Part shown: one piece after another, positions 1-64,000 of the stretch
Numbering within the stretch: position 1 is the first letter of the stretch
Layout: each line of letters starts with the position of its first letter
Assembly: GCF_000504285.1 (NCBI RefSeq)
Contig: NZ_KI632511.1
Span: 1,299,372 to 1,363,371 of the forward strand
Reading direction: 5' to 3'
Origin: Actinospica robiniae DSM 44927
Lineage (GTDB): Bacteria; Actinomycetota; Actinomycetes; Streptomycetales; Catenulisporaceae
DNA length: 64,000 bases
Made by a program: the position numbers and the translations under genes
The notes under the pieces: model-generated
The model's database searches: none
What the model saw: the letters and a program-made list of their open reading frames with translations, nothing else
What the model was told of the DNA's origin: nothing

Positions 1-2092
1 GGTGGATCATGGTGCTCGCCTGGTCGCCCGTCGGCAGGTCGAGGGGCAGCCCCCGAGCCAGCAGTACGGCTCCGTGGTGCACACGACCGGAGTCGGCCTC
101 TCGATAGCGGGCCCGTGGATCGAGGGCGCGCAGCGGCAGGGCCGGGTCCGCCCGGCCGAAGCGGCGGGATCTCAGGAAGGCGAGCACGACGATCTCGGAT
201 TCATCGGACGCGACGTATTGGACGGCGGTCAGCGCGTCGCGGCCCGGCGTCCCGAGCCGGTACTGTGTCCCGTGCTGAATCAGTGGCCTGAGTACCTTGT
301 AGCGTGCGATCAGTGTTCCGAGGCGCGAGAGCTCAGCCTCGTCGCACGCGGCGAGGTCGAGGCCGACGCCGAGTACGCCGGCCGCGGCGACGTGGAACCG
401 CTGATCGAGCGGGCTCTCCCGTCCGGTCCACGGGTTCGGTGATGCCGTGATCCACGCGCCCATGGTCTGCGCGGGGTAGACCTGCGTGTATCCGTGCTGT
501 ATCTCCAAGCGGTCGACGGCGTCGGTGTTGTCCGAGGGCCAGACTTGATCGGTGCGCACGAGCATCCCCAGGTCCACGCGTCCGCCGCCGCTCGAACAGT
601 TCTCGATACGCAGTGCGCGATGGTCGGCGCGCAGCCGGTCGAGGATCGTGTAGAGGTTCTCGACATACGCGGACCACAGACGGTCGTCCGCACGCTCGTC
701 GAGCGGGCCGACTTCGGTCAGCGGCCGGTTCATGTCCCACTTGAGGAAGTCGATCTCGTTGTCGCGCAGCAGGCGGTCGATCGTCGCGTGCACCCATGCG
801 GCTACGGCGGGACGGGCGAGGTTGAGCACGTGCTGTCCGCGTATTCGGGTGCGGTGGCGGTGCGGGCGATGGATGATCCAGTCCGGGTGCGCCCGGTAGA
901 GGTCGCTGTCCGGGTTGGCCATCTCCGGCTCGACCCAGAGCCCGAACTTCATGCCGAGGCCGTGCACGTGCTTGATCAGAGGCCTGAGTCCATCGGGGAA
1001 ACGTTCGGGATTCGGCGCCCAGTCTCCGAGTCCCGCAGTGTCATCGACGCGCCGGCCGAACCAGCCGTCGTCCATGACGAACAGCTCCACGCCGATCTGG
1101 GCAGCCCGGTCGGCGAGTGCCATCTGCGCATTGAGGCTGACCTCGAACCCCGTCGCCTCCCACGAGTTGTAGAGCACCGGGCGCAGCTCCAGCGGGTGCT
1201 TCAGAACATGTGCACGGACGTACTCGTGCCAGGCGCGGCTCGCGCCGCCGAAGCCGCCTTCGGTGTACATGCCGACGCTGACCGGCGTCGACAGCTCCTC
1301 GCCTGGTTCGAGCAGGCGGGATTCAGCACCGTGGCCCGACCCGAGGGAGAGCGACACCCGATCGCTCGGCATTCGCTGGGCAAGGATCTGCCAGTTTCCA
1401 CTCCAGGCGAGCGCGGTGCCGTAAACCGCACCCTGGTCCTCGCTCGCAGTACCGTCGTCGATCATCGCCCACGGGTTCGCGTGGTGGCTCGTCACGCCGC
1501 GCCTGCTGCCGAGGGCGGTCTCACCGTGGGCGAGTGGCGCGCGCTGCAGTCGGCCCTCGCCGTTCCACTGGCCGTAGGCATGGCTGAGCCGGTAGTCCGG
1601 AAGTTCGGGCAGGACCCAGGTGGCGGAGTCGGCCCGGACGACCTCGATTGGCGTCTCGGAACCGGTGTGACGCACGGTCAGGTGACGTTCGATGGCCGGA
1701 CTTCCGGCGCGCACGCGGTATATGGCTTCGACGGTGAGCGGGAAGAAGGAGTCCTCGAAGCTCAGGACGAGTTCGTCGTCGGTGAGGCGGTGGCGGGTGT
1801 ACCGCAGATCGAGATCGCGCGCGCCGTCGGCGAAACGGACCTGGAGACCGGCATGGCCGTAGCGCGCTTGCCCGGCCGGGCTCAGATCCAGTACGCCGTC
1901 GCTCGGAACCTCGCAACTGCGGGAACGCGCAGGGGGATACTCGAGCAGTGAGACGGCCTGTTCGACGGTCAGTGCGCGCCCCCAGTGCAGGCTGTAGAGG
2001 AGGTCATCGTCGCCGACCCGCAGCACGTAGGACGAGTCCGCCGCTGTCAGAACCCAGAGTCGGTGCTCGCGGGCGTGCGCGATCAATGGCAT
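1..2092 (-). CDS. GH36 alpha-galactosidase, 3' end beyond window
   Basis: Predicted cytoplasmic alpha-galactosidase releasing galactose from alpha-linked oligosaccharides taken up by the adjacent ABC transporter. The frame is open from an ATG at 2092 to the left edge, giving 697 residues. GH36 enzymes of this type are about 700-730 residues, so only the C-terminus is missing. The retaining-mechanism motifs are visible: FLKWDMNR with nucleophile D453, the CSSGGGRVDLG segment, and WPSDNTD with acid/base D521; WVEPEM lies upstream. There is no signal peptide. It is the last visible gene of the permease-permease-binding protein-LacI operon, starting 133 bases after LacI. Family call is firm; the exact substrate (raffinose-type sugars, galactomannan fragments or gum side chains) is inferred. 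A long antisense frame over it is a codon-bias shadow. Confidence 0.95.
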   Translation of the reverse strand, partial: MPLIAHAREHRLWVLTAADSSYVLRVGDDDLLYSLHWGRALTVEQAVSLLEYPPARSRSCEVPSDGVLDLSPAGQARYGHAGLQVRFADGARDLDLRYTRHRLTDDELVLSFEDSFFPLTVEAIYRVRAGSPAIERHLTVRHTGSETPIEVVRADSATWVLPELPDYRLSHAYGQWNGEGRLQRAPLAHGETALGSRRGVTSHHANPWAMIDDGTASEDQGAVYGTALAWSGNWQILAQRMPSDRVSLSLGSGHGAESRLLEPGEELSTPVSVGMYTEGGFGGASRAWHEYVRAHVLKHPLELRPVLYNSWEATGFEVSLNAQMALADRAAQIGVELFVMDDGWFGRRVDDTAGLGDWAPNPERFPDGLRPLIKHVHGLGMKFGLWVEPEMANPDSDLYRAHPDWIIHRPHRHRTRIRGQHVLNLARPAVAAWVHATIDRLLRDNEIDFLKWDMNRPLTEVGPLDERADDRLWSAYVENLYTILDRLRADHRALRIENCSSGGGRVDLGMLVRTDQVWPSDNTDAVDRLEIQHGYTQVYPAQTMGAWITASPNPWTGRESPLDQRFHVAAAGVLGVGLDLAACDEAELSRLGTLIARYKVLRPLIQHGTQYRLGTPGRDALTAVQYVASDESEIVVLAFLRSRRFGRADPALPLRALDPRARYREADSGRVHHGAVLLARGLPLDLPTGDQASTMIH

Positions 2093-2225
2093 GAATGATC
2101 CCCTTTTGTGAACGGTGAACGGGCCGCAGGCAGGAGCCGCGCCCGTCGTCGCGCTGGTCGAACGCGGTTGTGAGTGGGTCGGCCGCCGCGGCCGGGCGAC
2201 GGCCTGATGGTCCGGGGCGGCGGTT

Positions 2226-3275
2226 TCAGCGGGCGGCGGGTCCGCTGCTCTCGCGCAGGATCAACTCGGGTTCGGCCCAGATGGCTCGCGTGGGCATGAA
2301 GTTCGGGTCGAGCAGATTGTGCAGCAGGCCGAAGGCCGCCCGGCCGAGGCCCTCGAAGTCCAGCCGGACACTGGTCAGGGCCGGATTCAGATACGCGGAG
2401 TGCGGCGCGTCGTCGAAACCGACGACGCTCAGATCCGCCGGCACATCCCGTCCGGCTTCCCGCGCGGCGCGCAGGACGCCGAGCGCGAGATCGTCGTTTC
2501 CGGCCAGGATCGCCGTAACGCCTGGGTTCGCCAGCATTTCGCGGGCGGCAAGGTAGCCTGAGCGCGGGGTCCAGCCGCCGGTGCTCGGGGTCGGCACCGG
2601 GCGGCCCGCGACGGTCAGCGCGTCCTGCCATCCCCGGGTGCGCTGACTGAGCTTCTGCGTGGAGGAGGGGATGGTCAGGTAGTGCACGGTCTCGTGTCCG
2701 AGGCTGAGCAGATGGCGGGTGGCGCGGAAAGCGGCCTCGCGGTCGTCGATCCAGACACGCGGGCGGCGGTCCTGTATCTGTCCTTCGGCCGGCCGCTCGA
2801 CAACACCGACAACCGGTATATCCGCAGGCAGTGCCTCGAGCGCACGTACCCCGACCGCTTCGAAGGCGATCACAATGGCGGCACGGTCACGGGAGAGACG
2901 TCCGGTCACCTCCTGAGGGCTCATGGCCGCATCCGGCTCGAGAACGCTGATGCCCACGGTGAATCCGGCGGCCCGCGCCGCCTCCTCGATGCCGCGCAGG
3001 GTCGCGGCGGCCCCGTACGCGGCCGTGTCGGCGGTGAACACCGTCACGGCCCGCACGGGCCCGCCCGCGAGCGCCTGCGCGGCACGGTGTGGAGTGAAGC
3101 CGAGTTCCTCGATGATCGCCAGCACGCGTGCGCGCGTCGCGGCGCTCACGTGCGGCTTGTTGTTGATCACCCGGGAGACGGTCTGGTGCGAGACCCCTGC
3201 GGCGCTCGCCACCTGCCAGATGCTGGTGGCGGCACCGCGCTCGGGCGGCGTCGGCGCCGAGGTGTCCGTGTTGAT
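2226..3275 (-). CDS. LacI-family sugar-responsive repressor with non-canonical start
   Basis: Transcription regulator: N-terminal helix-turn-helix (VSHQTVSRVINNKPHVS), hinge, then a periplasmic-binding-protein-like effector domain ending in VGFDDAPHSAYLNPALTSVR. It lies in the sugar operon between the binding-protein gene and GH36 and probably binds the GTTATCGATAAC sites at 6.5-7.2 kb. The start is odd. The first canonical codon, GTG at 3212, would cut off half of the first HTH helix and has no ribosome binding site. The frame extends upstream through TSIWQVASAAG, exactly the expected LacI N-terminus, to an in-frame TGA with no ATG, GTG, TTG or CTG between. An ATC at 3273-3275 sits 7 bases after GGGAG and is taken here as the probable start (349 residues). 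If that is wrong the gene begins at 3212. Confidence 0.85.
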   Translation of the reverse strand: MNTDTSAPTPPERGAATSIWQVASAAGVSHQTVSRVINNKPHVSAATRARVLAIIEELGFTPHRAAQALAGGPVRAVTVFTADTAAYGAAATLRGIEEAARAAGFTVGISVLEPDAAMSPQEVTGRLSRDRAAIVIAFEAVGVRALEALPADIPVVGVVERPAEGQIQDRRPRVWIDDREAAFRATRHLLSLGHETVHYLTIPSSTQKLSQRTRGWQDALTVAGRPVPTPSTGGWTPRSGYLAAREMLANPGVTAILAGNDDLALGVLRAAREAGRDVPADLSVVGFDDAPHSAYLNPALTSVRLDFEGLGRAAFGLLHNLLDPNFMPTRAIWAEPELILRESSGPAAR

Positions 3276-3329
3276 GCTACCGCTCCCTTGTCACTCGGCT
3301 GCTGTTGTCGAGAATAATCCGGCGAGCGC

Positions 3330-4682
3330 TCAGCTGCCGTCGGCCACCGCGGCGTTGGACACGCTCGTGATGTCGCTCGCGGCCGCCTGCGGGGCCATCT
3401 GGTCGAGCCAGACCTGGTTCATGTCCTTGAGCACGACATTGTTGAACGCGGTGCCCGAGATGGTCAGCGGAAAGCCCATCGTCGTGCCCTGAGCGCCGGT
3501 GTAGAACGCCGAGACGTCCACGCCCTTGGCCTTCCACGCGGCGATGAAGCCGTCGTCCAGGCTCGGGATCGCCGCCCACACCGTGCCGGCGTCGGTCACG
3601 ATCTTCTCCGAGGCGGCCGAGCCGAGCCACTCCTCGAGCTCCCATGCCTGCTGCGGGTGCTTGGTGCCGGCGTAGATCGCGTCACTCAGGCCGTTGTAGA
3701 CCGTGCCGGAGCCCTTCGGGCCGGTCGGCAGCGTGGCCACGCCCCAGCCCCCGGTCGGCAGAGAGCTCTGATAGGTGGTCAGGTCCCAGTCTCCGTCGAA
3801 GGTCATCGCGGCGGTGTTCTGGGCGAGGATCTGCGGCAGCGAGGCGGCGTTCGGGGTGTTCGTCACGGTGCCCGGAGCGGCGACGTGCCACTTGTACATC
3901 AGATCCTGCTCGAACTGCATGGCCTGCACACACGCGGTCGAGCTGATCGTCCACTTGCCGTACTGCTTGTCCTGCAGCGAGCAGCCGTTCTGCACCCCGA
4001 AGTCCCACCAGTCCTGCTGGCCGGTCGAGCCCTCGAGCGCGATGCCGTACTGCTTGACGTGCTTCGCGTCGAAGCCCGCCTCGTTCGGGTGCTTGCCGTT
4101 CTGGTCGATGGTGAGCTTCTGCAGGGCCTGAACGAAGCTGCCGCCGTCGGTGGTGTTCCAGCTGAGCGCACCGAGTTGCGCCGGGGTGATTCCAGCCGCG
4201 GACAGGTCTTTCGCGTTGTAGACGGTCTCGATGGTGTCCCAGTCCTTCGGCAGCCCGTAGATCGTGCTGCCGTTCTCCCACTGCGCGAGCAGCTTGGGGC
4301 TGTACTGGCTCAGGTCGACGTTGGAGGACTTCACGTCGTCCGCGATGTTCGTGATGATGCCGTCCTTGGCCAGCTCCGGCAGGTACGCCAGGTGGTCCCA
4401 GAACAGGTCCGGCATGTCGCGACCGGCGGCGGCGGTCTGCAGCTTCGCCCAGTACTGCGCCCACGCCGCGACGTCGATGGTGACGTGGATGTCGGGGTGC
4501 GCCTTCTCGAACGCGTTGATGGAAGCCTGGTAGGCGGGCTTCTCGCCCGAGTCCCAGATCATGTAGGTCAGGTTGACCACCCCGCCGGAAGAGCCGGATG
4601 AGCTACCGCAGGCGGCGGTGAGTCCGCCCACTGAGACGATCGCGGCTGCCAGGGCGATTGTGTTCTTGGCGCTTCGGAACAT
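3330..4682 (-). CDS. Sugar ABC transporter substrate-binding lipoprotein
   Basis: Extracytoplasmic solute receptor of the family-1 (MalE-like) sugar-binding type, 450 residues. A lipoprotein signal is present: a hydrophobic stretch followed by LTAAC, so the mature protein should be lipid-anchored at the Cys. The body has the usual features, such as GLPKDWDT near the hinge and DLTTYQ and WELEEWLGS toward the C-terminus. The ATG at 4682 is preferred over a GTG at 4697 because GGAA lies 9 bases upstream of the ATG. It is the third gene of the operon, after both permeases, 80 bases after permease B, followed after 54 bases by LacI. No ATPase gene is present; a shared MsiK-type ATPase elsewhere is the usual actinomycete arrangement (inference). 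Confidence 0.93.
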   Translation of the reverse strand: MFRSAKNTIALAAAIVSVGGLTAACGSSSGSSGGVVNLTYMIWDSGEKPAYQASINAFEKAHPDIHVTIDVAAWAQYWAKLQTAAAGRDMPDLFWDHLAYLPELAKDGIITNIADDVKSSNVDLSQYSPKLLAQWENGSTIYGLPKDWDTIETVYNAKDLSAAGITPAQLGALSWNTTDGGSFVQALQKLTIDQNGKHPNEAGFDAKHVKQYGIALEGSTGQQDWWDFGVQNGCSLQDKQYGKWTISSTACVQAMQFEQDLMYKWHVAAPGTVTNTPNAASLPQILAQNTAAMTFDGDWDLTTYQSSLPTGGWGVATLPTGPKGSGTVYNGLSDAIYAGTKHPQQAWELEEWLGSAASEKIVTDAGTVWAAIPSLDDGFIAAWKAKGVDVSAFYTGAQGTTMGFPLTISGTAFNNVVLKDMNQVWLDQMAPQAAASDITSVSNAAVADGS

Positions 4683-4762
4683 CGGTATCGGTTCCACTTC
4701 TCTGTGGCTGTGCTACGGATGGCAATGTGCGCTCTGAACGGGTTGTGCTGTGCCGGGTGGGG

Positions 4763-5599
4763 CTATTTCAGACCGGTCAGTGCGATCGACCGGACGATGT
4801 GGCGTTGGAACAGCAGGAAGATGACGATCAGCGGGAGCAGCGCGACGGCCGCGGCCGGCAGCAGGATGTGCAGTTGCGACGCGAACTGGCCCTGCAGCGC
4901 GGAGATTCCGACGGTCACGACCTCGTCCCGCTCGCTGCTGGTGGCCATCAGCGGCCACAGCAGGCTGTTCCAGGTGTTGACGAAGGTGATCGTCGCGAGA
5001 GTGGCCAGGATCGGCCTGCCCAGCGGGATCATGATCCGGCGCAGGATCGTCCAGGTGCCCGCGCCGTCGATCCGCGCGGCCGCCTCCAGGTCGGCCGGGA
5101 TGGTCTGGAAGTACTGGCGCACCAGGAAGATCCCATAAGGCGTGCCGAAGACGTAGGGCAGGATCAGAGCCCGATAGGTGTCCACCAGGTTGAGGTGGCT
5201 CATGATCAGGAACAGCGGGATCAGCGTCACGATCTGCGGGACCATCATCATGGCGATGAACAGCCAGAACAGCGGCTCGCGGCCGGGGAACTCGAGACGC
5301 GCGAACGCGTATGCGGCCAGCGTCGTGAACACCAGCTGGCCGACCGTGATGGCCACCGCGACGAGCGCGGTGTGCACGATGAACCCTGACATGTCGTACT
5401 GCTGCCACAGCTGGGTGAAGTTGGACCAGGTCGCCGGCACCGCCGGGGTCCAGGCCTGGGTCGAGAGCAGCGTGGACTGCGGCTTGAACGCCGCGTTCAG
5501 GGTCATCAGGTACGGCGCGATCGAGACCAGGCCGCCGAGTCCGAGCAGCAGGTAGATCGCGGTGCCGCTCATTTGGCGGCCGATGGGCTTCGTTGTCAT
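4763..5599 (-). CDS. Carbohydrate ABC transporter permease (MalG type)
   Basis: Inner-membrane permease, 278 residues, with six predicted helices and the cytoplasmic coupling loop EAAARIDGAGTWTILRRIMIPLGRP that contacts the ATPase. The start at 5599 is chosen because GAGGAGGG sits about 8 bases upstream. A much longer open frame continues upstream but overlaps the preceding permease and is not protein-like. It begins 23 bases after permease A and completes the membrane part of the sugar transporter. It is homologous to, but clearly distinct from, the MalG-type permeases at 21 and 30 kb. Confidence 0.94.
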   Translation of the reverse strand: MTTKPIGRQMSGTAIYLLLGLGGLVSIAPYLMTLNAAFKPQSTLLSTQAWTPAVPATWSNFTQLWQQYDMSGFIVHTALVAVAITVGQLVFTTLAAYAFARLEFPGREPLFWLFIAMMMVPQIVTLIPLFLIMSHLNLVDTYRALILPYVFGTPYGIFLVRQYFQTIPADLEAAARIDGAGTWTILRRIMIPLGRPILATLATITFVNTWNSLLWPLMATSSERDEVVTVGISALQGQFASQLHILLPAAAVALLPLIVIFLLFQRHIVRSIALTGLK

Positions 5600-5622
5600 C
5601 GGTACGTCCCTCCTCATCTCGG

Positions 5623-6567
5623 TCAGCTGAAGTCGTAGATGGTGCGCTTGCGGAAGTAACGGAACTGGACGAGCGTCACCAGCAGGATCACCGCGAACAG
5701 CAGGATCGAGAGCGTCGCCGCGTAGCCGGCGTGGAAGAGCTGGAAGGCCTGCTGATAGATGTAGTAGTTCATGGTGGTGGTGGACTGGCCGGGCCCGCCC
5801 TGGGTCATCACGTACACGGTGTCGAACTGCTGGAAGGAGCCGATGATGTTCGTCACCAGCACGAAGAACAGCGCCGGGCGCAGCAGCGGCAGCGTGATGC
5901 GGAAGAACCGCTGCGGCCCGGTGGCGCCGTCGATCGCGGCGGCCTCGTAGACCGTCTGCGGGATGGCCTGGAGACCGGCGAGCAGAAACAGCATCGTGTA
6001 ACCCGTGTACTGCCATACATTGACCGAGGCGATGACCGGCATCGCCCACGTCGAGGAGGTCAGCCAGTTCGGCCCGGTGAGGCCGAACACGGAGAAGATG
6101 TGGTCGATGATCCCCGAGCGCGGGTCGAAGAACCAGTTCCAGATCACCCCCAGCGCCACCGGCATCGCCATCCACGGCAGCACGAACACGACCCGGAAGA
6201 ACTTCGCACCGCGCAGCTTCCGGTTCAGCGCGAGCGCGAGCAGCAGGGCCAGCACGGTCTGCGCGGGAATGTTGAGCACGACGTAGTAGGCCGTGTTCAG
6301 CATCGCGTGCCACACCTGCGGATCCGCGAACATCCGCCGGTAGTTCGCCAACCCCACGAACTGGGGCGAGGTGATCAGATTCCAGCTGAACAGGCTCAGC
6401 ACGAACACGATCACCACCGGCGCGACCAGGAACGCGAGGAAGCCGAACAGACTCGGCGCGATCAGCAGGTATGCCTCGACGGTGGGCCGCACACGCCTGG
6501 ACGCTCTCCGCCGTGGCGCGGCGGCCGCCGGGGAGCTCGTGGCCGCCTCAGCTATGTTATCGATCAC
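5623..6567 (-). CDS. Carbohydrate ABC transporter permease (MalF type)
   Basis: First gene of the operon, 314 residues, inner membrane. An Ala/Arg-rich N-terminal tail precedes the first helix (VEAYLLIAPSLFGFLAFLV). The EAA coupling loop reads YEAAAIDGATGPQRFFRITLP. The start is the GTG at 6567 with GGGAG 8 bases upstream. The open frame runs further to 6666 but those codons cover the leader and operator region. The LacI-type operator half-matched at 6556-6567 ends exactly on this start codon, so a bound repressor would also cover translation initiation sequences in the DNA. Confidence 0.93.
   Translation of the reverse strand: MIDNIAEAATSSPAAAAPRRRASRRVRPTVEAYLLIAPSLFGFLAFLVAPVVIVFVLSLFSWNLITSPQFVGLANYRRMFADPQVWHAMLNTAYYVVLNIPAQTVLALLLALALNRKLRGAKFFRVVFVLPWMAMPVALGVIWNWFFDPRSGIIDHIFSVFGLTGPNWLTSSTWAMPVIASVNVWQYTGYTMLFLLAGLQAIPQTVYEAAAIDGATGPQRFFRITLPLLRPALFFVLVTNIIGSFQQFDTVYVMTQGGPGQSTTTMNYYIYQQAFQLFHAGYAATLSILLFAVILLVTLVQFRYFRKRTIYDFS
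6556..6567. promoter_or_regulatory. Imperfect LacI-type operator over the permease start codon
   Basis: GTTATCGATCAC differs from the palindrome GTTATCGATAAC by one base. It covers the GTG start of permease A and is one of four matches clustered between 6.5 and 7.2 kb. Binding by the operon's LacI protein is inferred. Confidence 0.5.
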
Positions 6568-6639
6568 AATCTCAGCTCCCAGAGACAGCGCAGAAGAACG
6601 GTGGGGACAGGCGGTGCCGACCGGCTTGAGTGGCCGTGA

Positions 6640-6660
6640 CGTACGTCGGAACGACGTACG
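6640..6660. promoter_or_regulatory. Perfect 21-bp interrupted palindrome in operon leader
   Basis: CGTACGTCG and CGACGTACG are separated by GAA. Shorter outer arms CGTGA and TCACG flank the palindrome. It lies 73-93 bases upstream of the permease A start, inside the predicted 5' leader of the minus-strand transcript. It could be an operator for a second regulator or an RNA hairpin. It is unrelated in sequence to the GTTATCGATAAC sites. Confidence 0.5.
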
Positions 6661-6676
6661 GCTCACGCCGTGCTTG

Positions 6677-6715
6677 AGTGGGTAATAGTTACCGATAACT
6701 ATGACCCACTGTCAA
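6677..6715 (-). promoter_or_regulatory. Permease-operon promoter overlapped by a 34-bp operator
   Basis: On the minus strand TTGACA (6715-6710), 18 bases, then TAACTA (6691-6686) forms a sigma-70-like promoter for the sugar operon. The DNA from 6677 to 6710 is a near-perfect inverted repeat: outer arms AGTGGGT and ACCCACT, centre ATAGTTACCGATAACTAT, 15 of 17 pairs matched. The centre is a one-mismatch version of GTTATCGATAAC. A protein bound here would occlude both promoter boxes, the classical LacI-family arrangement. Confidence 0.65.
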
Positions 6716-6974
6716 GAGCTCTTCTCCGAGTGCTGATCAAATCACCGGCGGCCGGACCCGCCGGGCACCCGAGGACTGCGACCTCAGCCGCGCGCTATGC
6801 CCACGGCCACGATCGCGGTGTCCCCGCCCGAATCAGAGTCCTCTCATCTCGCGGCTCAGCCCTGGCCGGCATCATCGGGGTCTGCGCTTCGCTTCGACGG
6901 TGGGGTCGAACGCCCGGAGCCACCGCGCCGACCTGCGGGAGACAGGGGCTTCGCCCGGTCCGGCTCACGACGTC

Positions 6975-7027
6975 TTGACAGAGCACGGTGTTGCGGAATA
7001 ATCCCCCCGAAGACCGTTATCGATAAC
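6975..7027 (+). promoter_or_regulatory. Promoter and operator of the secreted glycosidase gene
   Basis: TTGACA (6975-6980), 16 bases, then AATAAT (6997-7002) is a good promoter for the gene starting at 7267. The perfect palindrome GTTATCGATAAC at 7016-7027 would fall just downstream of the transcription start. Sharing the motif with the divergent operon implies coordinate repression of uptake and extracellular hydrolysis by the same LacI protein. The rest of 6716-7155 shows no convincing gene. Confidence 0.6.
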
Positions 7028-7155
7028 AGATCTGAGACGCCATCCCCCGATCGGCGTGATGCCGTACCCGTGGCGCGCGGGCGATCCCCGCATGCATCCA
7101 CGCTCAGCGCACCTGCCGAGGAGCTCCGCTTCGCGGCACTCGGCCGCACTGCACA

Positions 7156-7167
7156 GTTATCGATAAC
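7156..7167. promoter_or_regulatory. Second perfect GTTATCGATAAC operator
   Basis: Exact copy of the 12-bp palindrome, 140 bases downstream of the first perfect copy and 100 bases before the glycosidase start. Two sites this far apart fit repression with DNA looping or a roadblock (inference). Confidence 0.55.
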
Positions 7168-7266
7168 GGCATGCGTTCAACCCACCCCACGCGACGCGCC
7201 GCCGATTCGCCTGGTCCGACTTGATCCGACCATCGTGGCCCGCGCGTCGAATCTCGAGGAGAGTCA

Positions 7267-9066
7267 ATGAGGACACGAGCACGAGCATCAACGCGCTTGG
7301 CGCTGGCGGCAGCCACCGCTCTGGCGCTCTCGGTCCAGCTGCTGCTGCCGAGCACGGGCAGCGCGGCGACCGGGGAGTCACTGAGCGTGGACCTTTCGTC
7401 CACCCGGGGGGCCTCGACCGGAGTCGGAGAGGGATTCCTCTACGGCGTCAGCCAGGACGGAACGCAGCCGGCCGACCAGTACCTCGCGCCGCTGCACATC
7501 ACCGCCTACCGCGGCGGCGGACACGCCTCCGGCGGCTGGATCGGCGACGGCTACACGTACGGTACCGGAACGAAAGCCGACGTCACTGAGGCGATCACCC
7601 AGGCCAAACGGTTGGCTCAGGACTCTCCCTCCGCGCAGTACCAGGCGATCCTCACCGACATGTACGGCGCGGACGGCAGCCAGCCGTCGAGCGCGACATA
7701 CCCGTGCGACAACGGCAACTGCTCGAACTGGATCAGCTTCATCGACTCCACCGTGGGCGCGCTGCAGGCGTCCGGCCTGAAGTTCTCCTACGACATCTGG
7801 AACGAGCCGGACATCTCCGCGTTCTGGACCCGCGGGATGAACAGCACCCAGTACTTCCAGATGTGGGACACCGCCTACCGCGAACTGCGCAAGATCGCTC
7901 CGAGCGCCACGATCGTCGGGCCGTCGCTCGCCTACACGCCGCAGCGCAATCCGGGCGAATGGAGCACCTGGATGGCGCACGTCGAATCCGCCGGCACGGT
8001 CCCGGACATGATCACGAACCACGACGAGGGCGACGTCGACGACCCGGTCGCGGTCGCCCAGGCGATCAACAGCGACGAGTCGGCGGCGGGTATCAGCTCC
8101 CGGCCACTGTCGGCGAACGAATACCAGCCGTCCGACCGCCAGACCGCCGGGGTGACCGCGTGGTACCTGGCGCGCTTCGCGCAGTCCGGATACACCAACG
8201 CGATGCGCGGCAACTGGGCCTGCTGCGAAACCCCCAACCTGACCGGCGTGCTCACGCAGGTCAACGGCAGCTGGGTACCGAACGGCAACTGGTGGGCGAT
8301 GCGTGCCTACGCTGATATGACGGGCACCCTCGTGAACACCTCCGGCCAGGTGGGCAGCACGGCGGTCGCCGCCTCCGAGGACAGCTCGGCCAAGCGAGCC
8401 GTCGCCATCGTCGGCGACTCGAACGGGTACACCGGTGCCGCGTCCGTCACCTTCAACGGGCTCTCCTCGGTGCCCTGGCTGGCGAACAACGGCAGCGTCA
8501 ACGTGAGTGTCGAACGGATCCCGGACCAGTACCCGCTCTCCGCGCCCACCGTGGTCTACAACCAGAACGTCAGCGTCTCCAGCGGCTCGATCAACGTTCC
8601 CTTCACCTTCCAGGCCTCGCACGACGCCTTCGCGGTCTACCTGACGCCGGCCGGCTCGAGCACCGGTACGAGCGGCGGCGCGCTGCACGCGGTGGGTGCC
8701 GGTAAGTGCCTGGACGACCCGAACTCGACCACGACCGCGGGGACCCAGCAGCAGATCTACGACTGCAACGGCCAGGCCAACCAGACCTGGACGCACACCT
8801 CCTCCGGGCAACTGACCTTGACCGTGGGCGGCGCCACCGAGTGCCTCGACGCGAACAACAACGGCACCGCCAACGGCACGAAGGTCATCATCTGGTCCTG
8901 CAACGGCCAGGCCAACCAGACCTGGACCCTCAACTCCAACGGCACCGTCACCGGCAACCAATCGGGCCTCTGCCTGGATGTGACCGGAGCCTCCACCGCC
9001 GACGGAGCCCTCGTCGAGCTCTGGACCTGCAACGGCCAGAGCAACCAGCAATGGACTCTCGGGTAA
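7267..9066 (+). CDS. Secreted clan GH-A glycosidase (GH39-like) with ricin-B lectin
   Basis: Exported carbohydrate-active enzyme, 599 residues. Residues 1-34 are a Sec signal ending ASA-like at GSAAT. Residues 40 to about 455 resemble a clan GH-A barrel, with YDIWNEPD (putative acid/base E180) and SANEYQ (putative nucleophile E285). Residues 468-599 form a ricin-B beta-trefoil with three repeats marked by CLD and QxW (QANQTWT, QANQTWT, SNQQWT). The arrangement parallels the protein at 30923-32596. The GH39 assignment is from overall pattern and is tentative; family and substrate are not proven. Gene context (alpha-galactosidase, sugar ABC transporter, common operators) points to a galactose- or arabinose-containing plant polymer. 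Confidence 0.85.
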   Translation: MRTRARASTRLALAAATALALSVQLLLPSTGSAATGESLSVDLSSTRGASTGVGEGFLYGVSQDGTQPADQYLAPLHITAYRGGGHASGGWIGDGYTYGTGTKADVTEAITQAKRLAQDSPSAQYQAILTDMYGADGSQPSSATYPCDNGNCSNWISFIDSTVGALQASGLKFSYDIWNEPDISAFWTRGMNSTQYFQMWDTAYRELRKIAPSATIVGPSLAYTPQRNPGEWSTWMAHVESAGTVPDMITNHDEGDVDDPVAVAQAINSDESAAGISSRPLSANEYQPSDRQTAGVTAWYLARFAQSGYTNAMRGNWACCETPNLTGVLTQVNGSWVPNGNWWAMRAYADMTGTLVNTSGQVGSTAVAASEDSSAKRAVAIVGDSNGYTGAASVTFNGLSSVPWLANNGSVNVSVERIPDQYPLSAPTVVYNQNVSVSSGSINVPFTFQASHDAFAVYLTPAGSSTGTSGGALHAVGAGKCLDDPNSTTTAGTQQQIYDCNGQANQTWTHTSSGQLTLTVGGATECLDANNNGTANGTKVIIWSCNGQANQTWTLNSNGTVTGNQSGLCLDVTGASTADGALVELWTCNGQSNQQWTLG

Positions 9067-9109
9067 GCGGTAGCGATCGCAGCGAAATCTGATCGGATCC
9101 AACGCGTGG

Positions 9110-9146
9110 GTCCCGTATCCGGCGTCTGCTTGCCCGGATACGGGAC
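9110..9146 (+). terminator. Hairpin downstream of the GH39-like gene
   Basis: Perfect 13-bp arms GTCCCGTATCCGG and CCGGATACGGGAC around an 11-base loop, 44 bases after the stop codon. There is no clear T-run, as is common in high-GC actinomycetes. The remaining sequence to 9387 shows no gene. Confidence 0.6.
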
Positions 9147-9387
9147 GCGCGTGCACCCGTCGGACGTGACTTCGATCACCTTCTGCCGACGCTTCACCCT
9201 CCGTGGAGCGCGTCGTCGCGCGCAGCGCGCGAGGACGCGGCCCTGTTCCGAAATCACCGTTGCCGAGACCTTTCGCCGTGCTCGAGGGCGAGATCGGCTC
9301 ACTCGGACTCTGGCGCGTCGCCGGTGCTCCAATGGATGGTGAGCTACCCCAACCTCTGGGGTCGCCATGACCTGATCTCTGCGCAGC

Positions 9388-9416
9388 GGCGAGCGACCAG
9401 CGGCAGGCCGCTCGCC
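9388..9416 (-). terminator. Probable terminator of the esterase gene
   Basis: Inverted repeat GGCGAGCG and CGCTCGCC with a 13-base loop, lying 20 bases beyond the stop of the minus-strand esterase. It is shorter than the opposing hairpin at 9110. Confidence 0.4.
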
Positions 9417-9435
9417 ATCGCGCGGGTGGTGCCGG

Positions 9436-10797
9436 TCACTGCGTGGTGCAGGGCTTACCGTTGAGGGCGAATCCGGTGGGAGCGGCGGTGTTTCCGGTGT
9501 GGTTGGCCTGGAAGCCGAAGCTGGTGCTGCCGCCGGGTGCGATGGTGGCGTTGTAGCTCAGGTTCGTGGCCGTCACCGTCCCGGTAGCCGGGCTGATCGT
9601 CGCGTTCCAGCTGTTGGTCACGCTCTGCCCGGCTGCGAGGGCGAACGAGAGCGTCCAGCCATTGACGATGGAGGCGCCGGTGTTCGTGACGGTGATGTTC
9701 TGCGTCAGTCCCGTGTTCCAGGCGCTGACCGTGTCGGATACCACGCAGGCCGCTGATGACGTGCCGGAGCTCGAGGAACTGGGCGAGGGACTCGATGACG
9801 GACTCGGCGAGGCCGAGGCGGACGGGGAACTCGGTGTGGCCGACGGTGTCGAGCCGGCGGCATCAAGGCCGAAGAAGTGGATGGCGTAGGCGGCCATGCC
9901 CGCTTCGGGCAGCTGGTGCCCCGCGCCTTGGATGCTATAAGCCTCGACGTCGACCTTGCCCGTGGCATCGGCGTAGCGCCAGCGGGTCCAGCCGGAGACC
10001 GGGGTGTCCGTGGACGTCGGGGTCTGACTCAGGCCGAAAACGTTGGTCCACTGCTTGATGTCCTCCTGCAGCAGTTGATACGGCACGAGCGTGTCCGCGG
10101 TGCCGTGCCAGAGCTGGATCGGCGGGCGCGGGCCGGTGTAGCCGGGGTCGGCCGCACGAACCTCATCCCCCCACGTCTGGGCGGTGCGCGTCAGGTTTCC
10201 GCTGGTGCATTGGCTGCTGCCCGGCGGGTAGTCGGCAGCGTCGGCGAAACAGTCGAACGGCACGCCCATGTAGGCGGCACCGGCCTTGAACACATCCGGA
10301 TACAGCGCGAGCATCTCGTCGGTCATCATGCCGCCGGAAGAGGAGCCGGTCACGTAGACCCGGCCCGGGTCCCCGCCGTAGTTCTGCTCGGTGTACGTGA
10401 TCATCGACACGAGCGACACCGGATCGCTGCCGCCGCCGCGGACCTTGGCCGCGGACGACCAGGTGTCCCAGCAGTTGCCGAACCCGGCCTGCTGCGTCGC
10501 GGTCGGGTAGATGACGATGAACCCGTACTGGTCGGCCAGGGAGGCGAACTCGCTGCTGGAGTAGAAGCCGGGGCCGGAGCCGCCGCAGCCGTGCAAGGCC
10601 AGCACGATCGCGGGATGCGCCGGGCGGCTCGCGGGCACGTAGATGTACATCTGGGCGTTCCCGGGGTTGTTCCCGAAGTTCGTCACCTGGGTCAGACTCG
10701 CCGCGGCGGCCTGCGGCGCGGGTCCGATGACGGCGGTCAGGGCGCTGACCACCGCGGCTGCGAACGCGGCCGCGAGTGCGGTGCGGATACGCTTCAT
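9436..10797 (-). CDS. Secreted CE1-type esterase (acetyl xylan/feruloyl) with CBM2
   Basis: Extracellular esterase of the PHB-depolymerase/CE1 group, 453 residues, probably removing acetyl or feruloyl groups from xylan. Signal peptide residues 1-33. Catalytic domain about 35-320 has the oxyanion segment LHGCGGSG, nucleophile motif GSSSG with S153, and the late His in GAGHQLPEAG. A Ser/Pro linker (about 325-350) leads to a C-terminal CBM2 with NTGASIVNGWTLSFAL and a terminal Cys (GKPCTTQ), which binds crystalline polysaccharide. The ATG at 10797 has AGGAGGAG 5-7 bases upstream. It diverges from the MarR gene, with a palindrome between them. Confidence 0.92.
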   Translation of the reverse strand: MKRIRTALAAAFAAAVVSALTAVIGPAPQAAAASLTQVTNFGNNPGNAQMYIYVPASRPAHPAIVLALHGCGGSGPGFYSSSEFASLADQYGFIVIYPTATQQAGFGNCWDTWSSAAKVRGGGSDPVSLVSMITYTEQNYGGDPGRVYVTGSSSGGMMTDEMLALYPDVFKAGAAYMGVPFDCFADAADYPPGSSQCTSGNLTRTAQTWGDEVRAADPGYTGPRPPIQLWHGTADTLVPYQLLQEDIKQWTNVFGLSQTPTSTDTPVSGWTRWRYADATGKVDVEAYSIQGAGHQLPEAGMAAYAIHFFGLDAAGSTPSATPSSPSASASPSPSSSPSPSSSSSGTSSAACVVSDTVSAWNTGLTQNITVTNTGASIVNGWTLSFALAAGQSVTNSWNATISPATGTVTATNLSYNATIAPGGSTSFGFQANHTGNTAAPTGFALNGKPCTTQ

Positions 10798-10983
10798 CAC
10801 TCCTCCTGAGCTCGGGTGCCCGGTCGGCTTCGGCCCTTCAGCCGAATACGCGGAGCCCGGACACATCACTCGTGTGCCAGGAAGGTTGCGGCTGGGTCCG
10901 GACGCCGTCAAAGCTCCGCACGGACTCACAGCCCGGTCTCCGGAGGGCGACGCGGCCTTCGCGCTGGCTGTCAAGCTTCTTGC

Positions 10984-11000
10984 TATCAAGCAACTTGATA
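10984..11000. promoter_or_regulatory. MarR-type operator between esterase and regulator
   Basis: Perfect inverted repeat TATCAAG-CAA-CTTGATA, with a further TCAAGC copy at 10971-10976. It sits between the divergent esterase (start 10797) and MarR gene (start 11057), where MarR proteins normally bind to control themselves and the divergent gene. The size and AT-rich arms fit the family; binding is inferred. Confidence 0.6.
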
Positions 11001-11056
11001 TGCTATCCGGGAAAGTTTCATCGTCCGCGCCGGGCCGTGGCGCTATTCTTGTTCCC

Positions 11057-11575
11057 GTGAGCTCCCCTCGCGGTCGTGACGCCGTCCGTTCCGCTCCGGC
11101 CGCACCGCGGCTCAGCTACTTGGTCTTCCGTTTGGAGCGGCGCATCCGGGGGCGCCTGGATCAGGCGCTGGCCCGGCACGGGGTCACCACGACGGAGTAC
11201 ATGGTCCTGAGCGAACTGCGGCTGCGCGACGGCGCGTCCTCAGCCCAACTGGCCCGCGCCGCCTTCGTCACCCCCCAGGCGATGAATCTGGTCATCCGCG
11301 ACCTGGAGCGCCGCGGTCTGATCCGGCGTGAAGCGGATCCGCACGGTGGGCGGGTATTGAGTTCCACCCTCTCCCGCGCCGGGAAGACTCTGCTGCGCCG
11401 CTGCGACCGCGCACTCGACGAGATCGAAGACGTCATGCTCGCCGACATCGACGAGGAGGACCGCAAGGTCCTGGCCGATCGCCTGGCTCACTTCGCCCAC
11501 GCGTTGCACGCAGAGCCCGGCGCCGGACAACCGTCGCCGCCACCCCGACGAGATCGTCCGGCCACCGCTTCGTGA
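11057..11575 (+). CDS. MarR-family winged-helix regulator
   Basis: 172-residue DNA-binding protein. The winged helix spans about residues 45-105 (VTTTEYMVLSELRLRDGASSAQLARAAFVTPQAMNLVIRDLE), followed by the wing HGGRVLSSTLS and helical dimerisation ends. The GTG at 11057 is chosen because it begins the conserved region. TATTCT at 11044-11049 lies only 7 bases upstream, so the mRNA may be leaderless. Probable ligand is a phenolic released by the divergent esterase, since MarR proteins often sense aromatic acids (inference). Confidence 0.88.
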   Translation: MSSPRGRDAVRSAPAAPRLSYLVFRLERRIRGRLDQALARHGVTTTEYMVLSELRLRDGASSAQLARAAFVTPQAMNLVIRDLERRGLIRREADPHGGRVLSSTLSRAGKTLLRRCDRALDEIEDVMLADIDEEDRKVLADRLAHFAHALHAEPGAGQPSPPPRRDRPATAS

Positions 11576-11784
11576 TGGGATTAGCCGGCGCGGGCACAGA
11601 TCGCCTCTGACAGTGGCCGTCTCGGCGGCGACAGGGTTCCAGCCACGCTGGTGGTACACGGTGAAGCCGGTGATCGAAAGCGCGGGATGGAGCGGAGGCG
11701 GTCCGCGAACACGGCGTGCCCCGGTTCCCCCGACACCGGAGCGGCCCGTTCGAATCGCGCACAGGCGCAGTAGCGGAATTACGG

Positions 11785-11815
11785 GACGGCGCCCAGACTC
11801 CGTCCGGGCGCCGTC
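11785..11815. terminator. Bidirectional hairpin between convergent genes
   Basis: Perfect 10-bp arms GACGGCGCCC and GGGCGCCGTC around an 11-base loop, between the MarR gene and the convergent beta-helix gene that ends at 11846. On the minus strand it is followed by CCGTAATTCC. The 270-bp gap has no other recognisable content. Confidence 0.6.
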
Positions 11816-11845
11816 GCGTGATCCGTCGTGCGGGACCGTCCTGCG

Positions 11846-14779
11846 TCAGTTGTCGCTGACTGAGAAGTTGCTGAAGTCGGCCTGTGCCTGCAGGGACGGG
11901 CTGTGCGCGGTCACGATCATGCCGGCATCCTCATCGGTCGTGGCACCAGTGAGGGTGATCGCCGAGCCGACCTGGTTCCAGGCCTGATCGTCGGCCGAGT
12001 AGTAAGCGCTGACCTGGTCGCCGTCGCGTACAAGGCGCAGCCAGACCGGCGCCGCGACACTGCTCGGGGACTGCACGTCCTGGTCGAGGTAGCCGGGAGT
12101 CGAGGCGTCCTGCCACTGGAGTGAGACACCGTTGGACGGGGTGACCACCAGCGCCACGTAACCCTGCGAGCTGCCGGCGCCGGTGACGGCGTCGCGCAGG
12201 ACGAGACCACCCTTGGTCCAGGCATTGACGTTCTGTAGCGAGTCCACCTCCACGGTGACCGTGGAACTCGGTCCGGCCGCCTGGGGGCTGTAGATCGAGC
12301 CGTACTCGTCGTAGTGCTCGCCGCCGGCGCCCCAGATGTCGTTGCCGCCGGCCAGGATCGCGTAGGACCCACCCGACTGGCCGAAGGCCGAGGGCACCGA
12401 GCCGTAGCTCTTGAGGCTGGTCAGCGCCCCGGTTTCGGTCAGATTCGTCGAGGCACTGCCCGTGTAGGCGCTGCCCGCGCGGCGGTAGGTCGCGCTCGCG
12501 CCGACCGCCGCCTGCGCGATGGGGGCCGAGACGCTCGCCGGCGCGGTCACCGTCCAACTCGCTGTCAGGCTCTCGCCGGGCGGCAGGCTGTGCGGATTCT
12601 TCGACGAGGGCGTGACACTCCACCCGGACGGAATTGACAGCGCGAGCCGCAGATCGGACAACGGCCGCTTGGCGAAGTTCTGGATCGTAGCGTCGACCTG
12701 CGTCGTGCCGCCGGAGGAGACGGACGCCGAGGCGGGCGTGACCACCAGTCCGGCCGGGGCCGGGATGGTGTCGGCAGAGGTGCGCAGGGACGGTTCGATC
12801 CCGGCGTTGTACATCACCTGCTGCGCGGCCAAGGGCCAGTCACCTGAGGCGACCTGCACATTGCCCGTGGCAACGTTGTCGTGCGGGGCTCCGGTGGAGA
12901 TCTGCGTGGCCCCGTTGTTGTACCAGTTGTCGGAGAAGGTGTTGTCGTCGGTGTTGTTGGTCGAACTGGCGTTGGTAAACGCCCATACGCCAGCGTCCTG
13001 TACGACGTTGTCGGTCAGCGTGATGTACCGCGACCCTTCGTCTAGGTAGAGGCCGACCGTGTTGTGATTGTCGTAGATGTAGTTGTCATCGACGACGGCG
13101 TTCGGGTTAGCCGAGAGGTTGTAGATGCTGCCGCCGTCGTGGAAGACCTTCTTGGTGCCGTGCACGAGGTTGTCGGTCACGACCGTGTCGGCGAGCGTGG
13201 TCGGCGTGGTGTAGATCGGCTGGTAGTTGTACGTGCCGCGGTTGACGTAGTCCTGGCTGCCGCCCGGGTCGTTCATCCCCCAGCCCCAGCCGAAGTCGAT
13301 GCCGTCGTACGCGAGGTCGGAGACCTCGTTGTGCGTGATGACGGTGTGCGTGGCGTAGGTCGAGAGGATGCCGGACATGTCCTTGTAGTCCTCGGCGACG
13401 TTCGTCACCAGGTTGTCGGCGATCGTGACGTTCTGCACGATCATCCCCGGGTTCGACGGGTGGTGCGCGTCGGGCTGCACGCCGCCGGCCACGACGCCCG
13501 CACCCGAGTCGTCGGTGAAGGTGTTGTGGTAGACAGTGATGTCGGAAGCGCCCAGGCCCGGCCCGGAGTAGGTCGCGTCGGCATCGTTGCCGATGCCGAG
13601 GCCGACCTGTCCGAGGTGCTCGAAGCTGTCGCCGCTGAACGTGATGTCGCTGGCGGCCGAGACCTGTACAGCGGCCGGTATCTGCACCCAACTGTTCCGG
13701 GTCGCTTCGAACTGCGTGCATCCCGAGGAGCAGGTGGAGATGAAGTTCGCCGGCTGGGTGTACTGCTGGGCCAGGAAGGTGCCGTTCTGTTGGTCGGCGT
13801 AGCCGATCGACGTACCCGGGGTCAGCCAGGTGGTGTATTCGAACCCGATGTTCTTGATTGCCAGATTGGTGACCGGGTCGCTGTAGCTCCCGGAGATCTG
13901 CAGGAGTGAGGTCAGCCGGGGCAGCTCGACGTCGAGGTGCTTGGGGCTCTGTCCGGCGGCCGCCTTGTAGTACAGCAGCCCGGCCTGCGGGTCGAGGTAC
14001 CACTGTCCGGCGCTCTGGACGAACGCGAGGGAGTTCTCGAGCATCAGCGTCCCGCCCGCGAACGGGTGGGCGATGTCGTCGTAGCCCCAGTTGTTGTTGT
14101 TCCAGGCCGGTTGCTGCATGGTGACGGTGGTGCCGGAGATCGATTGGACGGGCGCGTACCGGTCCGTGAACGAGTCTTCGCTCTCGACCTCGATCCGGTT
14201 CTGCTCGGGCAGCGTCGCTAGGTAGTCGAGCGCGGGGTTGACGATGGTCATTCCGCTGGCGGTCACCTGCACGTCGCTGCGCGCGATGGTGATCGAGGCG
14301 CGCGGGGCAAGCGCTCCATTTACGTAGAGCTGCCGGGAGTCCTCGCCCTTGGGCACGTGGGCGACGTAAATGCTCGCCGACTTGTCATAGGTCTGCCAGC
14401 CGGTGACCTGCTGTCCGCCGGAGAGCACCGGATGTTGTCCGGGTACGCCCTGCCAGGTGATGGTGTGCCCGTCGCGCCCCGAGTCGGCGCTGGTGAGCGT
14501 CAACGGAGCGGCCAGCTGGTAGGTGCCGCCGAGCAGGTCGATCACGACGTTCTCGCGGGTCGAGAGCCCGCGGGCGATCTGCTGGGCCCGGGCGAGTGTG
14601 GCTACCGGACGGGCGGCGGTGGCCGGATTGCGGTCGTCACCGCCGGGATCGACGACGAGGGTGGCGGTTGGAGAGGAAGGGGTTGCGGCTTCGGCTGCCG
14701 GGGCGCTGAGCCCGAAGCCGGCGAGAGTGGCCACGGCCGCGGCGAGCGCGACAGTGGCCGATCTTGCCTTGGTCTGCAT
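11846..14779 (-). CDS. Secreted right-handed beta-helix glycosidase, GH141-like
   Basis: Exported protein of 977 residues. Signal peptide about 1-32. Residues 40-650 form a parallel beta-helix, visible as regular ITV/VTDN repeats, beginning with the VVDPGGDDRNPATAARPVATL opening typical of GH141-type beta-helix enzymes and containing DGGSIYN. Residues 690-790 look like a NEW3/alpha-galactosidase-associated domain (VVTPASASVSSGGTTQVDATI), and the last 170 residues resemble a concanavalin-like DUF1349 fold. Known GH141 members are an alpha-L-fucosidase and a xylanase, which suits the fucose-like operon upstream, 224 bases away on the same strand. The ATG at 14779 (AAGG 6 bases upstream) is preferred to 14785. 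Family call is moderate. Confidence 0.85.
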   Translation of the reverse strand: MQTKARSATVALAAAVATLAGFGLSAPAAEAATPSSPTATLVVDPGGDDRNPATAARPVATLARAQQIARGLSTRENVVIDLLGGTYQLAAPLTLTSADSGRDGHTITWQGVPGQHPVLSGGQQVTGWQTYDKSASIYVAHVPKGEDSRQLYVNGALAPRASITIARSDVQVTASGMTIVNPALDYLATLPEQNRIEVESEDSFTDRYAPVQSISGTTVTMQQPAWNNNNWGYDDIAHPFAGGTLMLENSLAFVQSAGQWYLDPQAGLLYYKAAAGQSPKHLDVELPRLTSLLQISGSYSDPVTNLAIKNIGFEYTTWLTPGTSIGYADQQNGTFLAQQYTQPANFISTCSSGCTQFEATRNSWVQIPAAVQVSAASDITFSGDSFEHLGQVGLGIGNDADATYSGPGLGASDITVYHNTFTDDSGAGVVAGGVQPDAHHPSNPGMIVQNVTIADNLVTNVAEDYKDMSGILSTYATHTVITHNEVSDLAYDGIDFGWGWGMNDPGGSQDYVNRGTYNYQPIYTTPTTLADTVVTDNLVHGTKKVFHDGGSIYNLSANPNAVVDDNYIYDNHNTVGLYLDEGSRYITLTDNVVQDAGVWAFTNASSTNNTDDNTFSDNWYNNGATQISTGAPHDNVATGNVQVASGDWPLAAQQVMYNAGIEPSLRTSADTIPAPAGLVVTPASASVSSGGTTQVDATIQNFAKRPLSDLRLALSIPSGWSVTPSSKNPHSLPPGESLTASWTVTAPASVSAPIAQAAVGASATYRRAGSAYTGSASTNLTETGALTSLKSYGSVPSAFGQSGGSYAILAGGNDIWGAGGEHYDEYGSIYSPQAAGPSSTVTVEVDSLQNVNAWTKGGLVLRDAVTGAGSSQGYVALVVTPSNGVSLQWQDASTPGYLDQDVQSPSSVAAPVWLRLVRDGDQVSAYYSADDQAWNQVGSAITLTGATTDEDAGMIVTAHSPSLQAQADFSNFSVSDN

Positions 14780-15003
14780 GAGCATCCTTACTCGTGCGGA
14801 GACTTGTCAGCGGTGGGCTGACCGGGTCGACGGCGCGAGATCGCCCTCGCGCCGTGCTGGCAGGCCGGGCCGGCCCGCGGTGGCGGGCGGTTTCCGGGCA
14901 TGCCGGGATCGCTGGCGCGCGTGATGGTGCGCACCGGCGTGTTCGGAGGATTCGATTGACCCGCGGCGGTTTCGCCGCGGCGGAGGGGCGCGGGCTGGGC
15001 CGC

Positions 15004-15780
15004 TCAGCGGCCCAGCCACCCCCCGTCGACGGGGATCAGGGCGCCGTGTACGTAGTCGGACGCCGGCGAGGCGAGGAAGACGGCGAGGCCGCCGAGGTCC
15101 TGCGGCCGGCCCCAGCGTCCGGCGGGGATGCGCTCGAGGATCGCGGCGTTGCGCGCGGGATCCTCCCGTAGCGCCCGGGTGTTGTCGGTGGCGATGTAGC
15201 CGGGCACGATCGCGTTCACGTTCACCCCGCGCCCGGCCCATTCGTTGGCCAGGGCCCGGGTCAGTCCGGCGATGCCGGATTTCGCGGCGGCGTATCCAGG
15301 GACGTTGATGCCGCCCTGGAAGCTGAGCAGCGACGCCGTGAAGATCACCTTGCCGCTCCCCCGGGCGAGCATGCCGCGCCCGATCTCCCGGGTGAGCTGG
15401 AACTGGCTGGTCAGATCCACGGTCAGGACGTGGTCCCAGTCCGCGTCGGAGTGCTCGGCGGCCGGGGCGCGAGCGATAGTGCCGGCGTTGTTGATCAGGA
15501 TGTCGACGGGATGTTCGAGCTCGCCGAGGGTGCGGGCGAGCCGGGCGACGGCCTGCCGGTCGGCGAAGTCGCAGGGCAGGGCGGTGAACTCCCGGCCGGC
15601 TTCGCGCACCGCCTGCTCCACGGCGCTCCCACCGGTCTCGAGCTGGGCGCTGACGCCGATGATGTCGGCGCCGGCGTGGGCGAGGGCGGTGGCGAGGGCC
15701 AGGCCGATGCCCCGACGCGCGCCGGTGACCACGGCGAGTTTGCCGGTCAGGTCGAAGCCGACCGCGGAGTCGCCGCTCAT
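15004..15780 (-). CDS. SDR oxidoreductase (2-keto-3-deoxy-sugar-acid dehydrogenase type)
   Basis: Classical short-chain dehydrogenase, 258 residues, NAD(P)-dependent, cytoplasmic. TGARRGIG forms the cofactor loop, NNAG follows beta-4, and YAAAKSG carries the catalytic Tyr/Lys. It is close to KduD and 2-keto-3-deoxy-L-fuconate dehydrogenases in pattern. It ends the operon, overlapping the zinc dehydrogenase by 4 bases. With a mutarotase, an aldose dehydrogenase and a lactonase upstream, oxidation of a 2-keto-3-deoxy sugar acid is the most economical role, but that is inference. Confidence 0.9.
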   Translation of the reverse strand: MSGDSAVGFDLTGKLAVVTGARRGIGLALATALAHAGADIIGVSAQLETGGSAVEQAVREAGREFTALPCDFADRQAVARLARTLGELEHPVDILINNAGTIARAPAAEHSDADWDHVLTVDLTSQFQLTREIGRGMLARGSGKVIFTASLLSFQGGINVPGYAAAKSGIAGLTRALANEWAGRGVNVNAIVPGYIATDNTRALREDPARNAAILERIPAGRWGRPQDLGGLAVFLASPASDYVHGALIPVDGGWLGR

Positions 15781-16811
15781 CGCTGCCCGCCCGAGCAGTC
15801 GATGAGCACCTTCATGATGCCCGAGCCGGATTCGAGGGCGGCGAACGCGTCGGCCGCGCGTTCGAGCGGTTCGGTCCGGGAGATCAGCGAGGAAACCGGG
15901 ATCTCGCCGGCGGCCAGGAGCCAGGCGGCCGCTTCGAAGTCGGCGCGTTCGTAAAGGCGGGCGCCGATCAGGGTCAGTTCGCGCCAGAAGAACCGGTGCA
16001 GGTTCACCGGGCGCGGATGGGGGTGGATGGCGACCTGAACGAGGCGGCCGCGGGCGGCCAGAGCGTCGACGGCCGTGGTCACCCCCGCTGCGGCGCCGGA
16101 GACTTCGAAAGCCACGGCCGCGCCCGCACCGCCGCTCCAGCGGGTGGCTTCCTCGGTGACCGAAACGGCCGCCGGGTCGAGCACGCGAAGGCCGAGGTTC
16201 TCAGCCAGGGTGCGGCGGTGCGGATCCGGTTCGACCAGCAGGACCTCGGCGCCGCCCAGACGGGCGACGAGCCCGATCAGTACACCGATGGGGCCTGCGC
16301 CGACCACGAGGGCGTGCTCTCCCGGCTGGAGCCCGGCGCGGGCGACGTCGTGGATCGCCACCGCGGTCGGCTCGACCAGGGCGGCGTGCTCGAGCGGAAG
16401 GGTCTCGGGCAGTTTCACCAGGGTGGAGGCCGGCACTGTCCACGAGGTCTGCATCGATCCGGGTGCGTCGATGCCGAGGAAGAGGAGGTTGTGGCAGATG
16501 TGGCTGTGCCCGGCACGGCAGGCGGGGCAGGTGCCGCACCAGGAGAGGGGCATCACCGTGACCGGGTCGCCGACCCGGTGTCCCTCGACGCCGTCGCCGA
16601 TCGCGGCGATCCGCCCGGACATCTCGTGTCCGAGCACCGCCGGGGTGCTCACCCGTGCGTCCATGTCGCCGTGGAAGATGTGCAGGTCGGTGCCGCAGAT
16701 GCCGGTGTAGGCGACGTCGATGCGGGCCTGCCCGGGACCGGGCGGGGCGGGCACGGCATCATCGACGACGATCGTGCGGGCTCGGGCATACGCGGCGCGG
16801 CGGGGGTTCAC
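15777..16811 (-). CDS. Zinc-binding medium-chain alcohol dehydrogenase
   Basis: 344-residue MDR-superfamily dehydrogenase. Catalytic-zinc motifs GICGTDLH and GHEMSG are present, and the structural-zinc Cys cluster lies in WCGTCPACRAGHSHIC. The Rossmann motif is VVGAGPIGVLIG followed by the acidic LVEPDPHR, suggesting NAD. It resembles sorbitol/L-threonine dehydrogenase-like enzymes of sugar-acid operons. The GTG start at 16811 has AGGAGGAG upstream and overlaps the mutarotase stop by 4 bases, so translation is coupled. The exact substrate in the pathway is unknown. Confidence 0.92.
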   Translation of the reverse strand: MNPRRAAYARARTIVVDDAVPAPPGPGQARIDVAYTGICGTDLHIFHGDMDARVSTPAVLGHEMSGRIAAIGDGVEGHRVGDPVTVMPLSWCGTCPACRAGHSHICHNLLFLGIDAPGSMQTSWTVPASTLVKLPETLPLEHAALVEPTAVAIHDVARAGLQPGEHALVVGAGPIGVLIGLVARLGGAEVLLVEPDPHRRTLAENLGLRVLDPAAVSVTEEATRWSGGAGAAVAFEVSGAAAGVTTAVDALAARGRLVQVAIHPHPRPVNLHRFFWRELTLIGARLYERADFEAAAWLLAAGEIPVSSLISRTEPLERAADAFAALESGSGIMKVLIDCSGGQR

Positions 16812-17146
16812 GCGTCTCCTCCTTCGCTCAAGTGCCATATCTCGGTGAGGTCGGACCAGCGCCCGCCGACCCCGGAGTCGGGCCACGGCGCCTGGCAGGG
16901 GTCTGTCAGCTGCCACCAGCGGCGTGTCTCGGGATCCGCGGCGATCGAAGCCATGTCGGCGTCGAAGTCCTGGCCGTCGTATTCGAAGTAGCTGAACAGG
17001 GTCTCGCCCCGCAGGAAGATGCTGTAGTTGCGCACCTTCGCCGCGCGCAGTGCGGCCTCGACACCGGGCCACACTTCGCGGTGCAGAGCGAGATACTCCT
17101 CGCGGTGTTCGGGTAGCAGCCGTATGGTCTGGGCGATTCGGAGCAT
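16808..17146 (-). CDS. L-rhamnose/L-fucose mutarotase family protein
   Basis: 112-residue RhaM-type mutarotase that interconverts alpha and beta anomers of a deoxy sugar so that the dehydrogenase can use it. Length matches the family (about 105-115). Conserved elements are H22 in ALHREVWP, the NYSIFL segment with Y41, and the RWWQLTDPCQ tail with paired Trp. The ATG at 17146 follows AAAGGA. It lies 11 bases after the amidohydrolase stop. Its presence is the best evidence that the operon handles L-fucose, L-rhamnose or a similar sugar. Confidence 0.92.
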   Translation of the reverse strand: MLRIAQTIRLLPEHREEYLALHREVWPGVEAALRAAKVRNYSIFLRGETLFSYFEYDGQDFDADMASIAADPETRRWWQLTDPCQAPWPDSGVGGRWSDLTEIWHLSEGGDA

Positions 17147-17157
17147 GCCGGGTCCTT

Positions 17158-18012
17158 TCACAGGGTCTCGGCCGGGGCGGGGGTTGTGAGGTAGAGGCGT
17201 TCGGCGTTGCCGGCCATCACCGCGGGCGCGGCGCCCGCGTCGTGGCCGTCGACGGCTTCTCGCACGAGGTCGAGCCAGTCGTCGTAGCCGGTCGCCAGAG
17301 TCAGGACGGGCCAGTCGCTTCCGAACAGGCAGCGGTCCGTGCCGAAGGTCTCGAGCACGTATGTCAGGGCTTCGATGTAGTAGGCGCGGGGCGTGCCGAC
17401 CGGCGACTCGGTGACCAGGCCCGAGAGCTTGCACACCACGTGGGGCAGCGTGCTGAGTTCGCGGATCGCGGCGCGCCAGGCGTCGTGGCCGGGGCCGGGG
17501 CCGGGCCGGGGCTTGCCGAGGTGGTCGAGCACGATCGTGGTCTGCGGGCACGCTCGTGCCAGCGTGATCAGCTCGGGCAACTGCCGGTCTCTGACGCACG
17601 CGTCGAACGGCAGGCCGGATTCGCCGAGCAGCCGGGTGCCCCGCAGCATCGCCGACGAGGCGATGAAGCCGTCGTCCTCGTCCTGCAGGTTGCGGCGCAC
17701 GCCCACCACGAGCGGGTCGGCTTGGAAGGCGCGCAGTCTCTGTTCGACGTCCGCGTCCTCGATGTCGGCGTGCGCGACGATACCGCGGATCCAATGGCGG
17801 GCGGCGGCTTCGCGTCGCACCCACGCGACTTCGTCCGTCGCCTGCCCGGCGACGCGGCCGGCTTCGACCGCGATCACCTCGGGCGGCGCGGTGTGGCCGG
17901 AGGCGTAGTCGCACGGGGTGTGCGGACGGTCGAGGATTCCTTCCAGCCACGGGTAGCTCAGCTGGGCGGGATCGATGAAGTGTACGTGGGTGTCGATGAC
18001 GGCCGCGGTCAC
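17158..18012 (-). CDS. Amidohydrolase (fuconolactonase-like lactonase)
   Basis: 284-residue TIM-barrel hydrolase of the PF04909 group. DTHVHF near the N-terminus (H9, H11), the internal VLDHLGKPR and the late FGSDWPV supply the family's His and Asp residues. This subgroup includes L-fuconolactonase, L-rhamnono-lactonase and related sugar-lactone hydrolases. GTG start at 18012 overlaps the aldo/keto reductase stop by 4 bases. It would open the lactone made by that reductase. Confidence 0.9.
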   Translation of the reverse strand: MTAAVIDTHVHFIDPAQLSYPWLEGILDRPHTPCDYASGHTAPPEVIAVEAGRVAGQATDEVAWVRREAAARHWIRGIVAHADIEDADVEQRLRAFQADPLVVGVRRNLQDEDDGFIASSAMLRGTRLLGESGLPFDACVRDRQLPELITLARACPQTTIVLDHLGKPRPGPGPGHDAWRAAIRELSTLPHVVCKLSGLVTESPVGTPRAYYIEALTYVLETFGTDRCLFGSDWPVLTLATGYDDWLDLVREAVDGHDAGAAPAVMAGNAERLYLTTPAPAETL

Positions 18013-18959
18013 AGCGCACCCCCGCCGGGCCGCTGGTTCTCGGGGCGGCCGTTCACCCAGCCTCGGTCCCGGACGGGTGCGAGGATCTGCTCGACCTCCC
18101 GCAGCAGATTCGGGTCGGGCGTCTGCTGAGCCCAGTCGAGGCTGGCGCGCACGTTCGCCGGGTCCGCGGAGCCGATCACCGTACTGGCGAACGGCCCGGT
18201 GGACACGGAAAACGCGAGCGCGAGCTCGGCGATGTCGGAACCCCGCGCGGCGCAGGCGGCGGCCGCGGCGGCGCAGCGCTCGAGCACTTCCGGCGCCGCC
18301 GGATGCCAGGCCGGCGCCCCGCGGGTGGTCAGCGCTCCCATGCCGAGCGGGGAGGCGTTGATCACGGCGACTCCGAGCTCGTCGAACCGGTCGCGCCATG
18401 CGGCGAGCCGCCGGTCCTGCAGGGTGTACTGGCAGTAGGACATGACGGTGTCGATCTCGGCGCGTTCGGCGACATAGGCCAGCGCCGGCAGCGGATATCC
18501 GGTCACGCCCACGGCGCGCACGGTGCCGGCCTGTTGAAGGGCGCGCAGAGCGGGCAGGGTCTCGTCGATGACCTGGTCGAGGTCGACGAATTCGATGTCG
18601 TGGCACTGGACCAGGTCGAGGTAGTTGGTACCCAGCCTCGCGAGAGACTCGTGAACGCTACGCGTCACGCCCTCGGCGCTGAAGTCGAACTCTGCGTCAC
18701 CGTAGCGACCCACCTTGCTCGCCAGCACATAGCCGGCGCGGGCGATTCCGCGCAGGGCCTTGCCCAGCACGGTTTCCGCGGTGGTGGCGCCGTAGTAGGG
18801 CGAGACGTCGATGAAGTTCACCCCGCCGTCGAGCGCGGTGTGCACCGCGTCGATCCCGTCTTGCTCCCGAAAGACGCCGTAGACCGCGCCGAGCGGCGAG
18901 GCTCCATATCCGACGACGGATATCTCAAGCCCGGTCTTGCCGAGTACGCGCCTGTTCAC
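18009..18959 (-). CDS. Aldo/keto reductase (L-fucose/aldose 1-dehydrogenase type)
   Basis: 316-residue AKR barrel. The catalytic tetrad is visible as D51 and Y56 (FIDVSPYYG), K82 (ASKVG) and H120 (LVQCHDIEF). The family member known as D-threo-aldose 1-dehydrogenase oxidises L-fucose to the lactone and has this size and the same neighbours. GTG start at 18959 overlaps the upstream 641-residue gene by 4 bases. First oxidative step of the proposed pathway. Confidence 0.92.
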   Translation of the reverse strand: MNRRVLGKTGLEISVVGYGASPLGAVYGVFREQDGIDAVHTALDGGVNFIDVSPYYGATTAETVLGKALRGIARAGYVLASKVGRYGDAEFDFSAEGVTRSVHESLARLGTNYLDLVQCHDIEFVDLDQVIDETLPALRALQQAGTVRAVGVTGYPLPALAYVAERAEIDTVMSYCQYTLQDRRLAAWRDRFDELGVAVINASPLGMGALTTRGAPAWHPAAPEVLERCAAAAAACAARGSDIAELALAFSVSTGPFASTVIGSADPANVRASLDWAQQTPDPNLLREVEQILAPVRDRGWVNGRPENQRPGGGAL

Positions 18960-20881
18960 CGCGGTTCCCCGGAAGCATCGAACGGGGTGCGGTAGGACGC
19001 GGTGTTCGCGCGCAGCTCCATCGCTACAGTCAGGCGTATCCGGGTGGAGCGCGGGAGTATCACGCGCAGCCACGGTCCGTCGGCTTCGATGCTCTCGGTG
19101 CTCACATGCGGAGCGCGGTGCCCGTAGTCGTACATGTCGCCGATCCAGGATCCATCGTCGCAGACGGAGTATTCGACCGAACCGATGGCGTGCTCGGCGA
19201 AGGCGCCGGCCTGCACGATCAGGGTGTGCGGCTGTTCGGGGTCGAGGTTGACCAGGTCGATGACGGTCGCGGCCGGATCGATGCTGGAGACCAGCGCCGC
19301 CACCTGCGGCGGCAGTCCGGGACGGCGGGCGTCCGCGTCGTAGTAGCGCACCCGCGCCTGCTGCAGGCCACCGTTGTAGATCACCTGCGGTCCGCCCCAG
19401 GTGAGTTGGACGAGCGCTTCGGTCACCACCGGGTTGGACTGCTGCCACAGGTGGATGTCCTCCTCCGGCACGTCGACGTCCCGGTACGCCTCCACCCGTT
19501 GGAGCCGGTGACGCACCTGGGCCTGGGCCGCGGCGAGGATCTTCTCGGGGTAGTCGGGGTGATCGCCGGCCAGGAAGGCGAGCCAGGGCTCTTCGTGTCC
19601 GGCCTCCTCTTTGCTGCGGAAGGAACGTACGTTGCGCCAGTCGTATCCGACGCCCTCGCGCAGACGCTCGATGCGCTCGAGGTCGGCGGGATCCGCGGTG
19701 TGATGCCAAAGCGCCGTCGGCACGCCCATGAGCATCGGGCTGTAGTCGAACCAGCCGTCATCGCCGTGCCGATAGGGTACGTGCAGCGTCGGCGTGTTGA
19801 CGTCCTCGACAAGCTGCACCTGCCACTTCGAGCGGATGCTCGAGTCGGCCTGGGCGAAGGTCATGACCTTGCCGTGAGAGATGATCTCGTCGAGCGCGGG
19901 ACGCACAAGGTCGAGGTACGACTCGTCGCCGGCCACCGAGGCCGCCGCGAGCGCGGCGACGATCGCGGCGTGCCCCACGCTGTACCAGCCGTGCGGCCAG
20001 GACCAACCGTAGTGCCCTCCGTACCAGCGGCCGTCGAGCAGGCCTCCGACCGTGCCGTCGGGGGCGACGTTGTCCGGCACGATTCCGTGGTTGGCCTTCG
20101 CGCGCTCGAGCCAGGCGCCGACGTACTCGGTGATCCACTGCCGATAACGGTCGTCGCCGGTGAGCAGCAGGGCGTTGTGGATGAGCCCTGCGACGGCCAG
20201 GTTCACCACGGTGTCGCCTTCGCCCATGCGCCGGATCATCTCCGTGCTCAGCCGCGGGTCCTCGGCGCGCTCGGGCTCCGGGGCGTCGGGGGGCAGCAGC
20301 CAGGCGAGCGGGAAGCCGTACATGTCCGCTTCCTTGGCCAGCCACGGATAGTTGGGGCCGTCGAACAGCCCCTGGCGCTCGAGGTCGCTGCCGTTGTGCG
20401 GGCGGCGGACGATTCGGTGTTCGGGGTCGTAGTTGCCGTGGCCGGGATCGACGTAGAGCTCGGCGAAGCGCACGGCCCGCTCACGCCAGCGGTCGGGGTT
20501 GGCCATGCACAGGAAGTAGAGCAGCAGCAGGCTTTCGCTCTGGTGGAACCAGTCGTAGCCGCGTTCGTACTCGTCCTGGAGCATGCCCAGCTCAGTCAGC
20601 TGCCTCGTCACCCCTTCCCAGTGCTTCTCGCTGGCCGCGAGCAGGTCCGGCGCGCCGCCGAGCAGGTAGAGCTGCGGCCAGTTGAAGAAGACCTCGTAGA
20701 AGTCGTCGACCCCGTCCCGCGTGGTCAGCCGGCCGCGGTAGTTCAGCCGCCCGTCCTCACCGGTGAACGCGCGCTCGAACACGCGCCACGCGGTATCGAG
20801 CAGGTCGAACAGCTCGCGCTGCGCCAGCGCCCAGCCGGGCGGCTCGAGCAGCGGCACCGAGGCGGTGATGGTGGGATACAT
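18956..20881 (-). CDS. Uncharacterised 641-residue protein, probable (alpha/alpha)6-barrel enzyme
   Basis: No family is recognised with certainty. The sequence is rich in Trp and Tyr and reads like a helical-toroid glycosidase or lyase: FNWPQLYLLGG, YDWFHQSESLLLLYFLCM, GRWYGGHYGWSWPHGW, and a short beta-rich C-terminus (SVEYSVCDDGSWIGDMYDYG). No signal peptide, so it should be cytoplasmic and act on a small imported substrate. ATG at 20881 follows GGAGAG. It lies between the transporter genes and the sugar-oxidation genes with an 87-base gap before it and a 4-base overlap after it. It could be an unsaturated-glycoside or disaccharide hydrolase feeding the pathway. Confidence 0.9.
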   Translation of the reverse strand: MYPTITASVPLLEPPGWALAQRELFDLLDTAWRVFERAFTGEDGRLNYRGRLTTRDGVDDFYEVFFNWPQLYLLGGAPDLLAASEKHWEGVTRQLTELGMLQDEYERGYDWFHQSESLLLLYFLCMANPDRWRERAVRFAELYVDPGHGNYDPEHRIVRRPHNGSDLERQGLFDGPNYPWLAKEADMYGFPLAWLLPPDAPEPERAEDPRLSTEMIRRMGEGDTVVNLAVAGLIHNALLLTGDDRYRQWITEYVGAWLERAKANHGIVPDNVAPDGTVGGLLDGRWYGGHYGWSWPHGWYSVGHAAIVAALAAASVAGDESYLDLVRPALDEIISHGKVMTFAQADSSIRSKWQVQLVEDVNTPTLHVPYRHGDDGWFDYSPMLMGVPTALWHHTADPADLERIERLREGVGYDWRNVRSFRSKEEAGHEEPWLAFLAGDHPDYPEKILAAAQAQVRHRLQRVEAYRDVDVPEEDIHLWQQSNPVVTEALVQLTWGGPQVIYNGGLQQARVRYYDADARRPGLPPQVAALVSSIDPAATVIDLVNLDPEQPHTLIVQAGAFAEHAIGSVEYSVCDDGSWIGDMYDYGHRAPHVSTESIEADGPWLRVILPRSTRIRLTVAMELRANTASYRTPFDASGEPR

Positions 20882-20968
20882 CCGGATGACTCTCCATTCC
20901 GAAGGCCCCCCGCGCCGGCGGCGACGCGGGGTGTGGTGCAGGTTGCGGTGCGGGTGACGCGGTCGCCG

Positions 20969-21907
20969 CTATTCCTTGGTGGCGCCGGCGAGCATGCCGG
21001 CGACGAGGAACCGCTGCGAGAACAGGAAGACCAGCAGCACCGGCGTGATCGCCAGCAGTGTGGCCAGCGCGAGTTCCGGGCGTTCGACCGCCGCGGTGCC
21101 CGCGGTGGGGTTGAACTGGGGGACGTTGTCCAGGAGCGTCCCGAGGCCCACCTGGACGGGGAACTGATCGCTCTGCGGGAGCAGGACGTAGGGCAGGAAG
21201 TAGTTGGTCCAGTTCGCCACGAAGCTGAAGAACCCCACGAGCGCGACGACCGGGATGGCCAGCGGCAGCGCGACCCGACGGAAGACCCCGAACTCGGAGC
21301 AGCCGTCGAGCCTGGCTGCGTCCAGCAGGTCTCTGGGCAGTGCGGTGCTGAAGTAGATGTACGTCAGGAACACGCCGAAGGGGTAGAACGAGTACGGCAG
21401 GATGATCGACCACATCGAGCCGATCAAGTGGACGGCGTTGATCTCGAGGAAGAGCGGCACCACGAGCGTCGCGCTCGGCATCAGCATCACGATCAGCGTG
21501 GCGACCAGGAGAGTACGCCGGCCGCGGAACTCGGTCATCGCCAGCGCATAACCCGTTGGCACCGCCACGGCGAGGGTGATCACCAGGGCGAGGAACGCGT
21601 AAAGCGCGGAGTTGCGCAGCCACAGGAAGACCGTGTCACCCTGGTAGGCCGTCAACGCGTCCCAGTTCGCCCGCAGACCGTGCCAGGATCCGAACGACAG
21701 AGGATTGCCACTGATCAACTGGTCGTCGGTCTTCGTCGCGGCCAGCACCAGCCACAGCACCGGCACGACGAAGAACAGCAGGAAGAACAGCAGCAGGATC
21801 GCGGCGAGCGGATTGGGGATCCGGCGGCGCCCGCGGGTGCCGCGCGTCGTGCGCGCGCCTTCGCGCAGGTAGATCGGCACAGGTGGTCGGCGCAGGTCAG
21901 TCGGCAT
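20969..21907 (-). CDS. Carbohydrate ABC transporter permease (MalG type)
   Basis: 312-residue inner-membrane permease. Arg-rich cytoplasmic N-terminus, six helices, and coupling loop DAARLDGCSEFGVFRRVALPLAIP. It overlaps the preceding permease by 11 bases. It is a close paralogue of the orphan permease at 29500-30405, sharing for example FGSWH and TVFLWLRNSA. It differs by an insertion near VERPELALATLLAITP. Confidence 0.94.
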   Translation of the reverse strand: MPTDLRRPPVPIYLREGARTTRGTRGRRRIPNPLAAILLLFFLLFFVVPVLWLVLAATKTDDQLISGNPLSFGSWHGLRANWDALTAYQGDTVFLWLRNSALYAFLALVITLAVAVPTGYALAMTEFRGRRTLLVATLIVMLMPSATLVVPLFLEINAVHLIGSMWSIILPYSFYPFGVFLTYIYFSTALPRDLLDAARLDGCSEFGVFRRVALPLAIPVVALVGFFSFVANWTNYFLPYVLLPQSDQFPVQVGLGTLLDNVPQFNPTAGTAAVERPELALATLLAITPVLLVFLFSQRFLVAGMLAGATKE

Positions 21908-22814
21908 CGAAGAACCCCGATCTGGTGACGAAGACGCTCGCGACCACCAATCCGATCACCAGCAGCTCGACAGAGATCGCGGCGGCGGTGTTGACGTTGT
22001 TGTTCTGGAACGCGAAGTCGTAGGAGAGCTGGTTGAGCGAGTAGTCTCGCCCGGCCACCCCGTTGCTCGCCTGGGACAGCAGTTCGGGCTCGACGAAGAG
22101 CTGAGTGCCGCCGGCGAACGCGAGGATCGCCATGTAGACGATCCACTTGCGCAGCAACGGGATCTGGATGCGGCGCGCGATCTGCCAGGCGTTCGCACCG
22201 TCGATCCGCGCGGCTTCGATCATGTCGTGCGGGATGTTGTTGAGCGCGCCGTACATCACCACGATCCAGCCGCCCGCGCCGGTCCAGAACGCGATGATCG
22301 TAAGCAGGATCGGGAGGTGTCCCGGCGCGATGACCTGCGCGAAAGTGTCGTATCCGAGGCCGCGCAGGAGGAACCCGGCGGGGCTGACCGCCGGGTCGAG
22401 CATGAACAGCCACACCATCACGCTCGCCGCGCCGGCCAGCGCGCCGGGAATGTAGTAGACGAAGCGCAACACCTTGCTGAGCGGGCGCGCGGCGAGCCGG
22501 TGCAGCACGAGTGAGAGCCCGACGACGAACACCACCAGCGAGACCAGCCAGAACACCAGGTACAGCCCGATGTGCGTGATCGCGGGAACGAAGCGGAAGT
22601 CGGAGGCGGCCGCGGTGAAGTTCGACAGACCCGCGAAGGTGTCGCCTGCATTCGTGAAGGCGAAGTAGACCGCGTACACCGTGGGCACGACGCCGAAGGC
22701 GATCAGCAGAAGGGTGTAGGCGGCGACGAATCCGTGCCCGGCCCGTCCGGGCCACAGCGCGCGCCGGGTGGCGGGCGCTGTGGTCCGAACGGTGGTCGAT
22801 GCCGTGCTCGTCAC
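21897..22814 (-). CDS. Carbohydrate ABC transporter permease (MalF type)
   Basis: 305-residue inner-membrane permease with coupling loop EAARIDGANAWQIARRIQIPLL. Second gene of the operon, overlapping the binding-protein stop by 4 bases. The C-terminal residues (AAAISVELLVIGLVVASVF then RSGFFDAD) match the relic at 30395-30487, identifying that relic as a dead copy of this gene type. Confidence 0.94.
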   Translation of the reverse strand: MTSTASTTVRTTAPATRRALWPGRAGHGFVAAYTLLLIAFGVVPTVYAVYFAFTNAGDTFAGLSNFTAAASDFRFVPAITHIGLYLVFWLVSLVVFVVGLSLVLHRLAARPLSKVLRFVYYIPGALAGAASVMVWLFMLDPAVSPAGFLLRGLGYDTFAQVIAPGHLPILLTIIAFWTGAGGWIVVMYGALNNIPHDMIEAARIDGANAWQIARRIQIPLLRKWIVYMAILAFAGGTQLFVEPELLSQASNGVAGRDYSLNQLSYDFAFQNNNVNTAAAISVELLVIGLVVASVFVTRSGFFDAD

Positions 22815-24184
22815 TTCTGGGTCACCTGGTAGCCGTCGGCCTGCGCGTAGTTCGCCACCTGGCTCTGCCAGGCCGGCAGCAGGGAGGCGATGGTCTTACC
22901 CGCGTTCATCCCGGGCAATACCGCCGCGGCCCAGATCGCCTCCTGGCTGAACTGCGGGTAGCCCCAGCCGGACCACACCTCGTTCGCCGCGGTCTGGAGG
23001 ACACTGCTGACGTCGCCGGCGTAGTACTTGGAGGAGGCCTGGTTCGCCAGCCAGGTCTTGGCCGCCGGCGCGTAGGCCGGGTAGCCCGGGGCCAGCTTGC
23101 CCTGGTAGTCGTCCGACGTGGTCACCCAGGTCAGGAAGGCCGTGGCCGCCTTGAGGTTCTTGCTGTGTGCCGAGAGCAGCCAGGTGCCGCCGCCGACGTT
23201 GCCGACCGTCGGGCTCTCCCCCGGCCACTGCGGCATCGCCGCCGCGGAGATCTGTCCGGCCGGAGTCTTGAAGGTCGACTGGAACAGCGCGCCGCCGTAC
23301 CACGCCGGCCCCGGCAGCATCAGGATCTTGCTCGCCTCGTTCTTGTCGAAATCGGAGCTGAACACGCTCGACTTCGACATCGTGCCGTCGGCCAGCAGCG
23401 CGTCGAGCACCGAGGCCATCCGCGTGCAGTTCGCGCTCTTCGCATCGACGGTCACGGCCTTCGGGCTGGTGACCTGGTTGGCGCCGCACTTGCTCGCCCA
23501 CATGAAGATCTCGGGAGTGAAGTTGTCCCCGGCCGAACCCACGATGTAGCCCGGATGCTGAGCGGCGACCTGCTCACCGAGCTGCTGGTACTGCGCCCAC
23601 GTCGTCGGCAGACTGTAGCCCCACTGCTTCATCAACGCGGCGTTGTACCACAGCACCGTCTGGGACAAGTCGTTGCGCAGACAGTAGACCGTGCCATCCA
23701 CCGAGCACGGCTCATTCGCGTTCGTCGCCCAACCCGACAGCGTCGATGACGGTATCAGGCCCTTGTTCAGTGGCGCCGCGAACCCTTCCGGCACCGCCCA
23801 GGACGCCTCGTTGTTCTGCGAGGAGAAGACCACGTCCGGCCAGCCCTTGCCGGTCCGGTTGAACAGACCCACCTTCGTCTGCAGGTAGTTCGAGCCGTTC
23901 GCATCCCCGTCATAGGTGACGATGTCCATCTTCACCGACGGGTTTTCCTTCTGATACAGCTGAGCCGCCGGCAGCCGGTCCGAATCCACCCACACCGTCA
24001 ACGTCCCACCGGTCTGCGCAGCCTGGGTGAACCCGTCCGAGACACTCCCGCCACCGCCGCCACCACCGTTACCGCATGCACTCGCCGCGGCCAACACCAG
24101 CGCGCCGCCCAGCGCGGCACTGAGCATCCTGCCCCGCAGGACTCGGGGCGCACGCCCCGCGCGCTCGCGGATCTTCCTTGTCAT
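22811..24184 (-). CDS. Sugar ABC transporter substrate-binding lipoprotein
   Basis: First gene of the nine-gene operon, 457 residues. A basic N-terminus, hydrophobic core and AAASAC lipobox precede a Gly-rich spacer (GNGGGGGGGS) and a family-1 solute-binding fold. Start ATG 24184 with GGAG 7 bases upstream; a longer open frame upstream is leader sequence. As the receptor it sets substrate choice for the transporter. The ligand is inferred from the downstream enzymes to be a deoxy-sugar or a glycoside containing it. Confidence 0.93.
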   Translation of the reverse strand: MTRKIRERAGRAPRVLRGRMLSAALGGALVLAAASACGNGGGGGGGSVSDGFTQAAQTGGTLTVWVDSDRLPAAQLYQKENPSVKMDIVTYDGDANGSNYLQTKVGLFNRTGKGWPDVVFSSQNNEASWAVPEGFAAPLNKGLIPSSTLSGWATNANEPCSVDGTVYCLRNDLSQTVLWYNAALMKQWGYSLPTTWAQYQQLGEQVAAQHPGYIVGSAGDNFTPEIFMWASKCGANQVTSPKAVTVDAKSANCTRMASVLDALLADGTMSKSSVFSSDFDKNEASKILMLPGPAWYGGALFQSTFKTPAGQISAAAMPQWPGESPTVGNVGGGTWLLSAHSKNLKAATAFLTWVTTSDDYQGKLAPGYPAYAPAAKTWLANQASSKYYAGDVSSVLQTAANEVWSGWGYPQFSQEAIWAAAVLPGMNAGKTIASLLPAWQSQVANYAQADGYQVTQK

Positions 24185-24234
24185 GAGCAACTCCACTACG
24201 TTGTGGCGCCCGCCGCTGCGGCGGGCTTGAAACG

Positions 24235-24253
24235 CAAGATATGTAGGACTCAT
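24235..24253. promoter_or_regulatory. GntR operator copy on the transporter side
   Basis: CAAGATATGTAGGACTCAT is a three-mismatch copy of the element at 24493-24511 that lies inside the GntR promoter. It sits 51-69 bases upstream of the binding-protein start and would be within the leader of the minus-strand transcript. Confidence 0.5.
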
Positions 24254-24344
24254 CAGATCTGGGACACGGCGCTGTTCCACGCAGCGCCCACCCATTCCAG
24301 GCCCCGCATCCGCGGAAACTCGGCCGGTGCCTCGGTGATCTATA

Positions 24345-24370
24345 AAAGGCTCTCGGCGGCGCCACGTCAA
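24345..24370 (-). promoter_or_regulatory. Promoter of the nine-gene sugar operon
   Basis: On the minus strand TTGACG (24370-24365) is followed after 17-19 bases by TTTTATAGAT, giving TTTTAT or TTATAG as the -10. No competing hexamers are seen nearer the gene. The predicted leader is about 150 bases and includes the operator copy at 24235-24253. Confidence 0.5.
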
Positions 24371-24484
24371 GACAATGTGCGTGCCTATTTTTCAGATGTT
24401 CCTCCGATGAGCACTGTCGGTGCGTCCGTTTCACCCATGTTTGATCCACCTGAGCTGGTTTCTATCAGCCGATAAGTACGACAC

Positions 24485-24516
24485 ATCTTGACCAAGATCG
24501 GTACGACTCATAGACT
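24485..24516 (+). promoter_or_regulatory. GntR promoter with embedded operator
   Basis: TTGACC (24488-24493), exactly 17 bases, then TAGACT (24511-24516). The spacer is the operator-like element CAAGATCGGTACGACTCAT (24493-24511). ATCTTG-AC-CAAGAT (24485-24498) also forms a perfect inverted repeat over the -35, and GTACGACACAT occurs 24 bases upstream as a direct repeat. Autoregulation by the GntR protein is strongly suggested. Confidence 0.6.
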
Positions 24517-24573
24517 TCACGCACCGAACATCAGCCCTACGTTCAGGTGGGACCTGACCGAGAAGGAGGCGCG

Positions 24574-25347
24574 GTGGACCGCGAAACCACGAGAGCCGCT
24601 GCACAGGCGCCTGCCGGTCAGGACGCCGCCGGGCAGAGCCAGTACCGGCCGGGCTACGAGTTGGTGGCCGAGCAGATCCTCGAGCTGATCAATGGTGCGG
24701 GCCTACGCCCGGGTGATCGGATGCCGACGGAGAACGAACTGGCCGCCCGACTCGGCACCAGCCGCACCGTCGTACGCGAAGCTGTGAAGATCCTCTCCGC
24801 CATCGGCCGGGTCCGCGCCCACAAAGGCCGCGGCCTGTACGTCGCCGACGACGATGGCGTGCTCGGCGCCACCCGCCGGGAAGGCTTCTTTCTGCCGACC
24901 GACCTCGACCACGTGTACATGCTCTTCGAATTCCGCAGAGTCCAGGAATCGGCGGCCAGCCGCCTCGCCGCCACCCGCGCCACCCCGCCCGAACTCCAAG
25001 CCATCGAAGCCGCCGCCGACATGTGCCACCGAGCACACGCCACCGGCGACACAGAACTCTGGAACCAGGGCGACGACCAATTTCACCTCAGCATCGCCGC
25101 GGCCGCGCACAACCCATTCCTGGTCTCCACGGTGCGCGAAGCCCGCAGGCTGGTCAGACAATCGAGCACGATCGGCCTGCAGGGCACACTCGGCGGACAC
25201 GTCGAAGGAGCGCTCCAAGAACACACCGCCATCTACGAAGCCATCCGCACCGGCAACGCCGAAGCCGCCGCCCAAGCCGCCGCCATCCACCTCGACAACA
25301 CCCTCGAGGACTACCGACGCGAAATCCAACGCCGCGTCTTCGGCTAG
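24574..25347 (+). CDS. GntR-family (FadR/FCD subgroup) transcription regulator
   Basis: 257 residues. Winged helix about residues 25-95 (LRPGDRMPTENELAARLGTSRTVVREAVKILSAIGRVRAHKGRGLYV), then an all-helical FCD ligand domain with FRRVQESAASRLAA, HLSIAAAAHNPF and EHTAIYEAIRTGNAEAAAQAAAIHL supplying the metal-binding His and Asp set. GTG at 24574 follows GAAGGAGG by 4 bases. FCD regulators typically sense sugar acids, consistent with the divergent oxidative operon and the ruined aldolase/kinase downstream. Confidence 0.93.
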   Translation: MDRETTRAAAQAPAGQDAAGQSQYRPGYELVAEQILELINGAGLRPGDRMPTENELAARLGTSRTVVREAVKILSAIGRVRAHKGRGLYVADDDGVLGATRREGFFLPTDLDHVYMLFEFRRVQESAASRLAATRATPPELQAIEAAADMCHRAHATGDTELWNQGDDQFHLSIAAAAHNPFLVSTVREARRLVRQSSTIGLQGTLGGHVEGALQEHTAIYEAIRTGNAEAAAQAAAIHLDNTLEDYRREIQRRVFG

Positions 25348-25412
25348 AGCCAGTGCGATCCCGGAACTCGCCGCAGGACGCAAGCCACTGCCGACCGCGA
25401 AGGAGCTCTACC

Positions 25413-25951
25413 TTGATCTCCGCTGCACCGCAACGCACATCACCCGCGGACCCGGACCTCGAGCGATTGGCCGCCTGCGCGGTGGTGCCGTTGATCGTCA
25501 TCGACGACGCCCGTCACGCCGAGCCTCTGGCCGACGCGCTGATCGCCGGAGGCCTGCACTGCGCCGAGATCACGTTGCGCACCGATGCCGCCATACCCGC
25601 GCTCCGCGCGATCGCCCGTCACGGCGGCCTGCTGGCCGGAGCCGGAACCGTGCTCGCGCCCGACCAAGTCGAACCATGCCTGGACGCCGGAGCTTCCCCG
25701 CCGAACAGGTCGACGGGCTCGCCGCCCTCGAGGCGATCGCCGCGGCCATCCCCGGCGTCGCCTTCGTGCCCACGGGAGGGATCACCGGGGAGAATGCCGA
25801 CGCTTATCTCGCCAGCCCGCACGTACTGGCGGTCGGCGGCGGTCGGACAGTTCCCCGTGCCCTGATCGCCGACGCCGCATGGGACGAGATCCGGACGCGT
25901 GCCGACCACGCATCGGCGTTGGCTGACCTGGCCGCAGGACTGCCGCGGTGA
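25413..25951 (+). pseudogene. KDPG/KDG-type aldolase, internal deletion and frameshift
   Basis: Relic of a 2-keto-3-deoxy-(phospho)gluconate aldolase. The first 77 codons from a TTG at 25413 (AAGGAG 7 bases upstream) read normally: ERLAACAVVPLIVIDDARHA, GGLHCAEITLRT, GAGTVLAPDQVEPCLDAGA. At about 25690 the frame changes to FPAEQVDGLAALEAI, GVAFVPTGGITGENADAYL, and runs to a TGA at 25951. Between DAGA and FPAEQ about 50 residues of the family are missing, including the Schiff-base Lys that precedes FFPAE. The product cannot be active. It overlaps the following kinase relic by 4 bases, so the original pair was an operon behind GntR. Confidence 0.85.
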
Positions 25952-26464
25952 AGCACCCCGATCGGCACAGCCTGGTGACCTTCGGCGCGACCATGGGCCT
26001 GATCAGCGCGTCCGGAATCGGGCGCCTGGAGCCCGACCCCGCCTTCAGCTACGGAATCGGAGGCGCGGAGAGCAACGTCGCGATCGGTGTGGCACGCCTC
26101 GGCGGGTTCGCAGGAGTCGAAGAAGCCGAGCTGATCCTCGGACGCTCCGGCTCATCGGAAGATCTCGCGCGGGCGCTGGCCGACCTCGGCCCCCGCCCAG
26201 GCCGTGATCAAGGATGGCGCTCGCGGGGCGACGGCGGTGATCGACGTCCGTACCTACCGCGCGCCCGCACTGACCGTGCAAGTGGTCGATCCGGTCGGCG
26301 CCGGCTACCTCGCCGACCAGCTCGTCGGCCGCTCGCCGGAAGACAGGCTGGGAACCGCGGTCGCCGCCGGTGCCCACGCCGTCGGCGTTCCCGGGGACTG
26401 CGAAGGCCCGCCCATCCGCGAGGAACTGAGCACCCTCGGCAGCGCCGCCGACGTCCTACGTTGA
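25948..26464 (+). pseudogene. PfkB-family sugar (2-keto-3-deoxygluconate) kinase relic
   Basis: The N-terminus reads VTFGATMGLISASGIG and SYGIGGAESNVAIGVARLG, a typical KDG-kinase start. The following 140 or so residues that complete the substrate domain are absent. The text resumes as EEAELILGRSGSSEDLARALADLG, shifts frame near 26190, and continues as AVIKDGARGATAVI then DPVGAG-YLADQLVG. The family motif DPVGAGDAFVAGYL has lost its middle, with the catalytic Asp. The break lies at a GCCGGC that is normally repeated, as expected for slippage between short repeats. Three separate lesions argue against one sequencing error. Confidence 0.8.
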
Positions 26465-26481
26465 ATGGCGATCCGCCGCAC

Positions 26482-28750
<2,269 letters not shown>

Positions 28751-28812
28751 CCCTGACGAATATCGAGGAGTGCTGATTTGCAAGTGCACTAGGGCCGCGC
28801 TGACGGCCAGAC

Positions 28813-28844
28813 GGTCGGCCCGCGCAGCGCAGCGCGGGCCGACC
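28813..28844 (+). terminator. Terminator of the endoglucanase gene
   Basis: Perfect 13-bp stem GGTCGGCCCGCGC / GCGCGGGCCGACC with a 6-base loop, followed by CTGCTTT, 62 bases after the stop. Confidence 0.75.
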
Positions 28845-29499
28845 CTGCTTTCGCCCCGCTTCGAACCTGACCGAGGCCACAGCGGAAATGCGCAGCCACG
28901 CGAAGGCCATGCCGCTCACTCTTCCTCGGCGAGGCCGGTCGCGCCAGTAGCACTGGTCCACCGGACGCCACGGCAAAGACTGTCATCGCTCTTTTACGTC
29001 CATGTGGGCGTTTCTTCCCGCCCGCGAACACGACGGCTCGCTGACCGCCATCGGATCGCAGACAGCGCCCGGCACCGTCGGCGGCTAGGGCATCGTCGCA
29101 TCCTGACAGGTGACGCCCGCGAGCCGGTAACCGCAGTTTCGCGCGTACCGGCTCGTCCCATCTGTCGGCGATGTTCGCCGGCTCCACCCCGACTCCGAGG
29201 CACAGATGCTTCGGTCGCGGACGCCGGCAACCGGTGACGCACCTCGCTCGCTACGCGAGCGCGATCTGTTCGAGGATCTGCTGAATTGGGCGGGACTCGG
29301 GCCGGCGGGCAGCGGCGTCATCGCCTCCGGCCTGATTCGCGTATGAGGACAGCCGGCGTGCCGGGAGACCGAGGTTCGACGAAAATTGCGCGAGCGGGCG
29401 CGGAAGGACCCGCTGAAGTTCACAGGAAAGCGCCTGACTTGGTCAAGGATATGAGACTGCTGCTCGGACCCGAAGGGATACGGGTCGCGCGAGGGAGGC
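28845..29499. other. 655-bp region without an identifiable gene
   Basis: No complete gene is supported. Two short plus-strand segments have protein-like composition and end in stops: one at about 29255-29346 (ERDLFEDLLNWAGLGPAG) and one at about 29365-29453 (RKDPLKFTGKRLTWSR). They may be remnants of deleted genes, but no family is recognised. Confidence 0.4.
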
Positions 29500-30405
29500 T
29501 CAGTCTTTAACGGAACCGGCCAGCATGCCCGTGACCAGGAACCGCTGGGAGAAGAGGAACACCGTCACCACGGGGGTGGTCGCCAGCAAGGTGGCGAGCG
29601 CGAGTTCCGGACGCGCGATGGACATGGACGTGAGGCCAACTTGAATCGGGAACTGGGTGCTCTGCGGCAACAGCACGTAGGGCAGGAAGTAGGTGGTCCA
29701 GTTGGTGACGAAGCTGAAGAAGCCGACGAGCGCGACGACCGGCATCGCGAGCGGCAGCACCACCCGGCGGAAGGCGCCGAATTCCGTGCAGCCGTCGAGC
29801 CGCGCGGCCTCAAGCAGCGATCCGGGAACCGCCGTGTCGAAGTAGATGTACGCCAGATAGACACCGAAAGGGTAGAACGAAAAGGGCAGGATGATCGACC
29901 ATATCGTGCCGATCAGGTGTACGGCGTTGACCTCCAGGAACAGCGGCACGACCAACGTCGTGCTGGGCATCAGCATGACGACCAGAGTCGAAACGAGCAG
30001 CGTGCGCCGCCCCGGGAAGTCCGTCCGCGCCAGCGCGTAGCCGACGGGAATGGACACTGTGAGGGTGATGGCCAGCGCGGCGAACGAGTAGACGGCGGAG
30101 TTGCGCAGCCATAGGAAGACCGTGCCGTCCTGATATCTGGTCAGCGCGTCCCAGTTGGCTTGCAGAGTGTGCCAGGAGCCGAAGGAGAGTGGCTTGGCAT
30201 TCACAAGCTGGTACTCCGTCTTCGTGGCAGCCAATAGCAGCCAGAGCACCGGCAGACCGAAGAAGACGGCGAACAACAGCAGTACCACCACGGCCACGGG
30301 ATTGCGCCCGGTGCGCCCGGTGCGGCGCCGTCGGGTGCGCGCGGCGTCCCGTCGCCGCACGTGCGCGGTCGGCACGGGTGCGTCAACGCGGGGCTCATTC
30401 GACAT
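29500..30405 (-). CDS. Orphan carbohydrate ABC transporter permease (MalG type)
   Basis: 301-residue inner-membrane permease with coupling loop EAARLDGCTEFGAFRRVVLPLAMP. It is a close paralogue of the permease at 20969-21907. ATG at 30405. Its MalF partner survives only as the 30-residue tail overlapping this gene's start, and no binding-protein gene is nearby. It may therefore be non-functional despite an intact frame, or may pair with a distant partner. Confidence 0.88.
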   Translation of the reverse strand: MSNEPRVDAPVPTAHVRRRDAARTRRRRTGRTGRNPVAVVVLLLFAVFFGLPVLWLLLAATKTEYQLVNAKPLSFGSWHTLQANWDALTRYQDGTVFLWLRNSAVYSFAALAITLTVSIPVGYALARTDFPGRRTLLVSTLVVMLMPSTTLVVPLFLEVNAVHLIGTIWSIILPFSFYPFGVYLAYIYFDTAVPGSLLEAARLDGCTEFGAFRRVVLPLAMPVVALVGFFSFVTNWTTYFLPYVLLPQSTQFPIQVGLTSMSIARPELALATLLATTPVVTVFLFSQRFLVTGMLAGSVKD

Positions 30406-30487
30406 CGAAGAGCTCCGACCTGGCGCCGAACACCGCCGCGCCCTCGAGCCGCACCGAAAGCGCTGCCACCGAGGCCGCAGCGGCAGC
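30395..30487 (-). pseudogene. C-terminal tail of a deleted MalF-type permease
   Basis: The minus strand encodes AAAAASVAALSVRLEGAAVF then GARSELFDVE and a stop, aligning with the end of the intact permease at 21897 (AAAISVELLVIGLVVASVF, RSGFFDAD). It overlaps the orphan permease start by 11 bases, the same overlap as in the intact operon. The sequence upstream (30488-30780) has lost all similarity. Confidence 0.6.
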
Positions 30488-30782
30488 CTGGACTTCGTCG
30501 CCGCGAGCCGCGAGCCGGTGCGGGGACGAGCCCGACGCCGCACACGAAGGGGGACGCGAGGGCACGCCCGCGAACTGGCCCGCTCCGCCCACACCCGTTG
30601 CTCGTATTGCGTGTTTCAAGCCGACTCCGACCAGATTGCGGCGCAAGGACAGCCGATCGCCCCGCGGCCACGGCGAGCAAGGTGTCTGATTTAACTCTTC
30701 CACGCGGCCGACCCTGGACGATCGCACGGCCGCAGGTCCAGCCACCTTCCGGATGAGTCGCTTTGATACGACATCAATTAAA

Positions 30783-30825
30783 CCGGACGTGCCGCGCCGC
30801 CAGACTGGCGGCGCGGCACGTCCGG
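30783..30825 (-). terminator. Strong intrinsic terminator of the GH-A/ricin gene
   Basis: Perfect 19-bp stem starting CCGGACGTGCC and closing GGCACGTCCGG around AGACT. On the minus strand it is followed by TTTAATT. It lies 98 bases beyond the stop of the gene at 30923. The best terminator in the window. Confidence 0.85.
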
Positions 30826-30922
30826 CTGGGCACGGCAGCCACGCCGCGCCCAGCCGGCGGACTCTGGTCGCCCGGGGCCCGGCCGTCAGCCGGGCGACCT
30901 ACCGGCCCCCAAGCGTGCGCGG

Positions 30923-32596
30923 TTACTGCCGGGACCACTTCTGGTTGCTCTTACCGTTGCAGGTCCAGATCTCCACCGCGGTGCCGTTGGCCGTGCCTCC
31001 GCCTGTCGCATCCAGGCACAGCCCGGACCCGCGGCCGACCACCGTGCCGTCCGAGTTCAGGGTCCATTGCTGGTTCGCACCGCCGTTGCAGTCCCAGATC
31101 TCGACCCGGGTGCCCGCGCTCGTCGCGTTGTTCGGCACGTCGAGGCACTTGTTGCCGTAGACCTGAAGCTCGCCGTTGGACTGGTACGCCCACTGCTGAT
31201 TGCTGCCGCCGTCGCAGTCCCAGATATCCAGCAGCGTGCCGTTGGCCGTGGCCAGGCCGGGCACGTCCAGACACCGGTTGGAGGCTGCGCCACGCAACAC
31301 GCCGGTACTGCCACCGCCACCGCCGCTGCCGGCTGGTGTGATGACGAGGTGGTAGCCGTATGCGGCGTTCATGGAGCTGACCGGTACGGTGACGGAGCCG
31401 TTGGCCACGGTGTAGGTCGTCTGGGAGACGGTGGTGGGTGCCGAGACCGCGACGGTGCGCCCGGGCGAGGGGGTGTACTGGAGGGTGGCGGTGACCTGGG
31501 AGCTGCCGGAGAACCCGGCGAGCGCGTTGAGACCGTTGACGGTGACGGCGGTCGAGCCGCTGCCGCCGCCGAAGACGACGTTGACCTGGTTCTGCGCGGA
31601 GGGCACGGAGGCGGCGCCGTCGAGCGAGCCCGACGGGGTGGTGGTGACCATGTTTCCGGTCATCGACCCGTACCAGTCATAGAGCCAGTAGGCGCCGTTC
31701 GGGGAGCCTCCCTGTCCGGTCAGCAGGTCGCCCAGGGCCCCGGACTGGTTCCAGAACGCGAGCTCCGCGTTGTTGATGCCGAGGCGCTCGAACTGCGCGA
31801 TGTAGCCGACGAGGTCACCGGGAATGCCGACCTGGGAGGGGGCGGCGTACTCCTCGATCGCGATCGGGCGAGGGCTGATGCCCAGGCTCGACTCGAGGCC
31901 TTGCACGGTCGCGACGTCCCCGGCGATCTTGCCGGAGGACTCGAGCTCGTGCCAGGAGATGATGTCCGGGACGGTGTTGGTGGCCACCGCGTTCTGCAGG
32001 AAGCTCTGCATCCCGGAGATGTTGTCCGAGTAGCTCGGCCCCTGGATCGGCACGCCCGGGGCGAGCGAGCGGACCTGGTTGAAGGTCTTGGTCCAGAACG
32101 CGTTGAAGGTCCCGTTGGACGTGAGCCAGGTGTTGTCCGGCTCGTTCCACAGCTCGTAGGAGGTCAGGTTCGTGATGCCGGATGCCTTGATCTCGCTGAT
32201 CTGGGTGGAGACCACCGAGGACCAGTTCGACGCGTTGTACTGATACGGCCAGCCGGCGTAGTAGTCCGAGAGGCGGTCGACCACCTTCGCCCCGGCCTTC
32301 GCCGCCTCGCCGGCCACTTTCAGGATGTCGCCGGTCGCCTGCTGCTTGCCGCCGGCCGCCATCTGCACGAACGTGTTCGGGTGCAACGGCTCGACCAGGC
32401 TGTCCGCCGGCACCGTCGCCGTCGCCAGACCGTAGAGCGAACCGGTCGCGACATGCGTGACCGGACGGAACGACTGGTTCGCCGCCACCACCAACGTCGG
32501 AGTGGAGGCCGCCGCGGCCTGCGGAATCGGGCCCACGGCCAACACCCCCGCCACGAGCAACACGGCGAGCCCGGGCGCCGCGTGGGATATACGCAT
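30923..32596 (-). CDS. Secreted clan GH-A glycosidase with ricin-B lectin
   Basis: 557 residues. Signal peptide 1-30 (ending QAAAA). Catalytic region about 35-340 with SYELWNEPD (putative acid/base E152) and RPIAIEEYAAP (putative nucleophile E248 or E249). A beta-sandwich follows to about 420, then a Gly/Ser linker and a ricin-B domain (427-557) with three QxW repeats (SNQQWAY, ANQQWTL, SNQKWSR). It is related in plan to the protein at 7267-9066 but belongs to a different subgroup. ATG at 32596 follows AGGAGGTGACC. Substrate unknown; a plant-cell-wall side chain is likely. Confidence 0.88.
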   Translation of the reverse strand: MRISHAAPGLAVLLVAGVLAVGPIPQAAAASTPTLVVAANQSFRPVTHVATGSLYGLATATVPADSLVEPLHPNTFVQMAAGGKQQATGDILKVAGEAAKAGAKVVDRLSDYYAGWPYQYNASNWSSVVSTQISEIKASGITNLTSYELWNEPDNTWLTSNGTFNAFWTKTFNQVRSLAPGVPIQGPSYSDNISGMQSFLQNAVATNTVPDIISWHELESSGKIAGDVATVQGLESSLGISPRPIAIEEYAAPSQVGIPGDLVGYIAQFERLGINNAELAFWNQSGALGDLLTGQGGSPNGAYWLYDWYGSMTGNMVTTTPSGSLDGAASVPSAQNQVNVVFGGGSGSTAVTVNGLNALAGFSGSSQVTATLQYTPSPGRTVAVSAPTTVSQTTYTVANGSVTVPVSSMNAAYGYHLVITPAGSGGGGGSTGVLRGAASNRCLDVPGLATANGTLLDIWDCDGGSNQQWAYQSNGELQVYGNKCLDVPNNATSAGTRVEIWDCNGGANQQWTLNSDGTVVGRGSGLCLDATGGGTANGTAVEIWTCNGKSNQKWSRQ

Positions 32597-32710
32597 GAAA
32601 GGTCACCTCCTGAGAGAGGCCGTGTCAGCGCGGGCCTGTATCGGACATAGGGGCCGTACAAGCCGGCCTCCGCCCGAAACCGAGCCGACAAAGCAAACGA
32701 TTTCTCCCGC

Positions 32711-32739
32711 AAGGTAGGGCCAGATCCTGCAATAGTCAA
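32711..32739 (-). promoter_or_regulatory. Promoter of the GH-A/ricin gene at 30923
   Basis: Minus strand TTGACT (32739-32734), 17 bases, TACCTT (32716-32711), giving a leader of about 108 bases. Confidence 0.55.
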
Positions 32740-32788
32740 CGATTAAAGCCCCGTGATGCCGCCCCCAGGGCCAGTAAAGAAAAGTTGG

Positions 32789-32802
32789 GGAAACCGTTTA
32801 CC
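32789..32802. promoter_or_regulatory. LacI/cre-like palindrome upstream of the glycosidase promoter
   Basis: GGAAACCGTTTACC is a near-palindrome of the type bound by LacI-family regulators (compare its complement GGTAAACGGTTTCC). It lies 50 bases upstream of the -35 box. No LacI gene is adjacent. The surrounding 32740-33029 holds no other recognisable gene. Confidence 0.35.
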
Positions 32803-33029
32803 TCGCTATGCGCCCAGTCGGCGGCGGTGCCAAGCGCAGACTCCTGCGAAAGAAGCAGTCCGACTCGGGCACCCTGGGAACCGGAACGGTCCCGCTCAGA
32901 ACGGATACGCAAGAGCACCCGGGTTCCTGAGCGGACGTCGCCGGGGTAGGTAGGCCGGATCGGTGCTGGACCTGGGCCTGCTGCTCGTTCGGGTGAACTC
33001 CGCCCGGTTCTGAGGACTCCTCGCCGTAG

Positions 33030-34166
33030 ATGGCCGATCCTCGATTGAGGCGAGAGTTCTTCACTCTCGGTGAACTCAGGAGGCGTGGGTTGGGCCTGGC
33101 TCTCGTCAAGAATCTCCGCGAAGCCCGTGCCCCGCTCGGCGCGGAGGAGATCGAGGAGTTCGAGACGGACGTGCTAGCCGGGTTCGTCCTGGCCCGGGCG
33201 GCGGCCGGGCTCGTCGACAGCACGATCCGCAACGACGTCAGCCACCTGGAACAGGTCAGGGGCTGGTTCGAGCGGCCCTTGTGGGATATGCAGCCCGCGG
33301 ATGCCGACGCCTACTTCGGCAAGGTACTGCGGCAGGCCAAGCCCTCGACCCGCACCAGCCGCGCCGGGGCGCTGAGCGTGTACTTCGAGTTCCTGGAGCT
33401 GCGACACAAGGTCGAGATCTACAATCTGACCGGCCGGGTCGTGGAGTGCCCGCTCGATGAGATCAACCGTCCTCGCGCGTCGGTCGAGCCACAGCTGCGC
33501 ATCCCACCGACCGAAGCCGAGATCGACGCGCTGTTCGCCGGCTGGCGCGGGGAGCTGGCGGTGTGCCGAAAGTTCGCCCCGACCGCCCGCAACTACGTTG
33601 CCGCCCGCCTGGCGGCCGATGTCGGGGTGCGTATCAACGAGATGCGCATGCTCGACCTCGACGACGTGCGCTGGGAGCTCGGCCACTTCGGCAAGCTCAA
33701 CGTCCGCCACGGCAAAGGCTCGCGTCGCCGAGGCCCCAAGCCCCGGCTGGTGCCGCTGATCGACGGCGCCGACCGCAACCTGCGCTGGTACATCGAGGAC
33801 GTCTGGGGCAACTTCGATGTCGACCACACCCTGCCCGGAGCACCGCTGTTCCCCTCCGAGCGCCGCGCGGGAGGCGGCGCGGGACTGCGGGCGACCGCGG
33901 ACGTCTTCCGCCGTTCGCTCGCCGAGGCGGCCGACGCCTTCCTACCGACATGGGCGGGCCGGCTGACCCCGCACGTGCTGCGGCATTTCTGCGCCAGCCG
34001 CTTGTACCTGGGCGGAATGAGCCTGTACGCGATCCAGGAGCTGCTCGGCCACGCCTGGACTGGAACCACGGCCCGCTACGTTCACGTCCACGCCGGACAC
34101 ATCGAGGAGGCCTGGGTGCGCGGCCAACAACGCGCCGACGAACGCTGGAAGGGGTTGACCTCGTGA
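33030..34166 (+). CDS. Tyrosine recombinase / integrase
   Basis: 378-residue site-specific recombinase. A SAM-like core-binding domain (about 45-140) precedes the catalytic domain with the complete set R201 (VGVRINEM), K229 (HGKGSRRRG), H315-x-x-R318 (PHVLRHFCASRLYLGG), H341 (LLGHAW) and nucleophile Y350 (TTARYVHVH). All required residues are present, so it should be active. First of three genes overlapping by 4 bases each. Probably moves or integrates a genetic element whose limits are not obvious here. Confidence 0.94.
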   Translation: MADPRLRREFFTLGELRRRGLGLALVKNLREARAPLGAEEIEEFETDVLAGFVLARAAAGLVDSTIRNDVSHLEQVRGWFERPLWDMQPADADAYFGKVLRQAKPSTRTSRAGALSVYFEFLELRHKVEIYNLTGRVVECPLDEINRPRASVEPQLRIPPTEAEIDALFAGWRGELAVCRKFAPTARNYVAARLAADVGVRINEMRMLDLDDVRWELGHFGKLNVRHGKGSRRRGPKPRLVPLIDGADRNLRWYIEDVWGNFDVDHTLPGAPLFPSERRAGGGAGLRATADVFRRSLAEAADAFLPTWAGRLTPHVLRHFCASRLYLGGMSLYAIQELLGHAWTGTTARYVHVHAGHIEEAWVRGQQRADERWKGLTS

Positions 34167-34486
34167 AATGGAACCTGCGCCTGGCCGCAGCCAACCGCGG
34201 CATCTGGAAGGCCAGCGAACTCCAGCACCTGCTGGCCGAGCGCGGCATGGTCATCTCCGCCGGGAAGATGTCCGGGCTGTGGTCCGGCCAGCCCAACGCC
34301 GTTAGGTTGGACGAGCTCGACGTGGTGTGCGCCGTGCTCGGCTGCGGGATCGAGGAGTTGCTGATCCCCGAGCCGGAGAAGGTCACCGCGCCAGGTGTCG
34401 AGGACGAGTCGACGCCGGCCGCCGTCGGCCAGAACCGGCCGGTGATGCCCAAGCCGCGCGGCATCAGGTCCCTGCCGCCGCGGTGA
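34163..34486 (+). CDS. Small XRE/Cro-type HTH protein of the recombinase trio
   Basis: 107 residues. Helix-turn-helix about residues 10-70 (ELQHLLAERGMVISAGKMSGLWSGQP then LDELDVVCAVLGCGIEELL), with a disordered Pro-rich tail. GTG at 34163 overlaps the recombinase stop by 4 bases, and its own TGA overlaps the next GTG. Likely a directionality factor or repressor of the trio (inference). Confidence 0.85.
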   Translation: MKWNLRLAAANRGIWKASELQHLLAERGMVISAGKMSGLWSGQPNAVRLDELDVVCAVLGCGIEELLIPEPEKVTAPGVEDESTPAAVGQNRPVMPKPRGIRSLPPR

Positions 34487-36471
34487 ACTGCGGACACTGC
34501 GGCACCCCGCTACCCGAGGCCTCGCGCCGCGACCGGGTCTACTGCGGCAACAACTGCAGCGCCCTGGCCTCCTACTACCGGCGCAAGGCCGGCCTGCCGG
34601 CCCCGCCACGCTGGCAGCACCCCGCGCTCAGCACCTCAGACCCGCTGCTGTGGCGGGCCGCCGAGCGCGCCGCTGATCTGGCCGCGGCGAACGGCTGGTC
34701 TCGCGGCGTGCTCCGACACACTCTCGACGGGCTCAGCGCTCTACTGGCCCAACGGCCACCCGATACACGAATCGTCAAGAGCGAGATACGTGGCTGCATA
34801 CCCGGGCGGTCCTCGCTGCCCAGGGTCCAGCAGGTCTTGACCGACCTCGACCTGCTCGAAGACGACGCCGGGCCACGCGACCTGCCGTGGATCGAGCGTT
34901 CTGCCGCATCGCTCTGCCCGGGATTCGCCCCCGACGTTCGCGCGTGGCTACTGACACTCAGCCAGGGCGGTCCACGATCCACCGCGCGGTCGCAAAGCAC
35001 CGTGCACGTGTACTTCAGCTCGGTAAGGCCGCTGCTTGAACGCCTCGCCGAAGAACGCGATCACCTGCGCGAGGTCACCGCGATAGACATCACCGCGGTG
35101 CTGGCGCCGCTGAACGGCTGGCGGCGGCGCAACGCCGTCGCTGCGTTACGGTCGCTGTTTCGCCACGCCAAGAAGTACGGCCGAATCTTCACCGATCCGA
35201 CCAGGAGGCTGCACAGCGAAGAGATCCCCGCCTCGGTGCTGCCGCTGGCCGAACACGAGATCAGCGCCATCGAACGCACGGCAACCGACCCGATCCACCG
35301 CCTGGTCATCGCCCTGACCGCCATTCACGCCGCCCGCCCTGCCGCGATTCGACAGCTGACGCTCGACGACGTCGACCGCGCCGCCCGACGCATCACGCTC
35401 GGCGGAAACGAACAGCGCCTGAGCGAACTCGCCCACGACGCGCTCAGGTCATGGCTGGTCGAGAGAAGAAGACGCTGGCCACACACCCCGAACCGGCACG
35501 TGCTGATCACCCCCGCCAGCGCGCTCGGCACCGCCCCGGTCAGCGCCCACTACCTCCAGGTCCACTTCGTTCGCCGCGGCGTCGACCTCGAACGGATCCG
35601 GGCCGACCGCATCCTGCACGAGGCCTTGACCGTCGGGCCCGACCCACTGCACCTCGCGCTCGTGTTCCACCTCTCCCACACCGCCGCCGCCAGGTACGCC
35701 GACATCGAGAGAAGATCACGAACGAGGGACCCGCGGGCGAGCCGACGCCAGGTTCAGACAACCAGGCTGCAGGCCGCACAGGCTGGACCTGTTGACACGG
35801 GGGAACCAGAATTGCTGTTCGTGAGCGAACGGGATGCCGAGACAGCGAAACGTGCTCTCCGCCTCCGCGCGGAGAAGGTGGCACAGCTGCTCGGCATCGA
35901 CGTCACTGCCGCACTGACGGAACCTCGAAGCGGACGAGCTATAGCCGCCGAAGTGCGGAAACCGCTGCTCGAGCGCGCGACCCTGCCAGAGGAGCTATTC
36001 GGCGCGCTGATGGCCGCTGCCGTCTACGACCCCGACCCCAGCTTCTGCCGCTGGTTCGTCGAACCCGCCGTCTACGTCTTCGGCCGCCGCCGGGTGCGTG
36101 CGGCACTGGTCGAATACCTGCGCACAGGCACCGACGCCGAACGTGTCGGCGCGCTCCGAGCCTGGTACAGCACGGGAGTCCCACTGCGGGAAGGCCGATC
36201 GCCTGCTTACGCAGTCGGCACGACACGTGATCCCGCCCTGGACGTGTCGCAGGACATCGTCGATGCCTGGCGTGAGACCTCGCTGAAGCTCCTGCGCGAT
36301 GTGCCGGACCTGCGGATACGCTACGCGCTTCTCTGGATGCTGCCGCCGTCACGCGACGCCTACCCTCTACATCTTCATGATCTGTTTGAAGGCGCGATCG
36401 AAGCTGCTAGGGCGGATCCCGACCCGCACGCCCGTGGCTGGGTGGCCGCTGTTGATCGCCAGCGAAAGTAG
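34483..36471 (+). CDS. Zinc-ribbon tyrosine-recombinase-like protein with C-terminal extension
   Basis: 662 residues. The N-terminus is a zinc ribbon with C3, C6, C21 and C25. Residues about 170-430 have a recombinase layout: a core-binding domain (STVHVYFSSVRPLLERL), a domain starting PLAEHEISAIERTATDPIH, AARPAAIRQLTLDDVDR in the place of the first Arg region, and a late HLSHTAAARYADIE with a possible Tyr. The HxxR is not clean (ILHEAL), so activity is doubtful. Residues about 445-662 are an unrelated helical domain of no recognised family. GTG at 34483 overlaps the HTH gene by 4 bases. Possibly a fused or accessory recombinase that acts with the first gene's product. Confidence 0.8.
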   Translation: MNCGHCGTPLPEASRRDRVYCGNNCSALASYYRRKAGLPAPPRWQHPALSTSDPLLWRAAERAADLAAANGWSRGVLRHTLDGLSALLAQRPPDTRIVKSEIRGCIPGRSSLPRVQQVLTDLDLLEDDAGPRDLPWIERSAASLCPGFAPDVRAWLLTLSQGGPRSTARSQSTVHVYFSSVRPLLERLAEERDHLREVTAIDITAVLAPLNGWRRRNAVAALRSLFRHAKKYGRIFTDPTRRLHSEEIPASVLPLAEHEISAIERTATDPIHRLVIALTAIHAARPAAIRQLTLDDVDRAARRITLGGNEQRLSELAHDALRSWLVERRRRWPHTPNRHVLITPASALGTAPVSAHYLQVHFVRRGVDLERIRADRILHEALTVGPDPLHLALVFHLSHTAAARYADIERRSRTRDPRASRRQVQTTRLQAAQAGPVDTGEPELLFVSERDAETAKRALRLRAEKVAQLLGIDVTAALTEPRSGRAIAAEVRKPLLERATLPEELFGALMAAAVYDPDPSFCRWFVEPAVYVFGRRRVRAALVEYLRTGTDAERVGALRAWYSTGVPLREGRSPAYAVGTTRDPALDVSQDIVDAWRETSLKLLRDVPDLRIRYALLWMLPPSRDAYPLHLHDLFEGAIEAARADPDPHARGWVAAVDRQRK

Positions 36472-36501
36472 CAACCCACCGAGAATCCCGACCCCAAGCG
36501 A

Positions 36502-36519
36502 CGAACCCACGTGGGTTCG
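36502..36519. repeat. Perfect 18-bp palindrome after the recombinase trio
   Basis: CGAACCCACGTGGGTTCG, 30 bases after the trio stop. With no loop it is a poor terminator. It could be a recombination core or operator. Confidence 0.45.
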
Positions 36520-36624
36520 CGATGAAGTGCCGTCAGTCTCGCTGAACTCACGGCAGTCTGGCCGTCAACGGATCGAACACCAGACCCAAACGTGGATGAT
36601 CAAGGGCCCTGTCGTGGCGTTCCG

Positions 36625-36656
36625 GACCTGGGCCGGCTCGGATACCGGCCCAGGTC
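36625..36656 (-). terminator. Terminator of the GH54 gene
   Basis: Perfect 12-bp arms GACCTGGGCCGG and CCGGCCCAGGTC with an 8-base loop, 12 bases beyond the minus-strand stop at 36668. Confidence 0.7.
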
Positions 36657-36667
36657 ACGGTTGGCCA

Positions 36668-38284
36668 TCAGTGGGGCGTGAAGTCCTGGTTGGTCCCAGG
36701 GGCGTTCTTGCACGGCCACTGGTCCAGCTGCTGGCCGTTGTTGGACCCGGCCCCGAAGACGTCCAGGCACAGTCCGCTGTTCTTGTTCTTGAACTGCCAT
36801 GAGCCGTCCGACTGCTGCGAGGGCAGCCACTGGCTGGCGGCATTGCCGTTGACCGGCTCCTGGACTATGTCGGCCACGCCCTGGGAGGTCGAGCTGTTCG
36901 CCACGCTCACGTCCTGCCCCGAGTTCTCCACCTGCAGCTCGCCATAGCCGCCGGAGGTCGGCACGAACTGGAGCTGCTGGTTGGCCTGGCCGTTACAGGT
37001 GTACTGGTCGATCGCCGCACCCGCGTTGGAGGTATTGCCGTAGGAGTCCAGGCACAGGCTGTCATTGCCCACCACGAGCCGGTGGTAACCGCTGGGGAAG
37101 ACCTGAGGAGGTGCCGCTACAGCCGCATAGCCGACCGAGGCCAGTTCGGATTGGACGGCATTCTCGGTCGCGTCCGACGGGAACCCGGAGGTCACAGCAC
37201 CCTCGAAGAACTCTCCCGTGTCACCGTGGTCGTTGCCTCCACCGGTGCCGAGCAAGACGGAGTTTTCCAGGCGCATCGGCGAATAGCCACCGCTGGGCAG
37301 CGCCCCCGAGTACGTGGTGGTGAGACTTCCACCGTTGGCATTGCCGTACTTCAGGGTGAAGTTGCTCGTGCCGTTGTTCTTCTCCCACGCCGTGACGAAC
37401 GGGTAGGTGATGCCCGGGTTGGAGGCGTTGTTCGGCCCGGTGATCGAGCTGTACATGCCCTGCTCGAGGTCGGCCTCGACCCACGGCCCGGACCCGGTGC
37501 ACCCCCCGAACCAGCACGCGCTGCCGAACTCGATCGCGTTCATGGTTCCGTCGCCGTCGTCCCGCCAGCCGTTTTCGGCGCTGCCGAAGTCGAAGCAGCA
37601 GCTGCTGTTGTAGAGCGCGGTCGAGGTGACCTCGTAGATCCCCTCCGGCTGGGAACCGGTCGGCACGCCCTGGGTGCTGAAGTCCCGGTAGCCGACAGCA
37701 CCCGCTGAGGTGTTGAGAACCTTCACCCCGTAGACAGCGTTGCCGTTCACGGTCACCGGCAGAGCCATCGCGTCAGCACCGACATCCGACTGAATCCACG
37801 AGATCGGCAGGTCGTTGTGCTCCGAACTCTGGTCGTACAGCTTGGTTATCGTGCACGTCGTCCCGGAACAGAACGAGACCTGCGCGGAAGCGTTGGCGTA
37901 GCCACCGGCCGCCGCGACGCCGACATCGAGATAGCTCTTATCCGACGAGCGCTGAATCTGGTAGAGCGGACCGCTATACGCGGCGAACAGGGCGCGGGTC
38001 GTGCTGTACGCGGCTACGCACGGCGTGCCGCCCGTCGCATAGATGTCGCACGGGAGCGAGACGGCCGCTTGTGCTGACGGAGCCGCCGACAGGCTTGCCG
38101 TGACCGGAACCAGAACTGAGGCCGCGAGGACGCTCGCCGAGGCCAGTCGGCCGAGAAGCCCGTGGCGGCGAAACCTCCTCACTGCCTGCGGATGCCTGCC
38201 GGCGCCCCCCTCACCGCGTGCTCGGCCCGGTGGACGCACGGTCCCGTTGCCGGCGCGGCAAGCTTGACGTACGAGTTCGAACAC
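36668..38284 (-). CDS. Secreted GH54 alpha-L-arabinofuranosidase with ricin-B lectin
   Basis: 538 residues. The N-terminus is long and basic (RRFRRHG then a hydrophobic stretch to SAQAA, about 1-74), possibly a Tat-type or extended Sec signal. The GH54 catalytic domain begins LPCDIYATGGTPCVAAYSTT and carries CCFDFGSAEN (nucleophile E237 by analogy) and GGNDHGDTGEFFEG (acid/base D352 by analogy). A ricin-B domain (about 398-538) replaces the CBM42 found in most fungal GH54 enzymes. The GTG at 38284 follows GGAAGGGAAG; a downstream GTG within the basic tail is also possible. Removes arabinose side chains from arabinoxylan or arabinan outside the cell. Confidence 0.9.
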   Translation of the reverse strand: MFELVRQACRAGNGTVRPPGRARGEGGAGRHPQAVRRFRRHGLLGRLASASVLAASVLVPVTASLSAAPSAQAAVSLPCDIYATGGTPCVAAYSTTRALFAAYSGPLYQIQRSSDKSYLDVGVAAAGGYANASAQVSFCSGTTCTITKLYDQSSEHNDLPISWIQSDVGADAMALPVTVNGNAVYGVKVLNTSAGAVGYRDFSTQGVPTGSQPEGIYEVTSTALYNSSCCFDFGSAENGWRDDGDGTMNAIEFGSACWFGGCTGSGPWVEADLEQGMYSSITGPNNASNPGITYPFVTAWEKNNGTSNFTLKYGNANGGSLTTTYSGALPSGGYSPMRLENSVLLGTGGGNDHGDTGEFFEGAVTSGFPSDATENAVQSELASVGYAAVAAPPQVFPSGYHRLVVGNDSLCLDSYGNTSNAGAAIDQYTCNGQANQQLQFVPTSGGYGELQVENSGQDVSVANSSTSQGVADIVQEPVNGNAASQWLPSQQSDGSWQFKNKNSGLCLDVFGAGSNNGQQLDQWPCKNAPGTNQDFTPH

Positions 38285-38999
38285 TGGAATCTTCCCTTCC
38301 TCTCATTGACTGCGTGCAGCACGCTTTGTGACACCGGGACCGGCGTGGACGCACTTTTCCCGTGCCGCCGCGTTCGGCAGCTTGTGGCCACCCCTGTACT
38401 CAGTCCCTGTGCTGGTGACCATGACCGGTCCGGCACCCCGGTCGAGGCCAAGCCGTGGAAGGCACGAAACTCCGGGCGGCAAGATGCGTCAAGGCGTCCG
38501 GAAGAGTCGGATCAGCTGTTGAAATGCGTTCGAATCTTTTCGAATGCCGAGTTTGCCTTGTCGACGGGCAGTCAGGCTGCCCGGCCGCCTCCGTCGTGAC
38601 GCCTCGAATGAGTCGGACTGATTGTGAAACTTTCAGGCCTGTACTCGGCGCTGTCCGACGATCGGCACCACCACCGGCAAGCCACCATGGACCGCTCGCG
38701 ACGGCAGCCGTGGGATCAGCTCGGATCGATACACGGAGTCGGCTCGGCCCGCAGACGCCGCCAGCTCACAACCGGATGTCGAGGTCAGGCCAGCAGCGCG
38801 CTGCCCATGTCCGCAGTTTTTTCGGGCGCGCCGAACTCGCTGACCCCGTTGATCAGATCAGGCTGCCACCCACCCGAATCCACGCTACTCGCCATCGAAC
38901 TAGGCGATGGGTGTCAGAATGAGTCTGAAGCTTTCCTGTCACGCATGAAAGATCGACTCGGAAGTTGGCGGGCACACTGCTCCGCGTTGGTCCGCGTAG
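38285..38999. other. 715-bp region without an identifiable gene
   Basis: Upstream region of the GH54 gene. No frame has convincing protein-like content and no hairpin stands out. Confidence 0.4.
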
Positions 39000-39326
39000 T
39001 CAGCCGGCGGTGAACGCCGGATCCGTGGACGCTCGCAGGGCCGCGACAGCGCAGAGGAGATCCGGCGTCGTCAGCAGGTGATGGTCGCGTGCGGAAACGA
39101 TTTGCCAGGCTCCGTCGCCGTTCTGCGCCTTGGCGCAACCAAGGCGGAGGGGCCGGGTGATGTCTGTCGTGTCGGTAATGATGACTTCTTGGCCCGCGTT
39201 GATGGCGGAGAATGTCCGACCCATGAGCTTGACCAGCGTCGGCTGCGTGGTAACGTCGCTGATCAGCATCTGCGTGACCGAGGGCGGCGCCGTACTGCGC
39301 AGACCGCAGGGATTTGCGTTAACCAC
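39000..39326 (-). CDS. Possible small hypothetical protein
   Basis: 108-codon frame starting GTG, with a plausible internal start at MLISDVTTQPTLVKLMGRTF. The text GQEVIITDTTDITRPLRLG reads like a compact soluble protein, but no family is recognised and no ribosome binding site is clear. It lies beside broken transposases, so it may be passenger DNA or a fragment. Confidence 0.3.
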   Translation of the reverse strand: MVNANPCGLRSTAPPSVTQMLISDVTTQPTLVKLMGRTFSAINAGQEVIITDTTDITRPLRLGCAKAQNGDGAWQIVSARDHHLLTTPDLLCAVAALRASTDPAFTAG

Positions 39327-39527
39327 TGTACGAAACGCGCGCTACGCCATCGTCGCATCCCCTTTCCCGCCCACCGGGCCTTGAGGTTATCAGCGGCGTG
39401 TTACGACCTTTTTACGTCATGCGACGGCACGGGGATGAGGTCCGGATGCCGGGCAACCCCCGGTGGGCTCTGGCCGGCATGCGTGCCTGTAGTGGTCGAG
39501 AACTAGGCCGATGGTGTGACCTGGTCT

Positions 39528-41150
<1,623 letters not shown>

Positions 41151-41234
41151 AGCAATGATGTGAGACCGTTCCGCTAATTCGGCTGACGCGTAACGGTATC
41201 GCCGCAGATCATTTGAGGTGGCGTGGCCTCCCCG

Positions 41235-41516
41235 TCAAGCGATCGAGGAGGCCCAGCCCTTGCCAATAGGTTGATGGAATATGTCTAGTTTCTCCTGGAT
41301 TGGCGAGGGGATGCGCTTGGGGTTCCTGGAGGCCTTGATACTGCGGATGATCTCCTCACCGAGGAGAGTCAGAGAACTAATGGCTGCACCGGAGGCGCTG
41401 CGGTAGTGGGTGCGCCAGGGCGAGGGAGCCGCAGCGAGCTGGGGCAGTCTCGTCGGCGTCGAGCACGAAGCGCTCAACTGCCGCGCGCGGAGGCGGATGA
41501 GCTGCTGCGGGCGCAC
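41235..41516 (-). CDS. Possible small ORF after the SpaB_C-fusion gene
   Basis: 93-codon frame beginning GTG 7 bases after the upstream stop. The end (SSLTLLGEEIIRSIKASRNP) has plausible composition, but the first half resembles antisense repeats. No family and no ribosome binding site are seen. It may simply be the 3' flank of the lanthipeptide operon; the remaining 41151-41234 bases show nothing. Confidence 0.25.
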   Translation of the reverse strand: MRPQQLIRLRARQLSASCSTPTRLPQLAAAPSPWRTHYRSASGAAISSLTLLGEEIIRSIKASRNPKRIPSPIQEKLDIFHQPIGKGWASSIA

Positions 41517-41523
41517 AAGATTC

Positions 41524-43578
41524 TCAAAGCTGTCTCCGTGCTTCTCGCCAAGGAGCTCGACTTTCCCCGGACGAAGTGGCTGCCGCGATCGATCCGCGCG
41601 TTGACTCGGCGAGGGCCCGGGCGAGAGCAGGCCCAGTCTCGTCGAGGATGTGGATGAGCCGCCGATCGTATGGCGCTGGCATTGCTCCGGCTTTCAGGTA
41701 TGCGCGCGCGGTCAGCGACTCAAGCGAAGCGATGTGAGAGGCGGTCATCCGTTCGCAGGCGGCCGGGCTAGCCAAGGTGTCGCGAGCGCACAGCGCGTTG
41801 TCGAAGGTGATGATGTCCTCGGCAACGCCGGCGGCGAGCTGCGCGGCATCGCCCGGCGCGTTCGGCGTAGCCAGTCGCAGCGCCGTGAGAGTCAGGCGTG
41901 TCCTGAAGCTGGTTGTGGAGCGGTCGGGGTTGGCGCGGGCAAGCTGTACAGCGGCAAACAGCGCCGAGACGTCGTATGGTTTCGGCGGGTCTACCAATTG
42001 ATGGATGAGGTTGCGCAGGCAAGCCGCGACGGCATGCTCCCATGGTTGAGAGAGTTCGGTTGCGGCGAGCACAGCGAGCGCTTCTTTCGCATGTCCGTTG
42101 TGGGCCAAGGCGATGATACGGGTCTGGCGGGCCTCGCGAAGCAGTTCGGGACGCGAATCATAGATGGCGGCGTGTTCGGCGGCGGCGGTCCAGTCGTGCG
42201 CTGCCATCAGCGCTCGCGTGCCGTCCTCCAGCAGGACAGTGCGCAGCCAGGGCGTGGCCTTACCCAGGCCGCCGGGTCGGTCGGTGAAGCTGGCGAAGTT
42301 GATGGTTCGCCGGGTGATCGTGGTGCTGCCGGCGTGGTGGACGGCGTGGTCAAGCGCGACGAGCGCTTGGTGCGCGGCCCGGGGGTCTCCGCCGCGGCGG
42401 GTGAGGCGGATAAGATTGATCAATGGCTGCAGCGAGGCGATGGCGATACGACCAGAGACAGGCCAGGCTGCGTGGAAGATCTCGAACTGAGTCTCGCATA
42501 GTTCGACTGCGCGTTGCGTGAGGCCGCAGTCGGCATAGATGAGAGCTGCGAGATTCCATACTGTGCATGCGTTCTCGATCTGCTTTTCAGCCGGGGCGTC
42601 GGCCGCGAGTCGGTCGGCGAAGGTGGCGGCTTCGTCGATGCGCGAGGTGAGGTCAGCGGCGTGTAGGCGGGGTTCGCGGATCAGCGGGAAAGCGGCTGTG
42701 GTCGTGGCGAGGGCGTCGGCGGGTAGCGTCGGGTTGGGTGCTGCCGGTACCGGGTCTGGTTCGGTGTCGAGGATTGCGGCGCGGGCGGCGTGGGCGAGGA
42801 TGGCTTGGGTGCGGGCAGGCAGACCCATCCGGTTCCAGTGGAAGATCACGTGGTAACTCAGTACCGCGCGCAGGCCGCGCTCAAGGGCGCCGTGGTCGGC
42901 GAGGCGGCGTAGTTCGCGGCCGGTGGAGTGGAACGCTACGGCCCATGCGACGAGGTCCCGCTGGCCGAGCGCGGCGGGCTCGGCCGGAGCGCCCAACATT
43001 AGGGTGCGCATCGTTGCAGCGAGGTCGTGGATGTTCTCGGCCGCGACGTCTCGGGGCAGGGGGCGTTCGTGGCTGACGCGGTGCCACAGATCGCCGCGTT
43101 CGTACCATTCGAGGCCGGCACCGCGCAGCAGGAGCCCGCACAGCGTGAGGGAGATCTCGCGGCGTCCGGCTGCCGTGGTGTTCTTGAGGATTGCGTGGCT
43201 ATCGGCGAGAAAGAGCTGGTGTGATGCGGCCATGGCGGCGGGCCCGCCGAATGCGGCGGTTTCGGGTTCGTAGATTCCCTGATGCCAGGAGGCGAGGACT
43301 CCCTCTTCAACGAGCCGGTCGAGCGCGAGGGCGAGTTCATCCTGGAGGAGGCCGCGAGCCTGGTCTACGCGGATACGCCAGCAGGGGTGTTTACGAATGA
43401 ACCACCATGCAAGGTCGTGGCCGTTGGGAGAAGCGAGTAGCGGGGCGAGGTGGGTGCGAGCATGGTCTTCCGCTTGAGACCAGTCAGCCCATTGCAGCGC
43501 GTAGTGAGCCCAGCGTGAGGCTTCGATGTCGCCTGGGCCTGTGGCAGCGGCTAGTTGATCAGTAGGCATGTGTCCCAT
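41524..43578 (-). CDS. Thiopeptide-type (SpaB_C-like) biosynthesis protein fused to helical repeats
   Basis: 684 residues. Residues about 20-250 match the SpaB_C/thiopeptide-type bacteriocin domain that in LanB enzymes eliminates glutamate from modified Ser/Thr: WFIRKHPCWRIRVDQARG, GIYEPETAAFGG, LFLADSHAIL. The following 430 residues are helical and TPR-like (for example LAALIYADCGLTQRAVELCE and AHNGHAKEALAVLAAT). A complete SpaB_C domain already exists in the adjacent LanB, so this second one is unexplained. It starts 28 bases inside the LanC end (ATG 43578; 43569 also possible). Could be a partner eliminase, a leader-binding scaffold or a further tailoring enzyme. Confidence 0.85.
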   Translation of the reverse strand: MGHMPTDQLAAATGPGDIEASRWAHYALQWADWSQAEDHARTHLAPLLASPNGHDLAWWFIRKHPCWRIRVDQARGLLQDELALALDRLVEEGVLASWHQGIYEPETAAFGGPAAMAASHQLFLADSHAILKNTTAAGRREISLTLCGLLLRGAGLEWYERGDLWHRVSHERPLPRDVAAENIHDLAATMRTLMLGAPAEPAALGQRDLVAWAVAFHSTGRELRRLADHGALERGLRAVLSYHVIFHWNRMGLPARTQAILAHAARAAILDTEPDPVPAAPNPTLPADALATTTAAFPLIREPRLHAADLTSRIDEAATFADRLAADAPAEKQIENACTVWNLAALIYADCGLTQRAVELCETQFEIFHAAWPVSGRIAIASLQPLINLIRLTRRGGDPRAAHQALVALDHAVHHAGSTTITRRTINFASFTDRPGGLGKATPWLRTVLLEDGTRALMAAHDWTAAAEHAAIYDSRPELLREARQTRIIALAHNGHAKEALAVLAATELSQPWEHAVAACLRNLIHQLVDPPKPYDVSALFAAVQLARANPDRSTTSFRTRLTLTALRLATPNAPGDAAQLAAGVAEDIITFDNALCARDTLASPAACERMTASHIASLESLTARAYLKAGAMPAPYDRRLIHILDETGPALARALAESTRGSIAAATSSGESRAPWREARRQL

Positions 43579-44774
43579 CCGGTGCTCGGTGCGGCGCGGT
43601 GTGCCGCTGCGGTCAGAGCGAGGGCGAACCCGGCATCGCCTTCGAGCAGTCCCGGGTCCCGGCCTGGCGATCGTTCGTGGGCGACTTCACCGAGTTCGTG
43701 GGCAACGGCGTCGACGGCGGCATCCAGCTTCGGGTCGGCGACGTCGAGCGCAGCGCGTAGTCCTGTCATGTAGATGCCGGCCCAGCCGTGGCAAAGGCCC
43801 GGATCGGTCAGGCGCCGGTGGGTGGCGGCGTCTTCGAGCACGAGGGCGAGCATTTGCTGGGCCTGCTCCTGCCTGGCGGAGTCGTCGAGGGCGATGGCGG
43901 CGATCTGTTGGGCGCGGGCGATGCCGGGTGTGCCGTAGCACCAACTGGGCCTGCCGGGGCCGGCCTGGGTGGTTCGGCCGGTGGTGAGTTCCTCGTACGT
44001 GAGCCACTGTGGCCACCACGGTCCGCGCTCGCTTGGTTGTTCCCACCGGTCGAGGAAGGCGCAGATGCGGGAGATCGCTTGGAGCTGCCCGGGCACGCTG
44101 ATGCCGCGGCGGGCGGTGCCGGCAAGCAGGAGTAAAACGCCGGTGATGCCGTGGGCGGCGCCGAGATTGGCGTGTCCGGTGGCGAAGTCTGGGGATTGGC
44201 GACGGTGCGGGTCGTGCCCGACCCACCAGCCCGGCACAGCGACTCCACTGACGTGGAGCGGGCGGGTGAGGGCGACGAGGTGGGTGAGGACGCGTTCGAG
44301 AGTGTTTCCGGCTGGGTCGCGGCGGGCCAGGAGGGCTCCGATGCCGGTGAGTCCGAAGAAGATGTCGTACTCTCGGAAAGCTGCGGGCTTTCCGGCTTCG
44401 AGTCGCTGGGTGGCAGCGGCGACGCGTCGGTGGGCGAGGTCTTGGACGTGCCGGTCGAGGTCGGTCAGGGCGGCGGCGTAGCGTTCGGATGCGGTGTCGA
44501 GGGCGAAGGTGAGTGCGCAGATGCCGAGGTAGAGCCCGGTGGTTTCGGCGGCCGAGACGGGGTTGGCGGCTGCGGCTTTGAGCCAGGTGTGCGCGCTGTC
44601 CCAACTGTCCAAGCCCGCCCGAGCGCGCTCGCTGTGGAGCAGGCTGATCCCCACGGGCCCCTTGGTCAGGGAGCTGGCGAGCCAGGGCTCGCCGGGTGGC
44701 GGCGGTGTAGGGGTGGACAGGCTGCGGGCGATCTCTTCGGCGCGGTGCGCGAGGGCCGCTGTGCCGGCAGGCAA
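43551..44774 (-). CDS. lanC: LanC-type lanthionine cyclase
   Basis: 407 residues. Zinc enzyme that adds Cys thiols to dehydrated Ser/Thr to form (methyl)lanthionine rings. The alpha/alpha toroid repeats are visible (GLYLGICALTFAL, FFGLTGIGALLARR, GAAHGITGVLLLLAG), with zinc ligands Cys in PSWCYGTPG and Cys-His in GLCHGWAGIY. The start is a TTG at 44774, one base after the LanB stop, with AGGA 9 bases upstream, so it is presumably translated by coupling. Confidence 0.93.
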   Translation of the reverse strand: MPAGTAALAHRAEEIARSLSTPTPPPPGEPWLASSLTKGPVGISLLHSERARAGLDSWDSAHTWLKAAAANPVSAAETTGLYLGICALTFALDTASERYAAALTDLDRHVQDLAHRRVAAATQRLEAGKPAAFREYDIFFGLTGIGALLARRDPAGNTLERVLTHLVALTRPLHVSGVAVPGWWVGHDPHRRQSPDFATGHANLGAAHGITGVLLLLAGTARRGISVPGQLQAISRICAFLDRWEQPSERGPWWPQWLTYEELTTGRTTQAGPGRPSWCYGTPGIARAQQIAAIALDDSARQEQAQQMLALVLEDAATHRRLTDPGLCHGWAGIYMTGLRAALDVADPKLDAAVDAVAHELGEVAHERSPGRDPGLLEGDAGFALALTAAAHRAAPSTGWDTCLLIN

Positions 44775-44775
44775 T

Positions 44776-47751
44776 TCAGTGTTCCTGTCGTCGGGTCAGG
44801 CTCAGCGCGGTGGCCCGGGCGAGGCGTTCGGTGACGCGTTCGGTCGCCGGGTCGACGCGGACGGCACGTACGTGGTGCTGGTGGAGCAGAGTGCGGGCGA
44901 CGTCGAGCGGATTGCGCTGGGCGGCGACGGTCTCGCGGTACCGGTGCAGTGCGGCGCTGCGCTCGCGCCAGGCCGTGCCGAGTTGCTCGCCATGGGGCAG
45001 TGCGGCAAGGGCGGCGGCGCCGTCGACTGGGTCGGTCAGGGCGAAGGCCTGCTCGCGCAGTGAACCCGGCAGTCGTTCGCCCGTGCGCGGCAGCTGCTCG
45101 AGCAGCCAGGTGCGTGCCTCGCGCTCGGAATCGGCTAGGGCGGTGATGATGGAGAGCATGCCGGCCGCGGCCAGGGCTTGGCGGTGTACGCCTTCGGAGC
45201 GGGCGGAAGTGATTTGGGCGAGGGCCGCATCCGTGTCAGCCGCGAAGACTTCTTCGGCCGCATCGGCTGCCGGCCCGTACCCGTATCGCCCAGTTTGTGG
45301 CTGGTAGCTGGCGAGGGTCAGGCCAGCAGCGATGCCGGCGCGCTCAAGTCCCTGGGCGAAGGTGCTGACCGAGGCCGCCGCATCACCGTATGCGGCGGGG
45401 TGGGTAAGTCTGAGGTAGATGCTGAGGTGCTGGTCAGCCTCGGGCCGCGCCATCTCGCGGTGGCGGTTGAACCACCAGCGTTCCAAGCCGGGCAGGAACG
45501 CGGTCAGTAGCGGCAGGTGGTCGGTGAGCAGTTCGTCGTATCGGGTCGGGTGGGCATGTATGCGGGCGTGCAGGACGCTGCCTGTGCCCGGGAACCGGGG
45601 TTCGGAGCGCAGTGTCAGGGTCGCGGGGGCCGGTCTGGCCGGGCGGGTGAGGGTGAGTGGGATGAGCAGCTCGTGAGCGCGCCCGATCCAGCCGAGTTGC
45701 TCCGGTTCGACAGCTTCGCGCAGCTCGATCTGTGCTCGTGCCGCCAGGCGGGTGCGCAGCACGAGTCGGTGGGTGCGGTGATCCAGGTCGAGCGGAAGAC
45801 GCCGGTCATCCTCGCAGATGGCAACGTGTTGCGGGACCTGCCAGCGGTTGCGCCAGACCCCGAACGCGTTCTCCCACTCGCGGGTGGAGGCGGCGCGGCC
45901 GGGCAGGTCTTTGACGTGCAGGAGCCAGCGTGCTGGGGCGAGCACGGTGCGTCGGTAGCGCACTCGGGGGAGGTGTGGAAGGCGTGCGGCTGCGCCGAAG
46001 TCGAAGGCCTTGTATACGGCGCAGCGCGCTGTGGTCAGTTCGGAGAGGAGCCGGGCGAGTGGTGGGGTCTGGACTCCTGCTTGCAGGGCGTGGGTGACGC
46101 GGGGTTCGATGACGCGCCCGGTGGGTGCGTGGATGAGGTAGAGGCTGCGCGCGTCCGCGGTCACCGCCAAGTCGGCGGGCAGGATCACATTCGGGCCCGG
46201 CGGGCGGTGCTCGCCGAGGGAGATCACATGCGGAAGCAGTTCGGAGGTGCGGGTGAGGTTCTCGTTCGAGCGTTTGCGCGGAGCGAAGGAGAGTTGGGCG
46301 GTTAGTGCCTCTTCGTCGTGGGCCACGTACGTCGCGGCCAGCTGCTCGCGGTCGTCAGCCTCGAGCAGGTGGGCGAAGCGGCCGGCCATGCTGCTGCCGG
46401 GCCGCGGAGCCCCTGTGATCGTGAGTTGGAAGGCGCCGCGCACCAGCTCGCCCACGCAGGTGGCGCGCACCTCGACGCAGATCTCTGTCCGCGGCGGATA
46501 CATGATCTCGCCTGCGGCTGCCAGGTCGGCGATCACGGCCGGTGTCAGGTCAATCTCGCTGCCCGCCTCAAGCTGGGTGCGTTGGACGAGTTCGAGGATC
46601 GCCTCATCGCGCGGGGCGAGCTGGCGCGGTGCGCGTTCGTAGGCGGAAGCCAAATACCCGGCCGGGTAGCCGAGGCCTGCGTCGCCGACGAGCTCAAGTA
46701 ACGGCACGAGGGCGCCGGTGCCGTAGGTGCTGCGGAATCGGCGGTGGTAGTCGCGCCAAGCCGGGTAGCCGACGGGGTGTGGTGACAGGCGGCACAGCAG
46801 CTCGGCCGCTTCGCTCGCCTCTTCGAGTACGGCATCGGGCAGCGCTATCTCTCCGTCCAGAGCAGTGTTGATCATCAGGCTGTCCGGCGGTGCAGTTCCG
46901 TACTCGATCGCCTCCTGCATCCGGCTGATCTGTTCGACGGGTCTCGTACGCGCTTGGATCAGCGCATTGCTGAGGTGCCCGAGCGGGTCGGGTTCGGTGG
47001 CGGGCGCGCGCAGACCGGTGAGCAGGAAGCCCGCAGCGATCAGTTCGCACAGCAGCGCGTCGATGCGCTCGCGCGGTGCTGCCGGGAACCGGGCCGCGAC
47101 CTGCGCGCGAACGAACCGGTAGGAGCGCGGCGTGGAGGCCGATTCGAGCACTGCGCGCACCGGCGGGGTCAGGCGAGTGGATACCTCCACGGGCGCTCGG
47201 TCCAGATCGGCGTGCTCGACCGGCGGGCCCGGGATGACGCAGCGGCCAGCGCGTATGCTCGCCGCGCTGTGAGCGACGACGGGGACGCGCTCGAGGATCG
47301 AGGGCTGCTGTTCGAGTTCGCTGATGGTCCGCGAGAGCCAGGCCGCGTCTACACGGGCCGCGTAGGTGTGTTTGCCGGTCCAGGTCACACTCGCACACGG
47401 TGCAGTGCGGACGAACGCGGTCCCGGCGAACATGCCGAAGGGTGTGGCCCGCCCGCTCCAACGCAGCAGGTAGGACGCGAGTGAGAGCCCGGCTCGGCGC
47501 ACATGCTCGGGTGCCGGGTCATCGGCGTCCCGCAGCTGCTCGATTTGTGCCGCGAGTGCGGGGCTGGCGTGGGTGATGGCTGCTTGTACCTGCTCGCGCT
47601 GCCAGGTCGCGTTGATCCATCGCAGGGCGCGGGCATGCTCGGAGAGATCGTCGAGGGCAAGGTCGCCGGGCAGTTCGAGGCCGCCGGGATCGGTGCTGGC
47701 GCGCAGCAGTGCCACGCCGTGGTGGCGGTATGTCGTCGGCCGCCTGGCCAT
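44776..47751 (-). CDS. lanB: LanB lantibiotic dehydratase (full length)
   Basis: 991 residues, class I dehydratase. The glutamylation domain (about 40-650) includes LLRWSGRATPFGMFAG, typical of LanB N-termini, and uses glutamyl-tRNA to activate Ser/Thr. The SpaB_C elimination domain (about 720-990) has GTGSVLHARIHAHPTRYDEL, WWFNRHREMARPEADQHLSI and the HPAAYGDAAASVSTFAQGLE helix. Length is normal for a fused enzyme. ATG at 47751 follows GGAGGAGCG. It lies 67 bases after the precursor gene. Confidence 0.95.
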   Translation of the reverse strand: MARRPTTYRHHGVALLRASTDPGGLELPGDLALDDLSEHARALRWINATWQREQVQAAITHASPALAAQIEQLRDADDPAPEHVRRAGLSLASYLLRWSGRATPFGMFAGTAFVRTAPCASVTWTGKHTYAARVDAAWLSRTISELEQQPSILERVPVVAHSAASIRAGRCVIPGPPVEHADLDRAPVEVSTRLTPPVRAVLESASTPRSYRFVRAQVAARFPAAPRERIDALLCELIAAGFLLTGLRAPATEPDPLGHLSNALIQARTRPVEQISRMQEAIEYGTAPPDSLMINTALDGEIALPDAVLEEASEAAELLCRLSPHPVGYPAWRDYHRRFRSTYGTGALVPLLELVGDAGLGYPAGYLASAYERAPRQLAPRDEAILELVQRTQLEAGSEIDLTPAVIADLAAAGEIMYPPRTEICVEVRATCVGELVRGAFQLTITGAPRPGSSMAGRFAHLLEADDREQLAATYVAHDEEALTAQLSFAPRKRSNENLTRTSELLPHVISLGEHRPPGPNVILPADLAVTADARSLYLIHAPTGRVIEPRVTHALQAGVQTPPLARLLSELTTARCAVYKAFDFGAAARLPHLPRVRYRRTVLAPARWLLHVKDLPGRAASTREWENAFGVWRNRWQVPQHVAICEDDRRLPLDLDHRTHRLVLRTRLAARAQIELREAVEPEQLGWIGRAHELLIPLTLTRPARPAPATLTLRSEPRFPGTGSVLHARIHAHPTRYDELLTDHLPLLTAFLPGLERWWFNRHREMARPEADQHLSIYLRLTHPAAYGDAAASVSTFAQGLERAGIAAGLTLASYQPQTGRYGYGPAADAAEEVFAADTDAALAQITSARSEGVHRQALAAAGMLSIITALADSEREARTWLLEQLPRTGERLPGSLREQAFALTDPVDGAAALAALPHGEQLGTAWRERSAALHRYRETVAAQRNPLDVARTLLHQHHVRAVRVDPATERVTERLARATALSLTRRQEH

Positions 47752-47818
47752 CGCTCCTCCATGTCGCGCAGGTGGTGCCGGTGCGCCGCCTGGTTGCGGC
47801 GGCGCACCGGCGGGGTGG

Positions 47819-47977
47819 TCAGGACGGGTCGTCGGTGAAGGAGTTGCAGGAGCTGTCGTTGCCGGAGCAGGTGTTGCCGCAGCCGTCGTCGGTCGGGCAG
47901 TCCATCAGTCCGTCCGGGGTCATGGCGACGACCACGCCGAGGTCCAGCGAGAAGTCGTCGTCGGTCGAGGGGTGCAT
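47819..47977 (-). CDS. lanA: FxLD-family lanthipeptide precursor
   Basis: 52-residue prepeptide. The leader contains FSLDLG (F9-S-L-D12), the signature of FxLD lanthipeptides and the expected LanB docking site. The core lies within about residues 18-52 and has four Cys (27, 33, 37, 44), Thr 20, 29, 36 and 48, Ser 38, 42, 43, 46 and 52, and is very rich in Asp, Asn and Gly. Up to four thioether rings are possible. Asp residues in the core are candidate substrates for the PIMT-like methyltransferase next door. ATG at 47977 has AAAGGG 7 bases upstream. It lies 35 bases after the methyltransferase and 67 before LanB. Confidence 0.93.
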   Translation of the reverse strand: MHPSTDDDFSLDLGVVVAMTPDGLMDCPTDDGCGNTCSGNDSSCNSFTDDPS

Positions 47978-48012
47978 GAGCAGGCCCTTTCTCTCGTGAA
48001 ACGGGATGGGTG

Positions 48013-49266
48013 TTACGCGTCCTGGCCGGCGGTCACCTCCGGCCAGGAGATCAGGACCCGGCGGTGCTTCTTGTCTACGACCCGCCCGCCGGGAAGCTGG
48101 TCGTCGGGGGTTGCCGCCGGGTAGAGCGCGAAGCTCGCGCCCGTACCGCGGCCGCGCAGGCACTTGGACCAGATGCGCACCTGACCGGCCATGTCCTCGG
48201 CCAGCGCGTCGCGTCCGGGGCCGTAGGCGTGCACGCCGAACTCGACCTCGTCCGGGTCCTGGCTCGCCCGCGAGGTGAGGTAGGCAAATGAGCCGCCCTC
48301 GACCGCGGCCATCGCGAACGCCTTCTTGCCCGGCAACGTGATCAGGCCGCTGTCCTTGTCGCGGTCGAGGCTGAGCACGCAGAACCCGTCCATGGCGGTG
48401 GCCATGTACATCTCGATGCCCTGGAGCAGTTCCTGGCGGCCGATGTGCGCGCCGGTCCACACCTCGGCCCGCTCCGTGCCCACCGCTCCGGCGAGCGCGT
48501 CCGGGTCCGCGGGGGCGGCGTCGTCGAACCGGAGCCTGATCTCGCCGCCGGCCAGCACGATCGTGTGCGCCTCGTGGGCGCCCTCGCCCTGCATGGGCAC
48601 GAATCCGAAGATCCGCTCGGACACGCTCTCCAGGTGGTTGCCGCGGTCCTCGAACGCGATCACGCGGGTCAGGCCGCGCACCCGCAGCGGCACCAGCAGC
48701 CGGCCGCCCTCGGCCAGCTGCTCCGTCCACGCCGGCGGGATGTCCCACGCGCCGACCGTGACCAGGATCCTGTCGTAGGGCGCGCCGTCCGGGAGACCGG
48801 CGTCGGCATCGGCGAGCACGACCCTGACCCGGTCGTACCCGGCCGCCGCGAGCATCCCGCGGGCCCGGTCGGTCACCATCGGGTCGATATCGACCGTGGT
48901 CACCTCGCCGGCCTCGCCGACCAGCTCGGCGATCAGCGCGGCGTTGTACCCGCCCGACCCGATCTCCAGCACGCGCATGCCCGGGGCGATCTGCGCCTGC
49001 TCGAGCATGAACGCCTGCACGTGCGGCTCCGAGACCGAGCTCATCGCTCGCCCGTCCGGACCACGCTTGGTCACCACCGACGTGTACGCGCCATAGGCCT
49101 CGGCCAGTGCGACCTCCGGGGTGAACAGGTGCCGCGGCACCGCCCCCACCGCCGCCGCGACCGCCCCGCTCGTGATCACCCCGTCATCGGTCAGCGTCTT
49201 GACCAGCGCCGCGCGCAGCGCCTTGGCCTCAGCCGCTTCGTCCGTCATCTCGATCACATCCGTCAT
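48013..49266 (-). CDS. PIMT-like methyltransferase, FxLD lanthipeptide system
   Basis: 417 residues. The N-terminal 230 residues are an L-isoaspartyl O-methyltransferase-like domain: VPRHLFTPE, SSVSEPHVQAFMLEQ, SAM motif VLEIGSGGYNAAL (about 99-111), and VTVGAWDIPPAWTEQL. The C-terminal 180 residues are specific to methyltransferases of FxLD systems. Family knowledge: related enzymes in class I lanthipeptide clusters methylate Asp, leading to succinimide and isoAsp in the product. Start 49266 or 49248. It directly precedes the precursor gene. Confidence 0.92.
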   Translation of the reverse strand: MTDVIEMTDEAAEAKALRAALVKTLTDDGVITSGAVAAAVGAVPRHLFTPEVALAEAYGAYTSVVTKRGPDGRAMSSVSEPHVQAFMLEQAQIAPGMRVLEIGSGGYNAALIAELVGEAGEVTTVDIDPMVTDRARGMLAAAGYDRVRVVLADADAGLPDGAPYDRILVTVGAWDIPPAWTEQLAEGGRLLVPLRVRGLTRVIAFEDRGNHLESVSERIFGFVPMQGEGAHEAHTIVLAGGEIRLRFDDAAPADPDALAGAVGTERAEVWTGAHIGRQELLQGIEMYMATAMDGFCVLSLDRDKDSGLITLPGKKAFAMAAVEGGSFAYLTSRASQDPDEVEFGVHAYGPGRDALAEDMAGQVRIWSKCLRGRGTGASFALYPAATPDDQLPGGRVVDKKHRRVLISWPEVTAGQDA

Positions 49267-49330
49267 CTCGTTGTCAGTTCCTCTTCGTCGATCAGTACGT
49301 CAGCCGGGGCGCCCGGCGCGTGACAGGCAA

Positions 49331-49546
49331 TCAGCCCCCGCCCACAGCCGGGCGATGCGCCACGCCGGGCAGCCCCGGTATTCGCGCTGATCCCGGCACA
49401 GTGCTTTCTCGCGTGCTGGTTGCTCGGCTTACGACGGGTCGGTTCGCGCCCGGCGCCAGGACGGAGTGCTCAGATCCGCTGCTGGCGCAGCAACCAACCG
49501 TGAGCAGCAGGCCCGCTGCGACGAGCGAGGCGAGAGTTCGCGTCAT
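49331..49546 (-). CDS. Small lipoprotein coupled to the CPBP protease gene
   Basis: 71 residues. MTRTLASLVAAGLLLTVGC gives a short lipoprotein signal with lipobox LTVGC (second Cys follows), and the remainder is a Ser/Pro/Arg-rich unstructured tail. The ATG at 49546 overlaps the protease TGA by 4 bases, the main reason to regard it as real. Placed between a membrane protease and the modification genes, it is a candidate immunity lipoprotein of the LanI kind (inference). No family recognised. Confidence 0.6.
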   Translation of the reverse strand: MTRTLASLVAAGLLLTVGCCASSGSEHSVLAPGANRPVVSRATSTRESTVPGSARIPGLPGVAHRPAVGGG

Positions 49547-50787
49547 GCGGCAGCGGCCTGTGCGGAAACGGCTAAGCGGCCGCGTCGCACTATCGCGCCG
49601 ACCAGCCAGAACAGCAGGACTGCGCTCATGCACATGACGATCAGTTGGCCGTATTGGGTCCACGTGTTGCCGGAGAGCCAGCCTTCGCGCACCCCAGCCC
49701 ACAGGATCACGTCGTAGACGAAGTGACAGGCGATCAGCGGCGCGAGCCTGCGCCAACGCAGCAGCGCCCACGCGTTCACACCGGAGAACAGGCCCATCGC
49801 GAACCCGGGCGGGCCGTAGTACAGATGCATCAGCACCCGTAAAAGGGCTGCCGTCGCGACGATCGCCCACGGCCTGGTGGCGAGGCGTGCCAGCGTGAGC
49901 ACGATGGCGGCGAACACCAGCTCCTCGGCGAATGCGTTCGCGGCGTAGTTCGCGAGCAATGCCATCACGGACCTGAAGGAGCCGAGGCCGGGGTGGCCGG
50001 AGCAGCCGCACCCACCGGTGCTGGCATAGCCGTCCCGGTACGCCGCGGCCAGCCTGCCAGCCATGGCAGTCGGGCCTCGATCAACCATCCACTCGAGGAT
50101 CAGATTCGCGACCGCGGGAGTACCCGCGGCGAATCCCAGCATGCTCACCGCAGCGATCTTTGCGGCGCGGCCGACATGAGCGTGGCCTGGTGCGCGCCCG
50201 AGAACGCCGGTCGACTCGGCGGGACACAGCAGCACGAACCAGATAGCCGTGGCGAACGCCTCAACGCAGACGAACGCAGCATCGCTGCCCTGACGATCAA
50301 GGCGGATCGCGGCCCACGCCGCACCTGCGCCGCCGGCCAGAACAAGGGCTGCCATCAGCCACACGGGAACCTGTGCCAACCGGGCGGGAAGCGGGTATCC
50401 GCAGTTGCGGCGCCAGACCAGTTCCGACCCGCCGTAGAGCAGGGCCGCAGTGATGGTGTAGACGGCCCATGTACTGGAGTGGATCTGGACATCGTAAAGC
50501 AGGTTCGGGCTCACACCGCCGAGCACGAATCCGGTCACCAGGACCGATTTGATGACGCCAGGGCCGAAGATGGCGGCAAAGACACCGAAGGCCAGCAGTG
50601 CTGGGATACGGTCCGGATTGGTCGTGGGCTGCGCCGTATGCACCAAGGGCCGACCAGAGGGCTGCCAAGCCTTCGGTGCCGGAGGATCCGGGAACGGAGT
50701 CAATGGGGCCGCATCCGGCAACTTGCCATCGGCTGGAACTATGGCGAAGGAGATCTCGGCTTCGTCGCCGCTGAGAGGGCTAGACAT
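49543..50787 (-). CDS. CPBP-family intramembrane metalloprotease
   Basis: 414 residues, about eight membrane segments after a 60-residue cytoplasmic Pro-rich tail. The Abi/CPBP motifs are present: E288-E289 (NAFAEELVF), H321 (LMHLYYG) and H355 with D359 (CHFVYD). Members act as prenyl-protein-type proteases, bacteriocin immunity proteins or leader-processing enzymes. No LanP or bifunctional LanT is found in the cluster, so this is the best candidate for leader removal or self-protection. ATG 50787 preferred; 50802 possible. A Cys-rich loop GGCGCSGHP (258-266) is unusual. Confidence 0.87.
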   Translation of the reverse strand: MSSPLSGDEAEISFAIVPADGKLPDAAPLTPFPDPPAPKAWQPSGRPLVHTAQPTTNPDRIPALLAFGVFAAIFGPGVIKSVLVTGFVLGGVSPNLLYDVQIHSSTWAVYTITAALLYGGSELVWRRNCGYPLPARLAQVPVWLMAALVLAGGAGAAWAAIRLDRQGSDAAFVCVEAFATAIWFVLLCPAESTGVLGRAPGHAHVGRAAKIAAVSMLGFAAGTPAVANLILEWMVDRGPTAMAGRLAAAYRDGYASTGGCGCSGHPGLGSFRSVMALLANYAANAFAEELVFAAIVLTLARLATRPWAIVATAALLRVLMHLYYGPPGFAMGLFSGVNAWALLRWRRLAPLIACHFVYDVILWAGVREGWLSGNTWTQYGQLIVMCMSAVLLFWLVGAIVRRGRLAVSAQAAAA

Positions 50788-50831
50788 CGAGGTCTTTCTC
50801 ATAAGAAGGGAAGGGATGTCAGTGCGCGCTG

Positions 50832-51080
50832 CTACGACGGCGGCGCGTCCTGTTCGACGGTGAGCAGCGCGCGTGCGGCCTTGGCCGGGATGCGGTAGCC
50901 CCGGCCCACGCGCACCGCCTCGAGCGTTTCGTCGCGCAACATCCGGTAGACCGTCATCTTCGACACCCGCAGCACCGTGGCGACTTCGGCCACGGTCAGG
51001 AACGCGAGATCACTCAGATCGATGGTCGAAGAGAACTGGACGGCTGTGGGCGCCGCCACCGGTGTCGTTGGTTCATTCAC
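50832..51080 (-). CDS. Excisionase-type HTH DNA-binding protein
   Basis: 82 residues. MerR/Xis-like helix-turn-helix: LTVAEVATVLRVSKMTVYRMLRD followed by a wing VRVGRGYRIPAKAA. GTG at 51080 is chosen because the upstream extension has no family features; GGGAA lies about 10 bases before it. It starts the lanthipeptide stretch, 44 bases before the protease gene, and is a likely cluster regulator. Confidence 0.85.
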   Translation of the reverse strand: MNEPTTPVAAPTAVQFSSTIDLSDLAFLTVAEVATVLRVSKMTVYRMLRDETLEAVRVGRGYRIPAKAARALLTVEQDAPPS

Positions 51081-51246
51081 GGATGGTGTTTCCCATCGGA
51101 TTTCATGGAGGGTGGGCTGTAGGCCGGCAGCGGCCCACAGTCGGTTGGCGGGGTGATCCGTGCCGGCATCCCGCTGGAGCGCAGCGGAGGCGGGAAGCCG
51201 GCACGGCCCTGGACCGCGTACGGGAGGCACGGGCCAGGAGTCAGGG

Positions 51247-51888
51247 TCAGGACGTGGCCGAGTGCGGTTCGCGCCACATCGGGTACATCAGGGACCTGTT
51301 CGGCAGTTCGATCGGATCGCCGACATCGAAATAGCCGTGCCGGCTGCGGTAGAAGTCGCGGGCGCGCATGCTCGCCGCCTCGAGGTACGTCCCGACGCGC
51401 TGTTCCGGGTCGAGGCTGGCGAGGTGGTCGTGGTGGGCGTCGAGCAGCAGCGAGCCGAGGCCCTGGCCCTGTCGGCCGGGGCGCACCGCGAGGATCATCA
51501 GCCACTGGTGCGCGCCGCGATCGAACGGGTGGCGCGCGTGCAGGGCCTGGTGGAACGCGAAGTCGCGCTCGGCCAGGTCGTCGATGCGTGTCAGGCGGTG
51601 GTCGAGCTCGACTTCGGGCAGGCCCTCGGCCGGTACGGGCATCCACAGCGCCACCGCCGCGCCCTCGCCGATCGCGTAAACCGTGCCCTGCTCGAGCGCG
51701 TCCTCGACGGCGAGTCGGAAGTAGGCCCCGTACACGTTCCGGCGGCGTTCCGGGTCGGGCACGAGGTACTGGGAGGCGGGCAGCGAGTGGAACGCGGTCG
51801 CGATCGTATGGCCGAGCACCGGGGCGTCCCGACGCGAGGGCGAGATGATCGCGGGCGTCGCAGCGCCCTCAGTCGTCGCGCGCGTCAT
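51247..51888 (-). CDS. GNAT-family N-acetyltransferase
   Basis: 213 residues. The acetyl-CoA loop is VRPGRQGQGLGSLLL and the C-terminal motif is RDFYRSRHGYFDVG. ATG at 51888 overlaps the permease stop by 4 bases, so the pair is co-translated. Could acetylate an amine exported or imported by the permease; self-protection is possible but unproven. A frame continuing upstream of the ATG overlaps the permease and is not real. Confidence 0.9.
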   Translation of the reverse strand: MTRATTEGAATPAIISPSRRDAPVLGHTIATAFHSLPASQYLVPDPERRRNVYGAYFRLAVEDALEQGTVYAIGEGAAVALWMPVPAEGLPEVELDHRLTRIDDLAERDFAFHQALHARHPFDRGAHQWLMILAVRPGRQGQGLGSLLLDAHHDHLASLDPEQRVGTYLEAASMRARDFYRSRHGYFDVGDPIELPNRSLMYPMWREPHSATS

Positions 51889-53336
51889 GCCGCCTCCTCC
51901 GTGACGATCGGGGCGAGCGCGGCGTAGACGCTCGGGCGCACCAGCTTGAGGACCAGAGCCACCACGACCCCGAGCGCCGCGGTCCCGGCGAGCAGGATGA
52001 AGACGCGCTCGACGGTCGGGTCGGCCGGGGAGATCCCGAGCAGGTCCGGCAGATTCGCGGTGCAGGCCCACACCATGCCGAGCAGCGCCAGCGCGGAGAT
52101 TCCGGGAAACCAGATGCGCACCGCGGCCGACTCGCCGTGGGGGTCGCGGGCGAAGAAGGCCAGGATCGCGACGGACGTCACGGCCAGCAGCACCATGATC
52201 CCGTAGCCGCCGGTCGTGGAGGCGATGTAGAACAGCTGCGTCATCGGGTCCCACTGGAACAGCAGCGTGGCGAGAATGGCGGCAAGGCCGATCGCGGACT
52301 GCACCAGCGAGGCGGTGCGCGCGACCCCGGAGCGGCGGACGGCGGCGACTGCGGAGGGCAGCACGCCGTCCCGGCCGAGCGAGTACCCGTATCGGATGAG
52401 CGTGTTGTGATACGCGAGGGCGGCGGCGAACAGGGACGTCAGGAACAGCACGTCCGCGCAGTCCGAAAGCGCCCCCGGGCTCATCGCGAGGAACAGCGCC
52501 GGCCCCTTGCTCTGTGCGTCGGCGACCACGTGCGAGCCGTAGTGCACGTCCACGGCCAGTGCCCCGGCCACGTAGATCACGGCTGCGACCGTGAGGCTCG
52601 CGACGGTTGCGCGCAGCAGGGTGGTGCGCGGAGTCTTGGCCTCCTCGCTGTAGACGACGGACTGCTCGAAGCCGAGGAAGCACAGCACGCAGATCGCGGC
52701 CAGCGAACCGTACGAGCCGATGGTCAGGTGCGCCGGGTTCAGCGCGCCCAGGTGCGTGCGTCCGGCGGCCGGGTGGGCCAGGCCAAAAGCGCAGATCCCT
52801 GCGATCACGAGGATCTCGGCGACCGAGAGCACCCCTAGGACCTTGCCGGTCAGCTCCACCTTCGCCAGGCCAAGCAGCGCGACCAGCGCCCAGGCCGCCA
52901 AGGCACAGGCCCACCAGCTCGGGTGCCAGGTCGTGTTGTCCGCGACGAACGCGGCGCCCTGCACGCCGATGGCGCCGTAGAGCGAGCACTGCATCCCGGA
53001 GTAGAACACGAACGCCACCAGCGCCCCGGCCACCCCCGCGGGGCGCCCGAGCCCTTTCGTGATCAGCGCGTAGAACGGCCCGGCGTTGGTCACATGCCGA
53101 CTCATCGCGAGGTATCCGGGCACGAACAGCGCCAGCACGACGGCCGTGAGCAGGAACGCCGCAGGGAAGAGCGTCTGGCCGGTGGCCGCGATCGACAACG
53201 GCAGTGTGCCCCCACTCACCAGCAGCGGCCCCAACGAGGCGATCATGAAGAACGAGACCATCACCGCATTGAGCTTGCCGCGGGCCAGGCCCGGCGCTCT
53301 CGTGCCGGGCGGCGCGGCGTGGGCGAGCTGCGTCAT
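51885..53336 (-). CDS. APC-superfamily amino acid permease
   Basis: 483 residues, about twelve membrane helices. Features include ASLGPLLVSGGTLPLSIAATG near the N-terminus, the GFEQSVVYSEEAKTPRTTLLRA segment typical of the family, and FPGISALALLGMVWA near the end. Inner-membrane uptake or exchange of an amino acid or amine. It follows the GPP34 gene by 36 bases and precedes GNAT by overlap. Confidence 0.92.
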   Translation of the reverse strand: MTQLAHAAPPGTRAPGLARGKLNAVMVSFFMIASLGPLLVSGGTLPLSIAATGQTLFPAAFLLTAVVLALFVPGYLAMSRHVTNAGPFYALITKGLGRPAGVAGALVAFVFYSGMQCSLYGAIGVQGAAFVADNTTWHPSWWACALAAWALVALLGLAKVELTGKVLGVLSVAEILVIAGICAFGLAHPAAGRTHLGALNPAHLTIGSYGSLAAICVLCFLGFEQSVVYSEEAKTPRTTLLRATVASLTVAAVIYVAGALAVDVHYGSHVVADAQSKGPALFLAMSPGALSDCADVLFLTSLFAAALAYHNTLIRYGYSLGRDGVLPSAVAAVRRSGVARTASLVQSAIGLAAILATLLFQWDPMTQLFYIASTTGGYGIMVLLAVTSVAILAFFARDPHGESAAVRIWFPGISALALLGMVWACTANLPDLLGISPADPTVERVFILLAGTAALGVVVALVLKLVRPSVYAALAPIVTEEAA

Positions 53337-53372
53337 TGTGTTCTCCTCGAATCAGTAAAAGGTGGGTGGGAA

Positions 53373-54443
53373 TCAGCGTTGCCGGGAGGCGACAGCCGTG
53401 GTCGTAGCCGACCGGACGTGGCCGATCAGGTAGCTCAGTGCCACATTGCGGCGCGCGAGAGATTCTTCGGCTGGGACCTTCTCGGCCATCCACCACTGCC
53501 GTGAGGCGGTGGCGGCAAGACCGGTCGCCCGCACGGCTGCGATCAGCGCCGCATGGTGCGGATCGAGCTGGCTCGCATCAGTGCTCTGAAGCGCAGTCAA
53601 CCCGTAGAACACGCGCTCGACCAGCCGCGGGCGAACCGGGGGGAAGACAGTGCGCGCTCCGCGCAGCAGTCGGGATTCCTCGCGGCGCGTCAGGATCCCG
53701 GCGCCGAGCAGCTCCTCCCGCGTTCGCGGGTAGGCGTCGGCCGCGATGACGTCCACCGCCGTGCGTATGGGGCACGGCTCGCGCAGACGCACAGCGACCT
53801 CGGCCGCCACCGCGCACACCTCCGCCCAGGTATCGTAGGAGGGACCGCGACCACGCTCGACCAGCACATCGCGCTTGACGTCGAGACTTACTCGCCCGAC
53901 CAGCAGCAGCTCGGCAAGCAGCATCCCGGTCAGACCGAGCGCGCAGACCGGCTCTGAGATCAGCGGGGAGCCGTCGAAGGGATCGTGGGCAAGCAGGAAG
54001 AAACGCCCGGACAGCGTCGTACGCGAGAGGTCGCCCTGCAGCAGGTCCTCCTCACTCGGCACCGCTTGACGCCGCCACACCGCCTCTTCCGGTTCAAGGC
54101 TCTTCCACGCCTCCACCAGGAGGAGATGGAGCGCAACCGGCGCGTTCTCGCCCTCTGCGATCAACGCGCTGGCGACTGCCTCCATCGGCCCGAACCCCGG
54201 GAGGGTCGACAGCCCTGCCGCGTCCACCACCGACTGGGCGACCTGATCGAGCGCTGCCGCACCCAGAGCCGGACGGCCCAGGCGTCGGAGCGCGAGCCTC
54301 ACCACCTCGGGCAGATCGGCGGGAGAGGAATCGGGTCGCCCGCACAACTGCACTGCGACGTTAAACAGGTCCCGCAGCTCACTGACCGAGAGGCCACCAT
54401 CAACGGTGGCAGCAAACCTCGCTGTGCGCACGTGCCCGCTCAT
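53373..54443 (-). CDS. GOLPH3/GPP34-family phosphoprotein
   Basis: 356 residues. The middle is a GPP34 domain: FFLLAHDPFDGSPLISEPVC, LGLTGMLLAELLLVGRVSLD, then LLRGARTVFPPVRPRLVERV. In eukaryotes this fold binds phosphatidylinositol-4-phosphate on Golgi membranes; the bacterial role is unknown. The first 145 and last 60 residues are extra to the domain. ATG 54443 overlaps the upstream gene stop by 4 bases. Confidence 0.8.
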   Translation of the reverse strand: MSGHVRTARFAATVDGGLSVSELRDLFNVAVQLCGRPDSSPADLPEVVRLALRRLGRPALGAAALDQVAQSVVDAAGLSTLPGFGPMEAVASALIAEGENAPVALHLLLVEAWKSLEPEEAVWRRQAVPSEEDLLQGDLSRTTLSGRFFLLAHDPFDGSPLISEPVCALGLTGMLLAELLLVGRVSLDVKRDVLVERGRGPSYDTWAEVCAVAAEVAVRLREPCPIRTAVDVIAADAYPRTREELLGAGILTRREESRLLRGARTVFPPVRPRLVERVFYGLTALQSTDASQLDPHHAALIAAVRATGLAATASRQWWMAEKVPAEESLARRNVALSYLIGHVRSATTTAVASRQR

Positions 54444-55150
54444 CGTCCAACCTCGTCGCGGTCCGGGTCGGCGGCTTCGGGGTGAGCCTCGACCAGGGTG
54501 GCTGCGGCGTTGAACAGTTCGACTAGCGCCGTGCGGGCGACATCGTGGGACGCGCTTGAAACGCGCTTCTCGGCTGTCCACTTGTGCACGGCGGCGATCG
54601 GGCGAACCGGGTATCGGTCACGCTCGTCCATCACCCTGCACAAGGCATGAGCGACCTGATTCACCTCAGGGCTGTAGAGCAGTCGCTGTCCGGCAGGCTC
54701 GCGTATCTCGGTGTTGAGGAGGTCGATAACGGTGCGGAAATCGTGGTTCGAATCGCCCTTGGCCACGCGCGCCGCCGCACGCAGGACACCGGCAAGTTCA
54801 GCGGCGGAGAGCAGACCGTCCGCGATGCCCCGCGTCTTACCCGTGCGAGCCCCTCGTATGTCGGTGTCGATCGGCTGCTCGGGGAGCATCCGCATGAGCA
54901 GTGCGACGTGCTCGGGGTTTTCCGGCGGGGCCTCGGCCAGCGCCGCTCGCACGCACGTGAGGTCCTGGGCCTCAAAGACCGCGGCGATCTCCGACTCGGT
55001 GGCGCCATGCTCGAGGGCGTTGAGCAGCGCGCCAACCAGTCCCTGCGCGATCGTGCGCCGACGCGAGGAGACGTCCTCGACGTCCGTGATCGCATGGCGC
55101 ACGGACTCGAGAGCCATGGTGTGTCCGAGCTGCTGGTGGGTTTCGCTCAT
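54440..55150 (-). CDS. Uncharacterised helical protein upstream of GPP34
   Basis: 236 residues, no recognised family, soluble, predicted mainly helical (VGALLNALEHGATESEIAAVFEAQ; LSAAELAGVLRAAARVAKG). Its last 60 residues (AAVHKWTAEKRVSSASHDVARTAL) resemble the end of the GPP34 protein (WWMAEKVPAEESLARRNVALSYLI) in pattern, suggesting a shared module. It begins a minus-strand run of directly adjacent genes and is divergent from the XRE regulator. Confidence 0.82.
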   Translation of the reverse strand: MSETHQQLGHTMALESVRHAITDVEDVSSRRRTIAQGLVGALLNALEHGATESEIAAVFEAQDLTCVRAALAEAPPENPEHVALLMRMLPEQPIDTDIRGARTGKTRGIADGLLSAAELAGVLRAAARVAKGDSNHDFRTVIDLLNTEIREPAGQRLLYSPEVNQVAHALCRVMDERDRYPVRPIAAVHKWTAEKRVSSASHDVARTALVELFNAAATLVEAHPEAADPDRDEVGR

Positions 55151-55218
55151 TCCGGTTTCCTCGCTGCGATGAGGTGACCTGGCGTCAGATGGAAGCTACA
55201 GTCGGTGCGGAAGTGCGA

Positions 55219-55239
55219 AGGGGTACGATCCGTACCCCT
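55219..55239. promoter_or_regulatory. 21-bp perfect palindrome between divergent genes
   Basis: AGGGGTACG and CGTACCCCT around ATC. It lies 69 bases upstream of the 236-residue gene start and 36 bases upstream of the XRE gene. Position and symmetry suit an operator for the XRE protein controlling both directions. Confidence 0.6.
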
Positions 55240-55274
55240 GTTTGTGATCTTGCTGCGTTTTACCGGAGCCACAG

Positions 55275-56456
55275 GTGATGAGTCAGAGCACAATCGGCCA
55301 ACGCGTTCGTCGCCTGCGCGAGAGCCGCGATATGACCAGGGAGGCGCTCGCCGCGGCGCTCGGCTGCTCGGCGGAATGGGTCAAGAAGTTCGAGGGCGGC
55401 CACCGTCAGGCCGACCCGAAGCTCAGCACCCTGCGCGACCTCGCCCGGGTGCTGAACGTTCCGCTCAGCCAGCTCGTCGACGACCCCGCATCTGACGCGA
55501 GATGCAGACCGGAGGACGACGACACCGTGCTGCTGCGCGCAGTGCTGCTCACTCCGATGACCGGCGAGACCCGGGGCACCGACCTCGAAAGACTCTGGGA
55601 CGAGTGCGCGTACGGCTTCACCGCGTTCCAGGCCGGCCATTACAGCGCGCTGCTGCGCACACTCCCCAAGTTGGTCACTACGGCCCGGGCGCTGCCGGAC
55701 GATCCGGCCAGCGCCCGGTGCGCATATCGTGCCCATCACCTTGCGGCAATCACCCTCATGAAGTTCAACGGCGGCCCTGCAGCTTGGACAGCAGCGAACC
55801 GGGCTGTGGCCTTCGCCGAGACCAGCGGCGACCCGGTCGCCCTCGCCCTGGCCGCCCAGTCCCTCGTCTACACGATGACCACGATCGGCGCCGCCGCGCT
55901 GGGGATGGACACCGCGGAAAGCTACGCGACCAGGCTCGAGCACGGCCTTTCCGATGGATCCGTGCCCTCCGCCACCGCACTGGGAATGCTCTGGCTCAAA
56001 GGAGCCGTAGCCGCGGCGGACAACCACAACCCGGTCGCGGCACAGCAGATGCTCGCGCAGGCGCGCCGTTGCGCCGAACAGGTGCCGACCGGCGCCAACT
56101 ACCTGTTCTCCGGCTTCGATCAGCTCAATGTCCTGCTTTATCAGGTCTCGATCGACGCGGCACTCGCCCGCTACGTGCCGGCAGCCGACGGAGCCGACTG
56201 GATCCGGCCCGACGCCCTAGACGCGCTCCCGCCAGAGCGGCGCACCCACCACCTGATCGAGGCCGCCACCACCTACACCCGGCTGGGCCGCACCGCCGAC
56301 GCGCTCGCGGCACTGCTGCGAGCCGAAGGAGCTAACCGCGCAGAGCTGCGCACACGCCCGGCCGCGCGCGACGCGATTCAAGCCCTGCTCGACGTACCCG
56401 GGCCCAGGCCGGAGCGCCTGCGCGCTCTCGCCCGCCGCGCCGGCCTCGCTGCTTGA
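55275..56456 (+). CDS. XRE-family regulator with helical C-terminal sensor region
   Basis: 393 residues. N-terminal HTH: GQRVRRLRESRDMTREALAA, AALGCSAEWVKKFEGGHRQA, STLRDLARVLNVPLSQLVDD. The remaining 320 residues are TPR-like helices, the common actinobacterial layout for signal-binding XRE proteins. GTG 55275 (GGAG 7 bases upstream) or ATG 55278. Probably binds the palindrome at 55219 and is co-transcribed with the flavoprotein 12 bases downstream. Confidence 0.9.
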   Translation: MMSQSTIGQRVRRLRESRDMTREALAAALGCSAEWVKKFEGGHRQADPKLSTLRDLARVLNVPLSQLVDDPASDARCRPEDDDTVLLRAVLLTPMTGETRGTDLERLWDECAYGFTAFQAGHYSALLRTLPKLVTTARALPDDPASARCAYRAHHLAAITLMKFNGGPAAWTAANRAVAFAETSGDPVALALAAQSLVYTMTTIGAAALGMDTAESYATRLEHGLSDGSVPSATALGMLWLKGAVAAADNHNPVAAQQMLAQARRCAEQVPTGANYLFSGFDQLNVLLYQVSIDAALARYVPAADGADWIRPDALDALPPERRTHHLIEAATTYTRLGRTADALAALLRAEGANRAELRTRPAARDAIQALLDVPGPRPERLRALARRAGLAA

Positions 56457-56468
56457 TACCGTCCCGGC

Positions 56469-57089
56469 ATGACGGCGCACACGAACCCCCCGGCCGACCC
56501 GGCCGCGCACCATAGGCCCGTTCTCTACCTGATCGGGTGCGCAGCCCCGCCGGTGCACCACATCCGTACCGCCATCACCCAGGCCCAGGACCGGGCCTAC
56601 GACACCTGTCTCATCCTGACCCCGACCGCGGCCGCCTGGCTCGACAAGGACCTGGACGAGTTGGCCGAGCTCACCGGCCACCCGGTCCGCTCGAGTTACA
56701 AGCAGCCCGGCACACCCGACGCCCTGCCCAGTCCCGACGCGTTCCTGGTCGCGCCGATGACGCTGAACACGACCACCAAGTGGGCCGACGGACACCAGGA
56801 CAACCTGGCCCTCGGCCTGATCGCCGAGGCCGCCGGTCGCCGCATCCACGACGCTGTCCTCGGCCTCCCGCTTCAGCCGATCGTCGCCCTGCCGTACCTC
56901 AACGCCTGGCAGGCGGCCCACCCCGCGTTCGCACGCGGCGTCAGCCAGTTGGAGACGATGGGCGTACGCGTTCCGCTCGGCGGGGACGGATTCACCCCGC
57001 ACGTCCCACATTCCGGCCAGAGCCGCCCCGATGCGTTTCCTTGGCAAATCGCCTTCGATGTGTTTGGGGAGAACCACTTCAACCAGTGA
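56469..57089 (+). CDS. Flavoprotein (phosphopantothenoylcysteine decarboxylase-like)
   Basis: 206 residues, PF02441-type flavin-binding fold. VLYLIGCAAPPVH forms the first strand and phosphate loop. APMTLNTTTKWADGHQDNLA matches the PMTxNTxxKxAxGxxDNL active-site signature of the decarboxylase family. The same fold includes lantibiotic LanD enzymes, but the peptide-binding lid is not recognisable and it lies on the opposite strand from the lanthipeptide genes. Role uncertain. Confidence 0.85.
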   Translation: MTAHTNPPADPAAHHRPVLYLIGCAAPPVHHIRTAITQAQDRAYDTCLILTPTAAAWLDKDLDELAELTGHPVRSSYKQPGTPDALPSPDAFLVAPMTLNTTTKWADGHQDNLALGLIAEAAGRRIHDAVLGLPLQPIVALPYLNAWQAAHPAFARGVSQLETMGVRVPLGGDGFTPHVPHSGQSRPDAFPWQIAFDVFGENHFNQ

Positions 57090-57307
57090 AATGCTGAAGA
57101 GCCAGTCGCAACCCGACGCAATAGCTGAACCGCACGGGGATCACGCCAGAGCCTGGCGCTAAGCCGGCGCGGTCCACCCCTTCGAACACACCGCTCGCCA
57201 CAGCCTCCCCAACCCCACGCGGCATCATGATCTGACGATGCGTTACTTCTGCTCGTTCACTGCCCGTATCCTCGTGATACCTAGCTGCCGAGTGTGAGGG
57301 CGAGCCT

Positions 57308-57967
57308 GTGAGTAGGGTGCCAGTAAGCGCCGTGGTGTTCGACGTCGGCGAGACGTTGATAGACGACACGACCTTTTGGGGATCATGGGCAAACTGGCTC
57401 AACGTGCCCCATCACACGCTCGCCGCGCTGGTCGGGCACGTGACCGCCGAAGGTCGCAACAACGCCGATGCGTTGGCGCTGGTCAAGCCGGGCTTCGACC
57501 TCGCGACCGAACGCTCCGCACGTGAGGCAGCAGGGTGCGGCGAGCATATTGACGTGTCCGACCTTTACCCCGACGCCCGCCCAGCCTTGACCGCCCTCCG
57601 AGCGGCCGGCCTCTGGGTCGGGGTCGCGGGCAATCAGACCGCCAGAGCGGGCGAGCTGCTACGCGAACTCGACCTGCCGGTTGATGCCATCGCCACCTCA
57701 GGCGAGTGGGGCCTCGCCAAGCCCGACCTACGATTCTTCAAGAAGATCAGCGAATGGAGCGGGTTCCCAACGGAGCAGATCGCGTACGTGGGAGATCACC
57801 CGGAAAACGACATCATCTCCGCTAGGGCGGCCGGCCTGCGTCCAGCGCACCTGCGCCGCGGGCCCTGGGGATATCGGTACGCGGATGACCCGGCCGTACG
57901 AGCCGCCGCCGAGTGGCACGTCGATTCATTGCACGACCTTGTGGACGCGCTCAAGGCTTGCCGATAG
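57308..57967 (+). CDS. HAD-superfamily hydrolase
   Basis: 219 residues. Motif I FDVGETLID (nucleophile Asp), motif II VAGNQT, motif III Lys in WGLAKPDLRFF, motif IV GDHPENDI. The helical cap spans about residues 20-85. GTG start at 57308. Small-molecule phosphatase of unknown substrate. Upstream 57090-57307 holds no other gene. Confidence 0.92.
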   Translation: MSRVPVSAVVFDVGETLIDDTTFWGSWANWLNVPHHTLAALVGHVTAEGRNNADALALVKPGFDLATERSAREAAGCGEHIDVSDLYPDARPALTALRAAGLWVGVAGNQTARAGELLRELDLPVDAIATSGEWGLAKPDLRFFKKISEWSGFPTEQIAYVGDHPENDIISARAAGLRPAHLRRGPWGYRYADDPAVRAAAEWHVDSLHDLVDALKACR

Positions 57968-57982
57968 CTCAAGCCCAAGGAG

Positions 57983-58615
57983 TCAGAGGACGAGCGCCAC
58001 TACGGCACCGCCTATCAGCCATGGCGCTAGCGCGATCTGGCTGCCGTGCCTCACTTGTCGCATAGTTGCGGCGGCCAACGCGGCGATGACGAATCCTGCG
58101 AGGAGGCTTACGAGAACCAGGTTCCATGACTGATAGCCCGTCAACAGGGCCAGATATGACAATAATTTGACATCTCCGAGCCCGAATCCGCCTCCGGCTA
58201 CGATCGCCAGCGCGAGGAATGCCACACCGACCACGGCAGCCGCGAGGAGCCCGCGCTCAAGAGGAGCAGCCCCGCCCCCCGGCAGGACATAGATCAGACC
58301 CAGCAGCGACGCTGCGGCGGCCGGCCCGAGGAGTCGGTTCGGGATCATGAACGTGGCGAGATCGGTCACGGCCAGCGGCACGGCGCAGACCGCGAAAACG
58401 AGATATGCCGGAAATGTATCTACATGGGCGAAATGAACACCGATCGCGGCGCCCACTAAAAGCCCGAAGGCGACTGACACCCACGGGGCAATGGTGATCG
58501 ACGCGCTCCGGCCACCGGCCGAACTTGCCAATCGGGACCTGGTAGACGCGAGCGCCGCCGACGCGGCGCCCGCAAGTGCACCAGTGCCTACAGCCCACTC
58601 AGTCGAGATGCCCAT
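57983..58615 (-). CDS. A24-family prepilin peptidase
   Basis: 210 residues, membrane aspartyl protease that cleaves Flp-type prepilin leaders. Both catalytic Asp motifs are present: VTDLATFMIPNRL and GFGLGDVKLLSYL. It lacks the cytoplasmic methylase domain, as in TadV/CpaA. About six helices. It is encoded opposite to, and just before, the Tad operon, which it should serve. Confidence 0.92.
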   Translation of the reverse strand: MGISTEWAVGTGALAGAASAALASTRSRLASSAGGRSASITIAPWVSVAFGLLVGAAIGVHFAHVDTFPAYLVFAVCAVPLAVTDLATFMIPNRLLGPAAAASLLGLIYVLPGGGAAPLERGLLAAAVVGVAFLALAIVAGGGFGLGDVKLLSYLALLTGYQSWNLVLVSLLAGFVIAALAAATMRQVRHGSQIALAPWLIGGAVVALVL

Positions 58616-58843
58616 CCGCTATACCACCAGGTCAGAAAGATATTAGGTACCGAGCGACTATAGGCAGTTGTCATGAGGCGAGTCCACCGCCCGGTCGACC
58701 GCTACGCTGCGTAGTTTTAGATCACGGCTTGATCTCGATCTTCAGCGCTCCCGCATAAGGCACCTTGCCTCACTAATCGCGCTCAAGGTAGTAATTGGTG
58801 GCTACCAGTACGGTTCATTACGGGAAGAGCGGGGACGGCTGTC

Positions 58844-59449
58844 ATGTCGCGCTGCTTACGCTTCAGGCTGCTTGTGGTTGTTTCGGGCGTGGCCGCGCTC
58901 GCCATCGGGGGGTGCACGGCGTCGCCTACCTCCACCCCAGAGGCCGCAAGCTCGAAGTCCTCGATCGAAAGCACCCCCGCGGCCAAGGCCTCACCGGACC
59001 CCAGCGCCAACGCGCTCGACGTTACTGGTCCGAACGCCTCGCAGAAGAAGGCGGCACTCTTCGCCTATGTGGAGATGGTCAACGACTGGGTCTCCGCGGC
59101 CCGGACAGCAAATTACAAGGACCCCAGACTCGGCCAATACGCCTCGGGAGATGCGTTGGTGCTCATCACGAAGGCCCTGTTGACTGAGCAGTCCAAGGGC
59201 GCCGTGTCCAAGGGATCGCCCACGGTGGCAGACGTTTCGTTCGGTGAGATGGTCCCCTCGACCAACCCCACAGAGATCGTGATCAACAGCTGCTTCTCGG
59301 ATGCCGCTTGGCTTGAGTACAAAGCAACTGATGGTTCTCTGTACAACGACGTCCCCGGTGGCAAGCACCGCACCCAGGTACTGGCCGAAGTCAAAAATGG
59401 TACGTGGAAGATCGACCAATTGGCGCTGAACGGCGTCGGCACATGTTGA
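58844..59449 (+). CDS. Lipoprotein of the Tad locus
   Basis: 201 residues. Signal with lipobox LAIGGC, a Ser/Thr/Pro-rich spacer (TASPTSTPEAASSKSS), then a compact domain ending AEVKNGTWKIDQLALNGVGT, similar in layout to small NTF2-like secreted proteins. First gene of the plus-strand Tad operon. ATG 58844 follows GGGGACGG. It overlaps the next gene by 7 bases. Outer-face assembly factor by context. Confidence 0.88.
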   Translation: MSRCLRFRLLVVVSGVAALAIGGCTASPTSTPEAASSKSSIESTPAAKASPDPSANALDVTGPNASQKKAALFAYVEMVNDWVSAARTANYKDPRLGQYASGDALVLITKALLTEQSKGAVSKGSPTVADVSFGEMVPSTNPTEIVINSCFSDAAWLEYKATDGSLYNDVPGGKHRTQVLAEVKNGTWKIDQLALNGVGTC

Positions 59450-60345
59450 CCTTGCTGCGCGGCGCCATATCTGGTGGATGTGTTGCAGCGGTCGTGTTGG
59501 CAGGCTCGGGTACAGCGATTGCGGATGGCACCGGGGGGACAGAGTGCATAGCGGGCACCGACTCGTGCACCGTCATTGCAGGGGACCCTGGCTCAGGAGC
59601 GGGATCGTCGTCGGGGAGCGGCGGCCAGTCCTCTGGCTCCAACGGAGGTGACCAGAGCAAGCCGTCCCCAAGCCCTTCACCAACGAGCACACTGATTACA
59701 CCTGGCGCATGTACCTACACCGCCGACCCGACCTATATCCCGCCCACGGGGTCAGACACTCACCCGGGAGAGAAGGGCGGGTGGTACACAGTCTCCTGCC
59801 CCGACGCTCTCAAGGGCGGCCGCGGCTACACCTACACAAACACTGAGATGTGGCTGACGAATCCTCCGACGTCGCCCGCAGTGACCACCGCTACGTTGGC
59901 CGCGGAAGCGACGGCCAAGTTGAAGCTTCCAGCTCCAGGCATCGGGGCGAACCCCGCGATGAGCACCCCAGAGCTCGTGAGCGTCCCGGTGTGGGTATGG
60001 GCTTCGGGAGCTTCTTGGTCATCATCGTCAGCGACTGCCACGGCCGGCGGAGTCTCGGTCACCGCGACCGCGACTCCAGTCTCAGCGGTCTGGTCGTTCG
60101 GCGATGGCACCTCAATCACCTGCGACGGTCCGGGAACGGTCTACGAACCGTCCTACGGAGCGGAAGCCTCCAGCCCGACCTGCGGTCATACCTACACCAA
60201 GGCCGGCACCTTCACCCTGACTGCCACCGTCTCTTGGAAGGTGACCTGGGCCGGGGCCGGTGAGAGTGGCCAGTTCAACGGCATGACCACTACCTCCAGC
60301 GCGCCGGTCACCGTCGAGCAGTCCAACGCCTTGGTCACCAGCTGA
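59443..60345 (+). CDS. Secreted PKD-like protein of the Tad locus
   Basis: 300 residues. The signal peptide ends GTAIADG, followed by a Ser/Gly/Pro linker. The body contains GACTYTADPTYIPPTGSD and a PKD-like region (VWSFGDGTSITCDGPGTVYE then CGHTYTKAGTFTLTATVSW). Similar proteins occur in actinomycete Tad clusters and are often mislabelled ATP/GTP-binding; no nucleotide motif is present here. ATG 59443 is used because the upstream GTG adds residues encoded by the previous gene. Confidence 0.87.
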   Translation: MLTLLRGAISGGCVAAVVLAGSGTAIADGTGGTECIAGTDSCTVIAGDPGSGAGSSSGSGGQSSGSNGGDQSKPSPSPSPTSTLITPGACTYTADPTYIPPTGSDTHPGEKGGWYTVSCPDALKGGRGYTYTNTEMWLTNPPTSPAVTTATLAAEATAKLKLPAPGIGANPAMSTPELVSVPVWVWASGASWSSSSATATAGGVSVTATATPVSAVWSFGDGTSITCDGPGTVYEPSYGAEASSPTCGHTYTKAGTFTLTATVSWKVTWAGAGESGQFNGMTTTSSAPVTVEQSNALVTS

Positions 60346-60399
60346 CTACCGCAGTCCCTCCGTCCAGAACACCTAGCGCCGCCACTCCGGGATACGCCC

Positions 60400-61077
60400 A
60401 TGCCTCTTTCGCCTTCCACGAAGCTCCGCCCGACGCCGTCGGCTCCGGCGGACGTTCCCCACCGGCTCGCATCGGTCGGCAAGCGTAGATCGGTGCCCTA
60501 CGCGATTCTCGGCGTGGTGCTGATCGCCGTCTGTGCGCTCGGTGCGCTGCTGACGTCGGTCAATCTGGGATCGCGCGACGCCGTGCTGGCGCTGGCCTCG
60601 ACGGTTCGCGCCGGCCAGGTGATCACGGCTGAAGATCTGCGTAGCGTCCAGGTGTCCGCGGGATCTGGTGTCTCGGTTATCCCGGCGGGCGAGTCGAGCT
60701 CGGTCGTCGGTCAGACGGCCGCCGTGACGTTGGAGTCCGGGAGTCTTCTGACCAGGTCGGACCTCGGCACCTCGACGGTGCCTGGTGCCGGTCAGGCTGT
60801 ATTGACGGTGCTGGTGAAGTTCGGTTCGTACTCGGTCAACCTGTCCGCGGGCGCTCACGTGGCGGTGGCCACCGGCCCTGCGTCAGGATCCACCACTGCG
60901 GGTGCAGGGCAGCCGCTGGAAATCGACCCGCAGGCCACCGTTGTCTCCGTCACCCCGTCCACCACCTCGGACGGTTCGGTGGCAGTCGAGTTGAGCACCG
61001 ATGTGACCTCGGCCAGCACGATCGCCTCGATTCCGAGCGGCCAGGCGCAGCTGATCACCGTGAGCGCGGGGTCCTGA
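60400..61077 (+). CDS. SAF-domain protein (CpaB/RcpC-like)
   Basis: 225 residues. One membrane helix (about 33-55, AILGVVLIAVCALGALLTSV), then a SAF domain (about 60-140: VRAGQVITAEDLRSVQVSAG). CpaB proteins stabilise the pilus secretion channel in the periplasm; Gram-positive forms are shorter, as here. It ends at the first base of the next start (TGATG). Confidence 0.85.
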   Translation: MPLSPSTKLRPTPSAPADVPHRLASVGKRRSVPYAILGVVLIAVCALGALLTSVNLGSRDAVLALASTVRAGQVITAEDLRSVQVSAGSGVSVIPAGESSSVVGQTAAVTLESGSLLTRSDLGTSTVPGAGQAVLTVLVKFGSYSVNLSAGAHVAVATGPASGSTTAGAGQPLEIDPQATVVSVTPSTTSDGSVAVELSTDVTSASTIASIPSGQAQLITVSAGS

Positions 61078-61847
61078 TGCTGATAGCGATCGGATCTCAA
61101 GGCTCGTCACCCGGTGTCTCCACGCTCGCCCTCGCGCTGGCTGGATTCTGGCCGACCGACGCGGCCACCGTCGTGGTGGAGGCCGATCCGGCCGGCGGAG
61201 ACATGAAGAGTTGGCAGCGCGTACCCGGCGAGCCTGGCCTCGGCGCCCTGGCCACGGCTGCCAGACACAGTGCAGACCCAGCCACAGTGTTCGCGCACGC
61301 GAGCGCGTTGCCCGGCGGGTTGAACGTGGTCACCGCACCGGAGGGACCGGACCAGGCGAGCGCCGCGGTGCAGCTCCTCGCGCGTGACGGAGCCGGGCTC
61401 CTTCGCGCTTTGTCGGCTGACCAAGCGATCACGGTGTTGGATCTCGGACGCCTCGATCCTGCTTCCTCGACGTTGGATCTGCTGGCTTACGCAGACCTGA
61501 CTCTGATCGTCGCCCGGCCCAACCTGGCCGAGATCACGCGGTTGGCTGCGCGTATCGCGACGATCAAGCAGTATGCCCGAGACCCGGAGGCGGTTTCGCT
61601 CGTGCTGTCCGGCACCGGCTATCCAGCCGATGCGGTCGCCGAGTCACAGCAAACCCCCGTGCTCGCCGTCCTGCCGCGCGACGAAGCGTGCGCCGGTGTG
61701 CTCTCCGGGAGCTTGACCATGCGAAGGGGCCTTGATCGCACTCGTCTGGCGCGGGCTGCACGCACGCTCGGCCACGTCGTCATTCAACGACAGGGTGCGC
61801 TCGTGTCCGCCAACGCCAGGCCCGTGTCGAAGGAGGCTGACGCATGA
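61077..61847 (+). CDS. TadZ/CpaE-like MinD-type ATPase, degenerate P-loop
   Basis: 256 residues with a ParA/MinD fold: GSQGSSPGVSTLALALAGFW in the P-loop position, VVVEADPAGGDMKSW as Walker A', VLDLGRLDP as Walker B. The P-loop lacks the usual Lys pair (GSSPGVST instead of GKGGVGKT), so ATP hydrolysis is doubtful. Known TadZ proteins localise the pilus machine and are often degenerate. It overlaps tadA by 4 bases. Confidence 0.87.
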   Translation: MLIAIGSQGSSPGVSTLALALAGFWPTDAATVVVEADPAGGDMKSWQRVPGEPGLGALATAARHSADPATVFAHASALPGGLNVVTAPEGPDQASAAVQLLARDGAGLLRALSADQAITVLDLGRLDPASSTLDLLAYADLTLIVARPNLAEITRLAARIATIKQYARDPEAVSLVLSGTGYPADAVAESQQTPVLAVLPRDEACAGVLSGSLTMRRGLDRTRLARAARTLGHVVIQRQGALVSANARPVSKEADA

Positions 61848-63157
61848 GCGGGATGGGTCTTCACTCCGCCGCAGTTGAGGACGCACTCGCCCGTAGCGTC
61901 CAGAAGTCGGTCGGTCGGATCCTGGCCGCAACGGACGAACCGTTGCCCCGAGCCGAACTTGAGGTTCGTGCGCGCGAGCTGATCCGCGAGGCGCTGGACG
62001 CCAACACCCGTCAGGCGCTGGCGAACGGCACAGACGTTCTCGATCGGCTCGCCGAGGACCGGGTGGCCGGGCTCGTGTTCGCTGGACTTTTCGGGCTGGG
62101 GCGGTTCCAGGCGCTGCTTGACGACGAGAGCGTGGAGAACATCGCGGTCAACGGGTGTGACGAGGTATTCGTCACCTACGTCGGCGGACGTCGTGAACTT
62201 CATCCGCCCGTCGCGGCCAGTGATGACGAGCTGGTCGACATGATCCGGCTGATCGGCTCGCGCCTCGGCCACGACGAGCGGCGCTTCGACCGGGCCAACC
62301 CGTCGCTCAATATCCAACTACCGGATGGGAGCCGACTGTTCGCGGTGATGGGCGTCTCGAAGCGCCCGTCGGTCGCCATCCGCCGGCACCGGTTCGAGAA
62401 GGTCTCGCTGGACGACCTGGCGGGGATGGGCACCGTTGACCCAGAGCTGGCTGAGGTCCTCGCGGCCCTGGTGCTCGCTCGTGCCAACATCCTGATCGCG
62501 GGCGGTACGAACGCGGGCAAGACCACGTTCCTGCGCGGCTTATCGAGCGCGATTCCGGGGCACGAGCGGCTGATCACGATCGAGGACACCTACGAGCTGA
62601 ACCTGCATGCTGATCGTGACGCTCATCCCGATGTCGTCGCCATGCAGGCGCGCGAGGCCAACCTCGAAGGTGCGGGCGCGGTCACCCAGGCCGACCTGGT
62701 GCGTATGGGGCTGCGGATGAGCCCGGACCGTGTGATCGTCGGCGAGTGCCGGGGCGATGAGATCGTCCCGATGCTCAATGCGATGTCGCAGGGCAACGAC
62801 GGCTCGATGGCCACGATCCACGCCTCCTCCTCGGCCGGCGCGTTCGGCAAGCTCGCCGCCTACGCCGCCCAGGCCCCCGAGCGCCTCGATGTGCCCACCG
62901 TCAACCTACTGATCGCTAACGCGGTCAACGTCGTCATCCACATCAAGGCTCTGAAGGACGGCACCCGCGTGGTCTCCTCCGTGCGCGAAGTCGTCGGAGC
63001 CGAGGGGTACCAGATGATCTCGAACGAGACCTACCGTCCGGGGCGCGACGGGCGCGCAATGCCCGGCGCGCCGTGGACCACGGCGATGGCCGAGCGGCTC
63101 ATCGATGCCGGGCTGCCCCCGGAGCTGGCCGCGCACCGGGCCGGGTGGTCGCGGTGA
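61844..63157 (+). CDS. tadA: TadA/CpaF-type pilus assembly ATPase
   Basis: 437 residues, secretion ATPase that drives Flp pilus assembly at the inner membrane. GGTNAGKTTFLRGL is the Walker A (about 222-235), ITIEDTYELNLH holds the Asp-box Glu/Asp, VIVGECRGDEIVPML is the Walker B, and GSMATIHASS is the His box. Length and motifs are complete. GTGA overlap with tadB. Confidence 0.96.
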   Translation: MSGMGLHSAAVEDALARSVQKSVGRILAATDEPLPRAELEVRARELIREALDANTRQALANGTDVLDRLAEDRVAGLVFAGLFGLGRFQALLDDESVENIAVNGCDEVFVTYVGGRRELHPPVAASDDELVDMIRLIGSRLGHDERRFDRANPSLNIQLPDGSRLFAVMGVSKRPSVAIRRHRFEKVSLDDLAGMGTVDPELAEVLAALVLARANILIAGGTNAGKTTFLRGLSSAIPGHERLITIEDTYELNLHADRDAHPDVVAMQAREANLEGAGAVTQADLVRMGLRMSPDRVIVGECRGDEIVPMLNAMSQGNDGSMATIHASSSAGAFGKLAAYAAQAPERLDVPTVNLLIANAVNVVIHIKALKDGTRVVSSVREVVGAEGYQMISNETYRPGRDGRAMPGAPWTTAMAERLIDAGLPPELAAHRAGWSR

Positions 63158-64000
63158 CCGGGGCGAACGCGCTGGCCGCGCTGTGCGGGATCGGCGTCGC
63201 GCTCGGCGTCCTGGTGCTGATCCGTGGCGTGATCGGCGTGTCGGCCGACCGCGGGCCCTCCGCGCTTTCGCTGTACGCGGAGAAGCTGCGCAGCGGCCGC
63301 ATGCTCGTGCGCATCGGGTACACCGCCGCCGCGGGTATCGCGGCGACGGCCTTCACCGGCTGGGTGGCCGGCGGGATCCTCGGTGCGCTCGGCGCCTGGG
63401 TGCTGCCCCGGTTCCTGGGCACCGACCGCGCCCACGCGAAGGAGTTGGCGCGGATCGAGGCGGTGGCCGTCTACACCGAACTGCTGCGTGACACCCTCTC
63501 GGCGGCGGCCGGTCTCGAGCAGTCGCTGATCGCGGCCGCCCCCGCAGCGCCGCCGGCGATCCGCGAGCAGGCGGCCGAGCTGGCGGCCCGGATCTCCTCG
63601 GGGATGCGCCTGCCCGACGCCCTGCGGCTGTTCGCCCTCGAGGTCGGAGATGCCACGTGTGACCTGGTGGTCGCCGCGTTGACCCTCGCGTCGGCCAACT
63701 CCTCGCGCAATCTCGCCGACCTGCTCGGCACTCTCGCACAAGCCGCACGCGACCAGGCGTCGCTGCGGCTGCGCACCGCCGCCGACCGCGCGCGTACCCG
63801 CACGACCGTGCGTGCGATCACCGCGACGATCCTCGGGATGATCACCTGCCTGACGATCTTCGCTCACTCCTACCTTGCGCCCTACGGCACGCCCGTCGGA
63901 CAGCTGGTGCTGCTCGCGGTCGCCGGAGTCTTCGCGCTCTCGTTCGTGTGGCTCGCCCGCATCGCCCGTGGTCCTGAGCCGGTGCGGTTCCTGACCCGCG
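63154..64000 (+). CDS. tadB: TadB-type pilus assembly membrane protein, 5' part
   Basis: At least 282 residues, open to the right edge. GTG at 63154 overlaps the tadA stop by 4 bases. Two N-terminal helices (ALCGIGVALGVLVLIRGVIG and IGYTAAAGIAATAFTGWVAG) precede the cytoplasmic T2SSF domain (YTELLRDTLSAAAGLEQSLI, ISSGMRLPDALRLFALEVGD), and further helices begin near residue 225. It should anchor TadA. Confidence 0.93.
   Translation, partial: MTGANALAALCGIGVALGVLVLIRGVIGVSADRGPSALSLYAEKLRSGRMLVRIGYTAAAGIAATAFTGWVAGGILGALGAWVLPRFLGTDRAHAKELARIEAVAVYTELLRDTLSAAAGLEQSLIAAAPAAPPAIREQAAELAARISSGMRLPDALRLFALEVGDATCDLVVAALTLASANSSRNLADLLGTLAQAARDQASLRLRTAADRARTRTTVRAITATILGMITCLTIFAHSYLAPYGTPVGQLVLLAVAGVFALSFVWLARIARGPEPVRFLTR

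Follow-up and report, generated by a model that had tools for sequence, protein, structure and literature searches.

The gene cluster examined here raises the question of which of its proteins completes the dehydration of the precursor peptide, as its LanB enzyme has an altered lyase site and a second protein carries a domain of the lyase family. The window, i.e. the whole analysed stretch of 64,000 nucleotides from Actinospica robiniae, contains the following features in this region:

41524-43578, minus strand: 684-aa fusion of a putative syn-glutamyl lyase and a TPR-like domain (TIGR03891, 174.5 bits)
41599-42726, minus strand: TPR-like alpha-solenoid domain of this protein, about aa 285-660 (AlphaFold2 pLDDT 87.9)
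42772-43512, minus strand: putative syn-glutamyl lyase domain of this protein, aa 23-269, in the first ~275 residues (signature from PMC9486935)
43551-44774, minus strand: LanC cyclase, 407 aa, TTG start (PF05147, 148 bits)
44776-47751, minus strand: full-length LanB, 991 aa (PF04738, 643 bits; PF14028, 89 bits; MibB 5ehk, 279 bits)
44815-45570, minus strand: altered LanB lyase domain, aa 728-979 (alignments to NisB)
45757-47601, minus strand: LanB glutamylation domain, aa 51-665
47819-47977, minus strand: precursor peptide, 52 aa, with FSLD leader (TIGR04363, 43.4 bits, cut-off 30)
48013-49266, minus strand: PIMT-like O-methyltransferase of the LanSA type (TIGR04364, 536 bits, cut-off 320, positions 1-394 of 394)
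49543-50802, minus strand: upstream CPBP/Rce1-like membrane protein (PF02517, 37.7 bits)
50832-51080, minus strand: excisionase-type HTH gene

This is a class I lanthipeptide locus of the lanthimiditide (olv/coi) group, a ring-peptide gene cluster of a kind common in actinobacteria; as the group is already known, the FxLD label alone is not new. All five claimed genes (methyltransferase, precursor, LanB, LanC and the 684-aa protein) are open frames on the minus strand, with one base between LanB and LanC and a 28-base overlap between the LanC gene and the 684-aa gene. On recount, the order methyltransferase-LanB-LanC-lyase was kept in 53 of the 57 related named loci. The four exceptions were L071 and L097, which lack only the methyltransferase and are both cut by contig ends, and L094 and L098, which have no LanB match. 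A precursor homologue was also present in 53/57 loci, so the arrangement is far from chance. Both class I marks were found, namely the glutamylation domain and the LanC key residues (alignments to MibB, NisB and NisC), together with both sequence marks of FxLD/lanthimiditide clusters, namely an FxLD leader with the TxDGC Asp and a PIMT-homologous methyltransferase. The original prediction of a complete class I set, made up of precursor, PIMT-like methyltransferase, LanB, LanC and a thiopeptide-type gene, is thus supported by profile matches for all five and by the kept LanC and glutamylation residues. Its extent, up to 51080, covers these genes but also takes in the CPBP/Rce1-like and HTH genes, which gave no sign of conserved linkage. 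In single-sequence searches of the fetched loci, a weak CPBP relative appeared only in L047 and L048, a pair of MAG copies that did not differ in any gene measure. No match was obtained for the HTH gene, and we rejected both the CPBP and the HTH gene as core pathway genes. An Rfam scan of the window returned nothing at gathering thresholds.

What, then, is the 684-aa protein? The predicted label "thiopeptide-type" agrees with its family (TIGR03891), but its residues point to a syn-glutamyl lyase with a TPR-like domain attached. Two marks of syn-lyases have been published: the Tyr of anti-lyases is replaced by Lys, and NisB R826 by a hydrophobic residue (PMC9486935). The 684-aa protein carries both, as K63 and A109, together with R68, R70 and E106, and the spacing of K63-R68-R70-E106 is identical to that of CoiSA K46-R51-R53-E89. 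Among the sampled relatives, Lys occupied the anti-lyase Tyr column in 122 of 123 lyase pieces; in the 121 lyase domains readable at five columns, the R786 equivalent was present in 120 and the R826 position was non-Arg in all 121. By these signature residues, the N-terminal part is classed as an SptBb/CoiSA-type syn-glutamyl lyase, from which its activity is predicted. H243 aligned to NisB H961 (His in 105 of the 121 domains), but we did not use this column as evidence because the catalytic His is reported not to align in SptBb (PMC9011353).

The LanB differs between its two halves. Its glutamylation domain has R101, T103 and D135 aligned to NisB R87, T89 and D121, which we take to be the glutamylation residues. 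At the positions of the canonical anti-lyase set (NisB R784, R786, E823, R826 and H961), its lyase domain has S777, Y779, Q819, R822 and H957, so that the last two are kept and the first three replaced; the active-site Tyr is replaced by H764. Two alignments gave the same reading for S777 and Y779. In NisB, R784 and R786 bind the gamma-carboxylate and are critical (PMC9486935), and PMC4979651 reports glutamylation without elimination for R786A. Because the gamma-carboxylate-binding Arg residues and E823 are gone, the anti-lyase domain of this LanB is presumably largely or wholly inactive. The five PF14028 domains of the same genome include none with the full anti-lyase set: two LanBs read SYQRH and SFQRH, and three domains are of the syn type.

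The loss of a catalytic residue in LanB or LanC had been named beforehand as an outcome that would count against the pathway. Such residues are indeed lost in LanB (S777, Y779 and Q819). In LanC, the residues aligned to NisC D141, H212, R280, C284, C330 and H331, presumably the metal and catalytic sites in NisC numbering, are all present (compared with 2g02 and 8byk). The pathway need not be dead, since the syn-lyase probably compensates. Against an inactive LanB lyase domain, CoiSA variants R51A, R53A and E89A still gave threefold dehydration (PMC9486935), so that a lyase, or at least one of the syn type, can sometimes tolerate the loss of such residues.

We then asked how far the altered LanB and the syn-lyase go together. 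In the LanB tree, 67 altered full-length LanBs formed one group (SH-aLRT 100), with L061 and L071, whose LanBs are split by a frameshift, left out of the tree and of the precursor counts. Loss of the lyase site varies in degree within this clade, and every sampled cluster has a syn-lyase, most altered LanBs being from loci retrieved through a lyase query. L077 was counted as altered despite keeping R786 (QRHRH), and L132 despite keeping E823 (GWERQ). In some other clusters, the LanB has no lyase domain and the syn-lyase is the only lyase. Among 63 readable clusters found with LanB as query (L119-L178 plus L105-L108, L110, L111 and L116, minus the broken or cut L164, L166, L172 and L175, i.e. 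4 of 67), a same-strand syn-lyase accompanied 15/15 altered, 6/6 lyase-less and 32/42 canonical LanBs, where the ten canonical clusters without a lyase were covered for 6.3-9.9 kb downstream. The one-sided Fisher p value was 0.0115 with kinship ignored, and the tree holds four LanB state changes, i.e. few independent events behind the co-occurrence. With broken loci included and the lyase required within 4 kb, L119-L178 gave 13/13 altered and 29/39 canonical. Two canonical LanBs outside the 63, L179 (whose only lyase-family gene is on the opposite strand) and L180 (frameshifted, with the contig ending ~2 kb on), do not contradict the pattern. L166, with a truncated LanB and neither lyase nor LanC in 11 kb, fits no class, and L175 ("RR---", no lyase) was left unclassed.

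The site loss in LanB, the clade-wide syn-lyase and the lyase-less clusters together point to a split of labour, in which the half-reactions of dehydration are divided between proteins in a lanthimiditide (olv/coi)-type cluster. First of all, LanB would bind the FSLD leader and, as in its family, move glutamate from Glu-tRNA to core Thr and Ser residues. Its own anti-lyase domain, given the residues lost, would contribute little or nothing. The syn-lyase, by analogy with SptBb and CoiSA, would then remove the glutamate, leaving (E)-Dhb from Thr. By homology with CoiA1, LanC would close three rings, T29-C33, T36-C44 and C37-S46, with D-allo-L-methyllanthionine in those derived from Thr. Finally, as with OlvSA, the PIMT-like enzyme would methylate Asp31 in the TxDGC ring, giving an aspartimide and then isoAsp. 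On the sequence evidence, we consider it fairly likely that LanB mainly glutamylates, that the syn-lyase eliminates, and that the product carries D-allo-L-methyllanthionine (Thr29 and Thr36) and an aspartimide or isoAsp at Asp31.

LanB might instead perform some of the eliminations in anti fashion through a changed binding mode and leave the rest to the syn-lyase, as in coi, giving mixed methyllanthionine stereochemistry. The coi cluster has two lyases, both needed for correct dehydration and cyclisation (PMC9486935), and the equivalents of R826 and H961 are kept in 65/73 and 68/73 altered lyase domains. Relative to the rest of LanB, the altered domain diverges at 1.14, vs 1.04 in canonical LanBs; it thus still looks constrained and may have retained partial activity or serve structurally. 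However, a wide variety of residues stands in for R784, R786 and E823 across the altered LanBs, which suggests lost constraint at the gamma-carboxylate site, and other clusters manage entirely without a LanB lyase domain. We therefore regard such a shared elimination as unlikely.

It seems quite improbable that the 684-aa protein carries out a reaction different from elimination, e.g. a thiopeptide [4+2] reaction, with little or no dehydrated product. A different modification was raised as a possibility by Walker et al. (PMC7268733), and in the fold comparison of the lyase model PbtD/TbtD-type pyridine synthases and [4+2] aza-cyclases scored Z 15.0-17.1. The top five rows, on the other hand, were LanB dehydratases (Z 17.9-19.3), the lowest of which (17.9) tied with the best of the former group. 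Fold alone does not separate a lyase from a [4+2] enzyme. We rejected the [4+2] enzyme on the syn-lyase marks, and SptBb and CoiSA(ED) have been shown to eliminate glutamate (PMC9890492 and PMC9486935). There is very little chance that a single heteromeric active site is built from R822 and H957 of the LanB lyase domain together with K63, R68 and R70 of the syn-lyase. What one domain has lost, the other does retain (R784, R786 and E823 vs R826), but the syn-lyase residues are mostly the same beside canonical or lyase-less LanBs, and SptBb works with SptBa, described as the glutamyl transferase of a split dehydratase (PMC9890492).

The core of the precursor reads C27-P-T29-D-D31-G-C33-G-N-T36-C37-...-C44-N-S46, and the sequence upstream of its ATG is AGAAAGGG. 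The precursor had no PDB sequence match at E up to 10. Four rings had been foreseen as an upper limit, which is reasonable for a core with four Cys. The expectation of isoAsp also fared well: the methyltransferase matches PIMT structures besides TIGR04364 and probably turns Asp31 of TxDGC into aspartimide/isoAsp. Relative to CoiA1, C27 is an additional Cys, and Thr57 of CoiA1 is replaced by Ser. OlvA also has a Cys somewhere near the core N-terminus that is absent in CoiA1. Among readable precursors, the position two residues ahead of the TxDGC Thr was a Cys in 0/30 dual-lyase, 71/77 syn-only and 3/6 anti-only clusters; of the six exceptions in the syn-only group, L067 is due to a wrongly chosen ORF, and L043 and L054, with two LanBs each, were left out. 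On the tree, this association comes down to 3-4 independent pairs (on average 0.7 opposite and 2.3 without difference), too few for anything beyond a lead.

How does the cluster compare with known systems? That few FxLD products are characterised, as originally remarked, is fair yet understated, as there are detailed studies of modified OlvA and CoiA1 (PMC13001092; PMC9486935). In coi of Streptomyces coelicolor A3(2), the CoiB lyase domain is described as canonical and CoiSA fuses its lyase to a methyltransferase (PMC9486935), whereas in Actinospica the LanB site is altered and the syn-lyase has a TPR-like domain as its fusion partner. With a syn-lyase beside an altered LanB, the cluster falls outside the coi-type dual-lyase definition (canonical LanB lyase plus syn-lyase). 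It shares with olv (OlvA/OlvSA) the methyltransferase type, the ring Asp target and the precursor type (PMC9486935 and PMC13001092), but olv, without the additional lyase of coi, relies on OlvB, placed among anti-lyases. For SapT (SptBa/SptBb), as here, a syn-lyase is expected as the only lyase and D-allo-L-methyllanthionine is predicted; SptBa, however, is a separate glutamyl transferase, whereas the Actinospica LanB retains an altered lyase domain, and the accessible text on the spt genes names no PIMT-like enzyme, which the Actinospica cluster has (PMC9011353, PMC9890492). Two refinements are made here, the syn-lyase identity of the 684-aa protein and the lost LanB anti-lyase residues. In the open-licence literature (main texts, with few subscription papers), we found no report of full-length LanBs with a lost lyase site.

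Full-length LanBs were predicted to be anti-lyases in a published survey. We give an even chance to the broader reading that a large actinobacterial clade of full-length LanBs consists of glutamyl transferases with a dead lyase domain, a stand-alone syn-lyase, sometimes adjoining or fused to a TPR-like partner, doing every elimination. If so, the methyllanthionines of the clade's products would all be D-allo-L, contrary to that prediction; as stereochemistry is predicted from lyase type, this whole clade of FxLD clusters would be mis-predicted, with (E)- rather than (Z)-Dhb as the origin. The stereochemistry of the rings is regarded as decisive for lanthipeptide activity (PMC9486935). The cluster would also be a naturally occurring equivalent of the CoiB-H994A experiment. 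CoiC was unable to fully cyclise the peptide with the syn-lyase alone active (PMC9486935), which speaks against a syn-only reading unless the Actinospica LanC differs and accepts (E)-Dhb where CoiC does not. For product making, heterologous expression without the 684-aa protein would stall at the glutamylated peptide.

No Pfam family matched the C-terminal ~400 residues of the 684-aa protein. A PDB search with the whole protein returned only weak ribosomal L36 matches; the TPR-like domain itself had no PDB sequence match at E up to 10 and no Foldseek hit with E below 0.001. TPR folds matched its model at Z 10-13, a range where repeats may share only a common arrangement. We rejected an HTH-TPR regulator in which this part would be the sensor: in stand-alone genes (e.g. 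L050, L051, L055 and L058), the match begins ~16-24 residues into frames of ~390-400 residues, which leaves no room for an HTH. The domain is a separate gene in many relatives, and the fused form probably assists the syn-lyase by docking or peptide binding.

We examined the genes of the cluster in the host genome (a single contig of 9.92 Mb). The precursor, methyltransferase, LanB, LanC and thiopeptide-type protein claimed by the original prediction were all found with strong family matches, all on the minus strand:

49266-48013, minus strand, methyltransferase (TIGR04364, 536 bits)
47977-47819, minus strand, precursor (TIGR04363, 43.4 bits)
47751-44776, minus strand, LanB (PF04738, 643 bits)
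44774-43551, minus strand, LanC (PF05147, 148 bits)
43578-41524, minus strand, 684-aa protein (TIGR03891, 174.5 bits)
33030-34166, near the cluster, phage-type integrase
39528-40217, near the cluster, integrase-core gene
40088-41152, near the cluster, IS1380-like transposase open frame
50832-51080, near the cluster, excisionase-type HTH gene

Scanning genome contigs with the 684-aa protein as query gave 57 related loci; the order methyltransferase-LanB-LanC-lyase was conserved in 53 of them, and 53 had a homologous precursor. The cluster of one same-family genome (G012) had gene measures equal to those of two Catenulispora MAG loci (L047 and L048), which makes Catenulisporaceae the probable host family. 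The cluster is a real lanthimiditide cluster, a known kind, and the integrase, transposase and excisionase-type genes around it hint at past mobility. Some 6 kb away from the methyltransferase gene, on the opposite strand, lie an HTH regulator and then a Flavoprotein-family gene (PF02441, the family of LanD decarboxylases; window 55275-57089, plus strand). Window 7267-38284 holds ABC uptake genes and several carbohydrate-active enzymes that are likely secreted and carry ricin-type or CBM2 domains.

The LanB has lost part of its anti-lyase site. When LanB was aligned with MibB, and a 23-sequence profile with NisB, both alignments put S777, Y779 and Q819 at NisB R784, R786 and E823, with R822 (NisB R826) and H957 (NisB H961) kept. 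According to excerpts of PMC4979651, NisB R786A, R826A and H961A glutamylate without elimination; excerpts of PMC9486935 describe R784 and R786 as binding the gamma-carboxylate and as critical in NisB, and predict all full-length LanBs to be anti-lyases. Beside the lost Arg, residues 765-775 (about 45427-45459) contain a few extra residues relative to three canonical LanBs (L136, L179 and L180).

Genome-wide there are five PF14028 domains, of which two belong to the window cluster, two map to 6.92 Mb and one maps to 5.78 Mb. Read at the equivalents of NisB R784, R786, E823, R826 and H961, the two LanB-borne domains gave SYQRH and SFQRH, and the other three RREAH, RREAI and RREAH; none of the five has the full anti-lyase set. 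The 5.78 Mb site (L100, 5772000-5790000 of the host genome) is a second-type cluster with a 729-aa LanB open frame devoid of a lyase domain, a syn-lyase fused to a methyltransferase, a TPR-like gene and the precursor core CSTSDNCGSSCGSACTTS. A fourth TIGR04364 methyltransferase above the cut-off (L101, 8213461-8214660, 393 bits) had no LanB, LanC, lyase or TPR-domain match within the 17 kb fetched, and perhaps belongs to another PIMT-type RiPP.

Elimination would then fall to the 684-aa protein, residues 23-269 of which match the lyase half of LanB. In an alignment of 23 sequences, K63, R68, R70 and E106 were invariant and A109 nearly so. It has both marks of syn-glutamyl lyases given in excerpts of PMC9486935, namely a Lys replacing the anti-lyase Tyr and a hydrophobic residue at the NisB R826 place; K46, R51, R53 and E89 of CoiSA, the lyase-methyltransferase fusion of the coi cluster, show the same spacing. 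The Lys occurred in 122 of 123 lyase pieces sampled, and the R826 place was substituted in all 121 lyase domains readable at all five columns. For the AlphaFold2 lyase model (pLDDT 86.1), Z scores were 17.9-19.3 against MadB, MibB and NisB and 15.0-17.1 against pyridine synthases or [4+2] aza-cyclases; the reaction therefore cannot be told from the fold by itself. SptBb yields (E)-Dhb (PMC9890492), and CoiSA(ED), together with lyase-inactivated CoiB, eliminated at all three CoiA1 Thr (excerpts of PMC9486935).

To survey LanB lyase states, we took 20 regions around lyase matches and, from a LanB search of 295 genomes, 60 around LanB matches, and read the five columns per cluster. Three states appeared: canonical (RRER), altered, and lacking the lyase domain. 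Among the 63 readable LanB-query clusters (two further LanB places, both canonical, were left out), a same-strand syn-lyase accompanied 15/15 altered, 6/6 lyase-less and 32/42 canonical LanBs (one-sided Fisher p=0.0115, ignoring kinship); beside each of the six lyase-less LanBs it was a syn-lyase-methyltransferase fusion. Over all loci the association was 73/73 for altered LanBs, which is not independent evidence because most of these came from lyase-query loci. On a quick LanB tree (125 rows, lyase domain omitted), 67 altered LanBs including that of the window formed a single group (SH-aLRT 100), L132 was a separate altered case, and the lyase-less LanBs formed a group of ten and a pair. In this sample, then, loss or alteration of the LanB lyase occurred on at least three occasions, and a syn-lyase was present in every case. 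One LanB (L166, G231 contig 25) stops close to the boundary between the domains, and 11 kb of sequence gave no match for LanC, methyltransferase or lyase; this LanB is either broken or of another kind.

A coi-like division of labour, in which the LanB lyase domain still performs some anti-eliminations and the syn-lyase the rest, would also account for the cluster. Altered lyase domains are still conserved (relative divergence 1.14 vs 1.04 in canonical ones) and mostly retain the R826 and H961 equivalents; in excerpts of PMC9486935, the CoiSA mutants R51A, R53A and E89A stayed active, and CoiC cyclised incompletely when the syn-lyase alone acted. These four points keep shared elimination alive, and we consider it improbable. 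We favour glutamylation by LanB and elimination by the separate syn-lyase, which would give D-allo-L-methyllanthionine. So far as the searched literature shows, anti-lyase site loss in a clade of full-length LanBs is new, as is the stereochemical prediction for the products that follows from it.

The precursor, MHPSTDDDFSLDLGVVVAMTPDGLMDCPTDDGCGNTCSGNDSSCNSFTDDPS, has a core fitting the TxDGC motif, which excerpts of PMC10787088 and PMC13001092 report in lanthipeptide clusters with a PIMT-like enzyme. It parallels CoiA1 by position, with C27 as an extra Cys. From the CoiA1 rings T43-C47, T50-C55 and C51-T57 (excerpts of PMC9486935), the analogous rings would be T29-C33 around Asp31, T36-C44 and C37-S46. 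At the position two residues N-terminal to the TxDGC Thr, a Cys was found in 71/77 syn-lyase-only, 3/6 anti-only and 0/30 dual-lyase clusters, a distribution that kinship may have caused.

A Pfam search of the C-terminal domain of the 684-aa protein gave no match. Its model is an all-helical solenoid (pLDDT 87.9), nearest to TPR proteins such as NprR, Rap and LGN at Z 10-13, a range where repeats may resemble each other in general arrangement alone. In many relatives this TPR-like domain is encoded by its own gene directly 3' of the lyase; the fused form is found in the window and in ten relatives, of which three are alike. The domain occurred in 31 of 47 LanB-query loci (L119-L178) with a syn-lyase and in 0 of 13 without, these 13 including three cut or broken loci, and is thus tied to the syn-lyase, for which it may be a docking partner. 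In one locus (L117) it stands with neither LanB nor lyase.
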